NCBI RefSeq assembly: GCF_027587175.1
Contig: NZ_JAPCID010000005.1
Location: 62,001 to 126,000 of the forward strand
Origin: Solirubrobacter deserti
Lineage (GTDB): Bacteria > Actinomycetota > Thermoleophilia > Solirubrobacterales > Solirubrobacteraceae
Length of the DNA stretch: 64,000 nt
Reading direction: 5' to 3'
Below the pieces are notes generated by a model. The model saw only the letters and a list, made by a program, of their open reading frames with translations. It did no database searches and was not told the origin of the DNA. How positions within the stretch are numbered: position 1 is the first letter of the stretch; the number at the start of each line of letters is the position of its first letter. Of this stretch, positions 1-64,000 are shown one piece after another. Position numbers and translations under genes: made by a program.

Positions 1-15
1 AGCGCTCCTAGTCGT

Positions 16-1620
16 ATGCGTCGGGCAGTTGCGCTCCTCTGCTTCGCCGGTGCCCTCGCGGCACCGGCCACTGCAGCCGCTTTTCCGAACACGACGTTCG
101 AGAACCAGTGTCAGTACTTCGATCCGTTCTGGCGTCCGGTGCCTCTGGTGTTCGGCGGGCAACTCACGACTGGCTCAGGGACCGAGCTACCCCCGGGAGC
201 GCAGCTTTCGGTTGGAGACACGGTGCAGCTGGAAGGCGGCACCGTGTCGGCGCTCCTGCCGTCCTGGATGGCGGAGTTCGCCTACACGAACAACATGATC
301 CCGCTCGGTGACGGGTCGCTCGACGTGCGGGCGTGGCTCGCGCTGGAGGCAACCAACACCGCGGAGGGCGTCAAGTCGCCGATCGTGCTCGACACCGTCG
401 CGCGCAGCCACGTCGAGCTCGGGCCGAGCGGCGTGGTCGACGAGTCCCGGTCGTGGATCGGGGTCGAGAACGCGCAGCTGCCGGCGCTGAAGTGGACGGC
501 GACCGGCGGCGAGGTGGCGGTCCGCCAGGCGGTCGCCGAGAGCCTGGGCCCCGTCACGCTCGACGACGGCCGCACGCGTCGCCCGCGCGGGAGCCTGTTC
601 GTCGACGCGCGGCTTCCCATCGGCGACGGCGGGTCCGCGCACCTGTACATGGACTGCCTGCAGGGCAAGCAGGTACGGGACGGCGAGACGCACACGGACG
701 AGCTCCCGGGCACGTTCGGGACCTTCTCCGTGCCGGGCTTCGCCGGCAAGGTCGGCGACACGTCGCTGCCGGAGCCGGTCGACGCCGACCTGCTCACCAA
801 CGCCGGGCCGCCCCGTGCCGGCGCCGGCCAGGCGGCCGTGCTGTCCTCGAGCTCGTTGCGGCTGCGGCTCACCGACGCGCAGCGGGACCTGTGGTTCGGC
901 AACGCGACGGACATCACGGTGTCCGGAACCCTCCGGCTTGCCGGTGCGCGCAGCGCCGAGGGCACGCAGGAGGTCGAGGTCGAGCGGACGGCGACCGTGC
1001 CGGCCGACGGTGCGGTCACGCTCACGCTGCCGCTCCCGAACTCCACCTGGACGCCGACGGGGACCGACGGCGTGGACGTCCGGGGCGCGCGCACGCTCGC
1101 GCTCGACGCGACGGCGGGTGGCGTCACCAAGCAGCTCACGCTCACGCGGATCACCGAGGGTGAGCCGTATCCGTTCGCGCGCATCCTGCGTCCGGGCGCT
1201 CCGCCCGCGAGCGTGACGCCGACGCCGACCGCCACGCCGACCCCGGTGGCGACCGCCGCGCCCGTGGTCACGCCGACGCCGACGCCGACGCCAACGCCGA
1301 AGGCCGGTGTGGCGGGCGTCGCGTCCAAGTCGCTGAAGGTCAAGTCCAACCGCGTGTCGGCTTCGCTGTCGTGCACGGGGCAGACCACCTGCCGTGGCAC
1401 CGTGCAGCTGCGCAGCGCGACCAAGGTGAAGAAGAAGTTCGTCACCTTGAGCAAGTCCGTGAAGTACACGGTCGCCGCCGGTAAGAAGGCGACGGTGCGG
1501 CTCACGCTCTCGAGCGCGGGCAAGAAGTTCGTGCGCTCCAAGAAGCGCGTGTCGGTGGTGCTGGACGTCAAGCCCGCCTCGGGCAAGACGGTCTCGAAGA
1601 AGCTGACGCTCTCGCGCTAG
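16..1620 (+). CDS. Secreted protein with Thr/Pro linker and Lys-rich Ig-like C-terminal domain
   Basis: A 534-residue protein of unknown function. An N-terminal signal peptide (about residues 1-22, ending in Ala-rich TAAA) points to export. Residues 23-390 are a beta-rich region of no family I can name. A TPTPTATPTP-type linker at about 395-425 separates it from a compact Lys/Ser/Val-rich C-terminal domain. That domain carries one Cys pair (LSCTGQTTC) and resembles small Ig-like cell-wall domains of Thermoleophilia. The gene at 23192 has the same layout and a similar C-terminus, so the two are likely paralogues. The start codon lies 15 bases from the window edge, so its promoter is not visible. 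The stop overlaps the convergent gene's stop at a CTAG. Confidence 0.8.
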   Translation: MRRAVALLCFAGALAAPATAAAFPNTTFENQCQYFDPFWRPVPLVFGGQLTTGSGTELPPGAQLSVGDTVQLEGGTVSALLPSWMAEFAYTNNMIPLGDGSLDVRAWLALEATNTAEGVKSPIVLDTVARSHVELGPSGVVDESRSWIGVENAQLPALKWTATGGEVAVRQAVAESLGPVTLDDGRTRRPRGSLFVDARLPIGDGGSAHLYMDCLQGKQVRDGETHTDELPGTFGTFSVPGFAGKVGDTSLPEPVDADLLTNAGPPRAGAGQAAVLSSSSLRLRLTDAQRDLWFGNATDITVSGTLRLAGARSAEGTQEVEVERTATVPADGAVTLTLPLPNSTWTPTGTDGVDVRGARTLALDATAGGVTKQLTLTRITEGEPYPFARILRPGAPPASVTPTPTATPTPVATAAPVVTPTPTPTPTPKAGVAGVASKSLKVKSNRVSASLSCTGQTTCRGTVQLRSATKVKKKFVTLSKSVKYTVAAGKKATVRLTLSSAGKKFVRSKKRVSVVLDVKPASGKTVSKKLTLSR

Positions 1621-2282
1621 GCGTTGCTGGTCAGTGCCCGCCGCTCATCGTCGCTGAGCAGCGGGCACCCCCAGCACTTGGCCTTGGGGATGCGGTAGTA
1701 CAGACAGCAGCCCGAGCGCACGTGCACCGTCAGCGCGTACCCGGGCAGCTCGAGCGTCCGCAGGTCGATGTCCGGGTACGCCGCGCGCGCCAGCTCGCAG
1801 CCGCGCGCCTCCTCGCCGCGGGTCTGCGCGACGTGGATCAGCGCCGCGGCGACGCGGTCGTCCACGCCGCGCCAGAGCGCCTTCGCGGGGCGCCGCGTGC
1901 GCTCGGAGGCGGCGCTCACCAGCGGCGCCAGGTGGGCCTCGACCAGCGCGTCCAGCGCCGTGGTGGTCTCGCGGTCCTCGAGGACCAGCGTGCCGATCCC
2001 GTCCGGCGCGGGGTCGGGGTCGACCCAGAGGCGCGTGTTCTCAGGGCTCAGGTCGGGCAGCGGCCGGCCGTCGAGCAGCGCGTGCGCGGCGGGCAGCGCG
2101 ATCCACCAGCTGAGGACCTCGACGATGCGCTGGCCCTGGATGTCGGGCCGGTCGGTGTCGAGCTGGCGCCCCACGATCGCGAGGGCGTCGGGCAGGCGCG
2201 GGCCGGCGACCTCGGCCGAGGACAGCCAACCGGGCTCGGGGCGCGCGCCGACGTGCAGGGCCTGCGCCGATCCCGTCGCCAC
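1617..2282 (-). CDS. FhuF-like [2Fe-2S] ferric siderophore reductase
   Basis: A 221-residue cytoplasmic protein with a GTG start. The C-terminus has the Cys pattern CC-x9-C-x2-C (GCCLYYRIPKAKCWGC), which in FhuF-type ferric reductases ligates the [2Fe-2S] cluster that reduces Fe(III)-siderophores. The rest is an alpha-helical, Ala/Leu-rich domain of about the family's length. Its likely role is iron release from imported siderophore. This fits the biosynthesis and uptake genes at 15-28 kb, although it is about 13 kb away from them. I see no obvious iron-box motif in front of it. Confidence 0.75.
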   Translation of the reverse strand: MATGSAQALHVGARPEPGWLSSAEVAGPRLPDALAIVGRQLDTDRPDIQGQRIVEVLSWWIALPAAHALLDGRPLPDLSPENTRLWVDPDPAPDGIGTLVLEDRETTTALDALVEAHLAPLVSAASERTRRPAKALWRGVDDRVAAALIHVAQTRGEEARGCELARAAYPDIDLRTLELPGYALTVHVRSGCCLYYRIPKAKCWGCPLLSDDERRALTSNA

Positions 2283-2325
2283 TTAAGCTCGGATGCTCGG
2301 GGTGGGGCGGAAGGGCTGCATACCT

Positions 2326-2982
2326 TCAGTTCAAGCGTGCGCTGAGCTGCTTGAACCGCAGCTCGGCGTCCTCGGTGTCCTCGAACGGCAACGTGCAGCG
2401 CATGCGCGCCACGTGCAGGGCGCGCCCGAGGTCGCCGAAGCGCTCGTAGCGCGGCTGCAGCGTGTCCAGCAGCTCGGCGGCGACCTGATGGCCGCAGCGC
2501 CACTGCAGGAGGCCGAGGTCGTCGGCGTCCACGAGCCGGCCCGTCGCGGGGTCGAGCACGAGCGCCTCCGTCAGCCGCTGGTGGGCGACGAAGTGGCCGG
2601 CGGTGCCGGCGACGATGCCGACCGGGAGGCCGGCGCGGCGGCCGAGCTCGGCGAGCACGACCGCGACGAGGATCGGATGCCCGTGGCCGCGCTCGAGCAC
2701 GCGGTCCAGCAGCAGCGCATCGGGCCCTTCGCCACGCACGGCGCGCAGCGGCGCTTCGCCGAGCGCGCGCAGCTGGTCCTCGGCGGTGGGCTCGAGCTCG
2801 ATCGGCGTGGCGGCGAGCAGCGCGTCGTAGGCGCGCTCGACCCGCTCGGGGTTCAGGTCACCCAGCTCCCACGCCATCGAGGCGGCGAGCGCGGCGGGCG
2901 GCGGGCACGACACTGAGGCGTGCAGGCGGAAGGGCAGGGTGCTCGCCCTCCGCACGGCCGTGTTCCTGTCGCTGCTGCTCAC
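2326..2982 (-). CDS. SirB1-type transglutaminase-like protein
   Basis: A 218-residue protein with a GTG start; an ATG at residue 36 is an alternative. The middle (residues 70-190) matches the SirB1/transglutaminase-like core-2 family. It shows a hydrophobic helix (HPILVAVVLAELGRRAGLPV) followed by GTAGHFVAHQ and LVDADDLG segments at the spacing usual for the family. The classical catalytic Cys of transglutaminases is not evident, as is common in this family. Its biochemical role is unknown. It is divergent from fas, with about 145 bp shared promoter space containing a perfect palindrome. Confidence 0.65.
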   Translation of the reverse strand: MSSSDRNTAVRRASTLPFRLHASVSCPPPAALAASMAWELGDLNPERVERAYDALLAATPIELEPTAEDQLRALGEAPLRAVRGEGPDALLLDRVLERGHGHPILVAVVLAELGRRAGLPVGIVAGTAGHFVAHQRLTEALVLDPATGRLVDADDLGLLQWRCGHQVAAELLDTLQPRYERFGDLGRALHVARMRCTLPFEDTEDAELRFKQLSARLN

Positions 2983-3033
2983 TTGCCCAGCCCTCCGGGT
3001 GACCTGTGGAGGCCCTCGGGGCGAGGGCCGCTC

Positions 3034-3047
3034 TTAGGGGACCCTAA
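3034..3047. promoter_or_regulatory. Perfect palindrome TTAGGG-GA-CCCTAA between SirB1-like gene and fas
   Basis: A 14-bp perfect inverted repeat in the divergent intergenic region, about 80 bp before the chosen fas start and 50 bp before the start of the minus-strand gene. Position and symmetry suggest an operator for one or both promoters. A lipid-sensing regulator of the fas operon would be a natural ligand, but no regulator gene is adjacent. The half-site TTAGG recalls DtxR boxes, but the half-site spacing is wrong for those. Confidence 0.45.
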
Positions 3048-3128
3048 CAAATTCCGACGCGGTGGATCGGATTACGCTTAGATGTGCGTGACCAACCTGC
3101 TTGCCATCGGTCGGCAAGGGGTCTTGAC

Positions 3129-6100
3129 GTGTCGCTGATCGCCAGTCCTTACACACCTGTTGCAGCCCACGGCGCCTCCGCGGCGAGCCTCGCGGCGCGC
3201 CTGGCCGCCGGTGACGTGCGCGCGGTGGTGACCTTCGCAGGTCAGGGCGTGGATGTCTTAGACGAGTTGTCAACGCTCGTCGCGCAGCGGCCGGAGCTGT
3301 TGAGCGGCGTGGAGCTCGCGAGCGACGTGCTGGCGGAGGTCGCGAGGTCCGACCTCGGGCTGGCGAGCGGCGCCTACCGGCACGGGACCGATGTGGCCGC
3401 CTGGGTGATGGATCCGGACGGCGCGCCGCCCCTGTCCTACCTACGCGGGGCGGCGGTCGCGTACCCGCTGTCGCTGGTCGCGCAGGCGCTGCTGTGGCGG
3501 GCCGTGTTCGCGGACGCGCTGGAGCCGGCGGTCGGCTCGGTGCTGGGCTTCGCCGGACACTCGCAGGGCCTGCTCGCCGCCGCGCTGGTGGCTGAGGCGC
3601 CGGGCGGCGTGATCGACGACGCGCTGCTCGCGCGCCATCTCCGGAGCGCGGCCGTGCAAGGGCTGGCGATGTCGGCGGCGGCGGTCGGGCGCTCGCCGAT
3701 GGCGGCCGTGGACGGGGTGACGCTGGAGCGGCTGGAGCCGTTGCTGACGGGCGAGGTGTCCGTCGCGCTGGTCAACACGCGGACCCGGATCGTGCTCGCC
3801 GGCCCGCCCACGGACCTCGAGGCCGTGCGCGCTCGCTTGGCCGCGTGCGCCGCGGACGAGGCCGCGGCGCGGCGCGAGGGCCAGCTCGGCGGTGCGCCGC
3901 TGCGCTTCGAGTGGACGCCGCTGGCGGTCGACGTGCCGTTCCATTCCCCGGCGTTGGACGATGCGCTGGCGGGTTTCGAGCCGCTGGGGGTGGGCGAGCG
4001 CTGGGCTCCGGTGCTCGGCGCGGACGACCTGGCGCGCGCGCAGTTCGTCGATCCGGTCCGGTGGGACCGGGTCGCGGGCGAGATCCGTGCGCTGGGCGCG
4101 GACTGGGTGCTCGACTTCGGGCCCGGGACCGCGGTCGCGCGCATGACGGCCGAGAACCTGCGCGGCAGCGGCGTGCGCGTGCTCGCGCTGGCCTCGCCCG
4201 AGGGGCGGCGCGTGCTGACGTCGCCGGGCGCGGCGCCGGCCGGGCGGGACGTGACGTACGCGGACTTCGCCCCGGGTGTGGTGAACGGGCACCTGGACAC
4301 CAAGTACACGCGGGCGACCGGGCGCCCGCCGGTGATCCTGGCCGGGATGACGCCGACGACGGTCGACGCGGGGATCGTCGCCGCCGCCGCCAACGCGGGG
4401 TACATGGCCGAGCTCGCCGGCGGCGGGCAACCGGACCGGCGGACGTTCGACCTGCGCGTGGAGGAGCTCGCGGGGCTGCTCGAGCCGGGGCGCGAGGTCG
4501 TCTTCAACACGCTGCTGCTGGACCGGCACCTGTGGGAGCTGCACGTCTCCCGGGACGCGCTGCTGCTCGGGGCACGGCGGGCGGGCGCCCCGTTCGCGGG
4601 GTTGACCGTGTCGGCGGGCATCCCGGACGTCGACGAGGCGATCGCGCTGCTGGACGAGCTGGCCGCGGTCGGCATGCGCGTGAACGCGTTCAAGCCGGGC
4701 ACCGCCGAGCAGGTCCGGCAGCTGCTGGCGATCGCGGACGCGGCGCCGCATCACACGATCGCCGCGCACCTGGAGGGCGGGCGCGCGGGCGGGCACCACT
4801 CGTGGGAGGACCTCGAGGAGCTGCTGCTGGAGACCTACCACGAGCTGCGCCGGCGGCCGAACGTGCTCGTGTGCGCGGGCGGCGGGATCGGCACGCCGGC
4901 GCGCGCGGCGGAGCTGCTGCACGGCACCTGGGCGCTCGTGCACGGCGTGGACGCGATGCCCGTCGACGCCGTCCTGATCGGGACGGCGGCGATGGCGTGC
5001 CTGGAGGCGACCGCTTCCCCGCAGGTCAAAGCGGCGCTGGTCGCGGCCGGCGGGTCGGCGGAGTGGGTGCCGCGGCGCGGTGTCGACGGGGGCGTCACGT
5101 CGGCCCGGTCGAACCTGAACGCCGACATCCACCTGCTCGACAACGCGGCCTCGCGCGCGGGCCATCTGCTCGAGTCGGTGGCAGGGGACGAGGCCGCGGT
5201 GCTCGCGCGGCGTTCCGAGATCGCCGACGCGCTGTCGCGGACCGCGAAGCCGTACTTCGGCGAGCTGGCGGAGATGACCTACGGGGACGTGCTGGCGCGC
5301 TTCCGCGAGCTGTGCGCGATCGGGCGCGGGCGCCGCTACGACGACGGCGAGTGGGGACACCCGTCGTGGCGGGCGCGCTACGAGGCGCTGCTGGCGCGGT
5401 TCGCCGCGCGGCTGGCGCCGGAGGAGCGCGGCCCGGTGGCGGCCGTCGTGGACGAGGCGGTCGCGGCGCGCACGCTGCTGCATCCCGCCGACGCGCAGTT
5501 CTTCCTGGAGGTCTGCGATCGGCCGGGCAAGCCCGTGCCGTTCGTGCCGGTGCTGGACGCCGAGGTGCGCCGCTGGTACATGGCGGACGGGCTCTGGCAG
5601 GCGCAGGACGACCGGCTCGGTGTGGACGAGGTGTTCGTCATCCCCGGTCCCGAGGCCGTCGCGGGCATCGAGCGCGTGGACGAGCCGGTGGCGGAGCTGC
5701 TCGCTCGCTTCGAGGCCGAGGCGGTCGCGCGCGTCAGGTCGGCGCCGGTGGCGCGGCCGCGGCTGGCCGACCCGGGCCCGGCGCCCGAGCCGCTCGCGTC
5801 GCTGCGCGCGGACGGCGTCGTCGGCGAGCTGCTCGCCGTGCAGTGCGTCGTGACCGAGGACGGCCGTACGCTGCCCAACCCGCTGTGGCGGCTGGTCGCG
5901 CCCGGCGACGCGATCGACCAGCTCGGCGACGTGATCACCGTCCGCCCCGCCGACGCGCCGTTCGAGAGCGTCGTGATCGAGCCGGCCGCCGGCAGCCGCC
6001 CCGCCGGCGCGAGCGACGAGCCGGCGCGCGGCGAGGTGGTCGGCACGCGCGCTCCCGGCGCGGGGGAGCCCGCGCGCGGTGAGGTCGTCGTCACGGCGGG

Positions 6101-9100
6101 CGCGCTCGCCCTGCGCTTCGCGGTGCGTGACGGCGCCGTCTTCGAGGTCGAAGGCGAAGCCGCGCGCGCGGCGTTCGCGGTGTCCGCGCTGGACCCGGGC
6201 TCCTCCTGGTCGTGCCCGGCCGAGCTGCCGCGCGCCTACCGCGCCGCGACCGGCGCCGCGCACGACGGCGTGCCGCTGGACCTGGCGTGGACGCTGGCCT
6301 GGCCCGCCGTGTGCGACCTGCTGGCGACGCCCGAGCTGGCCGCGCGCTTCCACGAGCTCGTGCACGCGACGCACGCGGTGGAGCCGGGGGAGGCCTGGCC
6401 GCCGCGGCCCGGGGAGAGCGGCCCGTGCTCGGCCTGGCTGGTCGAGCTGTCCGATCCGGCCGGCGCGCCGACCCGGCTGCGCTGCCGCGCCCGGGTCGAG
6501 AGCGAGCGCGGGCTCGTCGCGACCGTCGACGCCGAGCTCGCAATCCTCGGCGACGCCGCCGCGACCGACGTCGAGCTGCGCCGCCACGACTTCCACAATG
6601 TCGAGCTCACGCTGCGCGAGGCCGGCGACGCCGACTTCCTGGCCGAACAGCCCTGGTTGGAGCTCCGCGACGAGCTGCGCGCCGGCGACGTCCTGCACGT
6701 GCGCGCCGAGACGACGCTCGAAGTGCCACGCGGCGGCGAGCCGCGCTGGACCGCGACGGGCACCGTCGCGCGCGCCGGCGAGGAGATCGGCACCATCACC
6801 GAGTGCTCGATTCGTCAACCCCTGGTTGACCAATCGACCACTCGCGGCACCAACCCCGTCGCGGCCGTGCTCGACCTGCTCGCCACGCCTGGGCCCGAGC
6901 GGCACGCTCGTCCCGGCGCCCTGCTGGCCACGGCCGAGGACGTGGCGCCGACCTCGATGGAGGCGTTCGCACGGGTGGGCGGGGATCGCAACCCGCTGCA
7001 CCGGTCGGTGCTGGCCGCGCGGCTCGCCGGGCTCAAGCGGCCGATCGTGCACGGCGCGTGGACGGCCGCGCGGGCGTCGGCGTTCGTCGTGGATGAGCTG
7101 TGCGACGGCGACGCGCAACGCCTGCGCGAGTGGCGGATCGGCTTCCTGGCGCCGGTGCCGCTCGGCGCGGTGCTGGACTTCGAGGCCTCGCGTGCCGCAA
7201 TCGTCGACGGGCGCCGCGTCCTGCAGGTGCGCGTGCGCGCCAACGAGGTGGACGTCGCGCTCGGCGAGGCCGTGCTCGACGCGCCGCCGACCGCGCTCGT
7301 CTTCCCGGGACAGGGCATCCAGCGGACCGGGCTCGGCGCGGAGGGGCGCGCGCGCTCGCGGGCCGCCCGCGCCGTGTGGACGCGCGCCGACGCGCACACC
7401 CGCGCCGCGCTCGGGTTCTCCCTGCTCGAGGTCGTCGAGGACAACCCGCGCGAGCTGCGGCTCGCGGACGGGCACGTCGCGCGGCACCCCGAAGGCGTGC
7501 TGTTCCGGACCGAGTTCACGCAGACGGCGCTGATCGCGCTCGCCGCCGCGCAGCTCGAGGAGCTGCGGGCCGAGGGCGCGCTCGGCGCTCCGCACGTCGC
7601 CGCCGGCCACAGCGTCGGCGAGTTCGCCGCGCTGTACGCGCTCGGCGCGATCGAGCTGGAGGCCGCGCTGACGCTCGTCTGGCACCGCGGGCTCGCGATG
7701 CAGAACCACGTCCCCCGCGCGGCCGACGGCTCGTCGCCGTACCGGCTCGCGGTGGTCAAGTCGACCGACGGGCTCGGCGAGGACGTCGAGATCGTCAACC
7801 TCAACGCGCCGGACCGCCAGTACGCGATCGTCGGCACCGCGGACGCGATCGCCGCGCTCGGCCGCGCCGCGCGCGTGGTCCCGGGCATCGACATCCCGTT
7901 CCACTCGAGCGTGCTGCGCGGCGCCGTGGACGAGCTGCGCCCGCACGTCGCGGCGGCCGGCATCGACGCGTCCAAGCTCGTCGGCCGCTGGGTCCCGAAC
8001 GTCCTCGCCCGCCCGCTGGAGCCCGGCGACGACGTGGTCGAGCTGCTCGCCCAGCAGCTCGCGTCGCCCGTGCGCTGGATCGAGTGCCAACAGGCGCTCG
8101 CCGGCCTCGCGGACCGCTTCCTCGAGCTCGCGCCGCCGCACGCCGCCGTGCTCACCGGCCTTGCGCGCATGACCGTGCCCGGCGTGACGCTCCTGCACGC
8201 CGAGCACGACCGCGACCTCGTCCTGGACCGAGCGGAGGCGTCCGCGCCGGTGACCGACAAGCCCGTCGACGCGGGCGACGCGCTCGAGTTCGTGCTCGCC
8301 CTGCAGGCGCGGGTGCGGCTGGACCAGCTCGATCCCTCGGAGTCGGTGGACGAGCTCTTCCAGGGCGTGTCCTCGCGGCGCAACCAGGTGCTGATCGACC
8401 TCGGGCGCGAGTTCGGGCTCTCGGGCGCCGAGGGCGTGCAGCGCCAGACGATCGGCGAGCTCGTCAAGACCCTGCGCGAGCAGGGCGCGGGGTACCGGTT
8501 CCCGGGCCCGTACCTGAAGGAGGCGCTCGCCACCGGCCTGACCCGCGCGGGCGTGCAGCGCACCGACCTCGGCCTGCCGCCCGGGCTCACCGACCACGTC
8601 TTCGCCCGCGTCGCGCTGGACACGCGGCCCGGCCCGTCCGCGCGCGGCGGCGACCTCGCGCGCCTGCCGGCCGGCCCGGACCTGCTCGACCGTGCGCGCG
8701 AGCTGACCTCGGCGGACCTGAAGCTTCCGCTCGCGCGGGCCGCGGCACCCGAGGTGGCGGCCGCGCCGGTCGCCGTCGCGAATCCCGCGCTCGAGGACGC
8801 GCTGCTGGACTCCGCGCGCACGCTCGCGGACGCGCTTGGCCGCCCGTTGCCGCCGCCCGGTGAGCCGCTGCCCGACGCCGACCCGGACCAGGCCCGGCTG
8901 GCGATCCTCGACGCCGAGCTCGGCCCGGAGCGGGCGCAGGAGATCGCGCCGCGCTTCGACGCCCGCCGCCACGTGCGCTTCACCTCCGCCTGGGCGAGCG
9001 CGCGCTGGGACCTCGTCACCGCCTACCACGACGCGCTCGCCGGCCGCCTCGACGCCGCCGGCCTGGGCGCGGAGATCGACCGGATCGCGGCGCACGGGGG

Positions 9101-12086
9101 AGAGCGGGCCGTCGCCGAGACCGCCGCGTACCTCTCCCGCCACGTGCCGGAGCTCACGCGCGTCACGGCATCGGACACGTGGACGGCGCTGCCGCTCGCC
9201 GGCGTCCGCCCGACGGTCACGCTCGACGAGACCGGCGTCCCGCACACGGGCACAGCACCCGACGACACGCGGCCGATCGACCTCCTCAAGGACATGCCGG
9301 ACGAGCTCGTGCCCGAGCTCGCCGTCTCGCTGAAGGCCTCCCCGGACCTGCGCCACGAGACGGCGCTGATCACGGGCGCGGCACCGAACTCGATCGGCGC
9401 CGAGCTCGCGAAGCGGCTGCTCCGCGGCGGCGCGAAGGTCGTCATCGCCACCAGCACGCTCACGCCCGAGCGGCGGCGCTTCTACCGCGAGCTGTACCGG
9501 ACGAGCGCCGGCCCGCGCGCCGAGCTGCACGTCGTGCCCGCGAACCTCGCCTCGTTCGCCGACGTCGACGCCCTCGCGGCCTGGCTGCGCCACCCGGGCG
9601 GCGGCCGCCGCGGCCGCGACGACCTCCGGGGCGAGCCGCTCACCCCGACGGCCCTCGCGCCCTTCCCCGCGCTCTCCGCCACCGCCGAGGCGGGCGGGGG
9701 CGGCGGCGCGTTCGAGACCGCGTTCCGCGTGCAGCTGCTCGGCGTCCAGCGCCTGATCGGCGCCGTCCGCCCGCGCACGGTCCTGCTGCCGCTCTCGCCC
9801 AACCACGGCGCGTTCGGCTCCGACGGCCCGTACGGCGAGACCAAGGCCGCGCTCGAAGTGCTGACGAGGCGCGCGCAGGCCGAGCCGTGGGGCGCGCACA
9901 CCACCTTCATCGCGCCGAAGATCGGCTGGGTCCGCGGCACCAACCTCATGCGCGGCAACGACGCGATCGCGCCGCTGGTGGAGGAGCGCCTGAACGTGCG
10001 CACGTTCGCCACCGACGAGATGGCGTGGCTGCTCACGGGCCTGCTGGTCACCAACCGCGCGGGCGCGATCGACCTGACCGGCGGCCTGGGCGCCATCGAC
10101 GACCTGCGCGGCGCGCTGCAGCCGCTCGCCGACGAGCTGCGCGACCGCTCGGCCCGCGCCGCCCGCGCCCACACGCTCCGCCGGACGCTGCACCCGCCCA
10201 CGCCCGCGGACCAGCTCGAAGCGCTGCCCAGCCCCGGCACCGACACCGCACCGCCCACGCCGGGCGAGGCGCCGCCGCACGACCTGCGCCCGCAGGACAT
10301 GGTCGTGATCGTCGGCACGGGTGAGCTCGGCCCGGGCGGGACCGGCCGCAGCCGCTTCGCCCTCGAGCTCGGAGAGATCGACTCGCCGGGCGTCGTCGCG
10401 GAGCTGGCGTGGCTGACCGGGCTCGTCGGCTACGAGCTCGAGCACTACCGCGGCCGCTGGATCGACACCGCCACCAAGGAAGAGGTGCGCGAGGAGGACC
10501 TGGCGGCGCGCTACGCCGACGCGGTCGCCGAGCGCATCGGCGTCCGCGCGCTGGAGTCCGACGGCACGATCGAGGCCGACGGCCACACCGTGCTCGCGCC
10601 GGTGACCCTGGAGCAGCCGGTCACGTTCACGGTCGACTCGGAGGCCGAGGCCCGCACCTACCCGAACGCGACCGTCCGCCGCGACGGCGACCGCTTCCTC
10701 GTCACGATCCGCGGCCAGATCCGCGTCCCGCGCATCGTCGCCCAGACGCGGCGCGTCGCGGGCCAACTGCCGACCGGCCTCGACCTCGCCCGCCTCGGCG
10801 TCCCGAACGACCTGATCGCGACCGCCGATCGCATGGCGCTCGTCAACCTCGCCGCCACGGTCGAGGCCTTCGCGGACGCGGGCCTCGAACCCCAGGAGCT
10901 GCTCGACCACGTCCACCCGGCGAACGTCGCCAACACGCAGGGCGCGGGCATGGGCGGGATGGCGTCGCTGCGCCGGCTGCTGCTCGACCACCTGCTCGAC
11001 CAGGAGCGCCAGAACGACCGCGTCCAGGAGTCGCTCGGCAACGTTGTCGCCGCGCACGCGGTGCAGACCTACCTCGGCTCCTACGGGCCGATGATCCACC
11101 CCGTCGGCGCGTGCGCCACCGCGGCCGTCAGCCTCGAGGTGGCCTACGACAAGATCACGAGCGGCAAGGCGCTCGCGGTGCTCGCCGGCGGCTTCGACGA
11201 CCTCACGCCCGAGGGCATGATCGGCTTCGCCGACATGGGCGCAACCGCCGCCTCGGACGAACTGGAGGCGATGGACCTCGAGCCGCGCGAGGCCTCCCGC
11301 GCCAACGACACGCGCCGCGCCGGCTTCGTCGAGGCGCAGGGTGGCGGCGCCCAGCTGGTCGTCCGCGGCGACGTCGCGCTCGCGCTCGGCCTGCCGGTGC
11401 GCGGCGTGCTGGCCTACGCGGGCTCGTTCGCCGACGGCCTGCACACGTCCATCCCCGCCGCGGGCCTCGGCGCGCTCGCGGCCGCGCAGCCGCTGAACGC
11501 CGCCCTCGTCCGCCACGGCCTCACCGCCGACGACCTCGGCGTCGTCTCCAAGCACGACACCTCGACGGACATGAACGACCCGAACGAGGCCGACCTCCAC
11601 GACCGCCTGCAGACGGCACTGCAACGCACTCCCGGCAATCCGCTGCTCGTCGTCTCCCAGAAGACGGTCACGGGCCACGCGAAGGGCGGCGCGGCGGCCT
11701 GGCAGCTGGACGGCGTCCTGCGCATGCTCGAGACCGGCCGCGTTCCGGGCAACCGCAACTTGGAGAGCGTCGATCCGCTGCTCGAGGGCAACCGGCACCT
11801 GGCGCTCGGCGATCGCCCGATCGATCTTGCCGTGCCGCTGCGGGCCGCGTTGATCGCGTCGCTCGGCTTCGGCCACGTCTCCGCGATCCTCGCCGTCGCG
11901 CACCCCGACACGTTCCACGCGGCGGTCCCGCAGGACCAGCGCGAGGACTACCTGCAGCGCGCGGGCCGCCGGCGTGCCGAGGGCGTCCGCCGGCGGCTCG
12001 AGATGCGCCTCGGCCGGCCGCCGCTCGTCCGTCGCCCGCGCGCGCTCGACCGCGACGCCGAAGCCGCGCTCCTGCTCGACCGATGA
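3129..12086 (+). CDS. fas: Bacterial type I fatty acid synthase
   Basis: A multifunctional cytosolic FAS-I of about 2,985 residues, near the ~3,070 of mycobacterial FAS-I and with the same domain order. Numbering below is from an upstream in-frame GTG at 3084. The order is acyltransferase (GHSQG, Ser160), FMN enoyl reductase (from about 417, ILAGMTPTTVDAG), MaoC-type hot-dog dehydratase (GGDRNPLHRSV, about 1300), malonyl/palmitoyl transferase (GHSVG, Ser1510), ACP (GVSSRRNQ, likely pantetheinylated Ser1763), ketoreductase (ITGAAPNSIGAEL, about 2095) and ketosynthase (GACATAAVS, Cys2677; later HDTSTD and TGHAKGG). GTG at 3129 is preferred because AAGGGG sits just upstream. The 9-kb frame is intact. 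It makes acyl-CoAs de novo; its phosphopantetheinyl transferase is the next gene, at an ATGA overlap. Confidence 0.97.
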   Translation: MSLIASPYTPVAAHGASAASLAARLAAGDVRAVVTFAGQGVDVLDELSTLVAQRPELLSGVELASDVLAEVARSDLGLASGAYRHGTDVAAWVMDPDGAPPLSYLRGAAVAYPLSLVAQALLWRAVFADALEPAVGSVLGFAGHSQGLLAAALVAEAPGGVIDDALLARHLRSAAVQGLAMSAAAVGRSPMAAVDGVTLERLEPLLTGEVSVALVNTRTRIVLAGPPTDLEAVRARLAACAADEAAARREGQLGGAPLRFEWTPLAVDVPFHSPALDDALAGFEPLGVGERWAPVLGADDLARAQFVDPVRWDRVAGEIRALGADWVLDFGPGTAVARMTAENLRGSGVRVLALASPEGRRVLTSPGAAPAGRDVTYADFAPGVVNGHLDTKYTRATGRPPVILAGMTPTTVDAGIVAAAANAGYMAELAGGGQPDRRTFDLRVEELAGLLEPGREVVFNTLLLDRHLWELHVSRDALLLGARRAGAPFAGLTVSAGIPDVDEAIALLDELAAVGMRVNAFKPGTAEQVRQLLAIADAAPHHTIAAHLEGGRAGGHHSWEDLEELLLETYHELRRRPNVLVCAGGGIGTPARAAELLHGTWALVHGVDAMPVDAVLIGTAAMACLEATASPQVKAALVAAGGSAEWVPRRGVDGGVTSARSNLNADIHLLDNAASRAGHLLESVAGDEAAVLARRSEIADALSRTAKPYFGELAEMTYGDVLARFRELCAIGRGRRYDDGEWGHPSWRARYEALLARFAARLAPEERGPVAAVVDEAVAARTLLHPADAQFFLEVCDRPGKPVPFVPVLDAEVRRWYMADGLWQAQDDRLGVDEVFVIPGPEAVAGIERVDEPVAELLARFEAEAVARVRSAPVARPRLADPGPAPEPLASLRADGVVGELLAVQCVVTEDGRTLPNPLWRLVAPGDAIDQLGDVITVRPADAPFESVVIEPAAGSRPAGASDEPARGEVVGTRAPGAGEPARGEVVVTAGALALRFAVRDGAVFEVEGEAARAAFAVSALDPGSSWSCPAELPRAYRAATGAAHDGVPLDLAWTLAWPAVCDLLATPELAARFHELVHATHAVEPGEAWPPRPGESGPCSAWLVELSDPAGAPTRLRCRARVESERGLVATVDAELAILGDAAATDVELRRHDFHNVELTLREAGDADFLAEQPWLELRDELRAGDVLHVRAETTLEVPRGGEPRWTATGTVARAGEEIGTITECSIRQPLVDQSTTRGTNPVAAVLDLLATPGPERHARPGALLATAEDVAPTSMEAFARVGGDRNPLHRSVLAARLAGLKRPIVHGAWTAARASAFVVDELCDGDAQRLREWRIGFLAPVPLGAVLDFEASRAAIVDGRRVLQVRVRANEVDVALGEAVLDAPPTALVFPGQGIQRTGLGAEGRARSRAARAVWTRADAHTRAALGFSLLEVVEDNPRELRLADGHVARHPEGVLFRTEFTQTALIALAAAQLEELRAEGALGAPHVAAGHSVGEFAALYALGAIELEAALTLVWHRGLAMQNHVPRAADGSSPYRLAVVKSTDGLGEDVEIVNLNAPDRQYAIVGTADAIAALGRAARVVPGIDIPFHSSVLRGAVDELRPHVAAAGIDASKLVGRWVPNVLARPLEPGDDVVELLAQQLASPVRWIECQQALAGLADRFLELAPPHAAVLTGLARMTVPGVTLLHAEHDRDLVLDRAEASAPVTDKPVDAGDALEFVLALQARVRLDQLDPSESVDELFQGVSSRRNQVLIDLGREFGLSGAEGVQRQTIGELVKTLREQGAGYRFPGPYLKEALATGLTRAGVQRTDLGLPPGLTDHVFARVALDTRPGPSARGGDLARLPAGPDLLDRARELTSADLKLPLARAAAPEVAAAPVAVANPALEDALLDSARTLADALGRPLPPPGEPLPDADPDQARLAILDAELGPERAQEIAPRFDARRHVRFTSAWASARWDLVTAYHDALAGRLDAAGLGAEIDRIAAHGGERAVAETAAYLSRHVPELTRVTASDTWTALPLAGVRPTVTLDETGVPHTGTAPDDTRPIDLLKDMPDELVPELAVSLKASPDLRHETALITGAAPNSIGAELAKRLLRGGAKVVIATSTLTPERRRFYRELYRTSAGPRAELHVVPANLASFADVDALAAWLRHPGGGRRGRDDLRGEPLTPTALAPFPALSATAEAGGGGGAFETAFRVQLLGVQRLIGAVRPRTVLLPLSPNHGAFGSDGPYGETKAALEVLTRRAQAEPWGAHTTFIAPKIGWVRGTNLMRGNDAIAPLVEERLNVRTFATDEMAWLLTGLLVTNRAGAIDLTGGLGAIDDLRGALQPLADELRDRSARAARAHTLRRTLHPPTPADQLEALPSPGTDTAPPTPGEAPPHDLRPQDMVVIVGTGELGPGGTGRSRFALELGEIDSPGVVAELAWLTGLVGYELEHYRGRWIDTATKEEVREEDLAARYADAVAERIGVRALESDGTIEADGHTVLAPVTLEQPVTFTVDSEAEARTYPNATVRRDGDRFLVTIRGQIRVPRIVAQTRRVAGQLPTGLDLARLGVPNDLIATADRMALVNLAATVEAFADAGLEPQELLDHVHPANVANTQGAGMGGMASLRRLLLDHLLDQERQNDRVQESLGNVVAAHAVQTYLGSYGPMIHPVGACATAAVSLEVAYDKITSGKALAVLAGGFDDLTPEGMIGFADMGATAASDELEAMDLEPREASRANDTRRAGFVEAQGGGAQLVVRGDVALALGLPVRGVLAYAGSFADGLHTSIPAAGLGALAAAQPLNAALVRHGLTADDLGVVSKHDTSTDMNDPNEADLHDRLQTALQRTPGNPLLVVSQKTVTGHAKGGAAAWQLDGVLRMLETGRVPGNRNLESVDPLLEGNRHLALGDRPIDLAVPLRAALIASLGFGHVSAILAVAHPDTFHAAVPQDQREDYLQRAGRRRAEGVRRRLEMRLGRPPLVRRPRALDRDAEAALLLDR

Positions 12087-12454
12087 CGGTCGGCGTCGAC
12101 CTCGTCCACGTCCCGGGCTTCGCGCAGCAGCTCGAGGACACGGCGTCCGGCTTCGTCGACCACACCTTCACGCCGCGCGAGCGCCGCTCGCGCGAGCCGC
12201 ACCGGCTGGCCGCCCGCTTCGCCGCCAAGGAAGCGTTCCTGAAGGCGTGGTCGGGCTCGCGGGCGCATCAGCCGCCGCTGCTCGGCAGCGTCGACCTGCG
12301 CGAGATCGAAGTGGTCGACGACGGCTACGGCCGTCCCGCGCTCGCCCTGCACGGCACGCTCGCGCAGACCGTCGGCCCGTGCAGCACGAGCCTCAGCCTG
12401 AGCCACGACGGCGACGCCGCGATCGCCGTCGTGCTGTTTCAGTCCGGCACGTAG
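12083..12454 (+). CDS. acpS: Holo-[acyl-carrier-protein] synthase
   Basis: A 123-residue 4'-phosphopantetheinyl transferase that moves the arm of CoA to the ACP serine of the FAS. It begins MTVGVDLVHVPGF (the Mg-binding GxDxV motif) and has RFAAKEAFLKAW, the WxxKEA-like second motif, followed by a SLSLSHDGDAA segment. Fungal FAS carries this domain in cis; bacterial FAS-I systems use a separate gene directly after fas. Here the ATG overlaps the fas stop (ATGA), so translation is probably coupled. Confidence 0.93.
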   Translation: MTVGVDLVHVPGFAQQLEDTASGFVDHTFTPRERRSREPHRLAARFAAKEAFLKAWSGSRAHQPPLLGSVDLREIEVVDDGYGRPALALHGTLAQTVGPCSTSLSLSHDGDAAIAVVLFQSGT

Positions 12455-12759
12455 TGACGCTTGTGGTCGGCCGGGTCGACCCAGACGCGCATGACCCGAT
12501 CCGAGCCCGGGTCGATGAAGCGCTCCTTGGTCGGCACCCAGGTCGGCTGCGCGGCGTCCGCCTCGCCGTGGCGACGGCCCCACCGCCGCTTGCGCGCCGC
12601 GGCCTCCGAGGGGAGCGGCGGCAGATCGGCCAGCGCTTCCGTGAGCGCGCCGCCGAACGTGAGGTCCAGCCGCCGGTCGAGCTCTGACGCGTCCAGCCGG
12701 TCCGCCGCGTAGTGGCGGCCGAGGACGGTCGCGACGCGGTCCTGCTCAGGCGTCGGCAC
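12439..12759 (-). CDS. DUF1707 domain protein
   Basis: A 106-residue protein. Residues 1-50 form the DUF1707 motif seen in actinobacterial regulators and membrane proteins (RVATVLGRHYAADRLDASELDRRLDLTF). The C-terminal half is basic then Trp/Asp-rich (MRVWVDPADHKRHYVPD), with no membrane segment. Its 3' end overlaps the convergent acpS by 16 bp, and its start overlaps the upstream ybjQ-like gene by 14 bp, so those two are cotranscribed. Function unknown. Confidence 0.75.
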   Translation of the reverse strand: MPTPEQDRVATVLGRHYAADRLDASELDRRLDLTFGGALTEALADLPPLPSEAAARKRRWGRRHGEADAAQPTWVPTKERFIDPGSDRVMRVWVDPADHKRHYVPD

Positions 12760-13090
12760 GCTCGACCACGACCGCCGTCCCGTAGGCGACGACTTCCGTG
12801 AGCCCGTTGCCCATCTCCGACGAGTCGAAGCGCATCGCGACGATCCCGGTCGCGCCGAGCAGCTTCGCGTTGGCGACGAGCCGGTCGACCGCGTGCCGGC
12901 GAGCGTCCTCGAGCAGGTCCGTGTACTGCGTGACCTCGCCGCGCTTGAGCGACTTGAAGCCCGCGGCGACGTTCCGGGTCAGCCCCATGCTGCGCACGAC
13001 CAGTCCGAAGGTGACGCCGAGGTTCTCGACGATCCGGAAGCCGGGCAGCTCCATCGCGGTGGTGATCGGCAGCTCGACGGAGAGGCTCAT
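12746..13090 (-). CDS. YbjQ/UPF0145 family protein
   Basis: About 114 residues from the ATG at 13090, which begins MSLSVELPITTAMELPG; a further in-frame ATG lies 39 bp upstream. The GFRIVENLGVTFGLVVRS segment, the long helix with DARRHAVDRLVANAKLLGATGIVAMRFD and the closing VVAYGTAVVVE strand are diagnostic of the YbjQ family, small soluble pentamers annotated as putative heavy-metal binding. The physiological role is not established. It forms an operon with the DUF1707 gene. Confidence 0.85.
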   Translation of the reverse strand: MSLSVELPITTAMELPGFRIVENLGVTFGLVVRSMGLTRNVAAGFKSLKRGEVTQYTDLLEDARRHAVDRLVANAKLLGATGIVAMRFDSSEMGNGLTEVVAYGTAVVVERADA

Positions 13091-13109
13091 TGGTTGCGAG
13101 CCTATCGGG

Positions 13110-13865
13110 ATGAGCTTCGACGAGGACATCGCGCTCGACGCGGACGGGAACGGGGTGATCGCCGCGGGCTGGGAGACCGCGCGCGGTCCACACGGCGGCT
13201 ACGTGATGGCGCTGCTCGCGCACGCCATGGAGCGCGCGGCCGGCCGCCAACCGCGTTCGCTGACCGTGCACTTCCTGCGTCCGCCCGCGGTCGGGCCGGT
13301 GCACGCGAGCGCGACGGTGGAACGCGCCGGACGGGGCATGAGCACCGTCACCGGCCGGCTCGAACAGGACGGCAAGCCGGTCGCGCTCGGCCTCGGTGCG
13401 TTCGCCGACGCCTATGGCGGGCCCGAGGTGGGCGAGGTGCCGATGCCCGACGTCCCGCCGCCGTCGCCCGACCAGCCGCCGTTGCCCGGGGCGCCGCCGT
13501 TCACGGACCAGCTGATCTTCCAGCCGCGCTTCGGCGCCGCGCCGTTCAGCGGCGCGGACACGTCGGTCGTCGGCGGTTGGATCGGCTTCACCGGCGGACG
13601 CCCCCTGGACGGTCCGGCCATGTGCGTGATGGCCGACGGCTTCTACCCCGCGATCTGGCCGCGACTCACCGAACTGCATCCCGCGCCGACGATCGACCTC
13701 ACGGTGCACTTCCGCGCGCCGCTGCCCTACACGGGCCCGCTGCTCGCGCGCTTCAGCTCCAAGCTCGCCCGCGACGGCTACTTCGAGGAGGATGGCGAGC
13801 TGTGGACGGCGGACGGCACGTTGGTCGCGCAGTCACGCCAGCTCGCGTTGTTGCTGGCGGCGTGA
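13110..13865 (+). CDS. TesB-like acyl-CoA thioesterase family protein
   Basis: A 251-residue double hot-dog protein starting at ATG 13110 (MSFDEDIALDADG), only 19 bp from the divergent ybjQ-like start; the open frame extends upstream into that gene but is not supported. GPHGGYVMALLAHAME followed by SLTVHFLRPPAVGPV is the N-terminal hot-dog of actinobacterial TesB-like thioesterases. The second is at FYPAIWPRL...TIDLTVHFRAPLP. It probably hydrolyses acyl-CoA; the substrate is unknown. The nearby FAS-I makes a lipid role plausible. Confidence 0.8.
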   Translation: MSFDEDIALDADGNGVIAAGWETARGPHGGYVMALLAHAMERAAGRQPRSLTVHFLRPPAVGPVHASATVERAGRGMSTVTGRLEQDGKPVALGLGAFADAYGGPEVGEVPMPDVPPPSPDQPPLPGAPPFTDQLIFQPRFGAAPFSGADTSVVGGWIGFTGGRPLDGPAMCVMADGFYPAIWPRLTELHPAPTIDLTVHFRAPLPYTGPLLARFSSKLARDGYFEEDGELWTADGTLVAQSRQLALLLAA

Positions 13866-13871
13866 ACTTCT

Positions 13872-13897
13872 CGCCCTACAAGTCCCCTAGTAGGGCG
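13872..13897. repeat. Inverted repeat CGCCCTA-12 nt-TAGGGCG before the sigma-factor gene
   Basis: A perfect 7-bp inverted repeat with a 12-nt loop in the 35 bp between the thioesterase stop and the sigma-factor ATG, ending 3 nt before that start. It could be a terminator for the thioesterase mRNA, or a hairpin over the ribosome-binding region of the sigma gene. There is no U-run, so an operator or translational-control role is as likely. Confidence 0.4.
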
Positions 13898-13900
13898 TAG

Positions 13901-14437
13901 ATGGCTCTGACACTCGACACCGATCCGGCAGCGGTGGACGCCGCCGACCTCGCGGGTCCGCCGCAGCGCTTCCACGCCGTGGTGGACCGGCACTTCGACG
14001 CGGTCGCCGCCTTCCTGGCCCGCCGCGTCGGCCCGGACACGGCGCAGGACCTCACGCAGGAGGTCTTCGTGACCGCGTTCCGCAAGCGCGCGAAGTTCAA
14101 GGCCGAGTACGGCAGCGCGCGCCCGTGGCTGTTCGGCATCGCCAACAAGGCCGTGGCGAGCCACCGCCGTGAGGAGCGCCGCCAGCTCGAGCTGCTGCAG
14201 CGCGCCGTGGCGCTCCCCGAGCCGGTCCTCGCCCCGGCCGACGGCTTGGACCCGGAGCTCTACGCCGGGCTCACGGCGCTCGCGCGCCGTGACCGCGACG
14301 CGCTCCTGCTGCACGCCTGGGGCGAGCTCTCCTACGACGAGATCGCCCACGCCCTCGACGTGCCCGTCGGCACCGTCCGCTCGCGCATCCACCGCGCCCG
14401 CCGTCAACTCACCGCCCACCTCGGAGGCGCCCGATGA
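13901..14437 (+). CDS. ECF-type RNA polymerase sigma factor
   Basis: A 178-residue ECF sigma factor. Region 2 is at residues 27-90 (FHAVVDRHFDAVAAFLARRV, then DLTQEVFVTAFRKRAKF and the promoter-melting segment SARPWLFGIANKAVASHRR). Region 4 is at 120-172, with the HTH LSYDEIAHALDVPVGTVRSR. The stop overlaps the start of the membrane protein gene at 14434 (ATGA), the usual arrangement for an ECF sigma factor and a membrane partner. No recognisable ECF promoter motif was identified upstream. Confidence 0.93.
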   Translation: MALTLDTDPAAVDAADLAGPPQRFHAVVDRHFDAVAAFLARRVGPDTAQDLTQEVFVTAFRKRAKFKAEYGSARPWLFGIANKAVASHRREERRQLELLQRAVALPEPVLAPADGLDPELYAGLTALARRDRDALLLHAWGELSYDEIAHALDVPVGTVRSRIHRARRQLTAHLGGAR

Positions 14438-15330
14438 TCGACACCATGACCGACGAGCAGCTCGCCGAGACCCGCGCGCGCACGCACGAGCGCATCAACG
14501 ACGAGATCGTCGCGCCGCCGTCGAGGCGTCGTCGCCGGCTGCCCGCGCTCGGCCTGACCGCCGCCGTGGCGGGGGCCGCGGCCGTCGCCGCCGTCGCGCT
14601 CGCGCCGACGAGCGTCCCGACGGCCACCCGGCCGGAGGTCGCGACCGCCGCGACCGTGCTGCGCGGCCTCGAACCCCAGCCGCTCCCGAAGCTCGGGCCG
14701 GGTGAGTTCTACGCCGTCCGGGTCGTCCAGCGCCAGGCCGAGAACCCGGCCGAGGCGCTCGACTCGCGCTACTGGACGGACGCGAACGGCAAGGTGTTCG
14801 AGCGGGTGCTCTATCAGGGCGACGTCAAGCGCGAGGGCGTGCTCGGCCAGGTCGACGCACGGAACGGCGTGCTAACCCCGGCCGGCGAGGGCTCGTACCC
14901 GAGGCTCCCGGAGGACGTGAAGGACGTGCCCGAGGATCTCCGCCGGATGGCGCGGACGTTCGGCCTCGAGCGCGACAAGGACGCCGAGCCGACCACGCGC
15001 AGCTACGTCCTGGCCGCCTCGGAGCTGGTGTTCGATCCCCGCGGGACCTCGCCCGAGGTGCTCCGCGCCGTGTGGGAGGTCCTGTCCGGGCTGCCGGGGA
15101 TGAAGCTCGTCGGCGACGTCAAGGACCCGCTGGGCCGGCCCGGCAAGGCCGTCGAAGCCGACGGCGACCCGGTCAACCACGAGGGCGTCGGCGTCCGGCT
15201 GATCGTCAACCCCGACTCCGGCCGGCCGCTCGCCTTCATTCACTACCGCCGCAAGGACGGGGTCGTCAAGCCGTGGCTGGAGACGTTCCGCACCGAGGGC
15301 GTCACCAAGGACGCCGACACCCTGCCCTAA
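14434..15330 (+). CDS. CU044_5270-family membrane protein, putative partner of the ECF sigma factor
   Basis: A 298-residue protein with a short cytoplasmic N-terminus (MTDEQLAETRARTHERIND), a basic stretch (RRRRR), one membrane segment (about residues 36-56, Ala/Val-rich) and a large outside domain. The layout and the coupling to an ECF sigma gene match the CU044_5270 family, found next to actinobacterial sigma factors. The N-terminus lacks the HxxxCxxC of zinc anti-sigma factors. A sigma-regulating role is therefore inferred from context only. Confidence 0.75.
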   Translation: MIDTMTDEQLAETRARTHERINDEIVAPPSRRRRRLPALGLTAAVAGAAAVAAVALAPTSVPTATRPEVATAATVLRGLEPQPLPKLGPGEFYAVRVVQRQAENPAEALDSRYWTDANGKVFERVLYQGDVKREGVLGQVDARNGVLTPAGEGSYPRLPEDVKDVPEDLRRMARTFGLERDKDAEPTTRSYVLAASELVFDPRGTSPEVLRAVWEVLSGLPGMKLVGDVKDPLGRPGKAVEADGDPVNHEGVGVRLIVNPDSGRPLAFIHYRRKDGVVKPWLETFRTEGVTKDADTLP

Positions 15331-16085
15331 CCCCAGGTGCGCTTGGGGGCGTCCGCCTCGAAGCGCCACAGCGCGATTCCCGCGAAGGCGGCGGTGAACG
15401 CGGCGAGCACGGCCAGCGGGCCGAGCACGTCGGTCACTCCGCCGCCTTCCAGGATCGCGGTCTGGTAGCCCTCCATCGCCCAGTAGACGGGCGAGACGGG
15501 CGCGACCGGCTGCACCCACTCAGGCAGCGAGTCGACGGGCACGAAGCCGCCGCCGAGCCCGCCCAGCGCCATCGCCCCGAGGTTGGTCACGGCGTTGACC
15601 TGTTGGATGGTCGAGAGCGCGGCGGCGGCCGCGAGCCCGGCGACCAGGACGAGCAGCGCGAACAGCGCGGCGATCACCACGACGGCCAGCCACGAGCCGC
15701 TCACCTCCAGGTCCAGGAACAGCACCCCGAAGCCGAACAGCACGACGTGCTGGGCGGCGACGAGCAGGCCCGGCACGGCGAGCTTGCCCGCGAGCAGACG
15801 GCGGCCGGAAAGGCCCGCGGCGCGCAGCCGCGGCCAGGTGCGCCAGCCGTGCTCGCGGAAGATCGCGAAGCCCACGACCGCGATCCCGAACGACGCGAAC
15901 ACGCACGCCATGCCCGGCACGGTCTGCGCGGAGCCGGGCGCGCCGGCGAAGCCGTTGCTGGCGAGCGTGGACCGCATCGCATCGCTGAGCAGCGTCATCA
16001 GCACCAGCGGCATGCCGACGAGCACCGCCGCGGGCACGGGGTCGTGGCGCAGCAGGCGCAGCTCGTTGCGGATCACGAGGGCCAC
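15327..16085 (-). CDS. ABC-2 type exporter permease
   Basis: A 252-residue membrane protein with about six hydrophobic segments, starting GTG (MALVIRNELRLLRHDP). The NELRLLRHD amphipathic start, the central long membrane helices and the FVPVDSLPEWVQPVAPVSPVYW loop before the last helices are typical of ABC-2 permeases. It is the last gene of the siderophore operon, 49 bp after its ATPase, so export of the finished siderophore is the most likely job. Its stop overlaps the convergent gene's stop at 15327-15330. Confidence 0.85.
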   Translation of the reverse strand: MALVIRNELRLLRHDPVPAAVLVGMPLVLMTLLSDAMRSTLASNGFAGAPGSAQTVPGMACVFASFGIAVVGFAIFREHGWRTWPRLRAAGLSGRRLLAGKLAVPGLLVAAQHVVLFGFGVLFLDLEVSGSWLAVVVIAALFALLVLVAGLAAAAALSTIQQVNAVTNLGAMALGGLGGGFVPVDSLPEWVQPVAPVSPVYWAMEGYQTAILEGGGVTDVLGPLAVLAAFTAAFAGIALWRFEADAPKRTWG

Positions 16086-16134
16086 CCCGGCCGGGCGGCG
16101 AGGTCGCGGGCGCGGGACGGGGGCGGCGCGGCCC

Positions 16135-16920
16135 TCACTCCGCCGACCTCCGGCCCGTGAGCGCGAGGTAGGCGGCTTCCAGCGACGGCCGGATCACCTC
16201 GGCACGGACGACGTCGTCGCCGAGTCCGTGCAGCGACGTGCCCGCGCGGCGCACGGTGCGTCCGTCCGTGTAGGTGATCTCCACGACCGACTCGGCGTGG
16301 GCCGCGACCAGCTCGGAGACCGACCCGGTGGCGATGATCCGGCCCGCCTCGAGCAGCGCCACGCCCGCGTCGAGCTCCTCGACCTCGGGCAGGTAGTGCG
16401 TCGTGTAGACGACCGCGGCGCCGTCGCTCGCCAGCTCGAGCACCGCGCGCAGGATGGCGCTGCGCGTCTGCGTGTCCGCGCCCGCCGTCGGCTCGTCGAG
16501 CAGCACCAGCCGCGGCCGGTGGACGACCGCGAGCGCCGTGTGCAGGCGCCGCTGCTCGCCGCCGCTCAACGTGCCGGCCGCGCGGTCGGCCAGCTCGGTG
16601 AGGACGAACGGCGCCAGCAGCCGCTCCGCCCGCCGCCGCGACACGCCGTGGAGCTCCGCGAACGCCCACAGGTTCTCGCGCACGGTCAGCGACGGGTAGA
16701 TGCCGATGTCCTGCGGTGCCAGCCCGGGGCGACCGCGCACGGACACGCTTCCCGCGTCGGCCTTCAGCAGCCCCGCCGCGATCGAGACGAGCGTCGACTT
16801 GCCCGCGCCGTTGGGGCCGAGCAACGCGACGACCTCGCCGGCTCCGACCTCGAAGTCCACGCCGTCCAGCGCGGTCCGCTCGCCGTAGCGCTTGACCACG
16901 CCGGCGAGCGCGAGGCTCAC
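16135..16920 (-). CDS. ABC transporter ATP-binding protein (ABC-2 export type)
   Basis: A 261-residue ATPase starting at GTG 16920, which overlaps the upstream acyltransferase stop. It shows Walker A GPNGAGKST (about residue 37), signature LSGGEQRRL, Walker B LVLLDEPTAG and the switch His in YTTHYLPEVEEL. The C-terminal tail (VVEITYTDGRTVRRAG) is the usual extension of drug- and lipid-export ATPases of the ABC-2 class. It pairs with the permease downstream and likely powers siderophore secretion. Confidence 0.92.
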   Translation of the reverse strand: MSLALAGVVKRYGERTALDGVDFEVGAGEVVALLGPNGAGKSTLVSIAAGLLKADAGSVSVRGRPGLAPQDIGIYPSLTVRENLWAFAELHGVSRRRAERLLAPFVLTELADRAAGTLSGGEQRRLHTALAVVHRPRLVLLDEPTAGADTQTRSAILRAVLELASDGAAVVYTTHYLPEVEELDAGVALLEAGRIIATGSVSELVAAHAESVVEITYTDGRTVRRAGTSLHGLGDDVVRAEVIRPSLEAAYLALTGRRSAE

Positions 16921-17510
16921 GCGGAGACCCGGCGGCGCCGGGCGGAGAGCCGCTCGAAGTCCGAGCGCTCGCAGACCATGAACGCCGCGCGCTTGTCCGG
17001 CAGGTCGATCTCCTGCTGCTTGCGGAAGCCCAGGAACGCGAGCAGCGAGAGGAAGTTGTGGTTGCGGACGTCCGGCTCGCCGACGATCCGTAGCACGCCC
17101 GGGCGCTTGAACAGGAAGCGCACGACGGCACGCCCGATCGCGACGGAGTAGCGGCCGAGGTGCTCCTCGTCGCCGATCAGCACGTGCGCGCCGATGTCGC
17201 CCGGCAGGATCGGGGCGTGGGCGCCCAACACGTCCCGTGCGGGGTCGTAGACCTCGATGTAGCCGACGGCCATGTCGTCCACGTAGCCGAGCAACGGCGA
17301 ACGCGCCGGGTCCTCGTTCTGGCGCACGAGGTAGTCGCGGATCCAGTCCGTCGGCCAGTCCATCGCCCAGAACGGCACCACGTGCGGCTTGTGCATCCAC
17401 GTGTGCAGCAGTTCGGTGTCGTACTCGGGCAGCGCAGGGCGCGCCCACAGCTTGCGGTCGAGCGCGGGTTCGTACTCGGTGTGGACGGCGAGCTCGGAGT
17501 GCGAGTTCAT
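16917..17510 (-). CDS. IucB/AlcB-type siderophore N-acyltransferase
   Basis: A 197-residue GNAT of the siderophore acyltransferase class (IucB/AlcB-like). The hallmarks are WMHKPHVVPFWAMDWP near residue 42, GYIEVYDPARD, and a C-terminal DLPDKRAAFMVCERSDF. Members transfer an acetyl, succinyl or related group from CoA to the N-hydroxy group of an N-hydroxylated diamine or lysine, giving the hydroxamate. It overlaps both neighbours by 4 nt (ATGA type). A second domain of the same family is fused to the NIS synthetase at 20352, so the operon has two such activities. Confidence 0.9.
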   Translation of the reverse strand: MNSHSELAVHTEYEPALDRKLWARPALPEYDTELLHTWMHKPHVVPFWAMDWPTDWIRDYLVRQNEDPARSPLLGYVDDMAVGYIEVYDPARDVLGAHAPILPGDIGAHVLIGDEEHLGRYSVAIGRAVVRFLFKRPGVLRIVGEPDVRNHNFLSLLAFLGFRKQQEIDLPDKRAAFMVCERSDFERLSARRRRVSA

Positions 17511-19135
17511 GGCGCGAGCGGGTTCTCGATCCAGCCGACCGCCGCGGCAACCGGGCGCGAGGCGGCGTCGGTGTAGCCGCGCTCGAGCATCCGCACGCGG
17601 TTCAGGCACAGCTTCACGAACGCGGGCGCCTCCATGTCGAACAGCGCGAAGCGGTCCTCGAGCTCCGGGAAGCGCGCCTGGTAGCGGGCGACGGCGCGCT
17701 CGCCCAGCGCCCAGAACGCCGACTCCGCGAAGCCGAGCCGGTCCTCGAGGATCTCCGCCAGGTAGCGATGCACGCACACCAGCAGGCCGCCCTGGATCCA
17801 CTGCACGAGGATCGCGGCCTCGACGCCGTCGCCGAGCGCCGCGCGCACGTCGGCGGGCATGTCGGCCAGCTCGGGCAAGGGATCTGACGAGACCATCATG
17901 TCGTCCACGAAGTCCTTCACGACCAGCCGCGCGGGCGCGTCGTCGCGCAGCACGAGCATGCAGTTCTGCGCGTGCGGGGAGAAGGCGGCGCCGTAGCAGT
18001 AGAGCATGTGCAACAGCGGCGGAAGCGTGACCTCGTGCAGGCGCGCGACCCACTCCTCGACGGTGAGGCCCGAGCGCGCGATCAGCGGCTCGACGAACGC
18101 GACGCCGTGCGGGTCCGTGTGCAGCAACGCGGCCAGGCTGATCGCGCGCTCGCCCTCGTGCAGATACGTGTCCACCGACTCGCGCCAGATCGCGCCGAGC
18201 AGCTCCGTGTGCTGGTACGGCACGTCCGCGACCGCCTCGAACGCGGGGTGCGCGACGCTCACCGACGCGACCTCGCCGAGCAGGATCACGCCCGTCTCGC
18301 GCAGGAACGCGTCGCTCAGCACGCGCTCCTGCAGCCAGGCCGAGAGCGCCGGCGCGGCGAGCGTGCGGTCCCGCGGGAGGCCGCGCCACACCGACGTGTT
18401 CAGGATCGAGAGCGAGAGCTTGAGGTGGTGGCGGCCGGGCGCGTCGGCGTCCGCGAGCGTGCGGATCGACTGCTGCGGCAGCCAGCGGCCGTCGCGCTCG
18501 CCGAGGAAGCGGATGCGCCCGCGCGCGATGTCGCCCGCGTAGAGCTGCTGGATCCGGTGGTCCCACTGCCACGGGTGCACCGGCACCAGCTCGGAGAGGG
18601 GTTGGCCGCGCCAGTCGGCGTCCTCGACCGCGAGCCAGTAGATCGGGACCGCGCGGCGCGCCTCGGGCGCGTAGCGGCGCAGGTCGCCCGCGCCGAAGCC
18701 GACCCGGCCCTTGCTCGCGACGATCCACGGATGCCCGCGCAGCTCGCCCTCGAGCTCGAGCGGGTCGAGGTCGATCAGGTCGGCGGCGGGCGCGCCGCGT
18801 TCGAGCTGGTGGGCGTCGGAGACCAGCGTGGACGCGATCTCGCCGATCAGCCCCGCGGTGGTCGAGGGGTCCACGCCGAGCAGCGGCGCGCCGATCGCGA
18901 TCACCATGTCGGCGTCCGGCAGCGGGATCTCCACACCCTCGTGCGTCGCCCGCAGCGAGGCCGGGTCCACACGCGCGTGGCCCATCGAGCGCCGGCGCGC
19001 GGCGTAGTGCAGCGCGTAGTCACCCAGCGTCAGCGTCCACTCGTCGCCGCGCACCTCCGGCTGCAGCAGCTCTTCGAACTCGAGCTCGGTGAGCAGCTTC
19101 GCGATCAGCTCGCGGTTCGCGCGCTCCCAGCTCAT
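17507..19135 (-). CDS. IucA/IucC-family NRPS-independent siderophore synthetase
   Basis: A 542-residue NIS synthetase from ATG 19135 (MSWERANRELIAKLL). It adenylates a citrate/carboxylate substrate and condenses it with a hydroxamate amine. ATP-site motifs include VPVHPWQWDHRIQ, the KLSLSILNTSVWRGLPRD loop and HAQNCMLVLRD. The C-terminal FhuF-like region contains KDFVDDMMVSSDPLPEL. The family is close to IucC/DesD/AlcC enzymes; which type it is cannot be decided by eye. It is the third gene of the operon, with 4-nt overlaps on both sides. Confidence 0.93.
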   Translation of the reverse strand: MSWERANRELIAKLLTELEFEELLQPEVRGDEWTLTLGDYALHYAARRRSMGHARVDPASLRATHEGVEIPLPDADMVIAIGAPLLGVDPSTTAGLIGEIASTLVSDAHQLERGAPAADLIDLDPLELEGELRGHPWIVASKGRVGFGAGDLRRYAPEARRAVPIYWLAVEDADWRGQPLSELVPVHPWQWDHRIQQLYAGDIARGRIRFLGERDGRWLPQQSIRTLADADAPGRHHLKLSLSILNTSVWRGLPRDRTLAAPALSAWLQERVLSDAFLRETGVILLGEVASVSVAHPAFEAVADVPYQHTELLGAIWRESVDTYLHEGERAISLAALLHTDPHGVAFVEPLIARSGLTVEEWVARLHEVTLPPLLHMLYCYGAAFSPHAQNCMLVLRDDAPARLVVKDFVDDMMVSSDPLPELADMPADVRAALGDGVEAAILVQWIQGGLLVCVHRYLAEILEDRLGFAESAFWALGERAVARYQARFPELEDRFALFDMEAPAFVKLCLNRVRMLERGYTDAASRPVAAAVGWIENPLAP

Positions 19136-20352
19136 GCGGCGGCGACGCCGAAGGTCTGGAACACGTTGCGCTCGCGCACGGCGTACACCTCGCGGCCGAG
19201 CAGCGCGTTGACGATCACGGCGTTGCGGTGTGCGCCGAGGCCGAGGTCGGGCGCGCCGACGCCGTGCGTGTGCAGCTCGCCGTTCTGCACGAACAGGGTG
19301 GAGGGCGAGCCGTCCGCGAGCCGCAGCCGGTAGTCGATCTCCACCACGGGCCGGCCCGCCGTGTCGCGCGCGAGCAGGTGGCCGGGGACCGGGATCGGCG
19401 CGGGCTCGTAGCCCGTCGCGAGGATCGTCACGTCGGCTTGGTGCGTGAAGTCGACGCCCTGGTCGAGCTGGCGGAAGCTCAGGCGGCGCCCTTCGACCCC
19501 GCGCAGCTCGCAGCGCGCCGAGTAGCGCACGTCCGGCTCGCCGTCGATGCTGCGGCGGTACAGCAGGTCGTAGATGCGCTCGCTGGTCTCGGCCGAGATG
19601 CCCTTGTAGAGCAGGTCCTGGTTGGCGCGCAGCGCGTCGCGCTTCTCCTGGGGCAGCGCGTGGAAGTACGCCGTGTACTCGGGCGAGAAGTGCTCGAGGC
19701 CGAGCTTGGAGTACTCCATCGGGAGAAAGCCCGGGCTGCGCGTGAACCAGTCGAGCCGGCCGTGGCCGTGCTCGAGCAGGTCGGCGAAGATCTCCGCCGC
19801 CGACTGGCCCGAGCCGATCACCGCGACCGACCCGGCGTTCAGCGCGCGGTCGCGCACGCCGAGGTAGCCGGACGAGTGCGTGAGGCCCTTGGCGAACCCG
19901 GGGAGCGAAGGCACGCAGCCGACGCCGAGCACGACGTGCTTGGCGCGGTGCTCGACGCCGCGGGCCCACACGCTCCATCCACCTGCGCTCGGCCGGATGG
20001 CGTCCACGCGGTGGCCGAAGCGCACGGCGCCCAGCTGCTCGGACACCCAGCGGCAGTAGGCCTCGAACTCGCGCCGCAGCACGTGGAAGTGCTCGCGGAA
20101 GTAGAAGCGGTACAGCCGGCCCTGCTCGTGCAGGTAGCTCAGGAACGAGTAGCGGCTCGTGGGGTCGGCGAGCGTGACCAGATCGGCCAGGAACGGGACC
20201 TGGATCTCGGCGTCCGGGAGCATCAGGCCCGGGTGCCAGACGAAGCTGTCCTTGTCGTCGAAGAAGACGGCGTCGACGTCCTCGAGCGGGTCCAGCAGCG
20301 CCGCGAGGCCCAGGTTGAACGGGCCGAGGCCCACGCCGATCACGTCATGCAT
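19132..20352 (-). CDS. L-lysine/diamine N6-monooxygenase (IucD/DesB/AlcA family)
   Basis: A 406-residue flavin-dependent N-hydroxylating monooxygenase. The FAD fingerprint is VIGVGLGPFNLGLAALL at residues 4-20. The substrate region includes FVWHPGLMLPDAEIQVPFLADLV, the NADPH fingerprint is VAVIGSGQSAAEIFADLL (near 215) and the family's ATGYEPAP is near 345. It hydroxylates the terminal amine of lysine or a diamine, the first committed step of hydroxamate siderophore synthesis. No lysine or ornithine decarboxylase is encoded nearby, which favours lysine itself, as in aerobactin. It is translationally coupled to the upstream synthetase (TGATG). Confidence 0.93.
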   Translation of the reverse strand: MHDVIGVGLGPFNLGLAALLDPLEDVDAVFFDDKDSFVWHPGLMLPDAEIQVPFLADLVTLADPTSRYSFLSYLHEQGRLYRFYFREHFHVLRREFEAYCRWVSEQLGAVRFGHRVDAIRPSAGGWSVWARGVEHRAKHVVLGVGCVPSLPGFAKGLTHSSGYLGVRDRALNAGSVAVIGSGQSAAEIFADLLEHGHGRLDWFTRSPGFLPMEYSKLGLEHFSPEYTAYFHALPQEKRDALRANQDLLYKGISAETSERIYDLLYRRSIDGEPDVRYSARCELRGVEGRRLSFRQLDQGVDFTHQADVTILATGYEPAPIPVPGHLLARDTAGRPVVEIDYRLRLADGSPSTLFVQNGELHTHGVGAPDLGLGAHRNAVIVNALLGREVYAVRERNVFQTFGVAAA

Positions 20353-22388
20353 CAGTCCCACACCACCAGCGCCGCGCGCTTGTGCGGCAGGTCGATTTCG
20401 CCGCGGATCTCGCCGCCGAGCGCCTGGCAGAACGCGAGCATGCGGCCGTTGCGGGCGTCGGGCTCGCACACGGTGCGGCCGTGGTGGCCCTCGACCAGCT
20501 GGCGGACGAGCGCGCGCGGGACGCCCGTCCCGGCGTAGGCCTCGGCCACGAGCAGGTGCAGGCCGCGGTCGTCGGGGTGGGCGGCGTAATGGCGGGCGAG
20601 CTCGTCCTCGACCGCCCAGTAGGTCTCCACGTACGCGAACGGCTCGCCGTCGGCGTAGGCGACGTGCGGCGTGACGTGGCCGAGGCCGTCCAGGTAGGTG
20701 CGCACGTCGTCGACCTCGCCCCACCACTGTGCGACACGCGGCTCACGCATCCACCGCTGCAGCAGCTCGTGGTGGGACTCCGTGACCTCCACCAGCTCGA
20801 TCGTGGGCGTGAGCGGGTTGGGAATCGTGACGTAGACGGACTGGGTGCTGATGTCCCCGACCAGCTCGTCCATGTCGTGCAGGCGCGTGCGCAGGTTGGC
20901 CTTGCACGGCCACGTGGCGTCGTCGAGCAGGCGGTCCAGCAGGGAGTGCGGATAGCGGCCGCCGGCCTTGCGCTCGCGGGCGAGCGTGTCGCGCAGGTCG
21001 CCGAGCAGGAGGGGCTCATCGATCCCGCCGCCCGCCCCGAGCGCGTCGATGACGCCGAGTGCGTTGTTGAGGAACGGGTAGTAGACGAGCCGCTCGTCGG
21101 CCAGCGCCTCGGAGAAGATCGACTCGGTCGCCTCGCCGTGCTGGGGGAGGACCGCGCAGATGTCCGCGTGCGCGGCCTCGCGGTGGAAGTAGCCCTGGCT
21201 GTCGCGGATCAGCGCGTGCTCGGGCATCCCGTCGGCGGCGAGGCGCAGGAGCGTGTTCTGCTGATGCGGCTCGTACGTGAGGCCGACGTCCAGGTAGAGC
21301 CGCACGAGGCTCACGATCACGGTCTGCAGGTAGGCCTGGAACCACTCGCGCTCACGGCCCGCCGCCAGGTTGGCCAGGCGCGAGCGGCCGCCGAACGGGT
21401 GGTCCTGGCAGAGCACGGTGAGCGCCGAGACGTCGCCTTCGAACGCGTTCTCCCGGAACAGGACCGAGAAGCCGTCGTGGTCGGGCACCTGCAGGTACGC
21501 GGGGTCGTGGACCACGGTCAGGTGCGGCGCCGCGGCGCGCGCCTGTTCGCCGACGATCGTCCCGTCCAACCGCTTGGCCTCGACCGCGCGGCGCAGCTCC
21601 TTCGGCAGCGTCACGCGCATCGAGTTGGTCACGCGCGCGTGCAGGCTGAACTTGAGCTGGTACGGCCACTGCGCGTTGTAGACGGTGCGGACGCTGCTCG
21701 TGGGGGTGACGGGCGCGCCCTGCGGACCGAGGTCGATCACGGCGCCGGTGGTGAACAGCGTCGACGCGGCGCGGGCGAGGAAGCCGGCCTCCCACGGGTG
21801 GGCGGGGATCAGGATCCGGCCGGGCGGCGCGCTCTCGCCGAGCAGCTGCTCCGCGAGCTGTGGTGCGGGCGTGCCCGTGGCGCTGTCGTGGACGACGAGC
21901 CGGGACTCGACCGACAGCCAGTGCAGCGGGAAGTGCGGCTGCAGCTCGGGCGCGTACTGGGCGAGCCGGCCGCTCAGTCCCTTCGGCGTCGGGTGCAGCG
22001 GGTGGCCGAGGACGAGCGCCTGATCTGAGTCGATGAACGACAGCGGCTCAGGCGCGAACAAGCGGTCGAGATCCGGCGTGCGCGCCTCCACGTACCCACG
22101 GACGCACTCCAGGCTCGCCTCCACCCGGTCCAGCAGCGCCTGCGCCGACGTGCCGGGGTCCAGCTGGAGGGAGATGCGCCGCGCCAGCTCGGTCGGCGTG
22201 ACCGGCACGGGGCCGAAGCGGTGGTGCAGCGTGCGCGAACGGTACAGCAGCTCCGCCTCGACGCCGAGGTCGTTGAACACGGCGCGGTCCTCACGGAACG
22301 TCGCCGTGCCGCCCTCACGCAAGTAGCAGTTCAGGAGCGTCGTGGTGGCCGCCAGAGCAGCGGCATCCTGGCGAGGCGGAGCAAGCAA
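20352..22388 (-). CDS. NIS siderophore synthetase fused to an IucB-type acyltransferase
   Basis: A 678-residue two-domain protein. Residues 1-510 are an IucA/IucC synthetase (LIPAHPWEAGFLAR, the KFSLHARVTNSMRVTLPKEL loop, LTYEPHQQNTLLRL near the middle). Residues 535-678 are a GNAT of the IucB/AlcB family (ELLQRWMREPRVAQWWG and the closing EIDLPHKRAALVVWD). The fusion joins hydroxamate formation and citrate condensation in one chain. The frame opens at a TTG with no ATG or GTG nearby, and a sigma-70-like promoter would place the transcript start within a few bases of it, suggesting leaderless translation. It is the first gene of the six-gene operon. Confidence 0.9.
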   Translation of the reverse strand: MLAPPRQDAAALAATTTLLNCYLREGGTATFREDRAVFNDLGVEAELLYRSRTLHHRFGPVPVTPTELARRISLQLDPGTSAQALLDRVEASLECVRGYVEARTPDLDRLFAPEPLSFIDSDQALVLGHPLHPTPKGLSGRLAQYAPELQPHFPLHWLSVESRLVVHDSATGTPAPQLAEQLLGESAPPGRILIPAHPWEAGFLARAASTLFTTGAVIDLGPQGAPVTPTSSVRTVYNAQWPYQLKFSLHARVTNSMRVTLPKELRRAVEAKRLDGTIVGEQARAAAPHLTVVHDPAYLQVPDHDGFSVLFRENAFEGDVSALTVLCQDHPFGGRSRLANLAAGREREWFQAYLQTVIVSLVRLYLDVGLTYEPHQQNTLLRLAADGMPEHALIRDSQGYFHREAAHADICAVLPQHGEATESIFSEALADERLVYYPFLNNALGVIDALGAGGGIDEPLLLGDLRDTLARERKAGGRYPHSLLDRLLDDATWPCKANLRTRLHDMDELVGDISTQSVYVTIPNPLTPTIELVEVTESHHELLQRWMREPRVAQWWGEVDDVRTYLDGLGHVTPHVAYADGEPFAYVETYWAVEDELARHYAAHPDDRGLHLLVAEAYAGTGVPRALVRQLVEGHHGRTVCEPDARNGRMLAFCQALGGEIRGEIDLPHKRAALVVWD

Positions 22389-22396
22389 CCCGCCAG

Positions 22397-22425
22397 ATCC
22401 TAGTAAAGGTGCCTTGACGTCTCAA
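22397..22425 (-). promoter_or_regulatory. Siderophore operon promoter with palindromic operator candidate
   Basis: On the minus strand: TTGAGA (22425-22420), a 17-nt spacer and TAGGAT (22402-22397), a good sigma-70 arrangement. The expected transcript start falls about 7 nt further, essentially at the TTG start codon at 22388. Inside the spacer is the perfect palindrome AAGG-TG-CCTT (22406-22415), well placed for a repressor. The -35 overlaps the 3' end of the DtxR-family gene, which is the likeliest regulator. Confidence 0.6.
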
Positions 22426-23120
22426 GAATCGTCGCTGCGGCGGACATACAGCCCGCGCGCGGCGCGATCGGCGATGAACTGCTCGCCGTCCCCCGAGATG
22501 AGGATCTTGCGGTGGCCCGCAGCCGGCTGGATGTCCCGCACCTCGACCTTCGCGCCCGGCTGCAGCCCCTCGGCCGCGAACCAGGACAACAGCCCGCCGT
22601 CCTGCTCGGTCAGCCGCACGATCTCGCCTGTGTCACCCGCCGCCAGGTCGGCCAGGCTGACCAGCTCACGGCTCTCCTCGCGGTCCTGCTGCGGCGCGAC
22701 CGGCCAGCCGTGCGGGCAGCGCTCGGGGTAGCCGAGCTTGGCGTGCAGCCGTTCCACCATGTCGTCGGTGAACCCGGCCGCGACCCGCGACGCGTGCTCG
22801 TGCGCCTCGGCGGGGTCGTACTCGAGCATGTCCGTGAGGAAGCGCTCGACGATCCGGTTGCGCCGGATGACCCCCTCGGCCCGCTCCGTGCCGGCCTCGG
22901 TGAGCACCAGCTCGCGGCCGGTGCCCTTCTCCAGCAGGCCCTCGGCGGTGAGGCGCTTGAGCATCTCGCCGACCGCCGTCCGCGACACTCCGAGCGCGTC
23001 GGCGACGCGCGCCGCGATCGCCGCCGGAGGCTTCGCCGGCTCGTACACGCCAATGGGCGAGACGAGCAGGTGGATCGCCTCCAGGTAGTCGTCGATCGAG
23101 TGTCCGTGGGGCTTGCTCAT
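22422..23120 (-). CDS. DtxR/IdeR-family metal-dependent transcriptional regulator
   Basis: A 232-residue protein starting at ATG 23120 (MSKPHGHSIDDYLEAI); a TTG 9 bp upstream is possible. The winged-helix HTH is at residues 30-70 (ARVADALGVSRTAVGEMLKRL). The dimerisation domain has RIVERFLTDMLEYDPAEAHEHASR. A C-terminal SH3-like FeoA domain runs from about 150 (LADLAAGDTGEIVRL). The metal ligands are mixed: Asp at the MntR D8 / DtxR M10 position (DDYLEA), a DtxR-like Cys (RCPHGWPV), and no His in the EHVM segment of DtxR. It lies between siderophore synthesis and uptake genes and probably represses both when iron is replete. Confidence 0.88.
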   Translation of the reverse strand: MSKPHGHSIDDYLEAIHLLVSPIGVYEPAKPPAAIAARVADALGVSRTAVGEMLKRLTAEGLLEKGTGRELVLTEAGTERAEGVIRRNRIVERFLTDMLEYDPAEAHEHASRVAAGFTDDMVERLHAKLGYPERCPHGWPVAPQQDREESRELVSLADLAAGDTGEIVRLTEQDGGLLSWFAAEGLQPGAKVEVRDIQPAAGHRKILISGDGEQFIADRAARGLYVRRSDDS

Positions 23121-23191
23121 CCTGCACAAGCATAGTGCTCGGAATCTGACCTCACCAAACTTGGCAGCCCTTGTTAGGGTGGGTTGACGAC

Positions 23192-24190
23192 ATGCGACGG
23201 TTCCTGACCATCTTCGCGGTCACTGCGCTCTTGCTGGTGGCTGCCGCACCTGCCTCTGCCGGCACATTGAGCACGCAGAACTCGTGCAAGTGGAGCTACG
23301 ACAACACGTGGCGCCACCTCAACGTCGACCTCTCGGGCGTCGCGAGCCCGAACCCGGTCGCGCCGGGTTCCGGCGTCAACCTGACGCAGACCTCGGTGCA
23401 CGTCCGCATCCCCGACTACTTGATCCAGTACGGGCACAGCCTCCAGATCCTCAAGGCGGGCGCCAACGAGATCCGCGCCAAGGCGTGGCTCGCCGTCGAG
23501 GGCCCGGGCAGCCCCCAGAACGTGATGGTGCACCAGCTCGAGACCGTGGCCCGGTTCACGATCACCGAGGACGCGAACGGCCAGTTCGTCTCGACGACGC
23601 CGGTTGACGTGACCATCCCGATCCCCGACACCGTGTGGACCGTCGGCACCGCGCCGCTCGGCTTCCGGCAGGCCGGCCCCGGGACGCTGCTGGGCATCCC
23701 CGGCGGCACGGGCGGCGCCGTCCTTGACGCGCTCGGCAGCGCGTTCATCCGCATGGAGCTGGGCGCGCTGGCGATGACCGCCGACTGCTATCCGGCGACC
23801 GGTGAAGGCGAAGTCCAGCCACCGGCCACGGCGGCCGGTGCGTTCGAGACCGCCGCGGTCGACCCGAACGCCGGGAAGATCGCCGCGCCGAAGGCCAACC
23901 CCGCCGTCACGGTCCGCGGCTCGTCGCTGAAGGCGTCCGGCCGGCGCGTGAAGGTGCAGCTCTCCTGCACGGCCGCCGACTGCAACGGCGCATTGACGCT
24001 GAAGGCCGGCTCCAAGACGCTCGCGACCAAGAAGACCTACGCGGTCAAGTCGGGCGCGAAGAAGACCGTCACGCTGACGCTGTCGAAGGCCGCGCAGCGC
24101 TCGCTCAAGGACAAGAAGTCGCTGAAGGTGACGGTGCGTGTCACCGCCACCGGCGGCAAGACCATCACGAAGAAGTTCACGCTGCGATGA
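23192..24190 (+). CDS. Secreted protein with Lys-rich Ig-like C-terminal domain
   Basis: A 332-residue protein from ATG 23192; upstream in-frame GTG/TTG codons lie in the promoter region. The signal peptide is MRRFLTIFAVTALLLVAAAPASA. The body (27-215) is a beta-rich domain similar in layout to that of the gene at 16. The C-terminal 90 residues form the Lys/Thr-rich domain with a Cys pair (LSCTAADC). It is coupled by ATGA to the Fe-siderophore binding-protein gene, so it may be an iron-regulated surface protein. No known family was recognised. Confidence 0.8.
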   Translation: MRRFLTIFAVTALLLVAAAPASAGTLSTQNSCKWSYDNTWRHLNVDLSGVASPNPVAPGSGVNLTQTSVHVRIPDYLIQYGHSLQILKAGANEIRAKAWLAVEGPGSPQNVMVHQLETVARFTITEDANGQFVSTTPVDVTIPIPDTVWTVGTAPLGFRQAGPGTLLGIPGGTGGAVLDALGSAFIRMELGALAMTADCYPATGEGEVQPPATAAGAFETAAVDPNAGKIAAPKANPAVTVRGSSLKASGRRVKVQLSCTAADCNGALTLKAGSKTLATKKTYAVKSGAKKTVTLTLSKAAQRSLKDKKSLKVTVRVTATGGKTITKKFTLR

Positions 24191-25050
24191 AGACGTTCCT
24201 GCTGGCTCTGTGCCTTGCCCTGCTCCTGCCCGCGACCGCGGAGGCCGCGGCCAAGCGCGTGGTCGCGATCGAGTGGGACACCGTCGAGAACCTGCACATG
24301 CTCGGGATGGCGCCGGTCGGTGCCGCCGACATGAAGGGCTATGACACCTGGGTCGCCGCGCCGCGGCCGAAGGGGATGACCGACGTCGGGTCGCGGCAGT
24401 CGCCGTCGCTGGAGCGGATCGCCGCGCTGCGGCCGGACCTGATCGTCGTGCCGGACTACCGGTCGACGAAGAACCTCGCGCAGCTGAAGAAGATCGCGCC
24501 CGTGCTGGTCACGCACCCGTACCCGGCGAGCGGCAGCCAGCTCAGCGGCATGGTCAGCGACTTCCGGCGGCTGGCCGCGGCGGTCGGGCGCAAGGAACGC
24601 GGCGAGCGCGTCCTGCAGGAGCTGAGCAACACGCTCGCGCGGGCCAAGGCGAAGCTGCGCTCGCGCGCCGGCCAGCGCGTCGCGATCGCGACGCCGGGCG
24701 GCACGTCCAGCGCGCCCGCGATCCGCATGTTCACCCCGAACTCCCAGACCGCCGACGTGGTGCGCCGGCTCGGCCTCAAGGACGGCTGGAGCGGCACCGC
24801 CCGCTACGGCTTCTCGACGGTCGGCCTCGAGGCCCTCTCGCGCGTGAGCTCGAGCGGCTGGATCGCGTTCGTGTACCCGCCGCAGTTCCAGCGCCAGGTG
24901 TCCGGCATCACCAAGACCTCCGCGTACAAGCGCCTCCCGGTGGTGAAGGCCAACCACGTGCGCACGCTCAGCGGCACCACGTGGCTGTTCGGCGGGCCGC
25001 GCTCGACGATGCTGTTCGCCGACCGCCTGGCCGCGTCGCTGACGAAGTGA
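24187..25050 (+). CDS. Fe-siderophore ABC transporter substrate-binding protein
   Basis: A 287-residue periplasmic-binding-fold protein (FecB/FhuD class). The signal peptide is MKTFLLALCLALLLPATAEA. RVVAIEWDTVENLHMLGMAPVG and LERIAALRPDLIVVPDYRS are the classic N-lobe signatures. Actinobacterial homologues are usually lipoproteins, but there is no LAAC-type lipobox: the only Cys in the leader lies inside the hydrophobic core. So it may be released or held by a non-cleaved anchor. It is followed by a permease and an ATPase, forming a complete importer. Confidence 0.88.
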   Translation: MKTFLLALCLALLLPATAEAAAKRVVAIEWDTVENLHMLGMAPVGAADMKGYDTWVAAPRPKGMTDVGSRQSPSLERIAALRPDLIVVPDYRSTKNLAQLKKIAPVLVTHPYPASGSQLSGMVSDFRRLAAAVGRKERGERVLQELSNTLARAKAKLRSRAGQRVAIATPGGTSSAPAIRMFTPNSQTADVVRRLGLKDGWSGTARYGFSTVGLEALSRVSSSGWIAFVYPPQFQRQVSGITKTSAYKRLPVVKANHVRTLSGTTWLFGGPRSTMLFADRLAASLTK

Positions 25051-25150
25051 TGGCGCCACGCGAGGGTTCGATTTCCCACGCTATGAGTGGAAAAGTGATC
25101 ACTCGCGCGGCGTGTGGGTCGCCGCGGCCCGTCGCGCGGCCTCGCCGCGC

Positions 25151-27136
25151 ATGACCCGCCGCGCGGCCGCGTTCGCCGCGGCCGGCGTCGCGCTCGCCCT
25201 GCTCGCCGGGCTGCTGGACATCGCGCAGGGCCAGGGCGACGTCCCGCTCGGCGACGTGTGGGGCGCCCTCTTCAACCGCGGCGACTCGCTCCATGACGCG
25301 CTGGTGTGGGACATTCGGCTGCCGCGCGCGGCGGCGGGGATCGTCGCCGGCTTCGCGCTCGCGGGCGCCGCGGTGGTCCTGCAGGCGCTCACGCGCAACC
25401 CGCTCGCCGAGCCGGCTACGCTCGGCCTGACCGCGGGCGGCGCCCTCGCGGTCACGCTCGTCGCGGCCTTCGCGAGCCTCGCGCCCGGCGCGCCGACGAT
25501 CGCGGTCGCCTTCGTCGGCGTCCTCGGCGGGACGCTGCTGATCGGCACGATGGCCGCGGCCGGCGGCGGGGGCGTGCGGCTCATCCTCGCCGGCATGGCC
25601 GTCGGGCTCGCGCTGGCGGCGGGGACCGCGGCGGTCCGGCTCGCGCGCGAGACCGAGACCAGCGGCCTGTTCCTGTGGGGCGCGGGCAGCCTGCTGCAGA
25701 ACGGCTGGGGACCGCTGCAGGCCGGTGTGCTGATCGGCACGCCCGCGCTGCTCGGCGTCCTGGCGCTCACGCGCGCGCTCGACGTCGCGGTCCTGGGGGA
25801 GAGCACGGCCCGCGCGCTCGGCCTGCGCACCGGCGTCACCCAGCTGGCCGCGGTCACGCTCGCCGCCGTCCTCACCGCGGTCGCCGTCGGCCTCACCGGG
25901 CCGATCGCGTTCGTCGGCATCCTCGCCGGCGGGCTCGCCCGCGCGGCGCGCCCGCGCGGCCACCTCGGCGCGCTCGCCGTCGCGCTGCCGTGGGGCGCCG
26001 CGATCCTGCTCGCCGCCGACGTCGCGGGCCGCGCCATCACCGGCCTGGACACCGAGACCCCGGCGGGCGTCGTGTGCGCGCTGATCGGCGCGCCCGTGCT
26101 CGTGCTGGTCGCGCGGCGGCTGCGCGGCGAGGTCGGCAGCGCGCTGGAGACCCGCGCCAGCGCCGCGCGCTGGCGCCCGAAGGCGGCGCTGGTCGCCCTC
26201 GCGGTCCTCCCGCTGGCGATCGTCGGCAGCCTGTGCCTCGGGGAGATCCGGATCGGCCCGGGAGAGGTGCTCTCGAGCCTCTTCGGCACCGGCTCGCCGC
26301 TGGGCGAGATCGCGCTCGAGTCCCGGGCGCCACGGCTGGCGGTCGCACTGCTCGGCGGCGCCTGTCTCGCCGCCTCCGGCACGGTGCTGCAGGCCGCGGT
26401 CCGCAACCCGTTCGCGGGCCCGGAGCTGGCGGGCGTGGTGGGCGGCGCTTCCGTCGGCGCGTTCCTGGTCCTGCTCGTGTTCCCCGACGCCCCGACGCTC
26501 GTGCTGCCGTTCGCGGCCTTCGCCGGAGCGCTGCTCGCGATGGCGCTCGTGCTCGCGCTGGCGGGCGGCAGCTCGCCCACGCGGCTCGCGCTCGTCGGCC
26601 TGGCGATCACCGCCGCGTGCAGCGCCGTCACGATGCTGATGCTCCTGCACGCGCAGCCCGCCGCCGCGACCGCGATCACGTGGCTCACCGGCTCCACCTA
26701 CGCCGCCTCCTGGAGCGACTTCCGCTTGCTCGCCGTGCCCGCGCTCGTCCTGCTGCCGCTCGTGATCCTCGCCATCCGCCGCCTCGATGTCCTGATGCTC
26801 GACGACGACCTCTCGCGCGCGCTCGGCCTGCAGACCAGCCGCACGCGCGCCGCGCTGCTCGCGGCCGGCGCCGCGCTCGGCGCCGCGTCCGTGGCCGTCT
26901 GCGGGGCGATCGCGTTCGTCGGCCTGCTCGCGCCGCACGCCGCGCGGCTGCTCGCGGGCGGCAACCACCGCCGGGCGCTGCCGATGGCCATGACGCTCGG
27001 CGCGCTTCTGCTCGGGCTAGCGGATACCGTCGGGCGCACCGTGTTCGCCCCGACCGAGATCCCGAGTGGCCTGATCGTGTCCCTGATCGGCGCGCCGTAC
27101 CTGGCGATCCTGCTGTGGCGGAGCCGCACCGCGTGA
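25151..27136 (+). CDS. Double-length FecCD-type Fe-siderophore permease
   Basis: A 661-residue protein from ATG 25151; a GTG at 25112 is an alternative. It contains two tandem FecCD permeases, residues 1-335 and 345-661, giving about 18-20 membrane helices. Each half has the family motifs: IRLPRAAAGIVAGFALAGAAVVLQALTRNPLAEP in part for the first half, APRLAVALLGGACLAASG for the second. Each also has a GPIAFVGILAGGLAR / GAIAFVGLLAPHAAR loop that contacts the ATPase. FhuB of E. coli has the same fused layout. It overlaps the ATPase gene by 4 nt. Confidence 0.93.
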   Translation: MTRRAAAFAAAGVALALLAGLLDIAQGQGDVPLGDVWGALFNRGDSLHDALVWDIRLPRAAAGIVAGFALAGAAVVLQALTRNPLAEPATLGLTAGGALAVTLVAAFASLAPGAPTIAVAFVGVLGGTLLIGTMAAAGGGGVRLILAGMAVGLALAAGTAAVRLARETETSGLFLWGAGSLLQNGWGPLQAGVLIGTPALLGVLALTRALDVAVLGESTARALGLRTGVTQLAAVTLAAVLTAVAVGLTGPIAFVGILAGGLARAARPRGHLGALAVALPWGAAILLAADVAGRAITGLDTETPAGVVCALIGAPVLVLVARRLRGEVGSALETRASAARWRPKAALVALAVLPLAIVGSLCLGEIRIGPGEVLSSLFGTGSPLGEIALESRAPRLAVALLGGACLAASGTVLQAAVRNPFAGPELAGVVGGASVGAFLVLLVFPDAPTLVLPFAAFAGALLAMALVLALAGGSSPTRLALVGLAITAACSAVTMLMLLHAQPAAATAITWLTGSTYAASWSDFRLLAVPALVLLPLVILAIRRLDVLMLDDDLSRALGLQTSRTRAALLAAGAALGAASVAVCGAIAFVGLLAPHAARLLAGGNHRRALPMAMTLGALLLGLADTVGRTVFAPTEIPSGLIVSLIGAPYLAILLWRSRTA

Positions 27137-27933
27137 GCCTGCGCGCCGAGCAGCTGACCGTCGGCTACGGCGAGCGCGACGTCCTGCAGGGCGTCGACGT
27201 CCCGCTCCCGTCCGGCCAGATCACGGCGATCGTCGGCGCGAACGCGTGCGGGAAGTCGACGCTGCTCAGAACCTTCGCCCGCCTGCTCAAGCCCACCGCG
27301 GGCACCGTCCTGCTCGACGGCGCCGAGATCCACACGCTGCCGACGCGGGAGGTCGCGCAGCGCCTCGGCTTCCTGCCGCAGAGCCCGGTCCCGCCCGAGG
27401 GCCTCACGGTCGAGGACCTCGTGCACCGCGGCCGCTTCCCGCACCAGAAGCTCGGGCGGCGGACCAGCGCCGAGGATCGCGCGAAGGTCGACTGGGCGCT
27501 GACCGCCACCGGCGTCGAGGACCTCCGCGCCCGCCCGCTCGACCAGCTCAGCGGCGGCCAGCGCCAGCGCGCCTGGATCGCGATGGCGCTCGCCCAGGAC
27601 ACGCCGACGCTGCTGCTCGACGAGCCCACGACCTACCTCGACCTCGCACACCAGCTCGAGGTCCTGGACTTGCTCGTCGACCTCAACGAGCAGGGCCGCA
27701 CGATCGGGATCGTCCTGCACGACCTCAATCACGCCTGCCGTTACGCGCACCACTTGGTGGCGATGAAAAGCGGACGCGTCTATGCCGCGGGCGCGCCAGG
27801 CGAGATCGTCGACGAGACGCTGGTCAAGCAGGTCTTCGGCCTGGATTCGCGCGTGATCCCGGACCCCGTGACCGGCACGCCGATGTGCGTCCCGATCGGG
27901 CGAACGGTGTCCAAACTGCGCGAGCCCGCGTAG
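27133..27933 (+). CDS. Fe-siderophore ABC transporter ATP-binding protein
   Basis: A 266-residue FecE/FhuC-type ATPase from GTG 27133. It shows Walker A GANACGKST (residue 37 region), Q-loop LGFLPQSPV, signature LSGGQRQRAWIAMALAQ, Walker B TLLLDEPTTYLD and the switch HDLNHACRYA. The tail VIPDPVTGTPMCVPIG is characteristic of siderophore-import ATPases. It is the last gene of the uptake operon. Confidence 0.95.
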   Translation: MSLRAEQLTVGYGERDVLQGVDVPLPSGQITAIVGANACGKSTLLRTFARLLKPTAGTVLLDGAEIHTLPTREVAQRLGFLPQSPVPPEGLTVEDLVHRGRFPHQKLGRRTSAEDRAKVDWALTATGVEDLRARPLDQLSGGQRQRAWIAMALAQDTPTLLLDEPTTYLDLAHQLEVLDLLVDLNEQGRTIGIVLHDLNHACRYAHHLVAMKSGRVYAAGAPGEIVDETLVKQVFGLDSRVIPDPVTGTPMCVPIGRTVSKLREPA

Positions 27934-27943
27934 AACTAAGGGC

Positions 27944-29488
27944 ATGCGCACGGACGCTGAGCTGCTGTCGAGCTCCGACCCCGGGGCCTTCCGCGAGTTC
28001 TACGAGCGCCACGTCACCGCCGTCGCGGCGTACCTGGGTCGCCGCACACGGCACCCGGACGTGGTGTTCGACCTGCTCGCGGAGACGTTCGCGCGCGCGT
28101 ACGAGCACCGCCGCCAGCAGGACCCGCGCAAGGGCCCGGCGATCGCCTGGCTGCTCAGCACCGCGCGCTACGTGCTCGCGGACGCCGAGCGCCGAGGTCA
28201 GGTCCCGGACGCCGCGCGTACGCGCCTGCAGCTCGGCCCGTTCGCGCTCGACGGGGCGGCGCTCGCGGCCGTCGGCGAGCGCAGCCGCACCGACCTCGCG
28301 GAGGCGCTCAAGGCGCTCCCGGAGTCCCAGCGCATCGCGGTCTACCGGCGCGTCCTCGGCGACGACGAGTACCAGCCGGCGCCCGCCGCGATCTCCGTCT
28401 CGGCCCAGCTCAAGGGCGAGGAGCCGCGCCGCGCCCGCGACCCGTTCGACGAGCTCGGCGAGCGCTTCTTCCTGGCTGCGGGCGGCCGCCTGCCGCGCTC
28501 GCGCCGCCGGACGGTCGTGCTCCTCACCGCCGCCGTCCTGCTGTTCGGGGTCGGCGTGGCCGCTGCGGCGATCCGCGTGTTCGGAGACGACGACGAGCGC
28601 CAGCGCCCACGGCCGACGGCCACGCCCACACCCACACCGACGCCGACCACGCCGGCCGACCCGCTCCCGCCGGTGCCGCCGACAGCGACGCCGCGCGCAC
28701 CGCGCGCCCAGCCCGGCCCGGGCGGCACCGCGCCGATGCCGACCCAGCCGCCGGTGCAGCCGCCGCTGTCCACCGACATCGACCTCACGCCGGACCTGCG
28801 CGCCGGCCGCGTCGGCTGGTGCATCCGGCTCACCGAGCAGACGCTCGGCGGCGCCACCGTGACCACCGGCTGCAGCCCGGCGGGCCCGCCCGGCACGATG
28901 CTGATCGCCGCGGGCGGCGCCACCAGCAAGGGGTACGCCATCGTCGACCGCGCCGTGCGCGAGCTGCGCCTCAGCGACGGCCGGGTCATCACGCCCGACC
29001 GTGATCGCGGCCTGCCGACGCGCTGGCGCGCCGCCACGTGGGACATCGTCGGCGCCGCGCCCCGCTACACGCTGCACGATGTGACCGGGCGCGAGCTGCC
29101 CGCCCGCACGGGCGCGCCGCCCGCCCAGCTCGACGCCGACCGCGTCCCGGCCTCCGACCCGCCGTCGCGGCGGTGTGCGATCCGCACGCGGGAGGGCTCA
29201 CGGCTGCGCGCCACGTCGGCGCGGCTGGTGCCCAGCGTCGCGCCGCTGGACATGCTGCGCCCGTCGTTCCTGAGCTGCGCCTCGACGACGTACCGGCTCA
29301 ACGGGCGCCGGATGCTGGCCGCGGTGCTGCTCGACGCCGCCGACCCGGACAGGACCGCTCCGCGGATCCCGTCGACCGGCGAGCCGCTCACCGCGCGTCG
29401 CGAAGGCCCGGGCTGGCTCGTGGTCTACGGCGGATCAGAACGCCAGCGCGAGCGCGCACTGCGCGACCTGCGCGTGACGGGTCCCTAG
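27944..29488 (+). CDS. Membrane-anchored sigma-70-like protein with extracytoplasmic domain
   Basis: A 514-residue chimeric protein. Residues 10-90 match ECF sigma region 2 (DPGAFREFYERHVTAVAAYLG, then DLLAETFARAYEHRRQQ and AWLLSTARYVLADAERR). Residues 110-155 look like a shrunken region 4 (LAEALKALPESQRIAVYRRVL) with no clear recognition helix. One membrane helix lies at 190-212, followed by a Pro/Thr linker and an outside domain of about 240 residues with several Cys. So a sigma-like cytoplasmic part is tied to an external sensor-like part. It starts 10 bp after the iron ATPase gene and may be read through from it. Confidence 0.8.
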   Translation: MRTDAELLSSSDPGAFREFYERHVTAVAAYLGRRTRHPDVVFDLLAETFARAYEHRRQQDPRKGPAIAWLLSTARYVLADAERRGQVPDAARTRLQLGPFALDGAALAAVGERSRTDLAEALKALPESQRIAVYRRVLGDDEYQPAPAAISVSAQLKGEEPRRARDPFDELGERFFLAAGGRLPRSRRRTVVLLTAAVLLFGVGVAAAAIRVFGDDDERQRPRPTATPTPTPTPTTPADPLPPVPPTATPRAPRAQPGPGGTAPMPTQPPVQPPLSTDIDLTPDLRAGRVGWCIRLTEQTLGGATVTTGCSPAGPPGTMLIAAGGATSKGYAIVDRAVRELRLSDGRVITPDRDRGLPTRWRAATWDIVGAAPRYTLHDVTGRELPARTGAPPAQLDADRVPASDPPSRRCAIRTREGSRLRATSARLVPSVAPLDMLRPSFLSCASTTYRLNGRRMLAAVLLDAADPDRTAPRIPSTGEPLTARREGPGWLVVYGGSERQRERALRDLRVTGP

Positions 29489-29844
29489 GCGACCCGGAAC
29501 CAGACGCGGGAGGCGCCGCTCTCGACGCCCCACGAGTCGGCGAGCCGGTCGACGAAGTGCAGGCCCCAGCCGCCGCGGACCGGCCGCGGGTCGGTCTTGC
29601 CGATCTTGGCGCCGGAACCCTCGTCGTGCACCTCGGTGCGCACGCCCTGTGCGTCCGAGCGAACGGTGAGCTGGATCCGGCCGCTGCCGTGACGGCAGGC
29701 GTTCGAGACCAGCTCCGACACCATCAGGTTCGCCGAGTTGCACCGTTCGGAGGGCAGTCCCGCGCAGTGCGCGGTGACGATGAGCCGGGCGATGCCGGCG
29801 GAGCTCGCCCCCCTTGGCAGCTCCAGCGTGGTGAGTCCTGACAT
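29485..29844 (-). CDS. RsbW-like ATP-binding (HATPase_c_2) protein
   Basis: A 119-residue single-domain GHKL ATPase. The N box is LMVSELVSNACRHG (residues 40-53), the G1 box VHDEGSG and the G2 box GGWGLHFVDRLADSWG. The family includes anti-sigma-factor kinases that phosphorylate STAS antagonists and hold sigma factors. No partner STAS gene is adjacent; STAS proteins are encoded at 40130 and 52868. Its 3' end overlaps the convergent sigma-like gene by 4 nt. Confidence 0.88.
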   Translation of the reverse strand: MSGLTTLELPRGASSAGIARLIVTAHCAGLPSERCNSANLMVSELVSNACRHGSGRIQLTVRSDAQGVRTEVHDEGSGAKIGKTDPRPVRGGWGLHFVDRLADSWGVESGASRVWFRVA

Positions 29845-29867
29845 CGGTCTCCTGCGAGCATACGCCG

Positions 29868-30878
29868 ATGCGCGCGACTCCGCACGTTCTTGTTCTGAAG
29901 GAGACGTTCCAGATCGCCCGCGGTGCGGCCGACGAGGAGACCGTCGTCGTGGCCGAGCTCGAGCGCGACGGGATCACCGCGCGCGGCGAGGGCGCGCCGG
30001 TCGACTACTGGGGCGAGACACCCGAGACGATCGTCTCCGCGATCGAGGCCGAGGGCGAGGCGCTGCTCGGCGAGGACCTGTTCGCGGGCGAGGCGATCTC
30101 GCGCCGGCTGGAGGAGTGGGACGGGCCGCAGGGCGCGAAGATGGCGCTCGACGGCGTCGTGCACGACTGGGTCGGCAAGCGCCTCGGGCGCCCGGTCTGG
30201 CAGCTGCTCGGCGCGGAGCGCGTGACGCCGCCGACCTCCTACACGATCGGGATCGACACGGTCGAGGGCACGGCGGACCGCACGCGCCGGGCGACGGGCT
30301 ACGAGGTGCTCAAGATCAAGGTCGGCGGTCCGGGCGACGTCGAGCGGCTGCGCGCCGTGCGGGCGGAGACGGACGCACGGCTGCGGATCGACGGCAACGA
30401 GGGCTGGGACCTGGAGACCGCGCGCTCGCTCACCCCGGAGCTGCTGGAGCTGGGCGTGGAGTTCGTCGAGCAGCCGTTCCCGGCCGACGACATCGAGGCC
30501 TTCATGGCCTACCGCGAGCTGGACCGGCGGTTGCCGGTGCTGATCGACGAGGGCTGCCGCGATCTGGGCTCGGTCGCGGGGATCGCCGAGTACGCCGACG
30601 GGATCGTGATCAAGCTCTCCAAGTGCGGCGGCATCCGCGAGGCGCTGCGGATGACCCACGCGGCGCGCGCGCTCGGGCTGAAGGTCATGCTGGGGTGCAT
30701 GATCGAGTCCGAGCTGGGGATCGCCCAGGCCGCGCAGTTGGGGTCGCTGGTGGACTACGTCGACCTCGACGGGCACCTGCTGATCTCGTCGCGACCGTTC
30801 ACCGGGCTGGGGTTGGCCGACGGCCGTCTGGTGCTGTCCGAGCGCCCGGGCCTCGGCGTGGAGCCGTCCGATGGCTGA
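29868..30878 (+). CDS. dgcA: Enolase-superfamily epimerase, probable N-acetyl-D-glutamate racemase
   Basis: A 336-residue enolase-superfamily enzyme with the dipeptide-epimerase pattern: KIKVGG (KxK base, near residue 145), Asp in RIDGNEGW, Glu in VEQPF, Asp/Glu in LIDEGC and the second Lys in IVIKLSKCGG. Alone it would be called L-Ala-D/L-Glu epimerase. Its overlap with a DUF1611/DgcN gene matches the DgcA-DgcN pair, in which DgcN acetylates D-Glu and DgcA racemises N-acetyl-D-Glu. The substrate call rests on that pairing. Confidence 0.8.
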   Translation: MRATPHVLVLKETFQIARGAADEETVVVAELERDGITARGEGAPVDYWGETPETIVSAIEAEGEALLGEDLFAGEAISRRLEEWDGPQGAKMALDGVVHDWVGKRLGRPVWQLLGAERVTPPTSYTIGIDTVEGTADRTRRATGYEVLKIKVGGPGDVERLRAVRAETDARLRIDGNEGWDLETARSLTPELLELGVEFVEQPFPADDIEAFMAYRELDRRLPVLIDEGCRDLGSVAGIAEYADGIVIKLSKCGGIREALRMTHAARALGLKVMLGCMIESELGIAQAAQLGSLVDYVDLDGHLLISSRPFTGLGLADGRLVLSERPGLGVEPSDG

Positions 30879-31902
30879 TCGTCTCGCGCTCTTCACCGGC
30901 GGCCAGTTCGCCGACTCCCACGCCAAGACGGCGCACGGCATCCTGCGCTACGGCTCGCGCGACGTGATCTGCGTGGTCGACTCCACCTCGGCCGGGTCGA
31001 CCGCCGAGCAGGTCGTGCCCTACGCGCGCCGGCCGGTGCCGATCGTGCCGAGCGTGACCGAGGCCGCCCAGCTCGGCGCCAACGTGCTCGTGATCGGCGT
31101 GGCGCCGTTCGGCGGCGCGCTCACCGACGAGTGGCGGGCGGCGCTGCTGGAGGCGGTCGGGCTGGGCATGAGCCTGGAGGCCGGGTTGCATACGGTGCTG
31201 GCCGAGGATCCGGAGCTGTCGGCGGCCGCGGGCGCCGCGGGCGTCGAGCTGCGCGACCTGCGCGCCGCGCCGCCCGGGCTGTCGGTGCCGCCGGCGGAGC
31301 GGCCCGACGCGACGGTGGTGCACACCGTCGGCTCGGACTGTGCGATCGGGAAGATGTCGGTGACGCTCGAGCTCGACTCCGCCGCGCGGGCCCGGGGGAT
31401 GCAGAGCGCGTTCGTCGCCACCGGGCAGACCGGCATCGCGATCTCGGGCTGGGGGATCGCCGTGGACCACGTGATCTCCGACTTCGTCGCGGGCGCGGCG
31501 TCGCGGCTCGTGCACGAGGGGGCGCAGCGGGCGCCGCTGCTGTTCGTCGAGGGCCAAGGGGCGCTCGGCCATCCGGCGTACTCGGGCGTGACGCTCGGCC
31601 TGCTGCACGGCTGCAAGCCGGACATCCTGATCCTGTGCCACCGCGCCGGCTCGACCGACATCGACGACTACCCCGGCGTCCCGATCCGGCCGCTCCCGGA
31701 GCTCGTGCAGATCTACGAGGCCGCGACGACGTGGGTGGATCACCCCGCGCGGGTACGTGCGGTGGCAGTGAACACGCGAGGCCTGGACGACGCCGCCGCG
31801 CAGGAGGAGCTCGTGCGCGTGACCGCCGAGACGGGGTTGCCCGCGAGCGACCCGGTGCGTTTCGGGGGTGACGTTCTGCTCGACGCGCTCGAGCTGCCGT
31901 GA
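30871..31902 (+). CDS. dgcN: DUF1611 family protein, probable D-glutamate N-acetyltransferase
   Basis: A 343-residue DUF1611 protein. The N-terminal domain (to about 130) has the YARRPVPIVPSVTEAA stretch. The C-terminal P-loop-like domain has VHTVGSDCAIGKMSVTLEL, ATGQTGIAISGWGIAVD and LLFVEGQGALGHPAYSGVTL. DgcN, a member of this family, uses acetyl-CoA to acetylate D-Glu. It overlaps the epimerase gene by 8 bp and the next gene by 4, so the four genes 29868-35437 form one operon. Confidence 0.8.
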   Translation: MADRLALFTGGQFADSHAKTAHGILRYGSRDVICVVDSTSAGSTAEQVVPYARRPVPIVPSVTEAAQLGANVLVIGVAPFGGALTDEWRAALLEAVGLGMSLEAGLHTVLAEDPELSAAAGAAGVELRDLRAAPPGLSVPPAERPDATVVHTVGSDCAIGKMSVTLELDSAARARGMQSAFVATGQTGIAISGWGIAVDHVISDFVAGAASRLVHEGAQRAPLLFVEGQGALGHPAYSGVTLGLLHGCKPDILILCHRAGSTDIDDYPGVPIRPLPELVQIYEAATTWVDHPARVRAVAVNTRGLDDAAAQEELVRVTAETGLPASDPVRFGGDVLLDALELP

Positions 31903-34745
31903 GCGCCCCGGTCGCCGCCGACGTCCACATCGCGCTGCGCGACGGCTCCACCGCGCACGTGCGGCCCGTCGTGCCCGCGGACGCGCCCGCGCTGCGCACC
32001 TTCCTGCAGAACCTGAGCGAGAACTCGCGCTGGCTGCGGTTCTTCTCGCTCGGCGTGAACCTCGACAAGGCGGCCGAGCGCGCCGCGGCCGGGGACCGGC
32101 CCGAGGGCTACGGGCTCATTGTCACCACCGGGTCGGAGAAGCGGGTCGTCGCGCACGCCGTGTTCGAGCTCGAGCGGCCCGACCGCGCCGAGGTGGCGTT
32201 CGCGGTCGCCGACGAGATGCAGGGCCGCGGGCTGGCCACGGTGCTGCTGGCGCATCTGGCGCAGGTGGCGAGCGCGCGCGGCGTGACGACCTTCACCGCG
32301 ACGGTCCTGCCCGAGAACCGGCGCATGATCAGCGTCTTCCGCGAGTCCGGGTTCCCGGTGGAGGTGCACGCCTCCCCGGACGGAATCGAGATCGTGTTCC
32401 CGACCGAGCTCGGCGCGGACGCGCGGCGGCGCTTCGAGGACCGCGACCGGGTCGCCGCGGTCGCCGCCGTGGAGCGGGTGCTGCGGCCGCGGTCGGTCGC
32501 GGTCGTGGGCGCGTCGCGGCGGCCCGACTCGTTCGGCGGCGCCACGTTCCGCCACATCCTGGGCAACGACTTCCGCGGCGAGCTGCATCCCGTGAACCCG
32601 AACGCCGAGTTCGTCGGCTCGCGGCGGGCGGTCTCGCGCGTGGAGGCGGGCGTCGACCTTGCGATCGTCGCCGTGCCCGCGGCCGCCGTGCCGGGCGTGG
32701 CGCGCGAGTGCGCGGAGGCCGGCGTGGCCGCGCTGGTGGTGATCACGGCGGGCTTCGCGGAGGCGGGCGCCGAGGGCGCGGCGCGGTTGGCCGAGCTGCT
32801 GGACGTGTGCCGGGCTTCCGGGATGCGGCTGGTGGGGCCGAACTGCATGGGCGTCGTGAACACGGCGCCCGACGTGTCCTTGACCGCGACGTTCGCGCGC
32901 GCGGACGTGCCCGCGGGGACGATCGGGTTCGTGTCGCAGAGCGGCGCGTTCGGCGCGGCCGCGATCGACGGCGCGTCGCGCCGCGGGATCGGGTTGAGCG
33001 CGTTCGTGTCGCTGGGCGACAAGGCCGACCTGTCGAGCAACGACTTCATGCAGTACTGGGAGCAGGACCCGTCGACCGAGGTCGTCGCCCTGTACCTGGA
33101 GTCGTTCGGCAACCCGCGCAAGTTCGGCCGGGTCGCCCGGCGGCTGGCGCGCGCGAAGCCCGTGCTGGCGGTCAAGGCCGGGCGCACGTCAGCGGGCGCG
33201 CGAGCGGCCTCGTCGCACACGGGCGCGCTGATCGCCGCCTCCGATTCCACCGTCGACGCGCTGTTCGCGAGCGCCGGCGTGATCCGCTGCGACGGGCTCG
33301 ACGACCTGCTGGACGCCGCCGCCGTCCTGGCGGAGCAGCCGCTGCCGAGCGGCAGCGGCGTCGCGATCGTCGCCAACGCCCGCGGACCGCTGGTGGTGTG
33401 CGCCGACGCCTGCGCCGACGCCGGCCTGGAGGCGGCGACGCTCTCCGAGGCCACGCAGCGCGAGCTCGCCGAGCAGCTGCCGCCCGAGTCCGTCGTCGCC
33501 GGCCCCGTCCAGCTGGTCGCCGGCGCCAGCCCCGCGACGTTCGCCGCGGTCGCCGGCCGCGTCGCCGCCGACCCAGCGGTGGACGCCGTGATCGCGATCT
33601 TCGTCGAGCACATCGCCACCGGCGCCGACGACGTCGCCGCCGCGCTCGCCGCCCTGTCGCTGCCGATCCCGTTGCTCGCCGTCTTCATGACCCCGGGCAA
33701 CCTCCCGGTCGTCCTGCGCGGCGGCGCGACCGGCCGTCGCGCCGCGGACGCGCCGCCGCTCGACCAAGGGCCGCCGAGCCCCGCCGCGCGCCTCGCGGCC
33801 GCCGCCCAGTCCGCGGTCGCCGAGGCGAAGACGCGCTGGTCAGCGGCCGCGCACGGGCTCACGCCCGCGGCCCGCGCCGCGGACTCGGCGTCCGGCCCGC
33901 CGGCCGGCCGCAAGATCCCGACCTTCCGCGCGCCCGAGCGAGCCGCGCACGCGCTCGGGCGCGCCGCGGCCTACGCGCGCTGGCGCGCCACGCCCGCGGC
34001 CGAGCCGCCCGCCCTCGACGATGTCGATGCCGACGCGGCGGCCGCGATCCTCGCCGGCGCGCTCGCCCGCGGCGGCGGGTGGCTCCGTCCGGACGAGGTC
34101 GAGGCACTGCTCGGCGCGTACGGGCTCGCGCTCGTCGAGCAGCGGCGCGTGTCGACGCCCGCGGCGGCCGCGAAGGCCGCGGCCGAGCTCGGCGGGGAAG
34201 TCGCGCTCAAGGGCATCGCTCCCGGCGTGGTCCACAAGGCGCAGGCCGGCGCCGTCCAGCTGAACCTGTCCGGGCCCACGGCCGTCAAGCGCGCGGCGAA
34301 CGAGATCGCCGCGCAGCTCGACGCCGCCGGCACACCCGTCGCCGAGTTCCTCGTGCAGCGGATGGCCGACCCGGGCGTGGAGATGCTCGTGGGCGTGCTC
34401 ACCGACGAGCGGTTCGGCCCCGTGGTCGCATGCGGCGCGGGCGGCGGCTTCGCCGAGGTGCTGGGGGACGTCCAGGTGCGGCTGGCCCCATTGGCGCGCG
34501 AGGACGCGCTCGACATGATCTCGCGCTTGCGCTCCCTCCCTTTGCTCTCCCGCGCGAACGCCGACATCGAGGCGCTCGCCGACATCGCCGTCCGCGTCGG
34601 CGCACTCGCCGACGCGCACCCCGCCATCGCTGAGCTCGACCTCAATCCCGTGATGGTCTCCGCCGAAGGCGCGCCCGTGGTCGATGCGCGCGTCCGCGTG
34701 GCGCCGCCCGCCGTCCAGCCCGTCTTCCCGGCGGTGGGGCGGTGA
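31899..34745 (+). CDS. GNAT acetyltransferase fused to ADP-forming acyl-CoA synthetase
   Basis: A 948-residue fusion. Residues 8-165 are a GNAT (DEMQGRGLATVLLAHLA acetyl-CoA loop). Residues 185-310 are a CoA-binding Rossmann domain (VAVVGASRRPDSFGG). Residues 320-480 hold the succinyl-CoA-ligase-like domain with phospho-His in SSHTGALIAASD. Residues 690-945 are an ATP-grasp domain (KGIAPGVVHKAQAGAVQLNL, VACGAGGGFAEVLGD). Domains are those of Pat-type protein acetyltransferases, but the GNAT is at the N-terminus and the synthetase core looks intact. GTG start overlaps the dgcN stop. A role in acetyl-CoA supply or control is inferred. Confidence 0.88.
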   Translation: MSAPVAADVHIALRDGSTAHVRPVVPADAPALRTFLQNLSENSRWLRFFSLGVNLDKAAERAAAGDRPEGYGLIVTTGSEKRVVAHAVFELERPDRAEVAFAVADEMQGRGLATVLLAHLAQVASARGVTTFTATVLPENRRMISVFRESGFPVEVHASPDGIEIVFPTELGADARRRFEDRDRVAAVAAVERVLRPRSVAVVGASRRPDSFGGATFRHILGNDFRGELHPVNPNAEFVGSRRAVSRVEAGVDLAIVAVPAAAVPGVARECAEAGVAALVVITAGFAEAGAEGAARLAELLDVCRASGMRLVGPNCMGVVNTAPDVSLTATFARADVPAGTIGFVSQSGAFGAAAIDGASRRGIGLSAFVSLGDKADLSSNDFMQYWEQDPSTEVVALYLESFGNPRKFGRVARRLARAKPVLAVKAGRTSAGARAASSHTGALIAASDSTVDALFASAGVIRCDGLDDLLDAAAVLAEQPLPSGSGVAIVANARGPLVVCADACADAGLEAATLSEATQRELAEQLPPESVVAGPVQLVAGASPATFAAVAGRVAADPAVDAVIAIFVEHIATGADDVAAALAALSLPIPLLAVFMTPGNLPVVLRGGATGRRAADAPPLDQGPPSPAARLAAAAQSAVAEAKTRWSAAAHGLTPAARAADSASGPPAGRKIPTFRAPERAAHALGRAAAYARWRATPAAEPPALDDVDADAAAAILAGALARGGGWLRPDEVEALLGAYGLALVEQRRVSTPAAAAKAAAELGGEVALKGIAPGVVHKAQAGAVQLNLSGPTAVKRAANEIAAQLDAAGTPVAEFLVQRMADPGVEMLVGVLTDERFGPVVACGAGGGFAEVLGDVQVRLAPLAREDALDMISRLRSLPLLSRANADIEALADIAVRVGALADAHPAIAELDLNPVMVSAEGAPVVDARVRVAPPAVQPVFPAVGR

Positions 34746-35437
34746 AGCGCATCGGCCTGCTCGGCGGGATGAGCTGGGAGTCGACGATCGAGTACTACCG
34801 GCTCGTCAACGAGCTCGTGGCCGAGCAGCTCGGCGGCCTGCACTCGGCGGACTGCATCCTGCGCAGCGTCGACTTCACCGAGATCGAGGTCCTCCAGCGC
34901 GAGAATCGCTGGGCGGAGGCGGGGGAGCGGCTCGCGCGCGAGGCGCAGGACCTCGAGGCCGCCGGCGCGGAGCTGCTCGTGCTGTGCACCAACACGATGC
35001 ACAAGGTCGCGGCGGAGATCGAGCTCGCGATCACGATCCCGTTCGTCCACATCGGCGACACCACCGCGGAGGCGGTGCGCGGCGACGGCCTGGACCGCGT
35101 CGGCCTGCTCGCGACCGGCTACACGATGGAGCAGGACTTCTACGTCGGCCGCCTGCGCGACCAGCACGGGCTGGACGTGCTCGTCCCCGACAAGGCCGAC
35201 CGCAAGATCGTGCACGACGTCATCTACGACGAGCTGTGCAAGGGGATCATCAACGACGGCTCACGCGACGAGTACCGGCGCATCATGGCCGACCTCGCCG
35301 ACCGCGGCGCCCAGGGCCTGTTGCTCGGCTGTACGGAGATCGACCTGCTCGTCGGCGCAGAGGACTCGCCCGTGCCGGTCTACGACACGACGCGCCTGCA
35401 CGCCGAGCGCGCGGTCACGCTGGCGCTGGCGCCGTGA
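34742..35437 (+). CDS. Aspartate/glutamate racemase family protein
   Basis: A 231-residue cofactor-independent racemase. It begins MKRIGLLGGMSWESTIEYY. The two catalytic Cys lie in VLCTNTMHK (about residue 83) and LLGCTEIDLL (about 193), both present. Family members interconvert L- and D-Asp or Glu. GTG start overlaps the preceding stop. Placed with dgcA/dgcN homologues, it supports a D-acidic amino acid salvage operon. Confidence 0.92.
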   Translation: MKRIGLLGGMSWESTIEYYRLVNELVAEQLGGLHSADCILRSVDFTEIEVLQRENRWAEAGERLAREAQDLEAAGAELLVLCTNTMHKVAAEIELAITIPFVHIGDTTAEAVRGDGLDRVGLLATGYTMEQDFYVGRLRDQHGLDVLVPDKADRKIVHDVIYDELCKGIINDGSRDEYRRIMADLADRGAQGLLLGCTEIDLLVGAEDSPVPVYDTTRLHAERAVTLALAP

Positions 35438-36827
35438 CCGGCTGAGCGCGCGGCGGCCGGATCACCGGGATCATCAGCGCGGCGAGCATCGCCAGGCCGG
35501 CGGCGACCGCCGCCACCACGAACGCCTCGGTGAAGGCCGACTCGGCGGGGATCGGCGTGTCGCCGATGGTCTGCGTGGTCAGCAGCGTCGCGACGAGCTG
35601 AGCGCCGAGCGCACCGCCGAGCGAGCGCATGATCGTGTTGATGCCGGTCGCGACGCCGACCTCCTCGCGCGGGACGGACTCCACCACGAGGTTGGCCATG
35701 GCCGAGAACGAGAAGCCGATGCCGATGCCGAGCAGCACGCCGCCGACGGCGATCTCCCACACCTCGGTGTGCGCGACGGCGTAGAAGCCGAACGCCACCG
35801 CGCCGATCCCCGCGCCGAGCACGAGCGGCAGGCGCGAGTTCGCGCGGATCGCGAGCCGGCCCGCCCACGGCCCGGCGACGAGCATGATCAGCGTGCTCGG
35901 CAGCATCAGCAGGCCGGCGCCGGTGACGGAGGCGCCGAAGCCGTAGCCCGTCGACTCGGGCGTCTGCGCGAGTTGCGGGATCAGCAGGAACGACGCGAAC
36001 ATGCTGAAGCCGATCAGCACCGCGGTGACGTTGGTCATGAACACGGGCCGGCGGCGCAGCACGCGCATGTCCACGAGCGGCTGGTGGACCTTGGTCTCCA
36101 CCCAGACCCAGAACGCCGCCACGGCGAGGCCGCCGAGGATCAGGCCGAGGGTGCGCTCGTCGCCCCAGCCCCAGGCGTTGGCCCTCGAGAGGCCGTAGAG
36201 GAGGCTGGCCAGCGCGACGCTGAGCAGCGCGGCGCCGAGCCAGTCGACCCGCGAGTCCTTGCGCAGCTCCTCCTGCGGAACGTAGCGGTGGATCGCGAAC
36301 GCCGCCGGCAGGGCCATCAGGCCGAGCCAGAACAGCCACGACGCGTCCAGCGCCTCGACGATCAGGCCCGCGATCACCAGGCCGACGCCGCCGCCGATGC
36401 CGAACGTGGCGCTGATCCCGCCGATCGCGGTCGCGACCCGCTCCGCCGGGAACGTCTCGCGGATGATCCCGAACGCGAGTGGGAAGATGCCGCCGCCGAT
36501 GCCCTGGATCACGCGGCCGCTGATGAGCACACCGAGCGAGGGCGCGAGCGCGCAGACGGCGCTGCCGACCGCGAACGCCACCAGCACGGCGGTGAGCACA
36601 CGGCCACGGCCGAAGAGGTCACCGAGCTTGCCGACGATCGGCGTCGCGACCGCGGCCGCGAGCAGATACCCCGTGAGGATCCACGCCGCCGAGGTCGGCG
36701 TGGCGCCGAACTCGCGCTGGATCTCCGGCAGAGCGGGAGACACGACCGTCTGCGAGAGCGCGAAGGCCATCCCCGCGAGCAGGAGCGACAGGAAGACGAC
36801 GCGGGTGTGATCCTCGTGATGCGGCAC
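35415..36827 (-). CDS. DHA2-type MFS drug/H+ antiporter
   Basis: A 470-residue membrane protein with about 14 hydrophobic helices, the DHA2 (EmrB/QacA) count. Motif A is PIVGKLGDLFGRGRVL after helix 2, and motif C-like glycine-rich stretches include GGISATFGIGGGVGLVIAGL. It probably exports small hydrophobic compounds; the substrate is unknown. The 3' end overlaps the convergent racemase gene by 23 bp. Confidence 0.92.
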   Translation of the reverse strand: MPHHEDHTRVVFLSLLLAGMAFALSQTVVSPALPEIQREFGATPTSAAWILTGYLLAAAVATPIVGKLGDLFGRGRVLTAVLVAFAVGSAVCALAPSLGVLISGRVIQGIGGGIFPLAFGIIRETFPAERVATAIGGISATFGIGGGVGLVIAGLIVEALDASWLFWLGLMALPAAFAIHRYVPQEELRKDSRVDWLGAALLSVALASLLYGLSRANAWGWGDERTLGLILGGLAVAAFWVWVETKVHQPLVDMRVLRRRPVFMTNVTAVLIGFSMFASFLLIPQLAQTPESTGYGFGASVTGAGLLMLPSTLIMLVAGPWAGRLAIRANSRLPLVLGAGIGAVAFGFYAVAHTEVWEIAVGGVLLGIGIGFSFSAMANLVVESVPREEVGVATGINTIMRSLGGALGAQLVATLLTTQTIGDTPIPAESAFTEAFVVAAVAAGLAMLAALMIPVIRPPRAQPVTAPAPA

Positions 36828-36864
36828 GAGGAGAAGCTTAGGTGTCGAAATGGACGGCTCGGTC

Positions 36865-36891
36865 CGAACCCCCCGGACGGCGGGGGGTTCG
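36865..36891. terminator. Strong hairpin (CGAACCCCCC / GGGGGGTTCG)
   Basis: A perfect 10-bp stem with a 7-nt loop in the 75 bp between the FHA gene (ending 36903) and the MFS start (36827), both on the minus strand. It most likely ends the FHA transcript. There is no U-tract, so intrinsic termination is uncertain. The right arm runs into GGTTCGAATCC, a tRNA T-arm-like string, but no tRNA fold exists around it. Confidence 0.45.
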
Positions 36892-36902
36892 AATCCGGGG
36901 CG

Positions 36903-37313
36903 CTAGGCGCGCTCGACGTAGCGCAGCGTCACGTGGCCGATCAGGACGACGTCGCCGTCCTTGAGCTCGGCCTCGGAGACGCGTACGCCATTGACCTGCA
37001 CGCCGTTGAGGCTGCGGTCGTCGAGGATCACCGTCGTCTCGCCGCGCTTGGTGATCAGCGCGTGCCGGCGAGAGACCGAAGCATCGTCGAGCAGGATGTC
37101 CGCAGCCGGACTGCGCCCGATGTGCATGTTGTCCGTGGCCAGCAGGAACAGGAGGATGTCATCCCCGTCCTCCATGGCCAGGTAGCGGCCCGGAGCGATC
37201 CGCGGCAGCGTCAGCGACACGCGTCTGCGTTCCTGATCTTCAAGACGCGGCAGCGTGCCGGTCTCCTGCGTGGGCGCTTCGACGTGCGGCGGTTGGGGAT
37301 CGGCGATGGCCAC
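36903..37313 (-). CDS. FHA domain protein
   Basis: About 136 residues, from the GTG at 37313, chosen because GGAGG lies 7 nt upstream; the frame stays open to a TTG at 37379. The FHA domain (residues 60-130) has the phosphothreonine-binding motif set MHIGRSPAADILLDD, VSRRHALI and SLNGVQVNG. It probably reads Ser/Thr kinase output, but no kinase gene is near. The short N-terminus is Pro/Glu-rich. Confidence 0.88.
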   Translation of the reverse strand: MAIADPQPPHVEAPTQETGTLPRLEDQERRRVSLTLPRIAPGRYLAMEDGDDILLFLLATDNMHIGRSPAADILLDDASVSRRHALITKRGETTVILDDRSLNGVQVNGVRVSEAELKDGDVVLIGHVTLRYVERA

Positions 37314-37476
37314 GGGCAAACCTCCGGGGACGGGCGTGGTCAGGGCCTTGCGGGACCCATTGTCGCCATGAGATCTCAAGAGCGAGCTAAATATTCTTAA
37401 TCACCGATCGCATGGCCTGCGCCGATCGTTCGCGGCGGCTTCGCGATCGGCTCGCTATCCTTCCCGATCCCAGCTC

Positions 37477-37561
37477 GCGGCTGTGGTGAAATTGGTATAC
37501 ACGCTGGCTTCAGGTGCCAGTGGGCTTTACGCCCGTGGAGGTTCGAGTCCTCTCAGCCGCA
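37477..37561 (+). tRNA. tRNA-Leu (anticodon CAG)
   Basis: An 85-nt class II tRNA. The acceptor GCGGCTG pairs with CAGCCGC, with discriminator A at 37561. The anticodon loop is TTCAGGT closed by CTGGC/GCCAG. There is a variable arm (GGGCTTTACGCCC) and a T-arm with GGTTCGAGTCC. CCA is not encoded. A -10-like TATCCT sits about 16 nt upstream. Confidence 0.95.
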
Positions 37562-37568
37562 CTCCCGC

Positions 37569-37851
37569 TCACGGCGCCGTCGTCGCGAGCGTGAAGGTCA
37601 GGGTCTTCGCGTAGCTGCCGGTGCGCAACGCGTCACCTGAGCTGATGGACTGCTTGAAGTCGATCGTCGCGTCCGCGTTGCCGACGGGCCGGTCGTAGGC
37701 GACCAGCGGCAGGGGGAGTCGCCCCCAGCGGCTTGAACGTCGCGTCCACCGCCCCGGTCTGCGTCAGCGCGGACACGCCTCCCGACGTCTCCGAATGCGC
37801 GTGCGCGACGCCCGCCAGCAGCCCCAGCAGCACGAGCGCGGCAGCGATCAC
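37569..37851 (-). pseudogene. Frameshifted small secreted protein gene
   Basis: A GTG start at 37851 opens a signal peptide (MIAAALVLLGLLAGVAHA) and a mature part running to TFKPLGA. There the frame breaks at a GGGGG run (about 37716). Reading on in the adjacent frame gives a good C-terminus (PLPLVAYDRPVGNAD, then KTLTFTLATTAP and stop at 37569). Removing one G restores a continuous protein of about 93 residues. Either a recent frameshift or a sequence error. Family unknown. Confidence 0.65.
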
Positions 37852-37978
37852 TTTCCGGTGGTCCGCATCGGGGCGCCCACCCTGAGCGCCGCCCGGGGCG
37901 CCCGTGTGATCGACGTGTGACCACTCCGTCCGGGAGCTCCGCCGGCAGGTTGCTACTCTGATCGCCGCAAGTCCTCGC

Positions 37979-38051
37979 GCCGCTATCGTCTAGGGGACTA
38001 GGACGCCGCCCTCTCACGGCGGAAACCGGGGTTCGAATCCCCGTAGCGGTA
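37979..38051 (+). tRNA. tRNA-Glu (anticodon CTC)
   Basis: A 73-nt tRNA. The acceptor GCCGCTA pairs with TAGCGGT (one G-U pair), with discriminator A. The anticodon stem CCGCC/GGCGG closes the loop CTCTCAC, giving CTC. The T-arm is GGGGTTCGAATCCCC. CCA is not encoded. A terminator hairpin follows at 38060. Confidence 0.95.
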
Positions 38052-38059
38052 CTGCGCAG

Positions 38060-38085
38060 AAGCCCGGCCTAGAGCCGGGTTTCGT
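38060..38085 (+). terminator. Intrinsic terminator after tRNA-Glu
   Basis: The stem AAGCCCGGC / GCCGGGTTT with loop CTAGA starts 8 nt after the tRNA and runs into a short T-rich end. It is well placed to stop the tRNA transcript. Confidence 0.75.
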
Positions 38086-38142
38086 CGTTCAGGGCACGAG
38101 GGCTCGCCGGCCTCGAGCGCTCGATCGCCGACGCGATCCGCC

Positions 38143-38856
38143 TCAGCGGATGATGGTCACGGGAACCCCTCGACCGATCCGCGCGGCGAGCCAGCGGATG
38201 GCGGCGTCGCTGAGTCGCACGCAGCCGTGGGAGACGGCGCTGCCGAGCGCGCCGGTGAGGTGGTTGATGCCGTGCAGCGCGATCTGCCCGGGACCGCCCT
38301 CGAACTCCTGGAACACGTTCGAGCGTGCGCTGGTGGCGAGGGCGTAGGGAGCGCCGGCGGCGGTCGAGGACAGCCGCACGGATTCCTCGACGAAGAACCG
38401 GCCGAGTGGCGTCGGCGTGGACGGCTTGCCGACGATCGCGCGGAACCGTCGCTGCGGGACTCCGTCCAGGTAGGCGGTGACGCGGCGCTGGGAACGGTCG
38501 ACGCGCAGGTGCCAGGGCGTCGCGGTGCGCCGGGTGCCGTAGCTGCGGATCCAGCCGGTGTGGCCGTTGGGGCGCCCGGGAAGCATCACGCGCACCCAGC
38601 CCCGGGCCTGCCCCACGACGGGAAGGATCGTGCGCACGCGGGTCAGCGGCCGGCGGGCCGGGACCGATTCGATCACGCGCGCGTCCGCACGCGGAAGCGT
38701 GCGAGCGACGTGCGGCTGCATCAGCACGACCAGTGCCTGCTCGGCGGGCACGGCGGCGCTGACCGGTGTGGCGGACCCGCTCCAGGCCGCGATCAGCGCG
38801 ACCCCTGCGAGCGCCGACTTCCCCCGGCGGTGGCCGGGGGAATGGGCGACGGTCAT
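38143..38856 (-). CDS. L,D-transpeptidase (YkuD family), secreted
   Basis: A 237-residue exported enzyme from ATG 38856, whose start overlaps the upstream ice-binding gene's stop. It has a basic N-terminus and hydrophobic segment (residues 12-35) and an SH3b-like region around 60-105 (LPVVGQARGWVRVMLPG). The YkuD catalytic domain is at 115-237, with HGINHLTG and the active-site SHGCVRLSDAAIRWL. It makes 3-3 cross-links in peptidoglycan or attaches proteins. The catalytic Cys and His are intact. Confidence 0.92.
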   Translation of the reverse strand: MTVAHSPGHRRGKSALAGVALIAAWSGSATPVSAAVPAEQALVVLMQPHVARTLPRADARVIESVPARRPLTRVRTILPVVGQARGWVRVMLPGRPNGHTGWIRSYGTRRTATPWHLRVDRSQRRVTAYLDGVPQRRFRAIVGKPSTPTPLGRFFVEESVRLSSTAAGAPYALATSARSNVFQEFEGGPGQIALHGINHLTGALGSAVSHGCVRLSDAAIRWLAARIGRGVPVTIIR

Positions 38857-40031
38857 CCGGTGAAGCGCGACGGACCGAACGTCGGGCGCAGCGCGACCGC
38901 CGCGCACGCCCGGTAGCCGAGCGTCAGCGTCCGCGCCGGCGTGGCGTCCTTGAAGGTGACGCGGGCTGTGACCTTGTGGCGACCGGGAAGGCCGCGGACG
39001 AACAGGCGGAACGGGGAGCGGGTGGCGCCGCGCACGATCCGGCCGTCGAGGCGGTACACCACGCTCTTGATCTGGCGGCCGCGAAGCGTGGCGGTGAACC
39101 CGGCCGTGCACGCCGGCTGGCCGGACATGGCTCGCGGCGGGGTGCGCGTCCACACGGTGGTCCCGTTCCGTGCCAGTCTCGCTTCGCCCGCGGCGGGCGG
39201 CGCCGCCGGGGAGCCGGACCCGGAGCCGGTGTCGGAGCCGGGCACCGCCGGAGCGGCTGGCCCGGGCGCCGTCGAGGACTCGGGTGCCGTCGAGGACTCG
39301 GGCGGGGCCGCGGACGTCGTGGCGCACATCGAGGCGTCGATCACGTTGTTGATCAGGCTGATCTGGCCGTTTGATGCGAGCAGGCGTCCCTGAACCGTCG
39401 CGGCGTTGTTGAGCGAGATCGAGGCCGCGGCCATCAGGTTGCCCTGGAACGCGGTGCCGGTCCCGAGCGTGGCGCTCGTGCCGACCTGCCAGAAGACGTT
39501 GCACGGGGTGGCGGCGCCGACCAGGCTCACCCGGCTGACGGTCGCGGTCGTCAGCGCCGATGCGATCTGGAAGACGAACTGCGCGGCGGGGTCGTTCTGG
39601 GCGTCGAGCGTGAGCGTGCCGGTGAGCTGCGCCGAGGACGTGAAGCGGTACGCGCCGGGGGTGAGCACGAGCCCGCCCAGGTCGGTGCCCGAGAGGTCAC
39701 TGGTCACGGCCTGTCCGGCGGCGACGCCGTAGGCGTTGGTGAGGTCCAGCTGTGCCTGGGCCGCGACGGCGTCGTTGGCGTGCACGGCTCCGTTGACCGT
39801 CGCGGCGCCGAAGCCCGTCAATGCGGTGCCGGGCGAGACGCCGAGCTCGCCGTTGAGCACGGAGGGCCCGGTGTTGGTCACCGCCGCCCCGGCGAGCGTG
39901 ACGAACGGAGCCGCGGTGGCGAGGTCGACCGGCGCCGCGCTGGCGCCGGCGGGCACAGCGACGAACGCGCATCCGACGGCGAGCATGGTGCCCGCCCATC
40001 GGCGTCGGTTGGGATGGAGGGTGCTGAGCAT
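38853..40031 (-). CDS. Secreted ice-binding-like (DUF3494) protein with C-terminal domain
   Basis: A 392-residue protein from ATG 40031, with GGAAGG 8 nt upstream. The signal peptide is 1-32. Residues 33-235 match the DUF3494 ice-binding beta-solenoid (NTGPSVLNGELGVSPGTALTG, AAQFVFQIASALTTA, CNVFWQVGTSATLGTGTAF, GRLLASNGQISL). A Pro/Ser/Gly linker with a repeated PESSTA unit leads to a 110-residue Ig-like domain with Cys residues. Many DUF3494 proteins bind ice; others may be adhesins, and the solenoid face cannot be judged by eye. It is coupled to the L,D-transpeptidase gene. Confidence 0.88.
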   Translation of the reverse strand: MLSTLHPNRRRWAGTMLAVGCAFVAVPAGASAAPVDLATAAPFVTLAGAAVTNTGPSVLNGELGVSPGTALTGFGAATVNGAVHANDAVAAQAQLDLTNAYGVAAGQAVTSDLSGTDLGGLVLTPGAYRFTSSAQLTGTLTLDAQNDPAAQFVFQIASALTTATVSRVSLVGAATPCNVFWQVGTSATLGTGTAFQGNLMAAASISLNNAATVQGRLLASNGQISLINNVIDASMCATTSAAPPESSTAPESSTAPGPAAPAVPGSDTGSGSGSPAAPPAAGEARLARNGTTVWTRTPPRAMSGQPACTAGFTATLRGRQIKSVVYRLDGRIVRGATRSPFRLFVRGLPGRHKVTARVTFKDATPARTLTLGYRACAAVALRPTFGPSRFTG

Positions 40032-40075
40032 GTGAGCCTTCCCGCGGGCGGGCTGCGCCGGCGATGTCTTCAGGG

Positions 40076-40097
40076 CCGGCACGCGATGACGTGCCGG
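40076..40097. terminator. Hairpin CCGGCACG-CGATGA-CGTGCCGG
   Basis: An 8-bp perfect stem with a 6-nt loop in the 98 bp between the STAS gene and the ice-binding gene, both on the minus strand. It could terminate the CAP-STAS transcript or act as a leader hairpin of the ice-binding mRNA. No U-tract is seen. Confidence 0.45.
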
Positions 40098-40129
40098 TGG
40101 CGTTGCGAAGGGGGTTGTGCGGTCGTGTC

Positions 40130-40393
40130 TCACGGCTTCGCGCTCCGCGGCTGGTGGCCGCGGCTGAGGAGCTCGTCGAGCGCTCCCGCCGTGATCGTGC
40201 TGATGTGCGACAGGTCGAAGGTCAACTCGTGGCCGCTGGCCTCGGCGGACTGGACAGCGTCGTCGATGGCCTCGACGGCGGACAGGTCCAGGACGCCGGT
40301 CACGGTGACCTTGGTCCGCGCCAAGGCGGGGCAGGCGGCGCTGTCCACGCGGTGCCACGTCTCGACCTCACGGTGGCGAGGGGCGAGGATCAC
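40130..40393 (-). CDS. Short STAS-like domain protein
   Basis: An 87-residue STAS-like protein from GTG 40393. TKVTVTGVLDLSAVEAIDDAV and LTFDLSHISTITAGALDELL follow the STAS strand-helix pattern. Ser/Thr residues stand where the phospho-acceptor Ser of anti-sigma antagonists lies. The last helix is cut short compared with SpoIIAA-type proteins. The stop of the CAP gene overlaps its start (GTGA). A partner for the RsbW-like ATPase is possible but unproven. Confidence 0.65.
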   Translation of the reverse strand: MILAPRHREVETWHRVDSAACPALARTKVTVTGVLDLSAVEAIDDAVQSAEASGHELTFDLSHISTITAGALDELLSRGHQPRSAKP

Positions 40394-40965
40394 GGCTTCA
40401 CGCCGAAGTCCGTCGTGAAGGTGGCGCCGACATCGGCGTCCCGCGGGATGCCGGATTGGATGCCGATGCCGAGCTCGCGAAAGCTCGACTTGAGGATGTT
40501 GGCCCGATGGCCGCTGGAACGCATCCAGGCGTCATGGACGCCGCGCACGGTGCCGAGCTCGCCGGTGCCCCAGCCGAGGTTCTCGCCGAGCGACCAGGCA
40601 TCGTTACGCTGCGCGTAGCCGGCGCGCAGGATGCGGTCGACGAACGTCGCGCCGCTCGGCGTGGTGTGGGAGAAGTAGCTACGCCGGACCATGTCCGACG
40701 AGTGCTCGAGCGCGGCCTTGCGCAGCTTCGCGTTCTCACGCAGCGGCGTCAGGTCGTGCAGGGTGCGCTCGGCGTTGGTCACGCAGAGGAGCCCGCCGCG
40801 GATCGCGTCGGCGTTGCTCGTCGTGAGCGCGACGTCGAGGCTGGGGCACTGCGCCTTCGTGAGCGGAACGGCCGCGTGTGCGGTCGGGCAAACGAAGCCG
40901 AGGGCGACGATGGCCGCGCCGCAGCCCAACGAGCCGCGCAGCAGGGTGGAGTCGGACGAACGCAT
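40390..40965 (-). CDS. Secreted CAP/SCP domain protein
   Basis: A 191-residue exported protein with a signal peptide at 1-31. The CAP domain (60-190) carries CVTNAERTLHDLTPL, LEHSSDMVRRSYFSHTTPSG (active-cavity His), SLGENLGWG (Glu) and SSGHRANILKSSFRELGIG (second His). The four cavity residues are present. CAP proteins of bacteria (YkwD-like) are secreted with unclear roles. It is the first gene of a minus-strand envelope cluster. Confidence 0.92.
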   Translation of the reverse strand: MRSSDSTLLRGSLGCGAAIVALGFVCPTAHAAVPLTKAQCPSLDVALTTSNADAIRGGLLCVTNAERTLHDLTPLRENAKLRKAALEHSSDMVRRSYFSHTTPSGATFVDRILRAGYAQRNDAWSLGENLGWGTGELGTVRGVHDAWMRSSGHRANILKSSFRELGIGIQSGIPRDADVGATFTTDFGVKP

Positions 40966-41505
40966 GGCGTCGTCTCCGATCTTCTAGCCGGGAGGAGGAA
41001 GGTGCACTGAGCGGTTCCCGTGGGCGGGCGAGCCGGTGCTCGTGGCGACCACAGTCGCGGAGTCGTCGTCAACCGACGTTCACCGCAGCGTGCAAAACCG
41101 CAGGACGCGGGCGGCGGACCGGCTGCGGCCCCGCCCGACATATGGCGCACCGCTCCTGGCGAGCACGCTGTATCGAACCCTGTCCTTGGGCCGGTGGGCG
41201 CGCTCGGTCGAGGCGCCTCAGCTCAATCGCTTCCAGCCGATGGCGGTTCTGCTGTGTCCGCCGTGGCCGTCTACTTCAACTCGATGCATGGTAGCGCGTT
41301 CAATCAGCAAACTCTGTTCTTTAGCGAATAATTGACAAAGTGCGCCTTACCAAATAAGGCCTGATCGATTACCCGAAAAGCCGGTGCCGCATGGTTCCCT
41401 GACCGAAAAGCGCAGTGTTACACGGCCTGTCGCCCGCGCGCCGCCGCGCGCGCCGGTCCTGGCGATCCGCGCCGCGGGGAGCGGCGCGCGGTCGCACCGG
41501 TTCGC
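40966..41505. other. Gene-free stretch with an AT-rich patch
   Basis: No convincing coding frame on either strand. Positions 41285-41400 are much richer in A and T than the rest of the window (for example CTTTAGCGAATAATTGAC). The patch contains a -35-like TTGACA and an inverted repeat, listed separately. It may be the common upstream region for the CAP gene or the leftover of lost genes. Confidence 0.5.
41331..41359 (+). promoter_or_regulatory. Promoter-like TTGACA...TAAGGC with inverted repeat
   Basis: TTGACA (41331-41336) is followed after 17 nt by TAAGGC, a weak -10. The inverted repeat GCCTTA-CCAAA-TAAGGC overlaps the spacer and -10. In front of it downstream there is only the decayed Ig-like fragment at 41506, so it may be the surviving promoter of a dead gene. 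Confidence 0.35.
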
Positions 41506-41716
41506 TCCCTCGACGGCAACGATGACGGCGCCGGCGTCAACCCCGCTTTCGTCACCGTCAAACGCGACAGCGCCGCGCTCACGCTCAACGGCAGTCCGAG
41601 CACAGGCTCGTGTCAGATGTTCCCCGGCACGTTCGCACCGCTACCTCGTCTGCGACAACGTCGGCAACCAGACGACCTACACCTCGCTGACGATCGTCGA
41701 GCGCGACACGCGCTAG
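41506..41716 (+). pseudogene. Remnant of a secreted Ig-like repeat protein
   Basis: One frame reads VNPAFVTVKRDSAALTLNGS up to about 41640; an adjacent frame carries on as RYLVCDNVGNQTTYTSLTIV and stops at 41716. CDNVGNQT resembles the closing part of Ig-like repeats (CTATDNAGNQT type) of actinobacterial surface proteins. There is no start or signal peptide, so it is the broken 3' end of a larger gene. Confidence 0.5.
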
Positions 41717-41750
41717 CGAGGGACGGCTCCGTTTGATCCAAACCGTCGCC

Positions 41751-42296
41751 TCACGGCCAAGGGGGACGCCGAACGCACGGGGTGACGGGATGGGCCGCGC
41801 GCCATGCGCTGCGCAACACGTCCTCATCGGCCGGGGTGAGCACGCGACGGTCACGGACGTCGTCGAGCAGACGGCACAGCACCTCCCCGGCCACTGCGGT
41901 GCCGATCACCCGTCTGAGCACCGGATCCCGAACGGTGGCCAACGCGACCACCTGGTTGCTGCCAGCCCAGGCCTGCCCGAGCGCGACCAGCCGGCCGTGC
42001 AGACGTGCCTCTTCGCGCAGGCACCCGAACGCTGCGCGCAGCTCGCCGTTGAACGCGACAGCGTCGCTCGGCGCTGAGAGTCGCACACGAGGGCTCTGCA
42101 CCCGAACGATCGCCCGGCGCTGCTTCGGCGTGAGCCAGAGCGTCGCCTCCAAGGCGGCCAGCACGACGGCGCGGCGCGGACCGCCCCACTCAGGATCATC
42201 GATGCCAAGGAACACGCACACCCGCGCAAAGCGATCATCGGATGACGCCTTCTCGGCGAGGGGAACCACGCGGGGGGATTGGGTCAGGGTGAGCAC
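41751..42296 (-). CDS. Hypothetical protein
   Basis: A 181-residue soluble protein with a GTG start (MLTLTQSPRVVPLAEKA). It has balanced composition and helical stretches (ELRAAFGCLREEARLHGRLVAL, VAGEVLCRLLDDV). No family is recognised. It lies in a gene-poor zone between a remnant and small ORFs. Codon use looks like that of its neighbours, so I regard it as a real gene. Confidence 0.55.
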   Translation of the reverse strand: MLTLTQSPRVVPLAEKASSDDRFARVCVFLGIDDPEWGGPRRAVVLAALEATLWLTPKQRRAIVRVQSPRVRLSAPSDAVAFNGELRAAFGCLREEARLHGRLVALGQAWAGSNQVVALATVRDPVLRRVIGTAVAGEVLCRLLDDVRDRRVLTPADEDVLRSAWRAAHPVTPCVRRPPWP

Positions 42297-42580
42297 GTCG
42301 TCTCCGAGTCGCAGGTGAACTCAGAAGTCACGCACCGCTGCCCGGCCCGAGAACGGGACGAACCCCAACGCAACTGCCCTCCGTCTCGCCAATGTACCCG
42401 ACGCGAAGAGCGTGCACGCCCCCCCGGAGCGCAAGTTCCCCGAGTTTGCTGCCTTCACGCGGAGCCAGCGTGACGCCCATCCCTGCTGATCGGCTGCGCG
42501 GTCATCGGGCTCGGGGTCCGCCTCTGGCCCCGACGCCACCGGATCGATCGCGAACCCGAACGCCGGCCCCTGAGACCGGA

Positions 42581-42829
42581 TCAGGCTTCGCCGAGCGCCT
42601 CGAGGCGTTGCGCCAGGCAGGCCGCGTAGTCGAGCACCGCCGCGTTGGCTTCCTGGCACGCGCCCAGTTCGCTCACCGCCTTGGCCAGCGCGTGCGAAGC
42701 GCGCAGGTTCAGGTACGCCGCCTCGAGAATGGTGTCGGAGATCTCCGCGGGGTCGAGCGGGTCGCGCGGCGCGCGACTCAGCGTCATGGCGACGCGGCGT
42801 CGCCGCTGCTCGCAGGGCTGGGGTTGCAT
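42581..42829 (-). CDS. Small hypothetical helical protein
   Basis: 82 residues from ATG 42829, or 68 from the ATG at 42787. The sequence is mostly amphipathic helix (DPAEISDTILEAAYLNL, AKAVSELGACQEANAAVL). No ribosome-binding site is obvious for either start. Family unknown. The 284 bp between it and the preceding gene hold nothing I can identify. Confidence 0.45.
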   Translation of the reverse strand: MQPQPCEQRRRRVAMTLSRAPRDPLDPAEISDTILEAAYLNLRASHALAKAVSELGACQEANAAVLDYAACLAQRLEALGEA

Positions 42830-43068
42830 GCTGGGGATCTATCCCGTGACACGTGCGGGTACTGATGCCCGTCCGTCATGTGACGGGAGCGTCGCCGCGC
42901 GCACACGCGCCAGCATGCTCGCGAGCGCCATTTTCGATCCGAGGATCCGGCATGCGGGGCGTGTTAGTCGCGGCAACACGTGGGCGTGCTGTCTTGGCTT
43001 GCGTGTGTCCGGCATTCAGGCAGAGAAGTCGTGGTGAGGCAGGCAAGGACGGGGCAGATCGACGAGGG

Positions 43069-43356
43069 GTGGCGTGGGACGACACGATCCGTGCGGGCGA
43101 GCGCATCCAGGTCACCGACACCGTGACGTTCGCGCCAGCCGAGGGTTGGGGGCTGGTGCGGGGATTTCGGACCATGGACGTCACCGCCGGCGGGGAGCGG
43201 TCGCTGCACGAGAGCGCGGTGATCAACGACGGCGTCACGTTCTTCGTCCAGACGAGGGATTGGACCGGGACGCCGCGGGCCGCTGCTCGACCAGGTCACC
43301 AAGATCACGACGACGCGGAGCGCCGGGAGGGCTTCCACGTGAGCACGCGTCCATGA
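43069..43356 (+). pseudogene. Frameshifted small gene X (unknown family)
   Basis: A GTG at 43069 starts a convincing 70-residue stretch (AWDDTIRAGERIQVTDTV, GERSLHESAVINDGVTFFV). Near 43283 the frame must shift to read LLDQVTKITTT, then shift back to ERREGFHVSTRP and the stop at 43356. At least two single-base changes are needed for one protein of about 95 residues. It couples by ATGA to the next broken gene. Confidence 0.5.
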
Positions 43357-43549
43357 CGATCCAGGCCGGCGCGGGCCTGGACGGGGTGCTGGAGAGCTTC
43401 CGCCTCGCGGGCCTGATCGCCGCGTTCGTGGCCGGGCGGCAAGGGGATCGAGATCCAGGTGGTGGGGCCGACCGAGCAGTTGAACCAGCATGCGCGGGAG
43501 ATCGGCCGGATGATCGCCGAGCTTCCACACCGAGGAGGCGGCACGATGA
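43353..43549 (+). pseudogene. Frameshifted small gene Y (unknown family)
   Basis: ATG 43353 opens MTIQAGAGLDGVLESFRLA and GLIAAFVAG. After a G-run near 43440 the neighbouring frame continues as GIEIQVVGPTEQLNQHAREI. Another shift near 43530 gives FHTEEAAR and a TGA overlapping the next ATG at 43546. About 65 residues if repaired, by one extra and one missing base. No family recognised. Confidence 0.5.
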
Positions 43550-44050
43550 CCGCGGTCCCGAGTCGCAGCTCGAGCGCCGCGCCACCGCGATCGAGACCTC
43601 CGGCTGGGGGCGCGCGCTCATCGGCATCCCGTCGCACGCGCTCTACACCGCGCTGCTCGCGGCCGGCCTGGTGTACCTGATCGGCACGCCCGCGCAGCTA
43701 CGACGCATCATTGCGGGCGTCGTGCTCGTGCTCGCCGCGATACTCATCCACGGCATCTGGGACTCGGCCGCCGCACTCGGCGGCGGGCCACGAGTGCAAG
43801 CTCATGCGCGACCTCATGGCCCCCCGGAGGTCGCCGCCGGAACGATCACCGAGGGGAGCTCGACGCGCTCACGGGGCACCGGTCCGGGCGTCGCGCGGCC
43901 GTCGAGACCCGCGCCGACGGCGTCTCGCGCCGGCGTGAGAAGCACGTGCTGCGGGCCGCCCGCGATCTGGCGCATGATCTGGCGCGCGGCGACGAGGCGG
44001 AGATCGCGCACTCGCGCGCGGAGATCAAGCGCCTGCGCGCGGTAGCCCGC
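43546..44050 (+). pseudogene. Truncated, frameshifted PrsW-like intramembrane protease
   Basis: Starts ATG 43546 in the frame of MTAVP, but the family-like part lies in the next frame: WGRALIGIPSHALYTALLA, two hydrophobic helices, and IIAGVVLVLAAILIHGIW. This resembles the late membrane helices of PrsW proteases. A third frame gives HECKLMRDLMAP, a fourth PEVAAGTITE, then HVLRAARDLAHDLARGDEAE. At least four single-base indels, mostly in G or C runs, and the N-terminal catalytic part of PrsW is missing. The end is approximate. Confidence 0.55.
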
Positions 44051-44210
44051 ATTCAGTACGCGAATCCGATCGGAGCGCTAATCTTCACCTTGCAGGTTGG
44101 GCGGCGCTCTTGGACGGGGAGCCGCCCGGCGGGCACATCCACGCGCGGCACGCGAGACGCCGGGATCCGGAGCGTCGTCGGTCGCCGGTCCATCACGACC
44201 GAACGCGAGT

Positions 44211-45308
44211 GTGCTTGTGACCTGCTTCACCTCCACCCAGACGACAGCCGACCGCCCTGTGCCGGGCGCGCGCCGTACGCCGCGCGCGATCGAGACGGAC
44301 CTCACCCGGAGGGCCGCGCGGCGGCCGCTGTTGAGCCTGGATCCCGATCTGGGTCAGTGGCTCGGCCCGGACGAGCTGACGGCCGCGCGTCGCGGGCTCG
44401 TGGTGCGCGTGGCCGTCGTGGGCGTCGGCGAATGGGATCTGAGCCGGATCAACGACGCGCATCCCGGCCACGTCGGGTTGTTGCTGCTCGACGGAGTGGT
44501 CGCCCGCGAGGTGACGCTCGGCGCGAGCGTCTGCGCCGAGTTGCTCGGCGCCGGGGACATCGTGCGACCGTGGAACGTGGACGAGCGGCCGGGGATCCTG
44601 GAGACGGCGGTTCACTGGAACGTGCTCGCCCCGGTGCGCATCGCGCTCCTGGATCGCCTCGTCGCGGCACGGCTGAGCCAGTACCCGGGGATCAACGCCG
44701 CCCTGATCGATCGGCTCAGCGCCCGCTCGCAGCGGCTCGCCGTCATGCAGGCCATCGCGCACCTCAATCGCGTGCAGGATCGTTTGGAGGCGCTGCTGTG
44801 GCACCTCGCCGAGCGTTGGGGACGCGTCAGCACCGACGGCGTGGTGGTCGCGCTGGCGCTCTCGCATCGCGCTCTGGGCCAGCTGGTCGGCGCCCAACGG
44901 CCGACGGTCTCCACGGCGCTCGGGAGCCTCGCGCGGCGCGGCCGCGTGACGCGCCGGACGGACGGGACGTGGCTTCTGCACCACGCGGCGTGGCCGGCGG
45001 AGGCACGTGCCGCCGTCTGCGTGCGTCAACGCCGGCGGCTGACTCCGAGCCACGAAGCGGGCTCATCACCGATGGCCGCGCTCATTGCCGATGCCGAGCC
45101 GTCTCCCGCGCCGGTGGCGCCCGTCGCCGTGGACGACGTCTGGACCGCCATCGAGGCGCTGTACGAGCGGTCACGCGGGCGGGAGGAGAGCCTCGAAGAG
45201 CTCCGCGTGGAGATCGCCGCTCTGCGCCGCCACGCGCTCGCCGCCGCCGCGCGCACACGGTTCGAGCCGGCAACGGTCGGCGCGGCGACAACGACTTCGC
45301 TCCGCTGA
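44211..45308 (+). CDS. Crp/Fnr-like transcriptional regulator
   Basis: About 365 residues from GTG 44211; the start is uncertain because the frame is open to 44097. The N-terminal half is a degenerate cyclic-nucleotide-fold domain (HVGLLLLDGVVAREVTLGAS, LLGAGDIVRPW). The HTH_Crp is near residues 185-250 (LSHRALGQLVGAQRPTVSTALG). A C-terminal coiled-coil-like tail follows (EALYERSRGREESLEELRVEI). Five nucleotides separate its stop from the SpoIIE phosphatase start, so the two are an operon. Confidence 0.75.
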   Translation: MLVTCFTSTQTTADRPVPGARRTPRAIETDLTRRAARRPLLSLDPDLGQWLGPDELTAARRGLVVRVAVVGVGEWDLSRINDAHPGHVGLLLLDGVVAREVTLGASVCAELLGAGDIVRPWNVDERPGILETAVHWNVLAPVRIALLDRLVAARLSQYPGINAALIDRLSARSQRLAVMQAIAHLNRVQDRLEALLWHLAERWGRVSTDGVVVALALSHRALGQLVGAQRPTVSTALGSLARRGRVTRRTDGTWLLHHAAWPAEARAAVCVRQRRRLTPSHEAGSSPMAALIADAEPSPAPVAPVAVDDVWTAIEALYERSRGREESLEELRVEIAALRRHALAAAARTRFEPATVGAATTTSLR

Positions 45309-45313
45309 TCGGC

Positions 45314-46582
45314 GTGCGGCTCCATCGTCGAGAACTGGCAAGCGTCGACGGTGAGGTGACGTTGCGACGCTCGGCACGGCTGGACTTCGGGCAGCTGATC
45401 GCGGCCGTCGAGAACGCGCCGCCGGTGGCTGCGGTCGACGTGGTCGGCGCGCAACTGTCCCAGGCCGTCGCGGCCAAGAGGGTGTCGTTCCTGATCGCCG
45501 ACTTCAGCGGTCAGGCCTTGATCCGGCTCGGCCACGCGGCGCATCCGACGACGGTGCGGACCCAGGGTCGCGAGACCGCCGAACGGGTGGATCTGACCGG
45601 CAGCCCGCAGGGCCGGGCGCTCGCCACCCAGGCCGTTCAAATCGAGGACGGCACGAGCCACACGCGCGTATGCGCTCCGGTGACCAACCGCGGAGAAGCC
45701 ATCGGCGTGCTGGAGGTGTGCCTGCTCGGGGCGCCTGACGAGCAGACCGTGGCCGACATCGCCCTCGCCGCGCACGCGCTCGCGTACGTCGTGATCGCGA
45801 ATCGTCGCTTCACCGACCTCTTCGTCTGGGGGCAGCGCTCGGTGCCGCTGTCCCTGGCCGCCGAGATCCAGCATCGCCTGCTGCCCGGCGCATACACGTG
45901 CGAGGGCGGGCAGTTCACGCTTGCGGCCTGGCTGGAGCCCGCCGGCAACGTGGGCGGTGACACGTTCGACTTCGCCCTCGAGCGCGACACGCTGCACCTG
46001 TCGATGACCGACGCGATGGGGCATGAGGTCGACGCCGCGGTGCTGGCGACGGTGCTCGTCGGGGGACTGCGCAACGCGCGCCGCGCCGGCCTCGGGCTGA
46101 CCGAGCAAGCGAGCCGCGCCAACACGCAGCTCGCGACGTTCTCGGACCACGGCGGCTTCGTCACGGGCCAACTCGCCCGCGTGGACCTGGGGTCGCAGAC
46201 TGCGACCATCGTCAACGCCGGCCACCCTCCGCCGTTTCGACTCCGTGACGGTCGCGTGGAGCGCCTGCGGCTCGCGGCCGACCCGCCGTTCGGGATCCTC
46301 GCCGGCTACGACTACCAGGTGCAGACACTGCCGCTGCAGGCCGGCGATCGCATCCTCTTCGTCACCGACGGCATGTTGGAGCGCAACGCGGAGACCGTCG
46401 ACATCGCGGCGGTGCTCGAGGCGACGCGCGCGATGCACCCGCGCGAAGCCGTGCGACAGCTGTCCGAGACGCTCCTCCAGGCCACCGGCGGCACGCTCGG
46501 CGACGACGCGACGACGCTGTGCTTCGACTGGCACGGCGGGGCGTCCCAGCAGCGGACGACGAGCTCCGGCGCCGACTCGTGA
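45314..46582 (+). CDS. SpoIIE-type PP2C phosphatase with N-terminal GAF-like domain
   Basis: About 422 residues from GTG 45314. Residues 30-180 form a GAF-like domain (VSFLIADFSGQALIRLGH, GEAIGVLEVCLLG). Residues 195-410 are the SpoIIE/PP2C domain, with metal-binding Asp in NVGGDTFDFA, SMTDAMGHEVDAAVLA and the closing GTLGDDATTLCFDW. It probably dephosphorylates a STAS antagonist to release a sigma factor. The open frame extends far upstream, but that part is the shadow of the Crp-like gene. Confidence 0.85.
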   Translation: MRLHRRELASVDGEVTLRRSARLDFGQLIAAVENAPPVAAVDVVGAQLSQAVAAKRVSFLIADFSGQALIRLGHAAHPTTVRTQGRETAERVDLTGSPQGRALATQAVQIEDGTSHTRVCAPVTNRGEAIGVLEVCLLGAPDEQTVADIALAAHALAYVVIANRRFTDLFVWGQRSVPLSLAAEIQHRLLPGAYTCEGGQFTLAAWLEPAGNVGGDTFDFALERDTLHLSMTDAMGHEVDAAVLATVLVGGLRNARRAGLGLTEQASRANTQLATFSDHGGFVTGQLARVDLGSQTATIVNAGHPPPFRLRDGRVERLRLAADPPFGILAGYDYQVQTLPLQAGDRILFVTDGMLERNAETVDIAAVLEATRAMHPREAVRQLSETLLQATGGTLGDDATTLCFDWHGGASQQRTTSSGADS

Positions 46583-46608
46583 GCGAGCCGGCGGGAGGCG
46601 GCGTTTCA

Positions 46609-46637
46609 GCCCCGTCCGGCCGCGGTCGGATCGGGGC
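46609..46637. terminator. Bidirectional terminator-like hairpin
   Basis: The stem GCCCCGTCCG / CGGA(T)CGGGGC has an 8-nt loop and a single bulged T, and lies in the 61 bp between convergent genes (SpoIIE phosphatase and PRC-barrel protein). No U-run, but the position suits termination in both directions. Confidence 0.5.
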
Positions 46638-46643
46638 GGGATG

Positions 46644-47411
46644 TCATCGGCGGGCGTCGTCGACGTCGACGCGCTCGGAGCGCACCGTGTCGGTGACGGT
46701 CTCCTCGGTGGTCGTGACGTCCTTGTCGAGGCGGACGCGCTCCTTGGGAACGGTCTTCTTGTCGACGACGGCCTCCTCGGCGTGCAGGACGACCTCGTGC
46801 TCTTCCTCGGAGAGGTCGGGACCGTCGAGCGCGTCACCGCGGTTGGCGTCGGTGATCGGCTCGCGCTCGACGCGGACCTCTTCGCGCCGGACCGGGACCG
46901 TCTCGGTGACCTGGTCCTCGACGATGTACTTCTTCAGGCGCACGCGGCCGGCTTCGCGCTCGGTCGTGCCGACACGCAGCTCCTCTTCGGACCGCGTCAT
47001 GGCGTCGTCGGTGTTCGGGCCGCTGGTGTCCTGGCCGGGACCGCCGCGCTCACCGGTGGCCAGGGGCTGGCCCTGACGTGAGGAGCCGGCCTCGTCGCGC
47101 CCGTAGTGGCGGTAGAGGGCGTCCTCCTCCTGCGGGGACAGCGCACCGTCGGGCTCGATCTTCGGGGCGTCCTTGACGGTCGCCTTCTCGAACGGCACGC
47201 GAATGCCGTTTCCGTCGGCGCCATCGGTCGCTCCCTGGATCGGGACGAACGACTGCTTGTTGCCGAACATCCCGGTCGTCACGAGGGCCCACTCGGGCTC
47301 GTTGGTGTCGGCGTCGAGGTAGATCTCCTCGATCTTGCCGATCTTCTCGTCGTGGGCGTCGATCAGGGTCTGTCCGCGCCAGCTGAGAACGTCGCTCGGG
47401 GTAGTGGCCAT
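46644..47411 (-). CDS. PRC-barrel and DUF2382 stress protein
   Basis: A 255-residue protein from ATG 47411 with AGAAGGAGG as a strong ribosome-binding site. The PRC-barrel is at residues 8-80 (GQTLIDAHDEKIGKIEEIYLD, EWALVTTGMFGNKQSFVPI). DUF2382 is at about 135-250, with the usual repeats VRLKKYIVEDQVTETVPVR and VPKERVRLDKDV. This combination is common in actinobacteria and deinococci under stress; the molecular function is unknown. It forms an operon with the membrane protein gene upstream. Confidence 0.92.
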   Translation of the reverse strand: MATTPSDVLSWRGQTLIDAHDEKIGKIEEIYLDADTNEPEWALVTTGMFGNKQSFVPIQGATDGADGNGIRVPFEKATVKDAPKIEPDGALSPQEEDALYRHYGRDEAGSSRQGQPLATGERGGPGQDTSGPNTDDAMTRSEEELRVGTTEREAGRVRLKKYIVEDQVTETVPVRREEVRVEREPITDANRGDALDGPDLSEEEHEVVLHAEEAVVDKKTVPKERVRLDKDVTTTEETVTDTVRSERVDVDDARR

Positions 47412-47434
47412 GGTGGCCTCCTTCTGATTGAAAG

Positions 47435-48043
47435 TCACGCCTGGCCGACCTTGTCGACCTTGCGATGGAAGTGGGTACCGGCCTTGCCGCCCGCGAGCGC
47501 GGCGACCAGCGTGCCGATCACGACGGCGGCGAGGGCGATCAGCCCGCCGGTGGTCAGCGAGCCTTCGTCGACCGGGATGCGCGGCAGGTTGAGCTGGGAG
47601 AGCACGTTGTACTCGGCGCCCAGCAGCGCGCCGGCGGCGGCGAGCGCGATCGTCACGATCAAGCCGATCAGCCACACGCCGATGCCCTGGCGCGGGCCGT
47701 TGAAGCGCGCCATGCGGCCCGCGACGTAGCCGCCGCAGTAGTACGCGATGAGCAAGATGACCAGCAGCGCGACGCCGCCGGCGATCCCGATCGTGGTCGC
47801 GTTGTCGGTCGCATCGGCGGTGTCGGCCTGCGTGGGGCCGACGGCCGCGCCGGTGGCGGCCAGCAGCGCGGTCAGCAACGTGGCGATGCCGACGGCGACC
47901 AGCCAGCCGAAGGCGTCCGCGCCCCAGGAGAAGCCACCGAACTCGTCGCGCTGACGCTGAAGGACGTCGCTGCGTGTGGGCGTCTCGCTTTGGCCGTCGG
48001 ACGGCGCGTCGCCGGCCTTGACGGCGGCGGGGGAGCTCGACAT
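47435..48043 (-). CDS. Four-helix membrane protein (YrzE-like)
   Basis: 202 residues with a Ser/Asp-rich N-terminus and four hydrophobic segments (about 45-68, 85-108, 120-145, 165-188). The YYCGGYVAGRMARFNGPRQG loop is typical of YrzE/TIGR04086-like membrane proteins. AGAAGGGA precedes the ATG. Unknown role, cotranscribed with the PRC-barrel/DUF2382 gene. The shared region with the divergent TetR-PP2C gene holds a CTCA-AC-TGAG palindrome near 48162. Confidence 0.75.
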   Translation of the reverse strand: MSSSPAAVKAGDAPSDGQSETPTRSDVLQRQRDEFGGFSWGADAFGWLVAVGIATLLTALLAATGAAVGPTQADTADATDNATTIGIAGGVALLVILLIAYYCGGYVAGRMARFNGPRQGIGVWLIGLIVTIALAAAGALLGAEYNVLSQLNLPRIPVDEGSLTTGGLIALAAVVIGTLVAALAGGKAGTHFHRKVDKVGQA

Positions 48044-48221
48044 GGAAGTCCCTTCTCTCAGACGAAGACCGAAGCGAAGCGTCGCAGTGGTCCGCGTCGC
48101 CCTAAGAGATTGTCCTCAGGCTCCGCAAGTGAAACGAACTTCGCGTCATTTCTGACACAAAACGACTCAACTGAGACACAAGTCGCGTTTGAGTGTTCCG
48201 GTTCGGGGAGACGACCACCCC

Positions 48222-49583
48222 ATGCGCTCCGACGCCGCCCAGAACGCTGAGCGCGTCCTGCGCAGCGCCAGCGCGCTGCTGCGGACCGTGCCCGAAGCCA
48301 GCCTCGAGGAGATCGCCGCCGCGGCGCAGGTCTCGCGCGCCACCGTCTACCGCCACTTCGGCTCACGGGCCGGGCTCGTCGAGGCGGCCCGCCGGCGCGC
48401 GGACGCGCAGCCGCCCAGCGTGGACGCCGAGGAGCTCCCGCCGCTCGACGTCACCGACGTGCTCAACAAGGTGCCGCCGCAGTTACTGGGCGACCAGGTC
48501 GTCTCCGAGGCCCGGCGCCTGGCCGGCGTCACGTCGGCCGCGCTGTACCTGATCGACATCGAGGGCGCCCACCTGGTGCGCCTGGCCGGCTCAGAGGAGT
48601 TCCCCGCCACGCTCGACGTGCCGTTGGCGGTCGGGCCGGAGCTGCCTCGCGACGCGCTGCCGGCCCTGCGCGCGCAGGTCGAGCGCGAGCTGGCGGGCAG
48701 CGTCCTGGCCCCGCTCTCACTGCGCGGCCGGACGCTCGGCGTCCTACTGGCCGTCGACGCCCCGGAGCCGGCGCTCGCCGCTCTCGCCCGCCACGCGGCC
48801 GTCGCGCTGGCCGTCGCGGACGCGTACACCGACGTCTTCGACAGCGCGCGCCGGCGCCGCGAGACCACGCCCGCCGCGGAGATCCAGCAGCACCTGCTCC
48901 CGCCGCGGATCGCACGCCTCACCGGGGCGATCGTCGCCGGCAACGTGATCCCGGGGTACGCGACCGGCGGCGACTGGTTCGACTACGCCGAGAACCGTGA
49001 CGGGGTGTGGCTCGGCGTCGCCGACAGCGCGGGCCACGGCACCACCGCGGCCGCGCTCGCGGCCGTCGTCCTCGGCGCGTTCCGGGCCAAGCGCAAGGTG
49101 ACGGGCGAGCTGGGGGCCGTGCTGCGCGCGATGCGGCACGCGATCGCGGAGGTGGCGGTCGACGGCGCGTGCGTGGACGCGACGATCGCCCGCTGGCATG
49201 GACCGTCCAACACGTTCACCTGGATCACGTGCGGCGACCCGCGGCCGCTGCTGATCGACGAGCACGGTGCCGTCACCGAGCTGGCCTGCCCGGACTACGA
49301 CAGCCTCGGGCGCGGAGCGGCCGACCGCGACCTCGAGGCCACCCGCCACCGGCTGCTGCCGGGCCAGCGACTGGTGCTCGTCTCCGACGGCGTGCTCGCT
49401 CGCCGCACGCGCGACGGCGGCGTGTTCGGCATCGAGGGGATCCGTGCGCTCGCGCGCCGGACGCCGGCCGCCACGGCTCCCGAGACGGTCCGAGCGCTCG
49501 AGGACGCGCTCACCGCGAGCTCCGAGGACGGGTTCCAGGACGACGCGACGACCGTCGTGCTCGCACCGACCAGCCCGGGGTGA
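48222..49583 (+). CDS. TetR-type HTH fused to GAF and SpoIIE/PP2C phosphatase
   Basis: A 453-residue fusion from ATG 48222 (GGGGAG upstream; a GTG 33 bp earlier is possible). Residues 5-60 are a TetR-type DNA-binding domain (LEEIAAAAQVSRATVYRHFGSRAGLVEA). Residues 90-205 are GAF-like (GVTSAALYLIDIEG, LAPLSLRGRTLGVLLAV). Residues 220-450 are SpoIIE/PP2C with GGDWFDYAE, GVADSAGHGTTAAAL and GFQDDATTVVLAP. A DNA-binding phosphatase is unusual: it may act at its own divergent promoter as well as on a STAS partner. All metal-binding Asp are present. Confidence 0.9.
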   Translation: MRSDAAQNAERVLRSASALLRTVPEASLEEIAAAAQVSRATVYRHFGSRAGLVEAARRRADAQPPSVDAEELPPLDVTDVLNKVPPQLLGDQVVSEARRLAGVTSAALYLIDIEGAHLVRLAGSEEFPATLDVPLAVGPELPRDALPALRAQVERELAGSVLAPLSLRGRTLGVLLAVDAPEPALAALARHAAVALAVADAYTDVFDSARRRRETTPAAEIQQHLLPPRIARLTGAIVAGNVIPGYATGGDWFDYAENRDGVWLGVADSAGHGTTAAALAAVVLGAFRAKRKVTGELGAVLRAMRHAIAEVAVDGACVDATIARWHGPSNTFTWITCGDPRPLLIDEHGAVTELACPDYDSLGRGAADRDLEATRHRLLPGQRLVLVSDGVLARRTRDGGVFGIEGIRALARRTPAATAPETVRALEDALTASSEDGFQDDATTVVLAPTSPG

Positions 49584-49638
49584 GCTGGAAGCGACGCGCC
49601 GTGGGTAGAGCCTAGCCACAACGTCCCTAGGAGGACAC

Positions 49639-49806
49639 ATGGCACGGCAAGGCGCAGGCGGCAACATGGGCGGCATCGGCCTCGGGGGCATCCTGGTGAT
49701 CGTCGGCATCGTCGTGGCGATCGTGTGGAGCGTGCTGATCGGGCTGATCATTGCGCTCATCGGCCTCGTCGCCTTCGGCGGCTTCGCGAAGGGCAAGTGG
49801 TACTAG
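49639..49806 (+). CDS. Small Gly/Ile/Val-rich membrane protein
   Basis: 55 residues (MARQGAGGNMGGIGLGGILV to AKGKWY) with two hydrophobic segments and a basic C-terminal end. AGGAGG lies 6 nt before the ATG, a strong site that supports real translation. It follows the phosphatase gene by 55 bp. No known family; possibly a stress-induced membrane peptide. Confidence 0.7.
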   Translation: MARQGAGGNMGGIGLGGILVIVGIVVAIVWSVLIGLIIALIGLVAFGGFAKGKWY

Positions 49807-49810
49807 CCGC

Positions 49811-51001
49811 TCAGCGGCGTCGCGCGCGGGTTCCGACCACCGCCGCCGTGAGCGCGATGATGGCGACGGCGGCGGCCGCGACGGTCGCGGAGAGCCCGGG
49901 GATCAAAGCCGGAACCACCACGATCGGGATCGCGGCCGCCGGCCACGGGAACGCCGTCCGCCAGCGGTGATCGGCGCCCGCGACGATGATCGCGGCACCC
50001 GCGAAGAACAGTGCGACGCCGGCGCCCAGCGCCCATCCGCCCGCGGACGGCAGCGGCGCATCGGGATGCAGCACCAGATCCTCCAGCCCGATGCCCGCGA
50101 TGGCGATCCCCAGCGTCAGGGGGAGATGGCCGTAGATGAACAGGTCGTGGCGTTCACCCTCGTGGTCCGCCGACGACGGGTGCGCTTCGCGCTCCTGCAG
50201 GTCCTCCGCGCTGCTGGCGGCGCCGACGTCGAAGTAGTTCCACCACAGCGCGGCCGTGAGCGCGAACCCGAGCACGGCGACGCCGACCGCGGCGCCGGCC
50301 CACTTCGCGTCGTGCACGCCGGTGACGGTCGCGCCGACCGCTTCGCCCAGGACGAGGATCACGAGCAGGCCGAAGCGCTCCGGGAGATGCTCGAGGTGAA
50401 GCGGGACGTCGTTGGCGTGCCGGGTCGCGAGCAGCGGCGCGGCGACGTCGAGGAGCACGGCGACACCCCACAGCACATAGCGGCCCGTGCCGGTGAGGGC
50501 GATCGAGACCGCCCACAGCGCCGCGCTGAGCGTGGCGGCCGCGAGGTAGACGCCGATCGTGCCACGCGCGGGTTGCACGTGACGCCAGGCTCTGAGGTAG
50601 AGCAGCACGAGCATGATCCGGGCCACGAGGAAGCTCGCCGCGAAGGCCCAGCCCAGCGACCCGGTGGCCTCGGTGGCGCTGGCGGCGCAGCCGGCGATCG
50701 CGAGCGTCGCGACCAGCTTGATGACGCGAAAGACGACGTCGTCGGTGTCGAAGCGGTTCGCGTAGAGCGTGAACCCGACCCAGGAGAACCAGATGGTCGC
50801 GAACAGGCCGGCGAAGACGCCCGTGCCGTGCCAGGTGAGATCGTCGACGAACGCCGTCGCCAGCTCGGCGACCACGAGCACGTAGGCCAGGTCGAAGAAG
50901 AGCTCCAGCCGGCTCGCGGTCCGGCCCTCGCCCGTGTGCAACGCCGGCGGGCGGATGAGCGGTGCGCGTCGCTCGCCCTCGACGTGGCCGTCGGCGGTCA
51001 T
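49811..51001 (-). CDS. Low-temperature-requirement A (LtrA) family membrane protein
   Basis: 396 residues with about 10-12 hydrophobic helices. The family signatures are ASRLELFFDLAYVLVVAELA at residue 28, HLPERFGLLVILVLGEAVGA near the middle and ERHDLFIYGHLPLTLGIA later. LtrA was named from a cold-growth phenotype in Listeria; its biochemical function remains unknown. The stop lies 4 bp from the convergent small membrane gene. Confidence 0.92.
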   Translation of the reverse strand: MTADGHVEGERRAPLIRPPALHTGEGRTASRLELFFDLAYVLVVAELATAFVDDLTWHGTGVFAGLFATIWFSWVGFTLYANRFDTDDVVFRVIKLVATLAIAGCAASATEATGSLGWAFAASFLVARIMLVLLYLRAWRHVQPARGTIGVYLAAATLSAALWAVSIALTGTGRYVLWGVAVLLDVAAPLLATRHANDVPLHLEHLPERFGLLVILVLGEAVGATVTGVHDAKWAGAAVGVAVLGFALTAALWWNYFDVGAASSAEDLQEREAHPSSADHEGERHDLFIYGHLPLTLGIAIAGIGLEDLVLHPDAPLPSAGGWALGAGVALFFAGAAIIVAGADHRWRTAFPWPAAAIPIVVVPALIPGLSATVAAAAVAIIALTAAVVGTRARRR

Positions 51002-51043
51002 GTACCGCCGCGCCTGATTTCGTCGCCGTGGTTCAAGACGGGG

Positions 51044-51715
51044 CTAGGTCGCGGGGCCGCCGGGCACGATCCAGCCCGCGAAGGCCGCGAAGTGGCTCGC
51101 CGCGGCGACGACGACCAGCCCGTGGAAGACCTCGTGGAAGCCGAACACCGCCGGCCACGGATCCGGGCGCCTCACGGCGTAGACGGCGGCGCCGACGATG
51201 TAGAGCGCGGCGCCCGCGGCTAGCAGCAGCAGCGGGACGGTCGGCAGCTGCTCGGGCAGGCGCGGAATGGCGGCGAGCGCGGCCCAGCCGACGAGCACGT
51301 AGCTGGCGGCGACGAGCGCGCGCGGCGCGTCGATCCACGCCAGGCTGAGGGCGATGCCGCCCAGCGCGCCGGTCCACGCGCAGGCGAGCACGAACGTCTG
51401 CAGGCGGCCGTCGAGGACGAGCACGGCCAGCGGAGTGGTGGACGCGGCGATGAAGACGTGGATCGTGCTGTGGTCCAGCCGCCGCAGGATGGGCCGCCAG
51501 CGGGGGTCCCAGCGCCAGCGGTGGTAGAGGGCGCTGACGGCGAACAGCGCGCACAGCGCCGTGCCGTAGACCGCGCACGCCGTGCGGGCGGCGCCGGAAG
51601 GTGCCAGCGCCATGAGGACACCCGCCGCGATCAGGGCGCACCAGAACGCGTAGACGTGCAGGCGGCCGCGCATACGCGGGATCAGCTCTTCGGCGGTGGA
51701 GGACGAGGTCGCCAT
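51044..51715 (-). CDS. trhA: Hemolysin III / TrhA (PAQR) family membrane protein
   Basis: 223 residues with seven hydrophobic helices from ATG 51715. The PAQR zinc-site motifs are present: SALYHRWRW after helix 2, RRLDHSTIHVFIAAS in helix 3, and HEVFHGLVVVAAASHFAAF at the end (three His). Bacterial members affect membrane fluidity homeostasis. It lies next to LtrA on the same strand, 42 bp upstream of it. Confidence 0.93.
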   Translation of the reverse strand: MATSSSTAEELIPRMRGRLHVYAFWCALIAAGVLMALAPSGAARTACAVYGTALCALFAVSALYHRWRWDPRWRPILRRLDHSTIHVFIAASTTPLAVLVLDGRLQTFVLACAWTGALGGIALSLAWIDAPRALVAASYVLVGWAALAAIPRLPEQLPTVPLLLLAAGAALYIVGAAVYAVRRPDPWPAVFGFHEVFHGLVVVAAASHFAAFAGWIVPGGPAT

Positions 51716-51778
51716 GGCTGCGTCCGAGGGCCCGCGCACGACGCGGCCCGCGGGTCGCGTCGTGCGGCGTGGCGACGG

Positions 51779-52066
51779 CTAGTCGCGGCTCTCGGTGTAC
51801 GGGTCGCGGCTGCCGGACTTCGCCAGCCCGCGGCTGATCATGTAGCCCACGGTCAGCAGGGTCACGTACAGCCACGCCTGCTGGGCGCCGAAGCCGCCGG
51901 CGTCGCTCTCATCCACAATCATCGCGGCGATGAGCACGGCGACGACCGCCGCGACGTACGCGATCAGCTCGGTGGTCTTGAAGGCGGCCTTGGTCTCGGT
52001 GCTGCGCCGGACTTCAGTGTGCTCGTTGCGGGCGCGGGTGCGCTCGGACGCGGGTGCTGCGGCCAT
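51779..52066 (-). CDS. Small two-helix membrane protein
   Basis: 95 residues from ATG 52066, with AAGGAGG just upstream. A charged N-terminal 30 residues is followed by two membrane helices (about 33-52 and 63-82) and an acidic end (DPYTESRD). Similar small proteins are widespread in Thermoleophilia without a known role. The 275 bp upstream hold no gene I can see. Confidence 0.75.
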   Translation of the reverse strand: MAAAPASERTRARNEHTEVRRSTETKAAFKTTELIAYVAAVVAVLIAAMIVDESDAGGFGAQQAWLYVTLLTVGYMISRGLAKSGSRDPYTESRD

Positions 52067-52341
52067 GTCGGCCTCCTTGTTGTCGTGCCGCACGGACGCC
52101 GGTAGGCCTGGCCGCTGCGATCACGGGAATAGGTCTCAGGTGGGAACGAGCGACCGCAGTCGTCACGGGACCGCGGACGGGCTCGAGCCTGGGGCGAGAG
52201 CGCAACTCGCGGACGCGTGACGGAGCATGCGGCACCGTCGGTCCGACGAAGTCAACAGACCGCCGCTCGCGTTGCGAGCCTCGGCCTCACTGCCCTCGAC
52301 CCAGAGGCACTACCCGGCACCGTGCCGCTATCAAACGCCCG

Positions 52342-52755
52342 TCAGCCGGGCTTGACGGAACCGGGGCGCGCCTCGTGGGAGTCGACGAGGTCGCTGGGAC
52401 TCAGGACGAAGACCTCGCAGATCATGTCCGGGTCCTGCTGGTTGCCGCTCATGAAGCCCACCACAGGCCGGCCGGTCGCGTGCTCGATGACGGCCACGAA
52501 GCGCTCGCGCATGACCTCTTGGAACTCCATCCGCTGCGCGATCACCGCGTGCCCGCGCCCGCCGTCGAGCAGCGTCTGCTCCACGCGCGTGAAGCCGCCG
52601 CGCAGCAGGCAGACGACGAGATCGTCCTGGTAGTAGGTCTTGGCCTGCGTCGGACCGCGGCCGTAGAACTCCTTCAGGAGCGCCACCATGCCGTCTGAGA
52701 TCGCGGTCAATACCTCGCCGTGCGTCGCGTGCAGGCTGTGGGCGTCCTCGGTCAC
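52342..52755 (-). CDS. DUF2294 family protein
   Basis: 137 residues. DUF2294 features: ISDGMVALLKEFYGRGPTQ, AKTYYQDDLVVCLLRGGFT, VEQTLLDGGRG, FQEVMRERFVAVIEHATGR and PDMICEVFVLSP. Function unknown; in other bacteria members sit near sodium-transport or stress genes. A second copy is at 53601 on the other strand, with a STAS-domain gene between them. Confidence 0.88.
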   Translation of the reverse strand: MTEDAHSLHATHGEVLTAISDGMVALLKEFYGRGPTQAKTYYQDDLVVCLLRGGFTRVEQTLLDGGRGHAVIAQRMEFQEVMRERFVAVIEHATGRPVVGFMSGNQQDPDMICEVFVLSPSDLVDSHEARPGSVKPG

Positions 52756-52867
52756 GTGAGCACAAGCGTATCTCCCGGTATCGTTTACGGGTGAGGGCTG
52801 TTCGAGAGGTCACGGATGTGGCAGCTCAACTCGGACTTCGAGGAGCAAAAGCGATCCGGAGCCCTTG

Positions 52868-53614
52868 ATGTCTGCCGACAGCCCTTCGTCCCGTGGTGAC
52901 GCGCCACGCTTCAGCTGCAGCTGGTCGCTCGTGAGCGAGCAGGCCGCCGCGGCCCGGGCCTCCGGCCGCCTGAACGCGGACGCCGCCCTCGAGCTCGCCG
53001 ACGCGCTCGACGACGCGCTCGAGCACGCGCGCCTGGTGCTGCTGGAGCTGCAGGACGTCTCGGCGGCCGACGCCGCAGGGCTGGATGCCATCATCTCCCG
53101 TTCGGCTCGCGCGCGCCAAGACGGCTCCCGACTGCTCGTGATCGCGGCGCCCCCGCACCTCGATGCCCCACTTCGGCTTGCCGGCGTCGAGCTTCTGACG
53201 GCGGACCCGGACGCACCCACCGGCTCGGATGCGGGCCCGCCGGCCAATGCGGTCAACGCGCGGGTCGTTCCCGGGCGCGTGATGTCAGTCGACGGACGCG
53301 TCGTCTGGCTGCACGCGGCCGATGGACAGGTGCATCGCGCGTGGGCGCCGGAGGACGTCCGGCAGCGCCTGCGGGCCCAGACCTGGGTGGATCTGTTCCT
53401 GGACGAGCGCGACCGGCTCAACGGCTGGTATGAGGCGCAAGCCGGGATGGCGATCAACCAGCGGCTAGCCGAGGCGGACACCACGCCGGAGACCGGCGCG
53501 CCCGTCGCCTGCCAAGGCGAATGCGGCGTGGTCTGGCAAGCGGCGGCCCCGGCGAGGTTGCTCGAGCACCACGAGCGATGCCTAACCTGCGCGGGCGCAC
53601 TTGTCCCCGGCTGA
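52868..53614 (+). CDS. STAS domain protein with C-terminal zinc-ribbon-like Cys motif
   Basis: 248 residues from ATG 52868. Residues 15-110 are STAS (GRLNADAALELADALDDAL, VLLELQDVSAADAAGLDAII). The middle (135-205) is of unknown fold (VVWLHAADGQVHRAWAPEDV). The end has CQGEC and CLTC pairs spaced about 27 residues apart, a likely zinc ribbon. Ser or Asp around VSAADAAG would be where antagonists are phosphorylated; the acceptor is not certain. It overlaps the following DUF2294 gene by 14 bp. Confidence 0.75.
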   Translation: MSADSPSSRGDAPRFSCSWSLVSEQAAAARASGRLNADAALELADALDDALEHARLVLLELQDVSAADAAGLDAIISRSARARQDGSRLLVIAAPPHLDAPLRLAGVELLTADPDAPTGSDAGPPANAVNARVVPGRVMSVDGRVVWLHAADGQVHRAWAPEDVRQRLRAQTWVDLFLDERDRLNGWYEAQAGMAINQRLAEADTTPETGAPVACQGECGVVWQAAAPARLLEHHERCLTCAGALVPG

Positions 53615-53978
53615 TCCTCCCGATCCGCTCGCCGGCCAAGCGCTCCTGGATGCTGTGACCGACGCGATGGTGGCGCTGCATCTGCGCTATTACAACCGCG
53701 CGCCGGCGACGGCGAAGACTCAGATGCTCGGGGACGACCTGCTGGCCTGCGTGCTCGGCGGCATCTACACCGACGTCGAGAAGACGTTGATCGAGATCGG
53801 CCGGACAGGCAGCGTCCACGACGCCCGCGGCCAGTTTCAGGACGCGATGCGGCACAAGTTCGTGGAGGCGGTCGAGCAACTCACCGGACGCGCTGTCGTG
53901 ACCTTCATCTCCAACCACCACGTCGGCCCTGATCTCGCAGTCGAGTTGTTCTGGCTCGACGGACATTCATCGGGGTAG
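53601..53978 (+). CDS. DUF2294 family protein, second copy
   Basis: 125 residues from TTG 53601, overlapping the STAS gene; no ATG or GTG is better placed apart from an internal GTG at residue 19. It shares the DUF2294 pattern with the gene at 52342 (DAMVALHLRYYNRAPATAKT, GDDLLACVLGGIYTDVEKTL, FQDAMRHKFVEAVEQLTGR). Cotranslation with the STAS protein suggests they work together. Confidence 0.82.
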   Translation: MSPADPPDPLAGQALLDAVTDAMVALHLRYYNRAPATAKTQMLGDDLLACVLGGIYTDVEKTLIEIGRTGSVHDARGQFQDAMRHKFVEAVEQLTGRAVVTFISNHHVGPDLAVELFWLDGHSSG

Positions 53979-54164
53979 ACTCCTCGACTGGAGGGCATGT
54001 CGGCGGGGTCGAGGCGCTCGGCACCACTTGCTGACTTCCGAACTTTCGGCTCTACGAGCGGTTCGGAGGTGGCCCCTGTGTTCGCATCCTCGACGTTCCG
54101 CCCACGGTTGTGGGATCACGCCCCGCACCGGCTGAGGAACTGATGGCCGATCGCGCGGGTGTCC

Positions 54165-55260
54165 GTGGCTGAACGCGGCGCACAACCCCAGGTCGCGCCG
54201 GCCCACCGCGGCCTGCTGCGCGCCGCGCGCGTGCTGTTCACGCCGCTGCGGGCGACGACTACCCGGAGCTGATCAATCCGCTGTGGACGACCCGCGAGTG
54301 CGCGGGCGGATCGAGGCGATCGAGCCCGAGACCCCGGACTCGGTCACGGTCGTGATCCGGCCCGGCTGGGTGTGGCCGGGCCATCTGCCCGGCCAGTTCC
54401 TGCGCGTGGGCGTGGTGGTCGACGGCATCCACCACTGGCGGGCGTACTCGCTGACGTCGGACCCGGGCCGCCCGGACGGGTGCATCTCGATCACGCCCAA
54501 GCTGCTGGGCACCGGGAAGGTGTCGCCGTACCTCGTGCGCCAGGCGCGGCCCGGGACGATCGTGCGGCTGGGCGGCGTCGAGGGCGAGTTCACCCTGCTC
54601 GACCCGATTCCGCGCGCGCTGCTGTTCATCAGCGCCGGCAGCGGGATCACGCCGATCATGAGCATGCTGCGCGACCTCGACCGTCGCGACCGGCTGGCCG
54701 ACGCCGCGCACGTGCACTCCGCGCGGACGGCGCAGGACGTCGTGTTCGGGACCCAGCTTCACGCACTCGCGGCCCGCCACCCCGGGTACCGGCTGCATCT
54801 TCAGCTCACCGGCGCGGCCGGGCGCCTGGCCGCGAGCGACCTCGAGCGCCTCTGCCCGGACTGGCGCGGCCGCGAGACCTTCGCGAGCGGGCCGGGGGCG
54901 ATGCTGGACGCGCTGACCGAACATTGGTCGCGCGCCGGCGTCGCACCGCGGCTGCGGATGGAGCGCTTCCAGCCCGTGATCGACGGCCATGGCGCCGGCG
55001 GCAGCGGCGGCCCGATCGCGTTCACCGCCAGCGCGACGCACGCGCAGTCCGACGGGACCATCCCGATCCTCGTGGCCGGCGAGCGCGCGGGGCTGGACCT
55101 CGCGTACGGCTGCCGCATGGGCATCTGCCGCACGTGTGTCGGCCGCCTTGGCTCCGGCCGTGTGCGCGACCTGCGCACCGGCAAGGTCTCCGGCCAGCGT
55201 GGAGAGATCGTCCGCACCTGCATCAACGCCCCCGAAGGGCCGATCGAGATCGCGCTCTGA
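54165..55260 (+). pseudogene. Ferredoxin-type oxidoreductase of the desaturase pair, frameshifted near its start
   Basis: The main frame from GTG 54283 gives 325 residues: an FAD domain (RAYSLTSDPGRPDG), an NAD domain (LLFISAGSGITPIMSML) and a plant-type [2Fe-2S] domain with CRMGICRTC and a fourth Cys in RTCINAP. It resembles mycobacterial Rv3230c, electron donor to acyl-CoA desaturase DesA3. Homologues have about 40 more N-terminal residues. Here they lie upstream in two other frames (GLLRAARVLFTPLR from GTG 54165, then DDYPELINPLWTTRE), implying two missing bases near 54253 and 54298. The shorter protein may still be made from 54283. Confidence 0.7.
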
Positions 55261-55278
55261 AACCCGAAGGAACCTGAC

Positions 55279-56404
55279 GTGTCAACGATGATCGAAAGCC
55301 CGCTGGCGCAACTGACCGACGAGGAGATCGACGAGCTCGCGCGCGAATTCGACGCGATCCACGACGAGGTCTTCGCCGAGCTCGGCGAACGCGACCGGCG
55401 CTATATCACGCGCCTGATCCGAGTCCACCGCGAGCTGGCCGTCCTCGGTCGCGTGCTCCTGTTCGGCGCGCGCTACAAGCCCGCGTGGATCCTGGGCACG
55501 GCGACGCTCTCGGTGGCCAAGGTCCTCGAGAACATGGAGATCGGCCACAACGTGATGCACGGCCAGTGGGACTGGATGCACGACCCGTACATCCACTCCT
55601 CCTCCTGGGACTGGGATTCCGCGTCGACGCCCGCGGCGTGGAAGCACTCGCACAACTACGTCCATCACACGTACACGAACATCCGGGACAAGGACAAGGA
55701 CCTCGGCTACAAGATCATGCGGATCGACCCGCACCAGCCGTGGCGCCCGGTCTACCTGCTGCAGCCGGTCTACAACGTCGGGCTGATGGCGTTCTTCGAG
55801 TGGGGGTCGCGTTCCACGACCTCGACCTCGACGCGATCCGCAGCGGGGAGAAGCCGGTCGCCGAGCTCAAGACCGAGCTGCTCGGGATGGCCCGCAAGGC
55901 GGCGAACCAGATCGCCAAGGACTACGTCGCGTATCCGCTGCTGGCGGGCCGCAAGGGGTTCAAGAGCACGCTCGCGGCGAACTTCACCGCGAACGTGCTG
56001 CGCAACGTGTGGGCGCACTCGATCATCTTCTGCGGCCACTTCCCCGACCAGACCTACACGTTCAGCGAAGCCGAGGTCGCCGACGAGAACCGCGGCCGCT
56101 TCTACGTGCGCCAGCTGCTCGGCGCCGCCAACATCGAGGGCAGTCCGCTGTTTCACGTGATGAGCGGGAACCTCGGCTACCAGGTCGAGCATCACCTGTT
56201 CCCCGACATGCCCAGCACGCGCTACTCCGAGATCGCGCCCAAGGTCAAGGACATCTGCGAGCGCTACCGGCTTCCGTACAACTCCGGTCCGTTCCTCAAG
56301 CAGCTGGGCATGTCCAGCGCACGATCCTGCGCCTCGCCTTCCCCGGCGGGCGTCCGCGGCCGAAGCCCGGGCCATATTCCGCGAACGGACGTTCGAGTGT
56401 GTGA
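55279..56404 (+). pseudogene. Membrane fatty acid desaturase with two frameshifts
   Basis: An acyl-lipid/acyl-CoA desaturase with all three His boxes: GHNVMHGQ, HSHNYVHHTYTN and VEHHLFPDMPS. GTG start with AAGGA upstream, 18 bp after the reductase gene, its likely electron donor. The frame breaks at a GGGGG run (55802) after MAFFEWG and continues in another frame from VAFHDLDLDAIRSG to FLKQLGM. It breaks again at 56310, where a third frame gives QRTILRLAFPGGRP to the stop. Each break is repaired by adding one G. As written the product lacks box 3, so either the gene is dead or the sequence has errors here. Confidence 0.75.
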
Positions 56405-56486
56405 CCCCGCACACGAGTCGAACGTGCGTTTGGATGACGCGCCCGAAGGGCAGTCTCAAAGCTCGCAATGAGATTGGAGACTCCCC

Positions 56487-57524
56487 ATGGGTCAGTCCGG
56501 ACAGAGCAAGCAAGAGCAGAAGATCGTGCAGTACCTCAACGAGGCGCACGCGACCGAGCAGGCGCTCGTCCGCGTCCTGCAGTCGCAGATCGCGATGACG
56601 CCGCGCGGCGCCTACCGCAGCGCGCTCGAGACGCATCTGCGTGAGACGCGCGAGCATGCTGAGCGCGTCGCCGGTCGCCTGGGCGAGCTCGACCAGGGCT
56701 CGAACCCGGTGATGGCCGTCTTCGGCGCCGTCGGCTCCGTCGCCGGCCAGGTGCTCGCGCTGGGCAAGACGCCGTTCGATCTCGTGCGCGGCTCCGGCGG
56801 CGAGGAGAAGGTCCTCAAGAACGCCAAGGACGCCTACACGTCGGAGGCGATGGAGATCGCCACCTACACGGTGCTCGAGCACCTCGCGAACGCGGCCGGC
56901 GACACGCGGACCGCCAAGCTCGCGGCGTCGATCCGTGCCGACGAGAAGCGCATGCTGGAGCGCATCGAGCGCGAGCTCCCGAAGCTGACCGCCGCGGTCT
57001 TCGGCGCCGAGGTCAAGGGCAAGCCGTCCTACGACGTGACCGAGACCGGCGCCGCCGACGCCGTCCGCGAGGCCGGCGAGCAGACCAAGGCTACGGCGCG
57101 CAAGGCCGCGGCCGCCACCAAGCGCACCACACGCCAGGCCCGCAAGGTCCCGGGCGTCGTGCAGGCTGAGGGACAGGTCAAGGGCGCCGTCGCGGGCGAG
57201 GACAACCTGCCGATCGCGCGCTATGACTCGCTCACCGCCGACGAGATCACCAGCCGCCTGCCCGAGCTGTCCCAGATCGACCTCGCGAAGGTCGACTCGT
57301 ATGAGCGGCGCGAGCGCAGCCGCAGCACGGTGCTCAACCGCATCGACACGCTGCGCGGCAACGAGCCGTGGCCCGGCTACGACGAGCTCAACGTCGCCGA
57401 CATCCAGTCGCGGCTGGCCGACGGCGACGACGACGTCGCCGAGCAGGTCCGCGCGTACGAGCGCGCCCACAAGAACCGCGCGGGCGTCGTGCAGAGCGCC
57501 GAGCGCGAGCTCAGCAACGCCTGA
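56487..57524 (+). CDS. DUF892/YciF-like ferritin-fold protein with C-terminal helical repeats
   Basis: 345 residues. Residues 10-165 are a ferritin-like DUF892 four-helix bundle with Glu/His on helices (YLNEAHATEQALVRVLQSQI, HLRETREHAERVAGRL, EAMEIATYTVLEHLANAAGD). A basic Ala/Lys/Thr linker at 185-225 (ARKAAAATKRTTRQARK) may bind DNA. Two 45-residue helical repeats end it (YDSLTADEITSRLPELSQID and YDELNVADIQSRLADGDDD). YciF-like proteins are stress ferritin relatives. Confidence 0.85.
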   Translation: MGQSGQSKQEQKIVQYLNEAHATEQALVRVLQSQIAMTPRGAYRSALETHLRETREHAERVAGRLGELDQGSNPVMAVFGAVGSVAGQVLALGKTPFDLVRGSGGEEKVLKNAKDAYTSEAMEIATYTVLEHLANAAGDTRTAKLAASIRADEKRMLERIERELPKLTAAVFGAEVKGKPSYDVTETGAADAVREAGEQTKATARKAAAATKRTTRQARKVPGVVQAEGQVKGAVAGEDNLPIARYDSLTADEITSRLPELSQIDLAKVDSYERRERSRSTVLNRIDTLRGNEPWPGYDELNVADIQSRLADGDDDVAEQVRAYERAHKNRAGVVQSAERELSNA

Positions 57525-57697
57525 GGGCGGCTGGCGGTGGCCAGGGCTGAAATGTCAGCGTGCAGACAAACCGGAACGTCGTCTGCTGGGGCGGAATGCG
57601 TGATCGCCGCCCCATCGCAAGGATTCTCCACGGGTAAGGATCTCCTGGATAGAACCGCGGCGCTGGTGGTTCGTCCTCACGATCCGATGGAGGTCTC

Positions 57698-59422
57698 ATG
57701 CCGCCCAAGAAGCCTCGCGCGAGCAAGCGCAGCGCGAGTACGAAGGCCTCGGCGTTCCCGGATTTGATCTACGCGCAGGCGTCGCCGCGCTCGATCGGCG
57801 GCGGCTCGCTGTTCGACGCGGGGTCCACCGTCACGGCGGCCAACGTCGGCGCGTACGTGTCCGACGCCCGCGTGCTGCAGGCGGCGGTGACGCGGCTGCA
57901 GGAGGCGGGGTTCCGGGTGCTGCAGGTGGCGCCGACGACGATCAACATCGCCGCGCCGCGGGAGACGTACGAGGAGGCGTTCGGGACGACGCTCGTCACG
58001 GAGGAGCGGGAGGTCCTCAAGCCGGGCCAGAACCAGGACACCGCGACGTACATCGACTGCCCGGAGACGGCGCAGTCCGGGCTCATCGACGTGGCCTCGA
58101 GCCGGTTCGCAGACGTGCTCGAAGGGGTGGCGATCGAAGAGCCGATGTACCCGATGCAGAACGCGTTCGCGCCGCTGAAGTCGTACTGGCATCTGCGGGT
58201 GCCGGGGGACGTGTCGCTCGGCGTGAACGCCGACCGCGCGCACCGGGCGGGGGTGACGGGGCGCAACGTGAAGCTGGTGATGGTCGACTCGGGCTGGTTC
58301 GCGCACCCGTACTTCACCCAGCGCGGGTACCGGTCCTCGCCCGTGGTGCTCGGGCCAGCGGCGGTCAACCCCGCGGCCGACGAGAGCGGGCACGGCACCG
58401 GCGAGTCCGCCAACGCGTTCGCGGTCGCGCCGGACATCGACTTCACGATGGTGAAGATCAACTTCGTCAACTCCGTCGGCGCGTTCAACGCGGCGGTGAA
58501 CCTCGCGCCGCACATCATCTCGTGCTCGTGGGGCTCGAGTCAGCCGAACGGGCCGCTCAGCGCGGCCAACCAGGCGCTGGCGGCGGCCATCTCGGCGGCG
58601 GTCGCGGGCGGGATCATCGTCGTCTTCAGCGCCGGAAACGGGCACTGGGGCTTCCCGGGCCAACATCCGGACGTGATCTCGGCGGGCGGCGTGTTCCTGC
58701 AGGCAGACGGCTCGACGCGCGCGTCGGACTACGCCAGCGGCTTCCAGAGCAACATCTATCCGGGGCGCGGCGTGCCGGACGCGTCCGGGCTGGTCGGCAT
58801 GCGGCCGGGCGCGAAGTACATCATGCTGCCGGTCGAGGGCGGCGACGCCATCGACGTCGACGGCTCCGGCGGCACGCACCCGAACGGCGACGAGACGACC
58901 AACAACGACGGCTGGGCGGCGTTCAGCGGGACCTCGGCCGCGGCGCCGCAGATCGCCGGCGTCTGCGCACTCATCCGGGAGGCCTGCGGGCGGCTCACGC
59001 CCGCCGAGGTCAAGGACGTGATCCGGCGCACGGCGCGCGACGTCACCGCCGGCCGCAACCACCCCAACTTCAACCATCCCGCCGGAGCCGGGTACGACCT
59101 GGCGACGGGCGCGGGGCTCGTCGACGCCCACCGCGCGGTGCTGATGGCGCGGGTGCGGTGCCTGCGGGCGATCGGGCCGGTTCCGATCACGCCGGGGCCG
59201 ATCGTGGGGCCCCAGCCCATCGGCCCGCAGCCGATCAACCCAGGCCCGATCGGGCCGCAGCCGATCGGCCCGGGCCCGATCGGCCCGCAGCCCATCGGCC
59301 CGGGGCCCGGCCCGATCAACCCGGGCCCTATCGGGCCCGCGGGCCATCAGGGCCTGTCGGCCGAGGACGCGGACGCGATCGAGGAGCTGCTCGTCAACGA
59401 TGAGATCGACTTCGGCGAGTGA
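57698..59422 (+). CDS. Subtilisin-family (S8) serine peptidase with Gly-Pro-Ile repeat tail
   Basis: 574 residues, ATG with GGAGG upstream. There is no signal peptide; the N-terminus is basic. Residues 50-100 resemble a protease pro-domain (EAGFRVLQVAPTTINIAAPR). The catalytic triad is complete: Asp197 (MVDSGW), His232 (GHGTGES), Ser413 (GTSAAAPQ), with Asn314 (SAGNGHWG) as oxyanion residue. After the domain, residues 493-547 are pentapeptide GPxPI repeats, then an acidic tail (LSAEDADAIEELLVNDEID). It overlaps the radical SAM maturase gene by 23 bp, so it may process, or be, a modified substrate. Confidence 0.9.
   Translation: MPPKKPRASKRSASTKASAFPDLIYAQASPRSIGGGSLFDAGSTVTAANVGAYVSDARVLQAAVTRLQEAGFRVLQVAPTTINIAAPRETYEEAFGTTLVTEEREVLKPGQNQDTATYIDCPETAQSGLIDVASSRFADVLEGVAIEEPMYPMQNAFAPLKSYWHLRVPGDVSLGVNADRAHRAGVTGRNVKLVMVDSGWFAHPYFTQRGYRSSPVVLGPAAVNPAADESGHGTGESANAFAVAPDIDFTMVKINFVNSVGAFNAAVNLAPHIISCSWGSSQPNGPLSAANQALAAAISAAVAGGIIVVFSAGNGHWGFPGQHPDVISAGGVFLQADGSTRASDYASGFQSNIYPGRGVPDASGLVGMRPGAKYIMLPVEGGDAIDVDGSGGTHPNGDETTNNDGWAAFSGTSAAAPQIAGVCALIREACGRLTPAEVKDVIRRTARDVTAGRNHPNFNHPAGAGYDLATGAGLVDAHRAVLMARVRCLRAIGPVPITPGPIVGPQPIGPQPINPGPIGPQPIGPGPIGPQPIGPGPGPINPGPIGPAGHQGLSAEDADAIEELLVNDEIDFGE
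59174..59338 (+). repeat. In-frame repeats encoding GPxPI pentapeptides
   Basis: About ten 15-nt units (core GGCCCGATC / GGCCCGCAGCCGATC) code for GPQPI, GPGPI and NPGPI blocks at the C-terminus of the subtilase. Such DNA is prone to unit gain and loss, so length may vary between strains. Confidence 0.85.
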
Positions 59423-61289
59423 CCCCGCGCCACCGCGGGTGCTGTTGGTCAGCGCGCCGTTCGCGGCGCTGGAGCGCCCGTCGCTCGGGCTCGGCCTGCT
59501 GCAGGCCGAGCTGGAGGCGGCGGGCATCCCGTGCGAGACCCGCTATCTCGCGTTCCCGTTCGCGGACCTGATCGGCCTGCGCGAGTACCAGTGGGTCTCG
59601 AGCGAGCTGCCGTATACGGCGTTCGCCGGCGACTGGCTGTTCACGGCCGCCCTGTATGGCCCGCGGCCAGCGGCGGACGCGGCGTACGTCGAGCGCGTCC
59701 TCACGCGCGAGTGGGGGCTCGACGAAACGGCGGTCCGCCGCCTGCTGCGCCTGCGGGCCTACTGCGAGCCGTACCTGACCCACTGCGTGCAGACGGTCGA
59801 CTGGGACGCCTACGACGTCGTCGGCTTCACGTCCACGTTCGAGCAGAACATCGCCTCGCTCGCGCTGGCGCGGCGGGTCAAGCAGCACCACCCGCACCTG
59901 ACGATCGCGTTCGGCGGCGCGAACTGGGAAGCGGAGATGGGCCGCGAGCTGCACCGCCGCTTCCGCTTCGTCGACCTCGTGTGCTCCGGCGAGGCCGACC
60001 GCTCGTTCCCGGCCGTGCTCGCCGCGCTTCACGGCGACCTCGGCCACGTGCGCGGGATCGTCCACCGCGCCGGCGGAACGTCGACCGCCACCGCGCCCGC
60101 GCCGCTGCTACACGACCTCGACGCGCTGCCGTACCCCGACTATGACCCGTTCCTGCGCGACCAGCAGGCCAGCCCGAGCGCCGCCGGGCTGACGCCGACG
60201 CTGCTGCTCGAGACGGGCCGCGGGTGCTGGTGGGGCGCCCGCTCGCACTGCACGTTCTGCGGCCTGAACGGCAACTCGATGGCGTTCCGCTCCAAGTCGG
60301 CGGACCGCGCGCTGGCGGAGATCCTGCACCTCGGCGAGCGCTACGGGACGACGCAGTTCAATGTCGTCGACAACATCCTCGACATGGAGTACTTCAAGAC
60401 GCTCCTGCCGCGGCTGGCGCTCGAGCACCCCGGGCTCTCGCTCTTCTACGAGGTCAAGGCGAACCTCTCCAACGAGCAGCTCGCGCTGCTGGCGGCCGCG
60501 GGCGTCCGGCGCATCCAACCCGGCATCGAGAGCCTCAACGACCACGTGCTCAAGCTGATGCGCAAAGGCACCACCGCGCTGCAGAACGTGCAGCTGCTCA
60601 AGTGGTGCCGTGAGCACGGCATCCGCGCCGAGTGGAACGTCCTCTACGGGTTCCCCGGGGAGACCGCCGCCGACTACGCCGCCATGCTGGAGCTGATGGA
60701 GCGCATCCGGTTCCTGGACCCGCCGAGCGCGTACGGACCCGTGCGCCTGGACCGCTTTGCGCCCTACCACGACGACCCCGCCGCGTTCGACCTGCAGAAC
60801 GTCCGGCCGCTGGTCCCGTACCGGTTCCTGTATCCGTTCCCGGACGAGGCGCTGATGCGGATCGCCTACTACTTCGACTACGACCACGCGGACGGGCGCC
60901 GCCCGGACGCCTACGCACGCGCCGTGATGGCCGCGGTCGACCGCTGGCAGCGCGAGCCCCGGCGCGGCGCGCTCTGGCGCGTCCCCGGCGGAGACGGCAC
61001 CACGACGGTCGTCGCGGAGCATCCGTCCGGCGCGCGCCACGCGACCGAGCTCACTGGCTGGGAGGCGTGCGCCTACGACGCGTGCGACCGCGTCCGCTCG
61101 CGCGCCGGGCTGCTGCGCGAGCCGTGGGCCGAGAGCGTCGGCGCCGACGCGGTCGAGACGTTCCTGCGCCGCAGCGTCGGCGAAGGCTCGATGGTGCGAG
61201 ACGGCGACCGCTTCCTCAGCCTGGCCGTGACCGTCCCCGCGCGCGCGTGGGCGCCGAGCGCCGCGGACGAGCTCGCGGCGACGGCATGA
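59400..61289 (+). CDS. B12-type radical SAM RiPP maturation protein (rSAM_ocin_1-like)
   Basis: 629 residues. An N-terminal cobalamin-binding-like Rossmann region (VLLVSAPFAALERPSLGLGLL, VVGFTSTFEQNIASLALAR, TIAFGGANWEAEMG) is followed by a radical SAM domain. Its cluster Cys are 276, 284 and 287 (GCWWGARSHCTFCGLNG, CX7CX2C), the spacing typical of the RiPP maturation radical SAM protein 1 family. Further support is NVVDNILDMEYF and RIQPGIESLNDHVLKLM. Relatives are thought to C-methylate or otherwise modify ribosomal peptides. No separate precursor peptide gene is visible; the start lies inside the subtilase gene. Confidence 0.9.
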   Translation: MRSTSASDPAPPRVLLVSAPFAALERPSLGLGLLQAELEAAGIPCETRYLAFPFADLIGLREYQWVSSELPYTAFAGDWLFTAALYGPRPAADAAYVERVLTREWGLDETAVRRLLRLRAYCEPYLTHCVQTVDWDAYDVVGFTSTFEQNIASLALARRVKQHHPHLTIAFGGANWEAEMGRELHRRFRFVDLVCSGEADRSFPAVLAALHGDLGHVRGIVHRAGGTSTATAPAPLLHDLDALPYPDYDPFLRDQQASPSAAGLTPTLLLETGRGCWWGARSHCTFCGLNGNSMAFRSKSADRALAEILHLGERYGTTQFNVVDNILDMEYFKTLLPRLALEHPGLSLFYEVKANLSNEQLALLAAAGVRRIQPGIESLNDHVLKLMRKGTTALQNVQLLKWCREHGIRAEWNVLYGFPGETAADYAAMLELMERIRFLDPPSAYGPVRLDRFAPYHDDPAAFDLQNVRPLVPYRFLYPFPDEALMRIAYYFDYDHADGRRPDAYARAVMAAVDRWQREPRRGALWRVPGGDGTTTVVAEHPSGARHATELTGWEACAYDACDRVRSRAGLLREPWAESVGADAVETFLRRSVGEGSMVRDGDRFLSLAVTVPARAWAPSAADELAATA

Positions 61290-61570
61290 GCGTCGCCGCC
61301 GTCCTCGTCGTCCTGCGCGCCGACACCGAGACGGGCGAGCGCATTCGCCTGTGGTTCGAGCAGGCCGGCTTCACGGCCGGCCCGCTCGTGGGCATCTCGT
61401 TCTCCGTCGAGGCTCCGCGCGAGCTGCTGGAGGAGCGGTTCCCCGACTTCGCCGGCAACGAGGGCACCGGCGCGGAGCTGCGCCTGGACCGGCTGCCGGG
61501 CGACGTCGCCGCCGACGTGCAGGCCGTCGTCAGCGAGGCGCCGCCCGACTTCGGGCCGACGAGCTACTAG
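61286..61570 (+). CDS. Small protein resembling the subtilase pro-domain
   Basis: 94 residues, ATGA-coupled to the maturase gene. By eye its middle (FEQAGFTAGPLVGISFSVEA, followed by PRELLEERF) matches the pro-domain of the subtilase two genes upstream (QEAGFRVLQVAPTTINIAAP, followed by RETYEEAFG), sharing AGF, APRE, EE and F at nearly the same spacing. A free pro-domain could fold or inhibit the protease. This similarity is my observation and is short. The stop overlaps the convergent gene's stop. Confidence 0.75.
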   Translation: MSVAAVLVVLRADTETGERIRLWFEQAGFTAGPLVGISFSVEAPRELLEERFPDFAGNEGTGAELRLDRLPGDVAADVQAVVSEAPPDFGPTSY

Positions 61571-62004
61571 GAGAGGGTCTTCGCGGCGGAGCGGAACTTC
61601 TTGACCGCGCTCGCGAGCGTCTTGGCCGCGGACTTGATCTTCGACTTGCTCTTGTCGCCGATCGCGTCGGCGAGCTTGTTGAGGCCGTTGATGTAGGTCT
61701 CGCTTGCGTCGACCAGCTTCTTCTGCGCGGTCTTCATCTGCTGCGACTCGGGCGTCTCGGCGTCGATCTTGTCGTGGAAGCGCTGGACGGCGGGGATCAG
61801 CTTCTCCGTCTCGGTCTTGGCGTCCTGCAGCTGCGCTTCGGTCTCGAGGTCGTCCGCGACGTTCTTCTCGTAGCGATCCTCGGCCTTGCTGAGCCGCTTC
61901 GCCTCGCGCTTGACCGTGGACTTGAACGACGCGTCGCTCGCCTGCGCGGCGGCGGGAGCGAACAGGAAGGCAAGGGCAAGACCGACAACCAACGACAACC
62001 GCAT
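61567..62004 (-). CDS. Secreted helical (coiled-coil) protein
   Basis: 145 residues with a signal peptide (MRLSLVVGLALAFLFAPAAAQA). The mature part is almost entirely charged helix with heptad-like spacing (KREAKRLSKAEDRYEKNVAD, LETEAQLQDAKTETEKL, SKIKSAAKTLASAVKKF). No Cys, no known family. TCCGGAGG lies before the ATG. Probably an exported structural or binding protein. Confidence 0.75.
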   Translation of the reverse strand: MRLSLVVGLALAFLFAPAAAQASDASFKSTVKREAKRLSKAEDRYEKNVADDLETEAQLQDAKTETEKLIPAVQRFHDKIDAETPESQQMKTAQKKLVDASETYINGLNKLADAIGDKSKSKIKSAAKTLASAVKKFRSAAKTLS

Positions 62005-62088
62005 GGAAGTTCCTCCGGAGAAGCCGTGATAGGGACGCCGGATTGGCTACCCGTCGCTTGATCCGGTAAACGGCTCAGAAGTGCGGAG

Positions 62089-62754
62089 TCAGCTCCGCCC
62101 ACTACCCGGCCGCACCAGCCCGGTCTCGTAGGCCATCACGACGGCCTGCACGCGGGAGGCGACGCCGAGCTTGGACAGCATGCGGGTGACGTGCGACTTG
62201 ACCGTCGTCTCGCTCAAGAACAGCTCGCGCCCCATCTCGGCGTTCGACATCCCGCGGGCGAGCAGCCCGAGGATCTCGCGCTCACGCGGCGTCAGCCCGT
62301 CCAGGCGGCCGCGCACCTCCGGGTCGAAGTCCGGCCGCGCGAGGAAGTGCTCGACCAGCCGCGTCGTGATCGCCGGATCGAGCAGCGACTCGCCGCCGGC
62401 CACGGTGCGCACCGCCTCGGCCAGGCGCTCGCCGCTCGTCGACTTGAGCAAGAAGCCCGCGGCCCCGGCGCGCAACGCGCGGTAGACGTACTCGTCGCGG
62501 TCGAAGGTGGTGATCACGAGGATGCGGGCGCGCGTGCCGGACGCCAGCAGCCGCTTGGTCGCCTCCAGCCCGTCCAGCCGCGGCATGCGGATGTCCATCA
62601 ACACCACGTCCGGATGGGTGCGCAGGGTCTCGTCGACGGCCTCGACGCCGTCGGACGCCTCGGCCACGACCTCGATGTCGTCCTCGGCCTCGAGGATGGC
62701 CCGCAGGCCGCCGCGCAGGAGGGCCTGGTCATCGGCGATCAGGACCTTGATCAC
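62089..62754 (-). CDS. NarL/LuxR-type response regulator
   Basis: 221 residues from GTG 62754, overlapping the stop of the kinase-like gene. The receiver domain (1-120) has VLIADDQALL, the phospho-Asp in VVLMDIRMPRLDG, TTFDRDEY and the Lys in GFLLKSTSGERL. The C-terminal LuxR HTH is LTPREREILGLLARGMSNA and ETTVKSHVTRMLSKLG. Normally activated by a HisKA_3 kinase; the adjacent kinase-like protein appears catalytically dead. Confidence 0.95.
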   Translation of the reverse strand: MIKVLIADDQALLRGGLRAILEAEDDIEVVAEASDGVEAVDETLRTHPDVVLMDIRMPRLDGLEATKRLLASGTRARILVITTFDRDEYVYRALRAGAAGFLLKSTSGERLAEAVRTVAGGESLLDPAITTRLVEHFLARPDFDPEVRGRLDGLTPREREILGLLARGMSNAEMGRELFLSETTVKSHVTRMLSKLGVASRVQAVVMAYETGLVRPGSGRS

Positions 62755-63248
62755 GCTTCGAGGGGCAGCTTGATCGCCCATCCGTCGGCGCCGCGGCGTC
62801 GGACGCTCCCCGCGCACGGCCGCACGAACGCGCGCAGCGCGGCCTCGTCGCGCGCGTCGACCTCGCCCCGGCAGCGGATCTCGAGCCAGGCCTCGTCGAC
62901 CGTGAACGTGAGCTCGGACCCGGCGAGCAGCTCGACGCAGCGGTACGCGCACAGGGCGACGCCGCCGGGCAGCGGCGTCACCACCCCGGGGACGTCGCTC
63001 GGCGCGGGAGCGAGCGCGAGCGGCGTGCCGTCGTCGAGCAGCCGCGCGAGCCGGCGCAGCTCGTCCATCGCCTCGGCGGTGAGCCCGCGGACGGCCTGGA
63101 TCGCGCGCGCCACGCCGGAGCTCGCGGCGTCGTCGAGCATCCGCTCGGCCACGGCGGCCTGGATCTGTATGGCAGCGATGCGGTGGGCGATCAGGTCGTT
63201 GAGGTCAGCCGCCAGTGAGAGTCGCGGACCGGAGGGAAGGCGCGTCAC
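62751..63248 (-). CDS. Degenerate histidine-kinase-like protein
   Basis: About 165 residues from GTG 63248; the frame is open to 63287. The dimerisation segment LAADLNDLIAHRIAAIQIQA aligns with HisKA_3 (RELHDVVAHxL), but Asn stands where the phospho-acceptor His belongs. The following domain has the overall GHKL length but no N box or glycine-rich G boxes (VALCAYRCVELLAGSELTFT). No membrane or sensor domain. It probably acts as a regulator of the response regulator encoded next, rather than as a kinase. Confidence 0.7.
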   Translation of the reverse strand: MTRLPSGPRLSLAADLNDLIAHRIAAIQIQAAVAERMLDDAASSGVARAIQAVRGLTAEAMDELRRLARLLDDGTPLALAPAPSDVPGVVTPLPGGVALCAYRCVELLAGSELTFTVDEAWLEIRCRGEVDARDEAALRAFVRPCAGSVRRRGADGWAIKLPLEA

Positions 63249-63278
63249 GGGTCCCGACGCTAGAGCACACAACCGTTG

Positions 63279-63300
63279 TCCACCCACACCAAAAGGTGGA
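63279..63300. promoter_or_regulatory. Inverted repeat TCCACC-10 nt-GGTGGA in a divergent promoter region
   Basis: A perfect 6-bp inverted repeat with a 10-nt A/C-rich spacer in the 70 bp between the kinase-like gene and the divergent membrane gene at 63319. Its spacing suits a dimeric LuxR-type regulator such as the one encoded at 62089. No experimental support. Confidence 0.4.
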
Positions 63301-63318
63301 TGTCAGGCCCTCTTTCGG

Positions 63319-64000
63319 ATGCCACACTCGCGCCTCGTGGCCGCTCCGCTGAAGCTTCCGATCCCCGTGGCCGCGGCTGCCCTGTTCGCGCTCAGCGTCC
63401 TCGAGCTGTGGCTGCGGCCGATCACCGACCCCGTGTGGGAGGTGATCGCGGTGCATGTCGTGCTCTTCGGCACGCTGCTCACGCTCCCCCGGGCGCCGGT
63501 CCTGGTGGCGTGGGTGCTGCTGGCCGAGGTGCTGGTCGCGCGCGGGCTCATCCTGGACCGGATCGGCATGACCGGCGGGTCGATGCTGTTCTTCGTCGCG
63601 ACGTTCTCCGCCGCGTCACTGGTGCCGACCCGCCAGGCCGGCTGGCTGGTGCTGCACGTCGTCGTCCAGACCGCGTGGCGCGTGAAGCTCGGCATCGCGC
63701 CGTTCGTGGCCATGTACAGCGACGTGCTGCTGATGCTGGCCGGGATCGGGGTCGGCGTGTTCCTGCAGCGGCGCCACGAGCGCCTGGGCGCGATCCGGCG
63801 CGAGCGCGACCGCCTAGTCGCCGCACTCGAGACCGGCCCCGGCGACGCCGCGACCGCGGAGCAGCTGCGCACCTGGAGCCTGCTCGAACACCGGATCGAG
63901 CCCGCGATCGACGCGCTGCCCGGCATGGTCGAGACCGCCCGCGCCGCACGCGATCCCGCGGACGCGCTGCACGCCGTCCGCGCCCGCGCGGCCGACGCGC
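63319..64000 (+). CDS. Membrane protein, N-terminal part (runs off the window)
   Basis: At least 227 residues from ATG 63319 (MPHSRLVAAPLKLPIPVA), or from GTG 63337; no stop before the window end. Five or six hydrophobic helices occupy residues 10-150, followed by an amphipathic cytoplasmic helix (FLQRRHERLGAIRRERDRLV). This is the layout of the input half of a sensor histidine kinase, and its position opposite a response regulator supports that. The catalytic part would lie beyond the window. Confidence 0.65.
   Translation, partial: MPHSRLVAAPLKLPIPVAAAALFALSVLELWLRPITDPVWEVIAVHVVLFGTLLTLPRAPVLVAWVLLAEVLVARGLILDRIGMTGGSMLFFVATFSAASLVPTRQAGWLVLHVVVQTAWRVKLGIAPFVAMYSDVLLMLAGIGVGVFLQRRHERLGAIRRERDRLVAALETGPGDAATAEQLRTWSLLEHRIEPAIDALPGMVETARAARDPADALHAVRARAADA

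What the first reader, a model, noticed from the sequence alone, without database searches (positions are those of the whole stretch)
57698..61570. Three-gene locus: GPxPI-tailed subtilase, B12 radical SAM RiPP maturase, and a stand-alone pro-domain-like protein
Seen: three plus-strand genes overlap by 23 and 4 nt. The subtilase has a complete triad, no signal peptide and a C-terminal GPxPI repeat plus acidic tail. The maturase has CX7CX2C cluster ligands. No small precursor gene with a leader is visible. Known: rSAM_ocin_1-like enzymes modify ribosomal peptides and often belong to clusters with a protease. Inference: the protease tail itself, or a remote peptide, may be the substrate, and the protease may release the product. 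A self-modified protease-precursor would be a new RiPP layout.
Basis: partly seen in the sequence, partly recalled or inferred. Interest (0 to 1): 0.85.

Follow-up and report, generated by a model that had tools for sequence, protein, structure and literature searches.

The report
Protease tail modified by RiPP maturase
A cytoplasmic protease carries, fused to its own end, a proline-isoleucine repeat that is very probably the substrate of the peptide-methylating enzyme encoded next to it; the same arrangement recurs in at least six bacterial phyla and suggests a little-noticed way of making modified peptides on a protease carrier.

Summary
In detail: subtilase (574 aa, intact triad, GPxPI-repeat tail), TIGR03975 B12-radical-SAM maturase (640 bits, cut-off 282) and a 94-aa pro-domain-like protein, overlapping by 23 and 4 nt. 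The genome is Solirubrobacter. The layout is conserved: 12 further loci in six phyla have a subtilase with a Pro-Ile/Val repeat tail plus an acidic terminal helix directly before the maturase. A fourteenth maturase, nested in this clade, follows an unrelated BNR-repeat protein with the same kind of tail, in a genome without the subtilase. Subtilase relatives in six genomes without the maturase stop exactly where the tail would begin. A distant relative has a different, Cys-rich repeat tail and is followed by an unrelated PqqD-SPASM radical-SAM enzyme. Eight loci add a 2OG-Fe(II)-oxygenase-like gene. Maturases outside the clade pair with stand-alone precursors, one with IRQPI repeats. I conclude that the tail is the maturase's substrate (inferred, about 0.8); self-release of the peptide is untested. 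The third gene belongs to the subtilase, because it also accompanies tail-less relatives. No published description was found in the open-access library. New variant of a known kind (carrier-fused RiPP precursor).

The parts
57689..57694 (+). GGAGGT ribosome-binding site of the subtilase
   Evidence: read from sequence
57698..59422 (+). Subtilase (S8) with C-terminal repeat tail: carrier and proposed substrate
   Evidence: Pfam PF00082 E 9.8e-21; alignment A1 with 11 homologues, 59-67% identity
57755..58135 (+). Pro-domain-like N-terminal region (residues 20-146), predicted alpha/beta
   Evidence: AlphaFold2 model; gene-3 profile also hits this region in relatives of the subtilase
58286..58936 (+). 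Catalytic triad span: D197 (58286-58288), H232 (58391-58393), S413 (58934-58936)
   Evidence: invariant in A1
59174..59350 (+). GPxPI repeat tail, proposed core modified by the maturase (residues 493-551)
   Evidence: predicted disordered
59351..59419 (+). Conserved acidic terminal helix (LSAEDADAIEELL), proposed follower/recognition element
   Evidence: conserved in 13/13 tailed subtilases; helix 555-567 predicted
59400..61289 (+). TIGR03975 B12-binding radical SAM C-methyltransferase (RiPP maturase)
   Evidence: NCBIfam 639.8 bits, cut-off 281.85
60225..60260 (+). CX7CX2C [4Fe-4S] cluster ligands (C276, C284, C287)
   Evidence: invariant in 14 maturases
61286..61570 (+). Stand-alone pro-domain-like protein, partner of the subtilase
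   Evidence: profile A4/A5; AF2 pLDDT 80.6; best structural row pro-kumamolisin 1t1e Z 7.4

Best explanation
The subtilase is a carrier-fused RiPP-type precursor. Its C-terminal Pro-Ile/Val repeat (residues 493-551) is the substrate of the adjacent TIGR03975 B12-radical-SAM enzyme, which would place methyl groups on unactivated carbons of the Pro and/or Ile/Val side chains. The acidic helix at the extreme C-terminus would act as a follower that docks the tail. In eight of the fourteen loci (not in the window) a 2OG-Fe(II)-oxygenase-like enzyme would hydroxylate the same tail. The 94-aa protein is a stand-alone copy of the subtilase pro-domain that would keep the protease folded and inhibited until needed. 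The protease may then cut off its own modified tail in a one-turnover step, or may keep the modified tail as a permanent appendage. Shown by comparison: gene order, conservation, tail/maturase co-occurrence, carrier replacement. Inferred: modification of the tail, its chemistry, docking role of the helix, inhibition by gene 3, release.
For: (1) 13 loci in Actinomycetota, Chloroflexota, Acidobacteriota, Deinococcota, Thermodesulfobacteriota and Bacillota have the tailed subtilase directly before the maturase. (2) L011: a maturase inside this clade (98/99 support; sister of the window's, 95/91) is preceded by a non-homologous BNR-repeat protein with a TPIQPIQP...PIQPIQPIEQ tail, and that genome has no such subtilase. 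The carrier changed and the tail stayed. (3) Tail-less relatives in six genomes end at the GLVDA...LAK boundary, and none of these genomes has a TIGR03975 protein over cut-off. (4) A distant relative (L114) has another repeat tail (CYRAPICYRAPVCRRAPIC) and overlaps an unrelated PqqD-Radical_SAM-SPASM protein. (5) The 45%-identical maturase of a congener (G147) follows a stand-alone 124-aa precursor with IRQPI repeats, with ThiF and YcaO genes. (6) A 2OG-oxygenase-like gene in 8 loci, with invariant HxD...H...R. (7) Subtilase tails have no aromatic residues or Cys, and P-[IV] order far above shuffle in most.
Against: No chemistry has been shown. The 13 tailed loci were gathered through the maturase, so the adjacency count on its own is biased; the subtilase scans that did not go through the maturase found only the centres already known, plus tail-less relatives and one with another tail. 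One tailed locus (L012) is rich in Pro/Ile/Val but lacks the P-[IV] order. The L011 carrier lacks the acidic terminal helix, so the helix is not essential everywhere. A similarity of that helix to the leaders of the stand-alone precursors was tested and not supported. No exporter or immunity gene recurs in the neighbourhoods.
Confidence: 0.78

Rival explanations
1. The maturase modifies a remote, unclustered precursor; the subtilase removes its leader; the Pro-rich tail is an unmodified linker or docking arm.
For: RiPP clusters commonly include an S8 protease that removes a leader (PMC10885120); unclustered proteases exist (PMC8960859). QhpE, a related subtilase, cuts the leader of a radical-SAM-modified protein (PMC7876137; NCBIfam NF049966 below cut-off).
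Against: The tail survives when the carrier is replaced by a BNR protein (L011) and is lost when the maturase is absent; outside the clade, maturases sit beside precursors with repeat cores, one of them IRQPI. No small precursor gene recurs across 13 loci.
Confidence: 0.14
2. A sub-case of the best explanation: the tail is modified but never released. C-methylation (and in some genomes hydroxylation) makes a stiff, protease-resistant polyproline-type arm that anchors, exports or regulates the protease.
For: No obvious conserved cleavage motif between domain and tail other than VRCLGP; the carrier can be a protein with no protease domain (L011), so self-release cannot be the general rule; the tail is a single appendage in all carriers.
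Against: Characterised B12-radical-SAM peptide methyltransferases act on peptides that are released (PMC11285071). No anchor or exporter recurs nearby.
Confidence: 0.35
3. The terminal helix and repeats only recruit the maturase to the protease so that both act together on a third protein; the repeats are a scaffold.
For: Conserved acidic helix in 13/13 subtilases.
Against: The BNR carrier lacks the helix but keeps the repeats; a second, unrelated maturase type pairs with a different repeat tail.
Confidence: 0.07

Closest known systems
Borosins (OphMA and relatives)
   Same: Core peptide is fused to the C-terminus of an enzyme encoded in the pathway and is methylated (PMC11285071).
   Different: In borosins the fused domain is the N-methyltransferase itself; here it is a protease and the C-methyltransferase is a separate protein.
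Bottromycin C-methylation (BotRMT/Bmb B12-radical-SAM enzymes)
   Same: B12-radical-SAM enzymes methylate Pro, Val and Phe side chains; the core is followed by a C-terminal follower (PMC11285071).
   Different: Short stand-alone precursor; no repeat core; protease not fused.
QhpC/QhpD/QhpE system of quinohemoprotein amine dehydrogenase
   Same: Cytoplasmic subtilisin-like protease partnered with a radical-SAM enzyme; QhpE is single-turnover (PMC7876137); NF049966 matches the window subtilase at 8.5e-5 and L114 at 2.4e-12, below cut-off.
   Different: QhpE cleaves a separate protein (QhpC) and carries no repeat tail as substrate; QhpD forms thioethers.
TIGR03975 maturases with stand-alone repeat precursors plus ThiF and YcaO (Solirubrobacter-genus G147, Paracoccus plasmid NZ_CP141053)
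   Same: Same maturase family; repeat cores, IRQPI in G147.
   Different: Small precursor with an N-terminal leader and a GGGFGGLGG end; no subtilase; extra ThiF and YcaO enzymes.
PatA/PatG cyanobactin proteases
   Same: Subtilases in RiPP pathways (PMC10885120).
   Different: Only a weak hit (TIGR03895, 19 bits, cut-off 421); they act on a separate precursor.

Membership tests
TIGR03975 (RiPP maturation radical SAM C-methyltransferase) | Score over NCBI's curated cut-off over the full model | tested here: met
   639.8 bits against 281.85, model positions 1-606 of 606
TIGR03975 (RiPP maturation radical SAM C-methyltransferase) | Cluster-binding cysteines conserved | tested here: met
   C276, C284, C287 invariant in 14 sequences
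TIGR03975 (RiPP maturation radical SAM C-methyltransferase) | Cobalamin-binding domain | tested here: inconclusive
   Pfam B12-binding E 1.3e-4, 22.2 bits, below the 32.1 gathering score
TIGR03975 (RiPP maturation radical SAM C-methyltransferase) | C-methyl transfer to a peptide | not testable with these tools
   needs mass spectrometry
Peptidase S8 (subtilase) | Pfam domain and D/H/S triad with oxyanion Asn | tested here: met
   PF00082 E 9.8e-21; D197, H232, S413, N314 invariant
RiPP precursor | Ribosomal substrate encoded beside its maturase | tested here: met
   14/14 clade loci have the tailed protein directly upstream; that it is the substrate is inferred
RiPP precursor | N-terminal leader plus short core in a separate small gene | tested here: not met
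   tail is fused to a 480-aa protease; no separate small gene recurs
RiPP precursor | Core is post-translationally modified | not testable with these tools
   comparative evidence only
Borosin (enzyme-fused precursor) | Fused domain is the alpha-N-methyltransferase | tested here: not met
   fused domain is Peptidase_S8, the only Pfam match
QhpE (NF049966) | Score over curated cut-off | tested here: not met
   22 bits against 165
2OG-Fe(II) oxygenase (gene 4 of eight loci, absent beside the window's trio) | HxD...H...R facial triad and 2OG ligand | tested here: met
   H155, D157, H233, R244 invariant in A3; Pfam 2OG-FeII_Oxy_3 below gathering score, best E 1.4e-4

The most novel reading that the evidence does not exclude
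One subtilase family has repeatedly become a RiPP precursor of its own: different lineages grew different repeat tails and recruited unrelated maturases (a B12-radical-SAM methyltransferase; separately a PqqD-SPASM radical-SAM enzyme), with the protease acting once to release its own modified tail.
Probability: 0.35. Interest if true: 0.87.

Novelty: new variant of a known kind. Interest (0 to 1): 0.78.

Why it matters
If the tail is the substrate, searches for RiPPs that look for small precursor genes miss this class entirely, and the maturase, the substrate and perhaps the release protease come as a compact two- or three-gene cassette spread over at least six phyla. It would extend enzyme-fused precursors from methyltransferases (borosins) to proteases, offer a B12-radical-SAM methyltransferase with a long, simple repeat substrate, and raise the possibility of methylated and hydroxylated polyproline arms on bacterial proteins.

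Tried and rejected
Leader/follower homology: a PSSM of the acidic terminal helix did not pick out the leaders of the stand-alone precursors above shuffled leaders; rejected. Tail versus catalytic-domain divergence: low complexity inflates tail identity, so the comparison is uninformative. PDB sequence searches with gene 3 and gene 4 gave no convincing hit; Foldseek for gene 3 gave nothing at E <= 0.001, and the middling VIA rows rest on a common fold. The AF2 model of the subtilase is poor outside the pro-domain (mean pLDDT 52.8) and was not used for fold search. Anti-phage defence: no PADLOC match for the three proteins. The oxygenase was not found elsewhere in the own genome (the tool warns that an empty answer alone shows little). 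Literature: TIGR03975 occurs in two open-access papers, both surveys of environmental communities; searches for a protease-fused precursor found none. The library lacks most subscription journals, so absence is weak.
Full report
What is there. Three plus-strand genes overlap by 23 and 4 nt: a 574-aa subtilase (57698-59422), a 629-aa radical-SAM enzyme (59400-61289) and a 94-aa protein (61286-61570). The genome is 7.1 Mb; the maturase is 100% identical to that of Solirubrobacter sp. CPCC 204708. The subtilase has the S8 domain, an invariant triad, a Lys/Ser-rich N-terminus without a hydrophobic stretch, a GPxPI repeat tail and an acidic C-terminal helix. The radical-SAM enzyme scores 640 bits against TIGR03975 (cut-off 282). 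The repeat motif occurs nowhere else in the genome.

Conservation of the layout. A scan of 84,980 genomes with the maturase gave 22 loci. In 13 of them, the window species included, the gene directly upstream is the same subtilase, with a tail of 44-96 residues made almost only of Pro, Ile/Val and one variable residue, followed by a helix of the type LSxEDVxALEEMI. These come from Actinomycetota, Chloroflexota, Acidobacteriota, Deinococcota, Thermodesulfobacteriota and Bacillota. Identity of the subtilases to the window's is 59-67%.

Carrier replacement. In L011 the maturase (55% identical) is preceded by a BNR-repeat protein (sub-threshold Pfam match) whose C-terminus contains TPIQPIQPRTIQPVQPIHPIQPIQPIEQITPI. 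No subtilase of this family was found in that genome. In the maturase tree L011 lies inside the tailed-subtilase clade (98/99) as sister of the window's enzyme (95/91). The constant partner of the maturase is therefore the tail and not the protease.

Tail without maturase. Scans with the tail-less part of the subtilase in 1359 genomes of four phyla found no PxPI-tailed subtilase other than the scan centres. Six relatives ended directly after the GLVDA segment (the closest, G477, E 1e-233, ends ...ESVLLAKG) and none of those genomes has a TIGR03975 protein over cut-off. Relatives on plasmids also lack the tail. The bias is noted: the tailed set was collected through the maturase. On the subtilase tree the tail needs only two changes, and most branches among tailed rows are unresolved.

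A second pairing. In G1550 a distant member (E 2e-88) carries a different repeat tail, CYRAPICYRAPVCRRAPIC..., with an acidic end, and overlaps a gene whose product has PqqD, Radical_SAM and SPASM domains. PqqD-type domains are RiPP recognition elements (own knowledge). An unrelated maturase type is thus paired with a different tail on the same kind of protease.

Other members of the maturase family. The 45%-identical enzyme of the congener G147 and one on a Paracoccus plasmid sit beside stand-alone precursors with a leader, an IRQPI or CVIxQC repeat core and a GGGFGGLGG end, plus ThiF and YcaO genes. Acidobacterial homologues sit beside ATP-grasp genes, similar precursors or other repeat-rich proteins. 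Repeat substrates thus recur in this family.

Third and fourth genes. Gene 3 occurs in 12 of the other 13 clade loci (not found in L011). Its profile also hits the N-terminal pro-domain of subtilase relatives (E to 4e-15) and small genes beside tail-less subtilases in L053, L054, L055 and L069; it therefore belongs to the protease. AF2 predicts an alpha/beta fold (pLDDT 80.6) whose best structural row is the pro-domain of pro-kumamolisin (Z 7.4, middling). A fourth gene, 2OG-Fe(II)-oxygenase-like with invariant HxD...H...R, follows in eight loci and was not found in the own genome.

How it most likely works. The maturase methylates the repeat tail of the protease. Related B12-radical-SAM enzymes methylate Pro and Val side chains in bottromycin, whose core precedes a follower (PMC11285071). 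The acidic helix is a plausible follower but is missing from L011. QhpE, a related single-turnover subtilase that serves a radical-SAM-modified protein (PMC7876137), makes self-release conceivable, but nothing here shows it; the BNR carrier shows that release by the carrier cannot be general.

Assessment. The substrate claim rests on converging comparative evidence and no chemistry. Novelty is judged against open-access literature only.

Noticed in passing
window 55279-56471 (+): A fatty-acid desaturase (PF00487) is split over two frames (ORFs 55279-56160 and 55485-56471), with a frame change near 55800: sequencing error or pseudogene.
   Followed up: no
L010, L013-L017, L020, L028, downstream of gene 3: 2OG-Fe(II)-oxygenase-like gene in eight of fourteen loci, barely recognised by Pfam; candidate tail hydroxylase.
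   Followed up: partly
L114:2723-6032 (-): Subtilase with CYRAPIC repeat tail overlapping a PqqD-SPASM radical-SAM gene; a SARP-like regulator gene lies upstream.
   Followed up: partly
L056:5295-7608 (-): Contractile-injection-system genes (Phage_base_V, GPD, CIS_tube) within about 4 kb of a tail-less subtilase relative.
   Followed up: no
L071 and L073 (Rhizobium, Mesorhizobium plasmids): Tail-less relatives inside clusters of purine-type genes (folE, purB, adenylosuccinate synthetase, QueE, IMP dehydrogenase, nitrile hydratase; or SAICAR synthetase, purH).
   Followed up: no
L108:1248-1982; L106:6909-7373; L103:6890-7168: Candidate repeat-rich substrates of other TIGR03975 maturases: PEVITEVRPEVI repeats; GMGPTPAPAPPPEPE repeats; a protein sharing the leader of the latter.
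   Followed up: no
G234:C53:116995-126596: Four maturase homologues within about 10 kb in one acidobacterial genome.
   Followed up: no
L072:4626-6953 (Nonomuraea): TIGR03975-type maturase in one frame with a 5' extension that looks like a leader peptide; a possible leader-maturase fusion.
   Followed up: no
L068:4857-5980 (Paenibacillus plasmid): Tail-less subtilase relative broken by a frame change.
   Followed up: no
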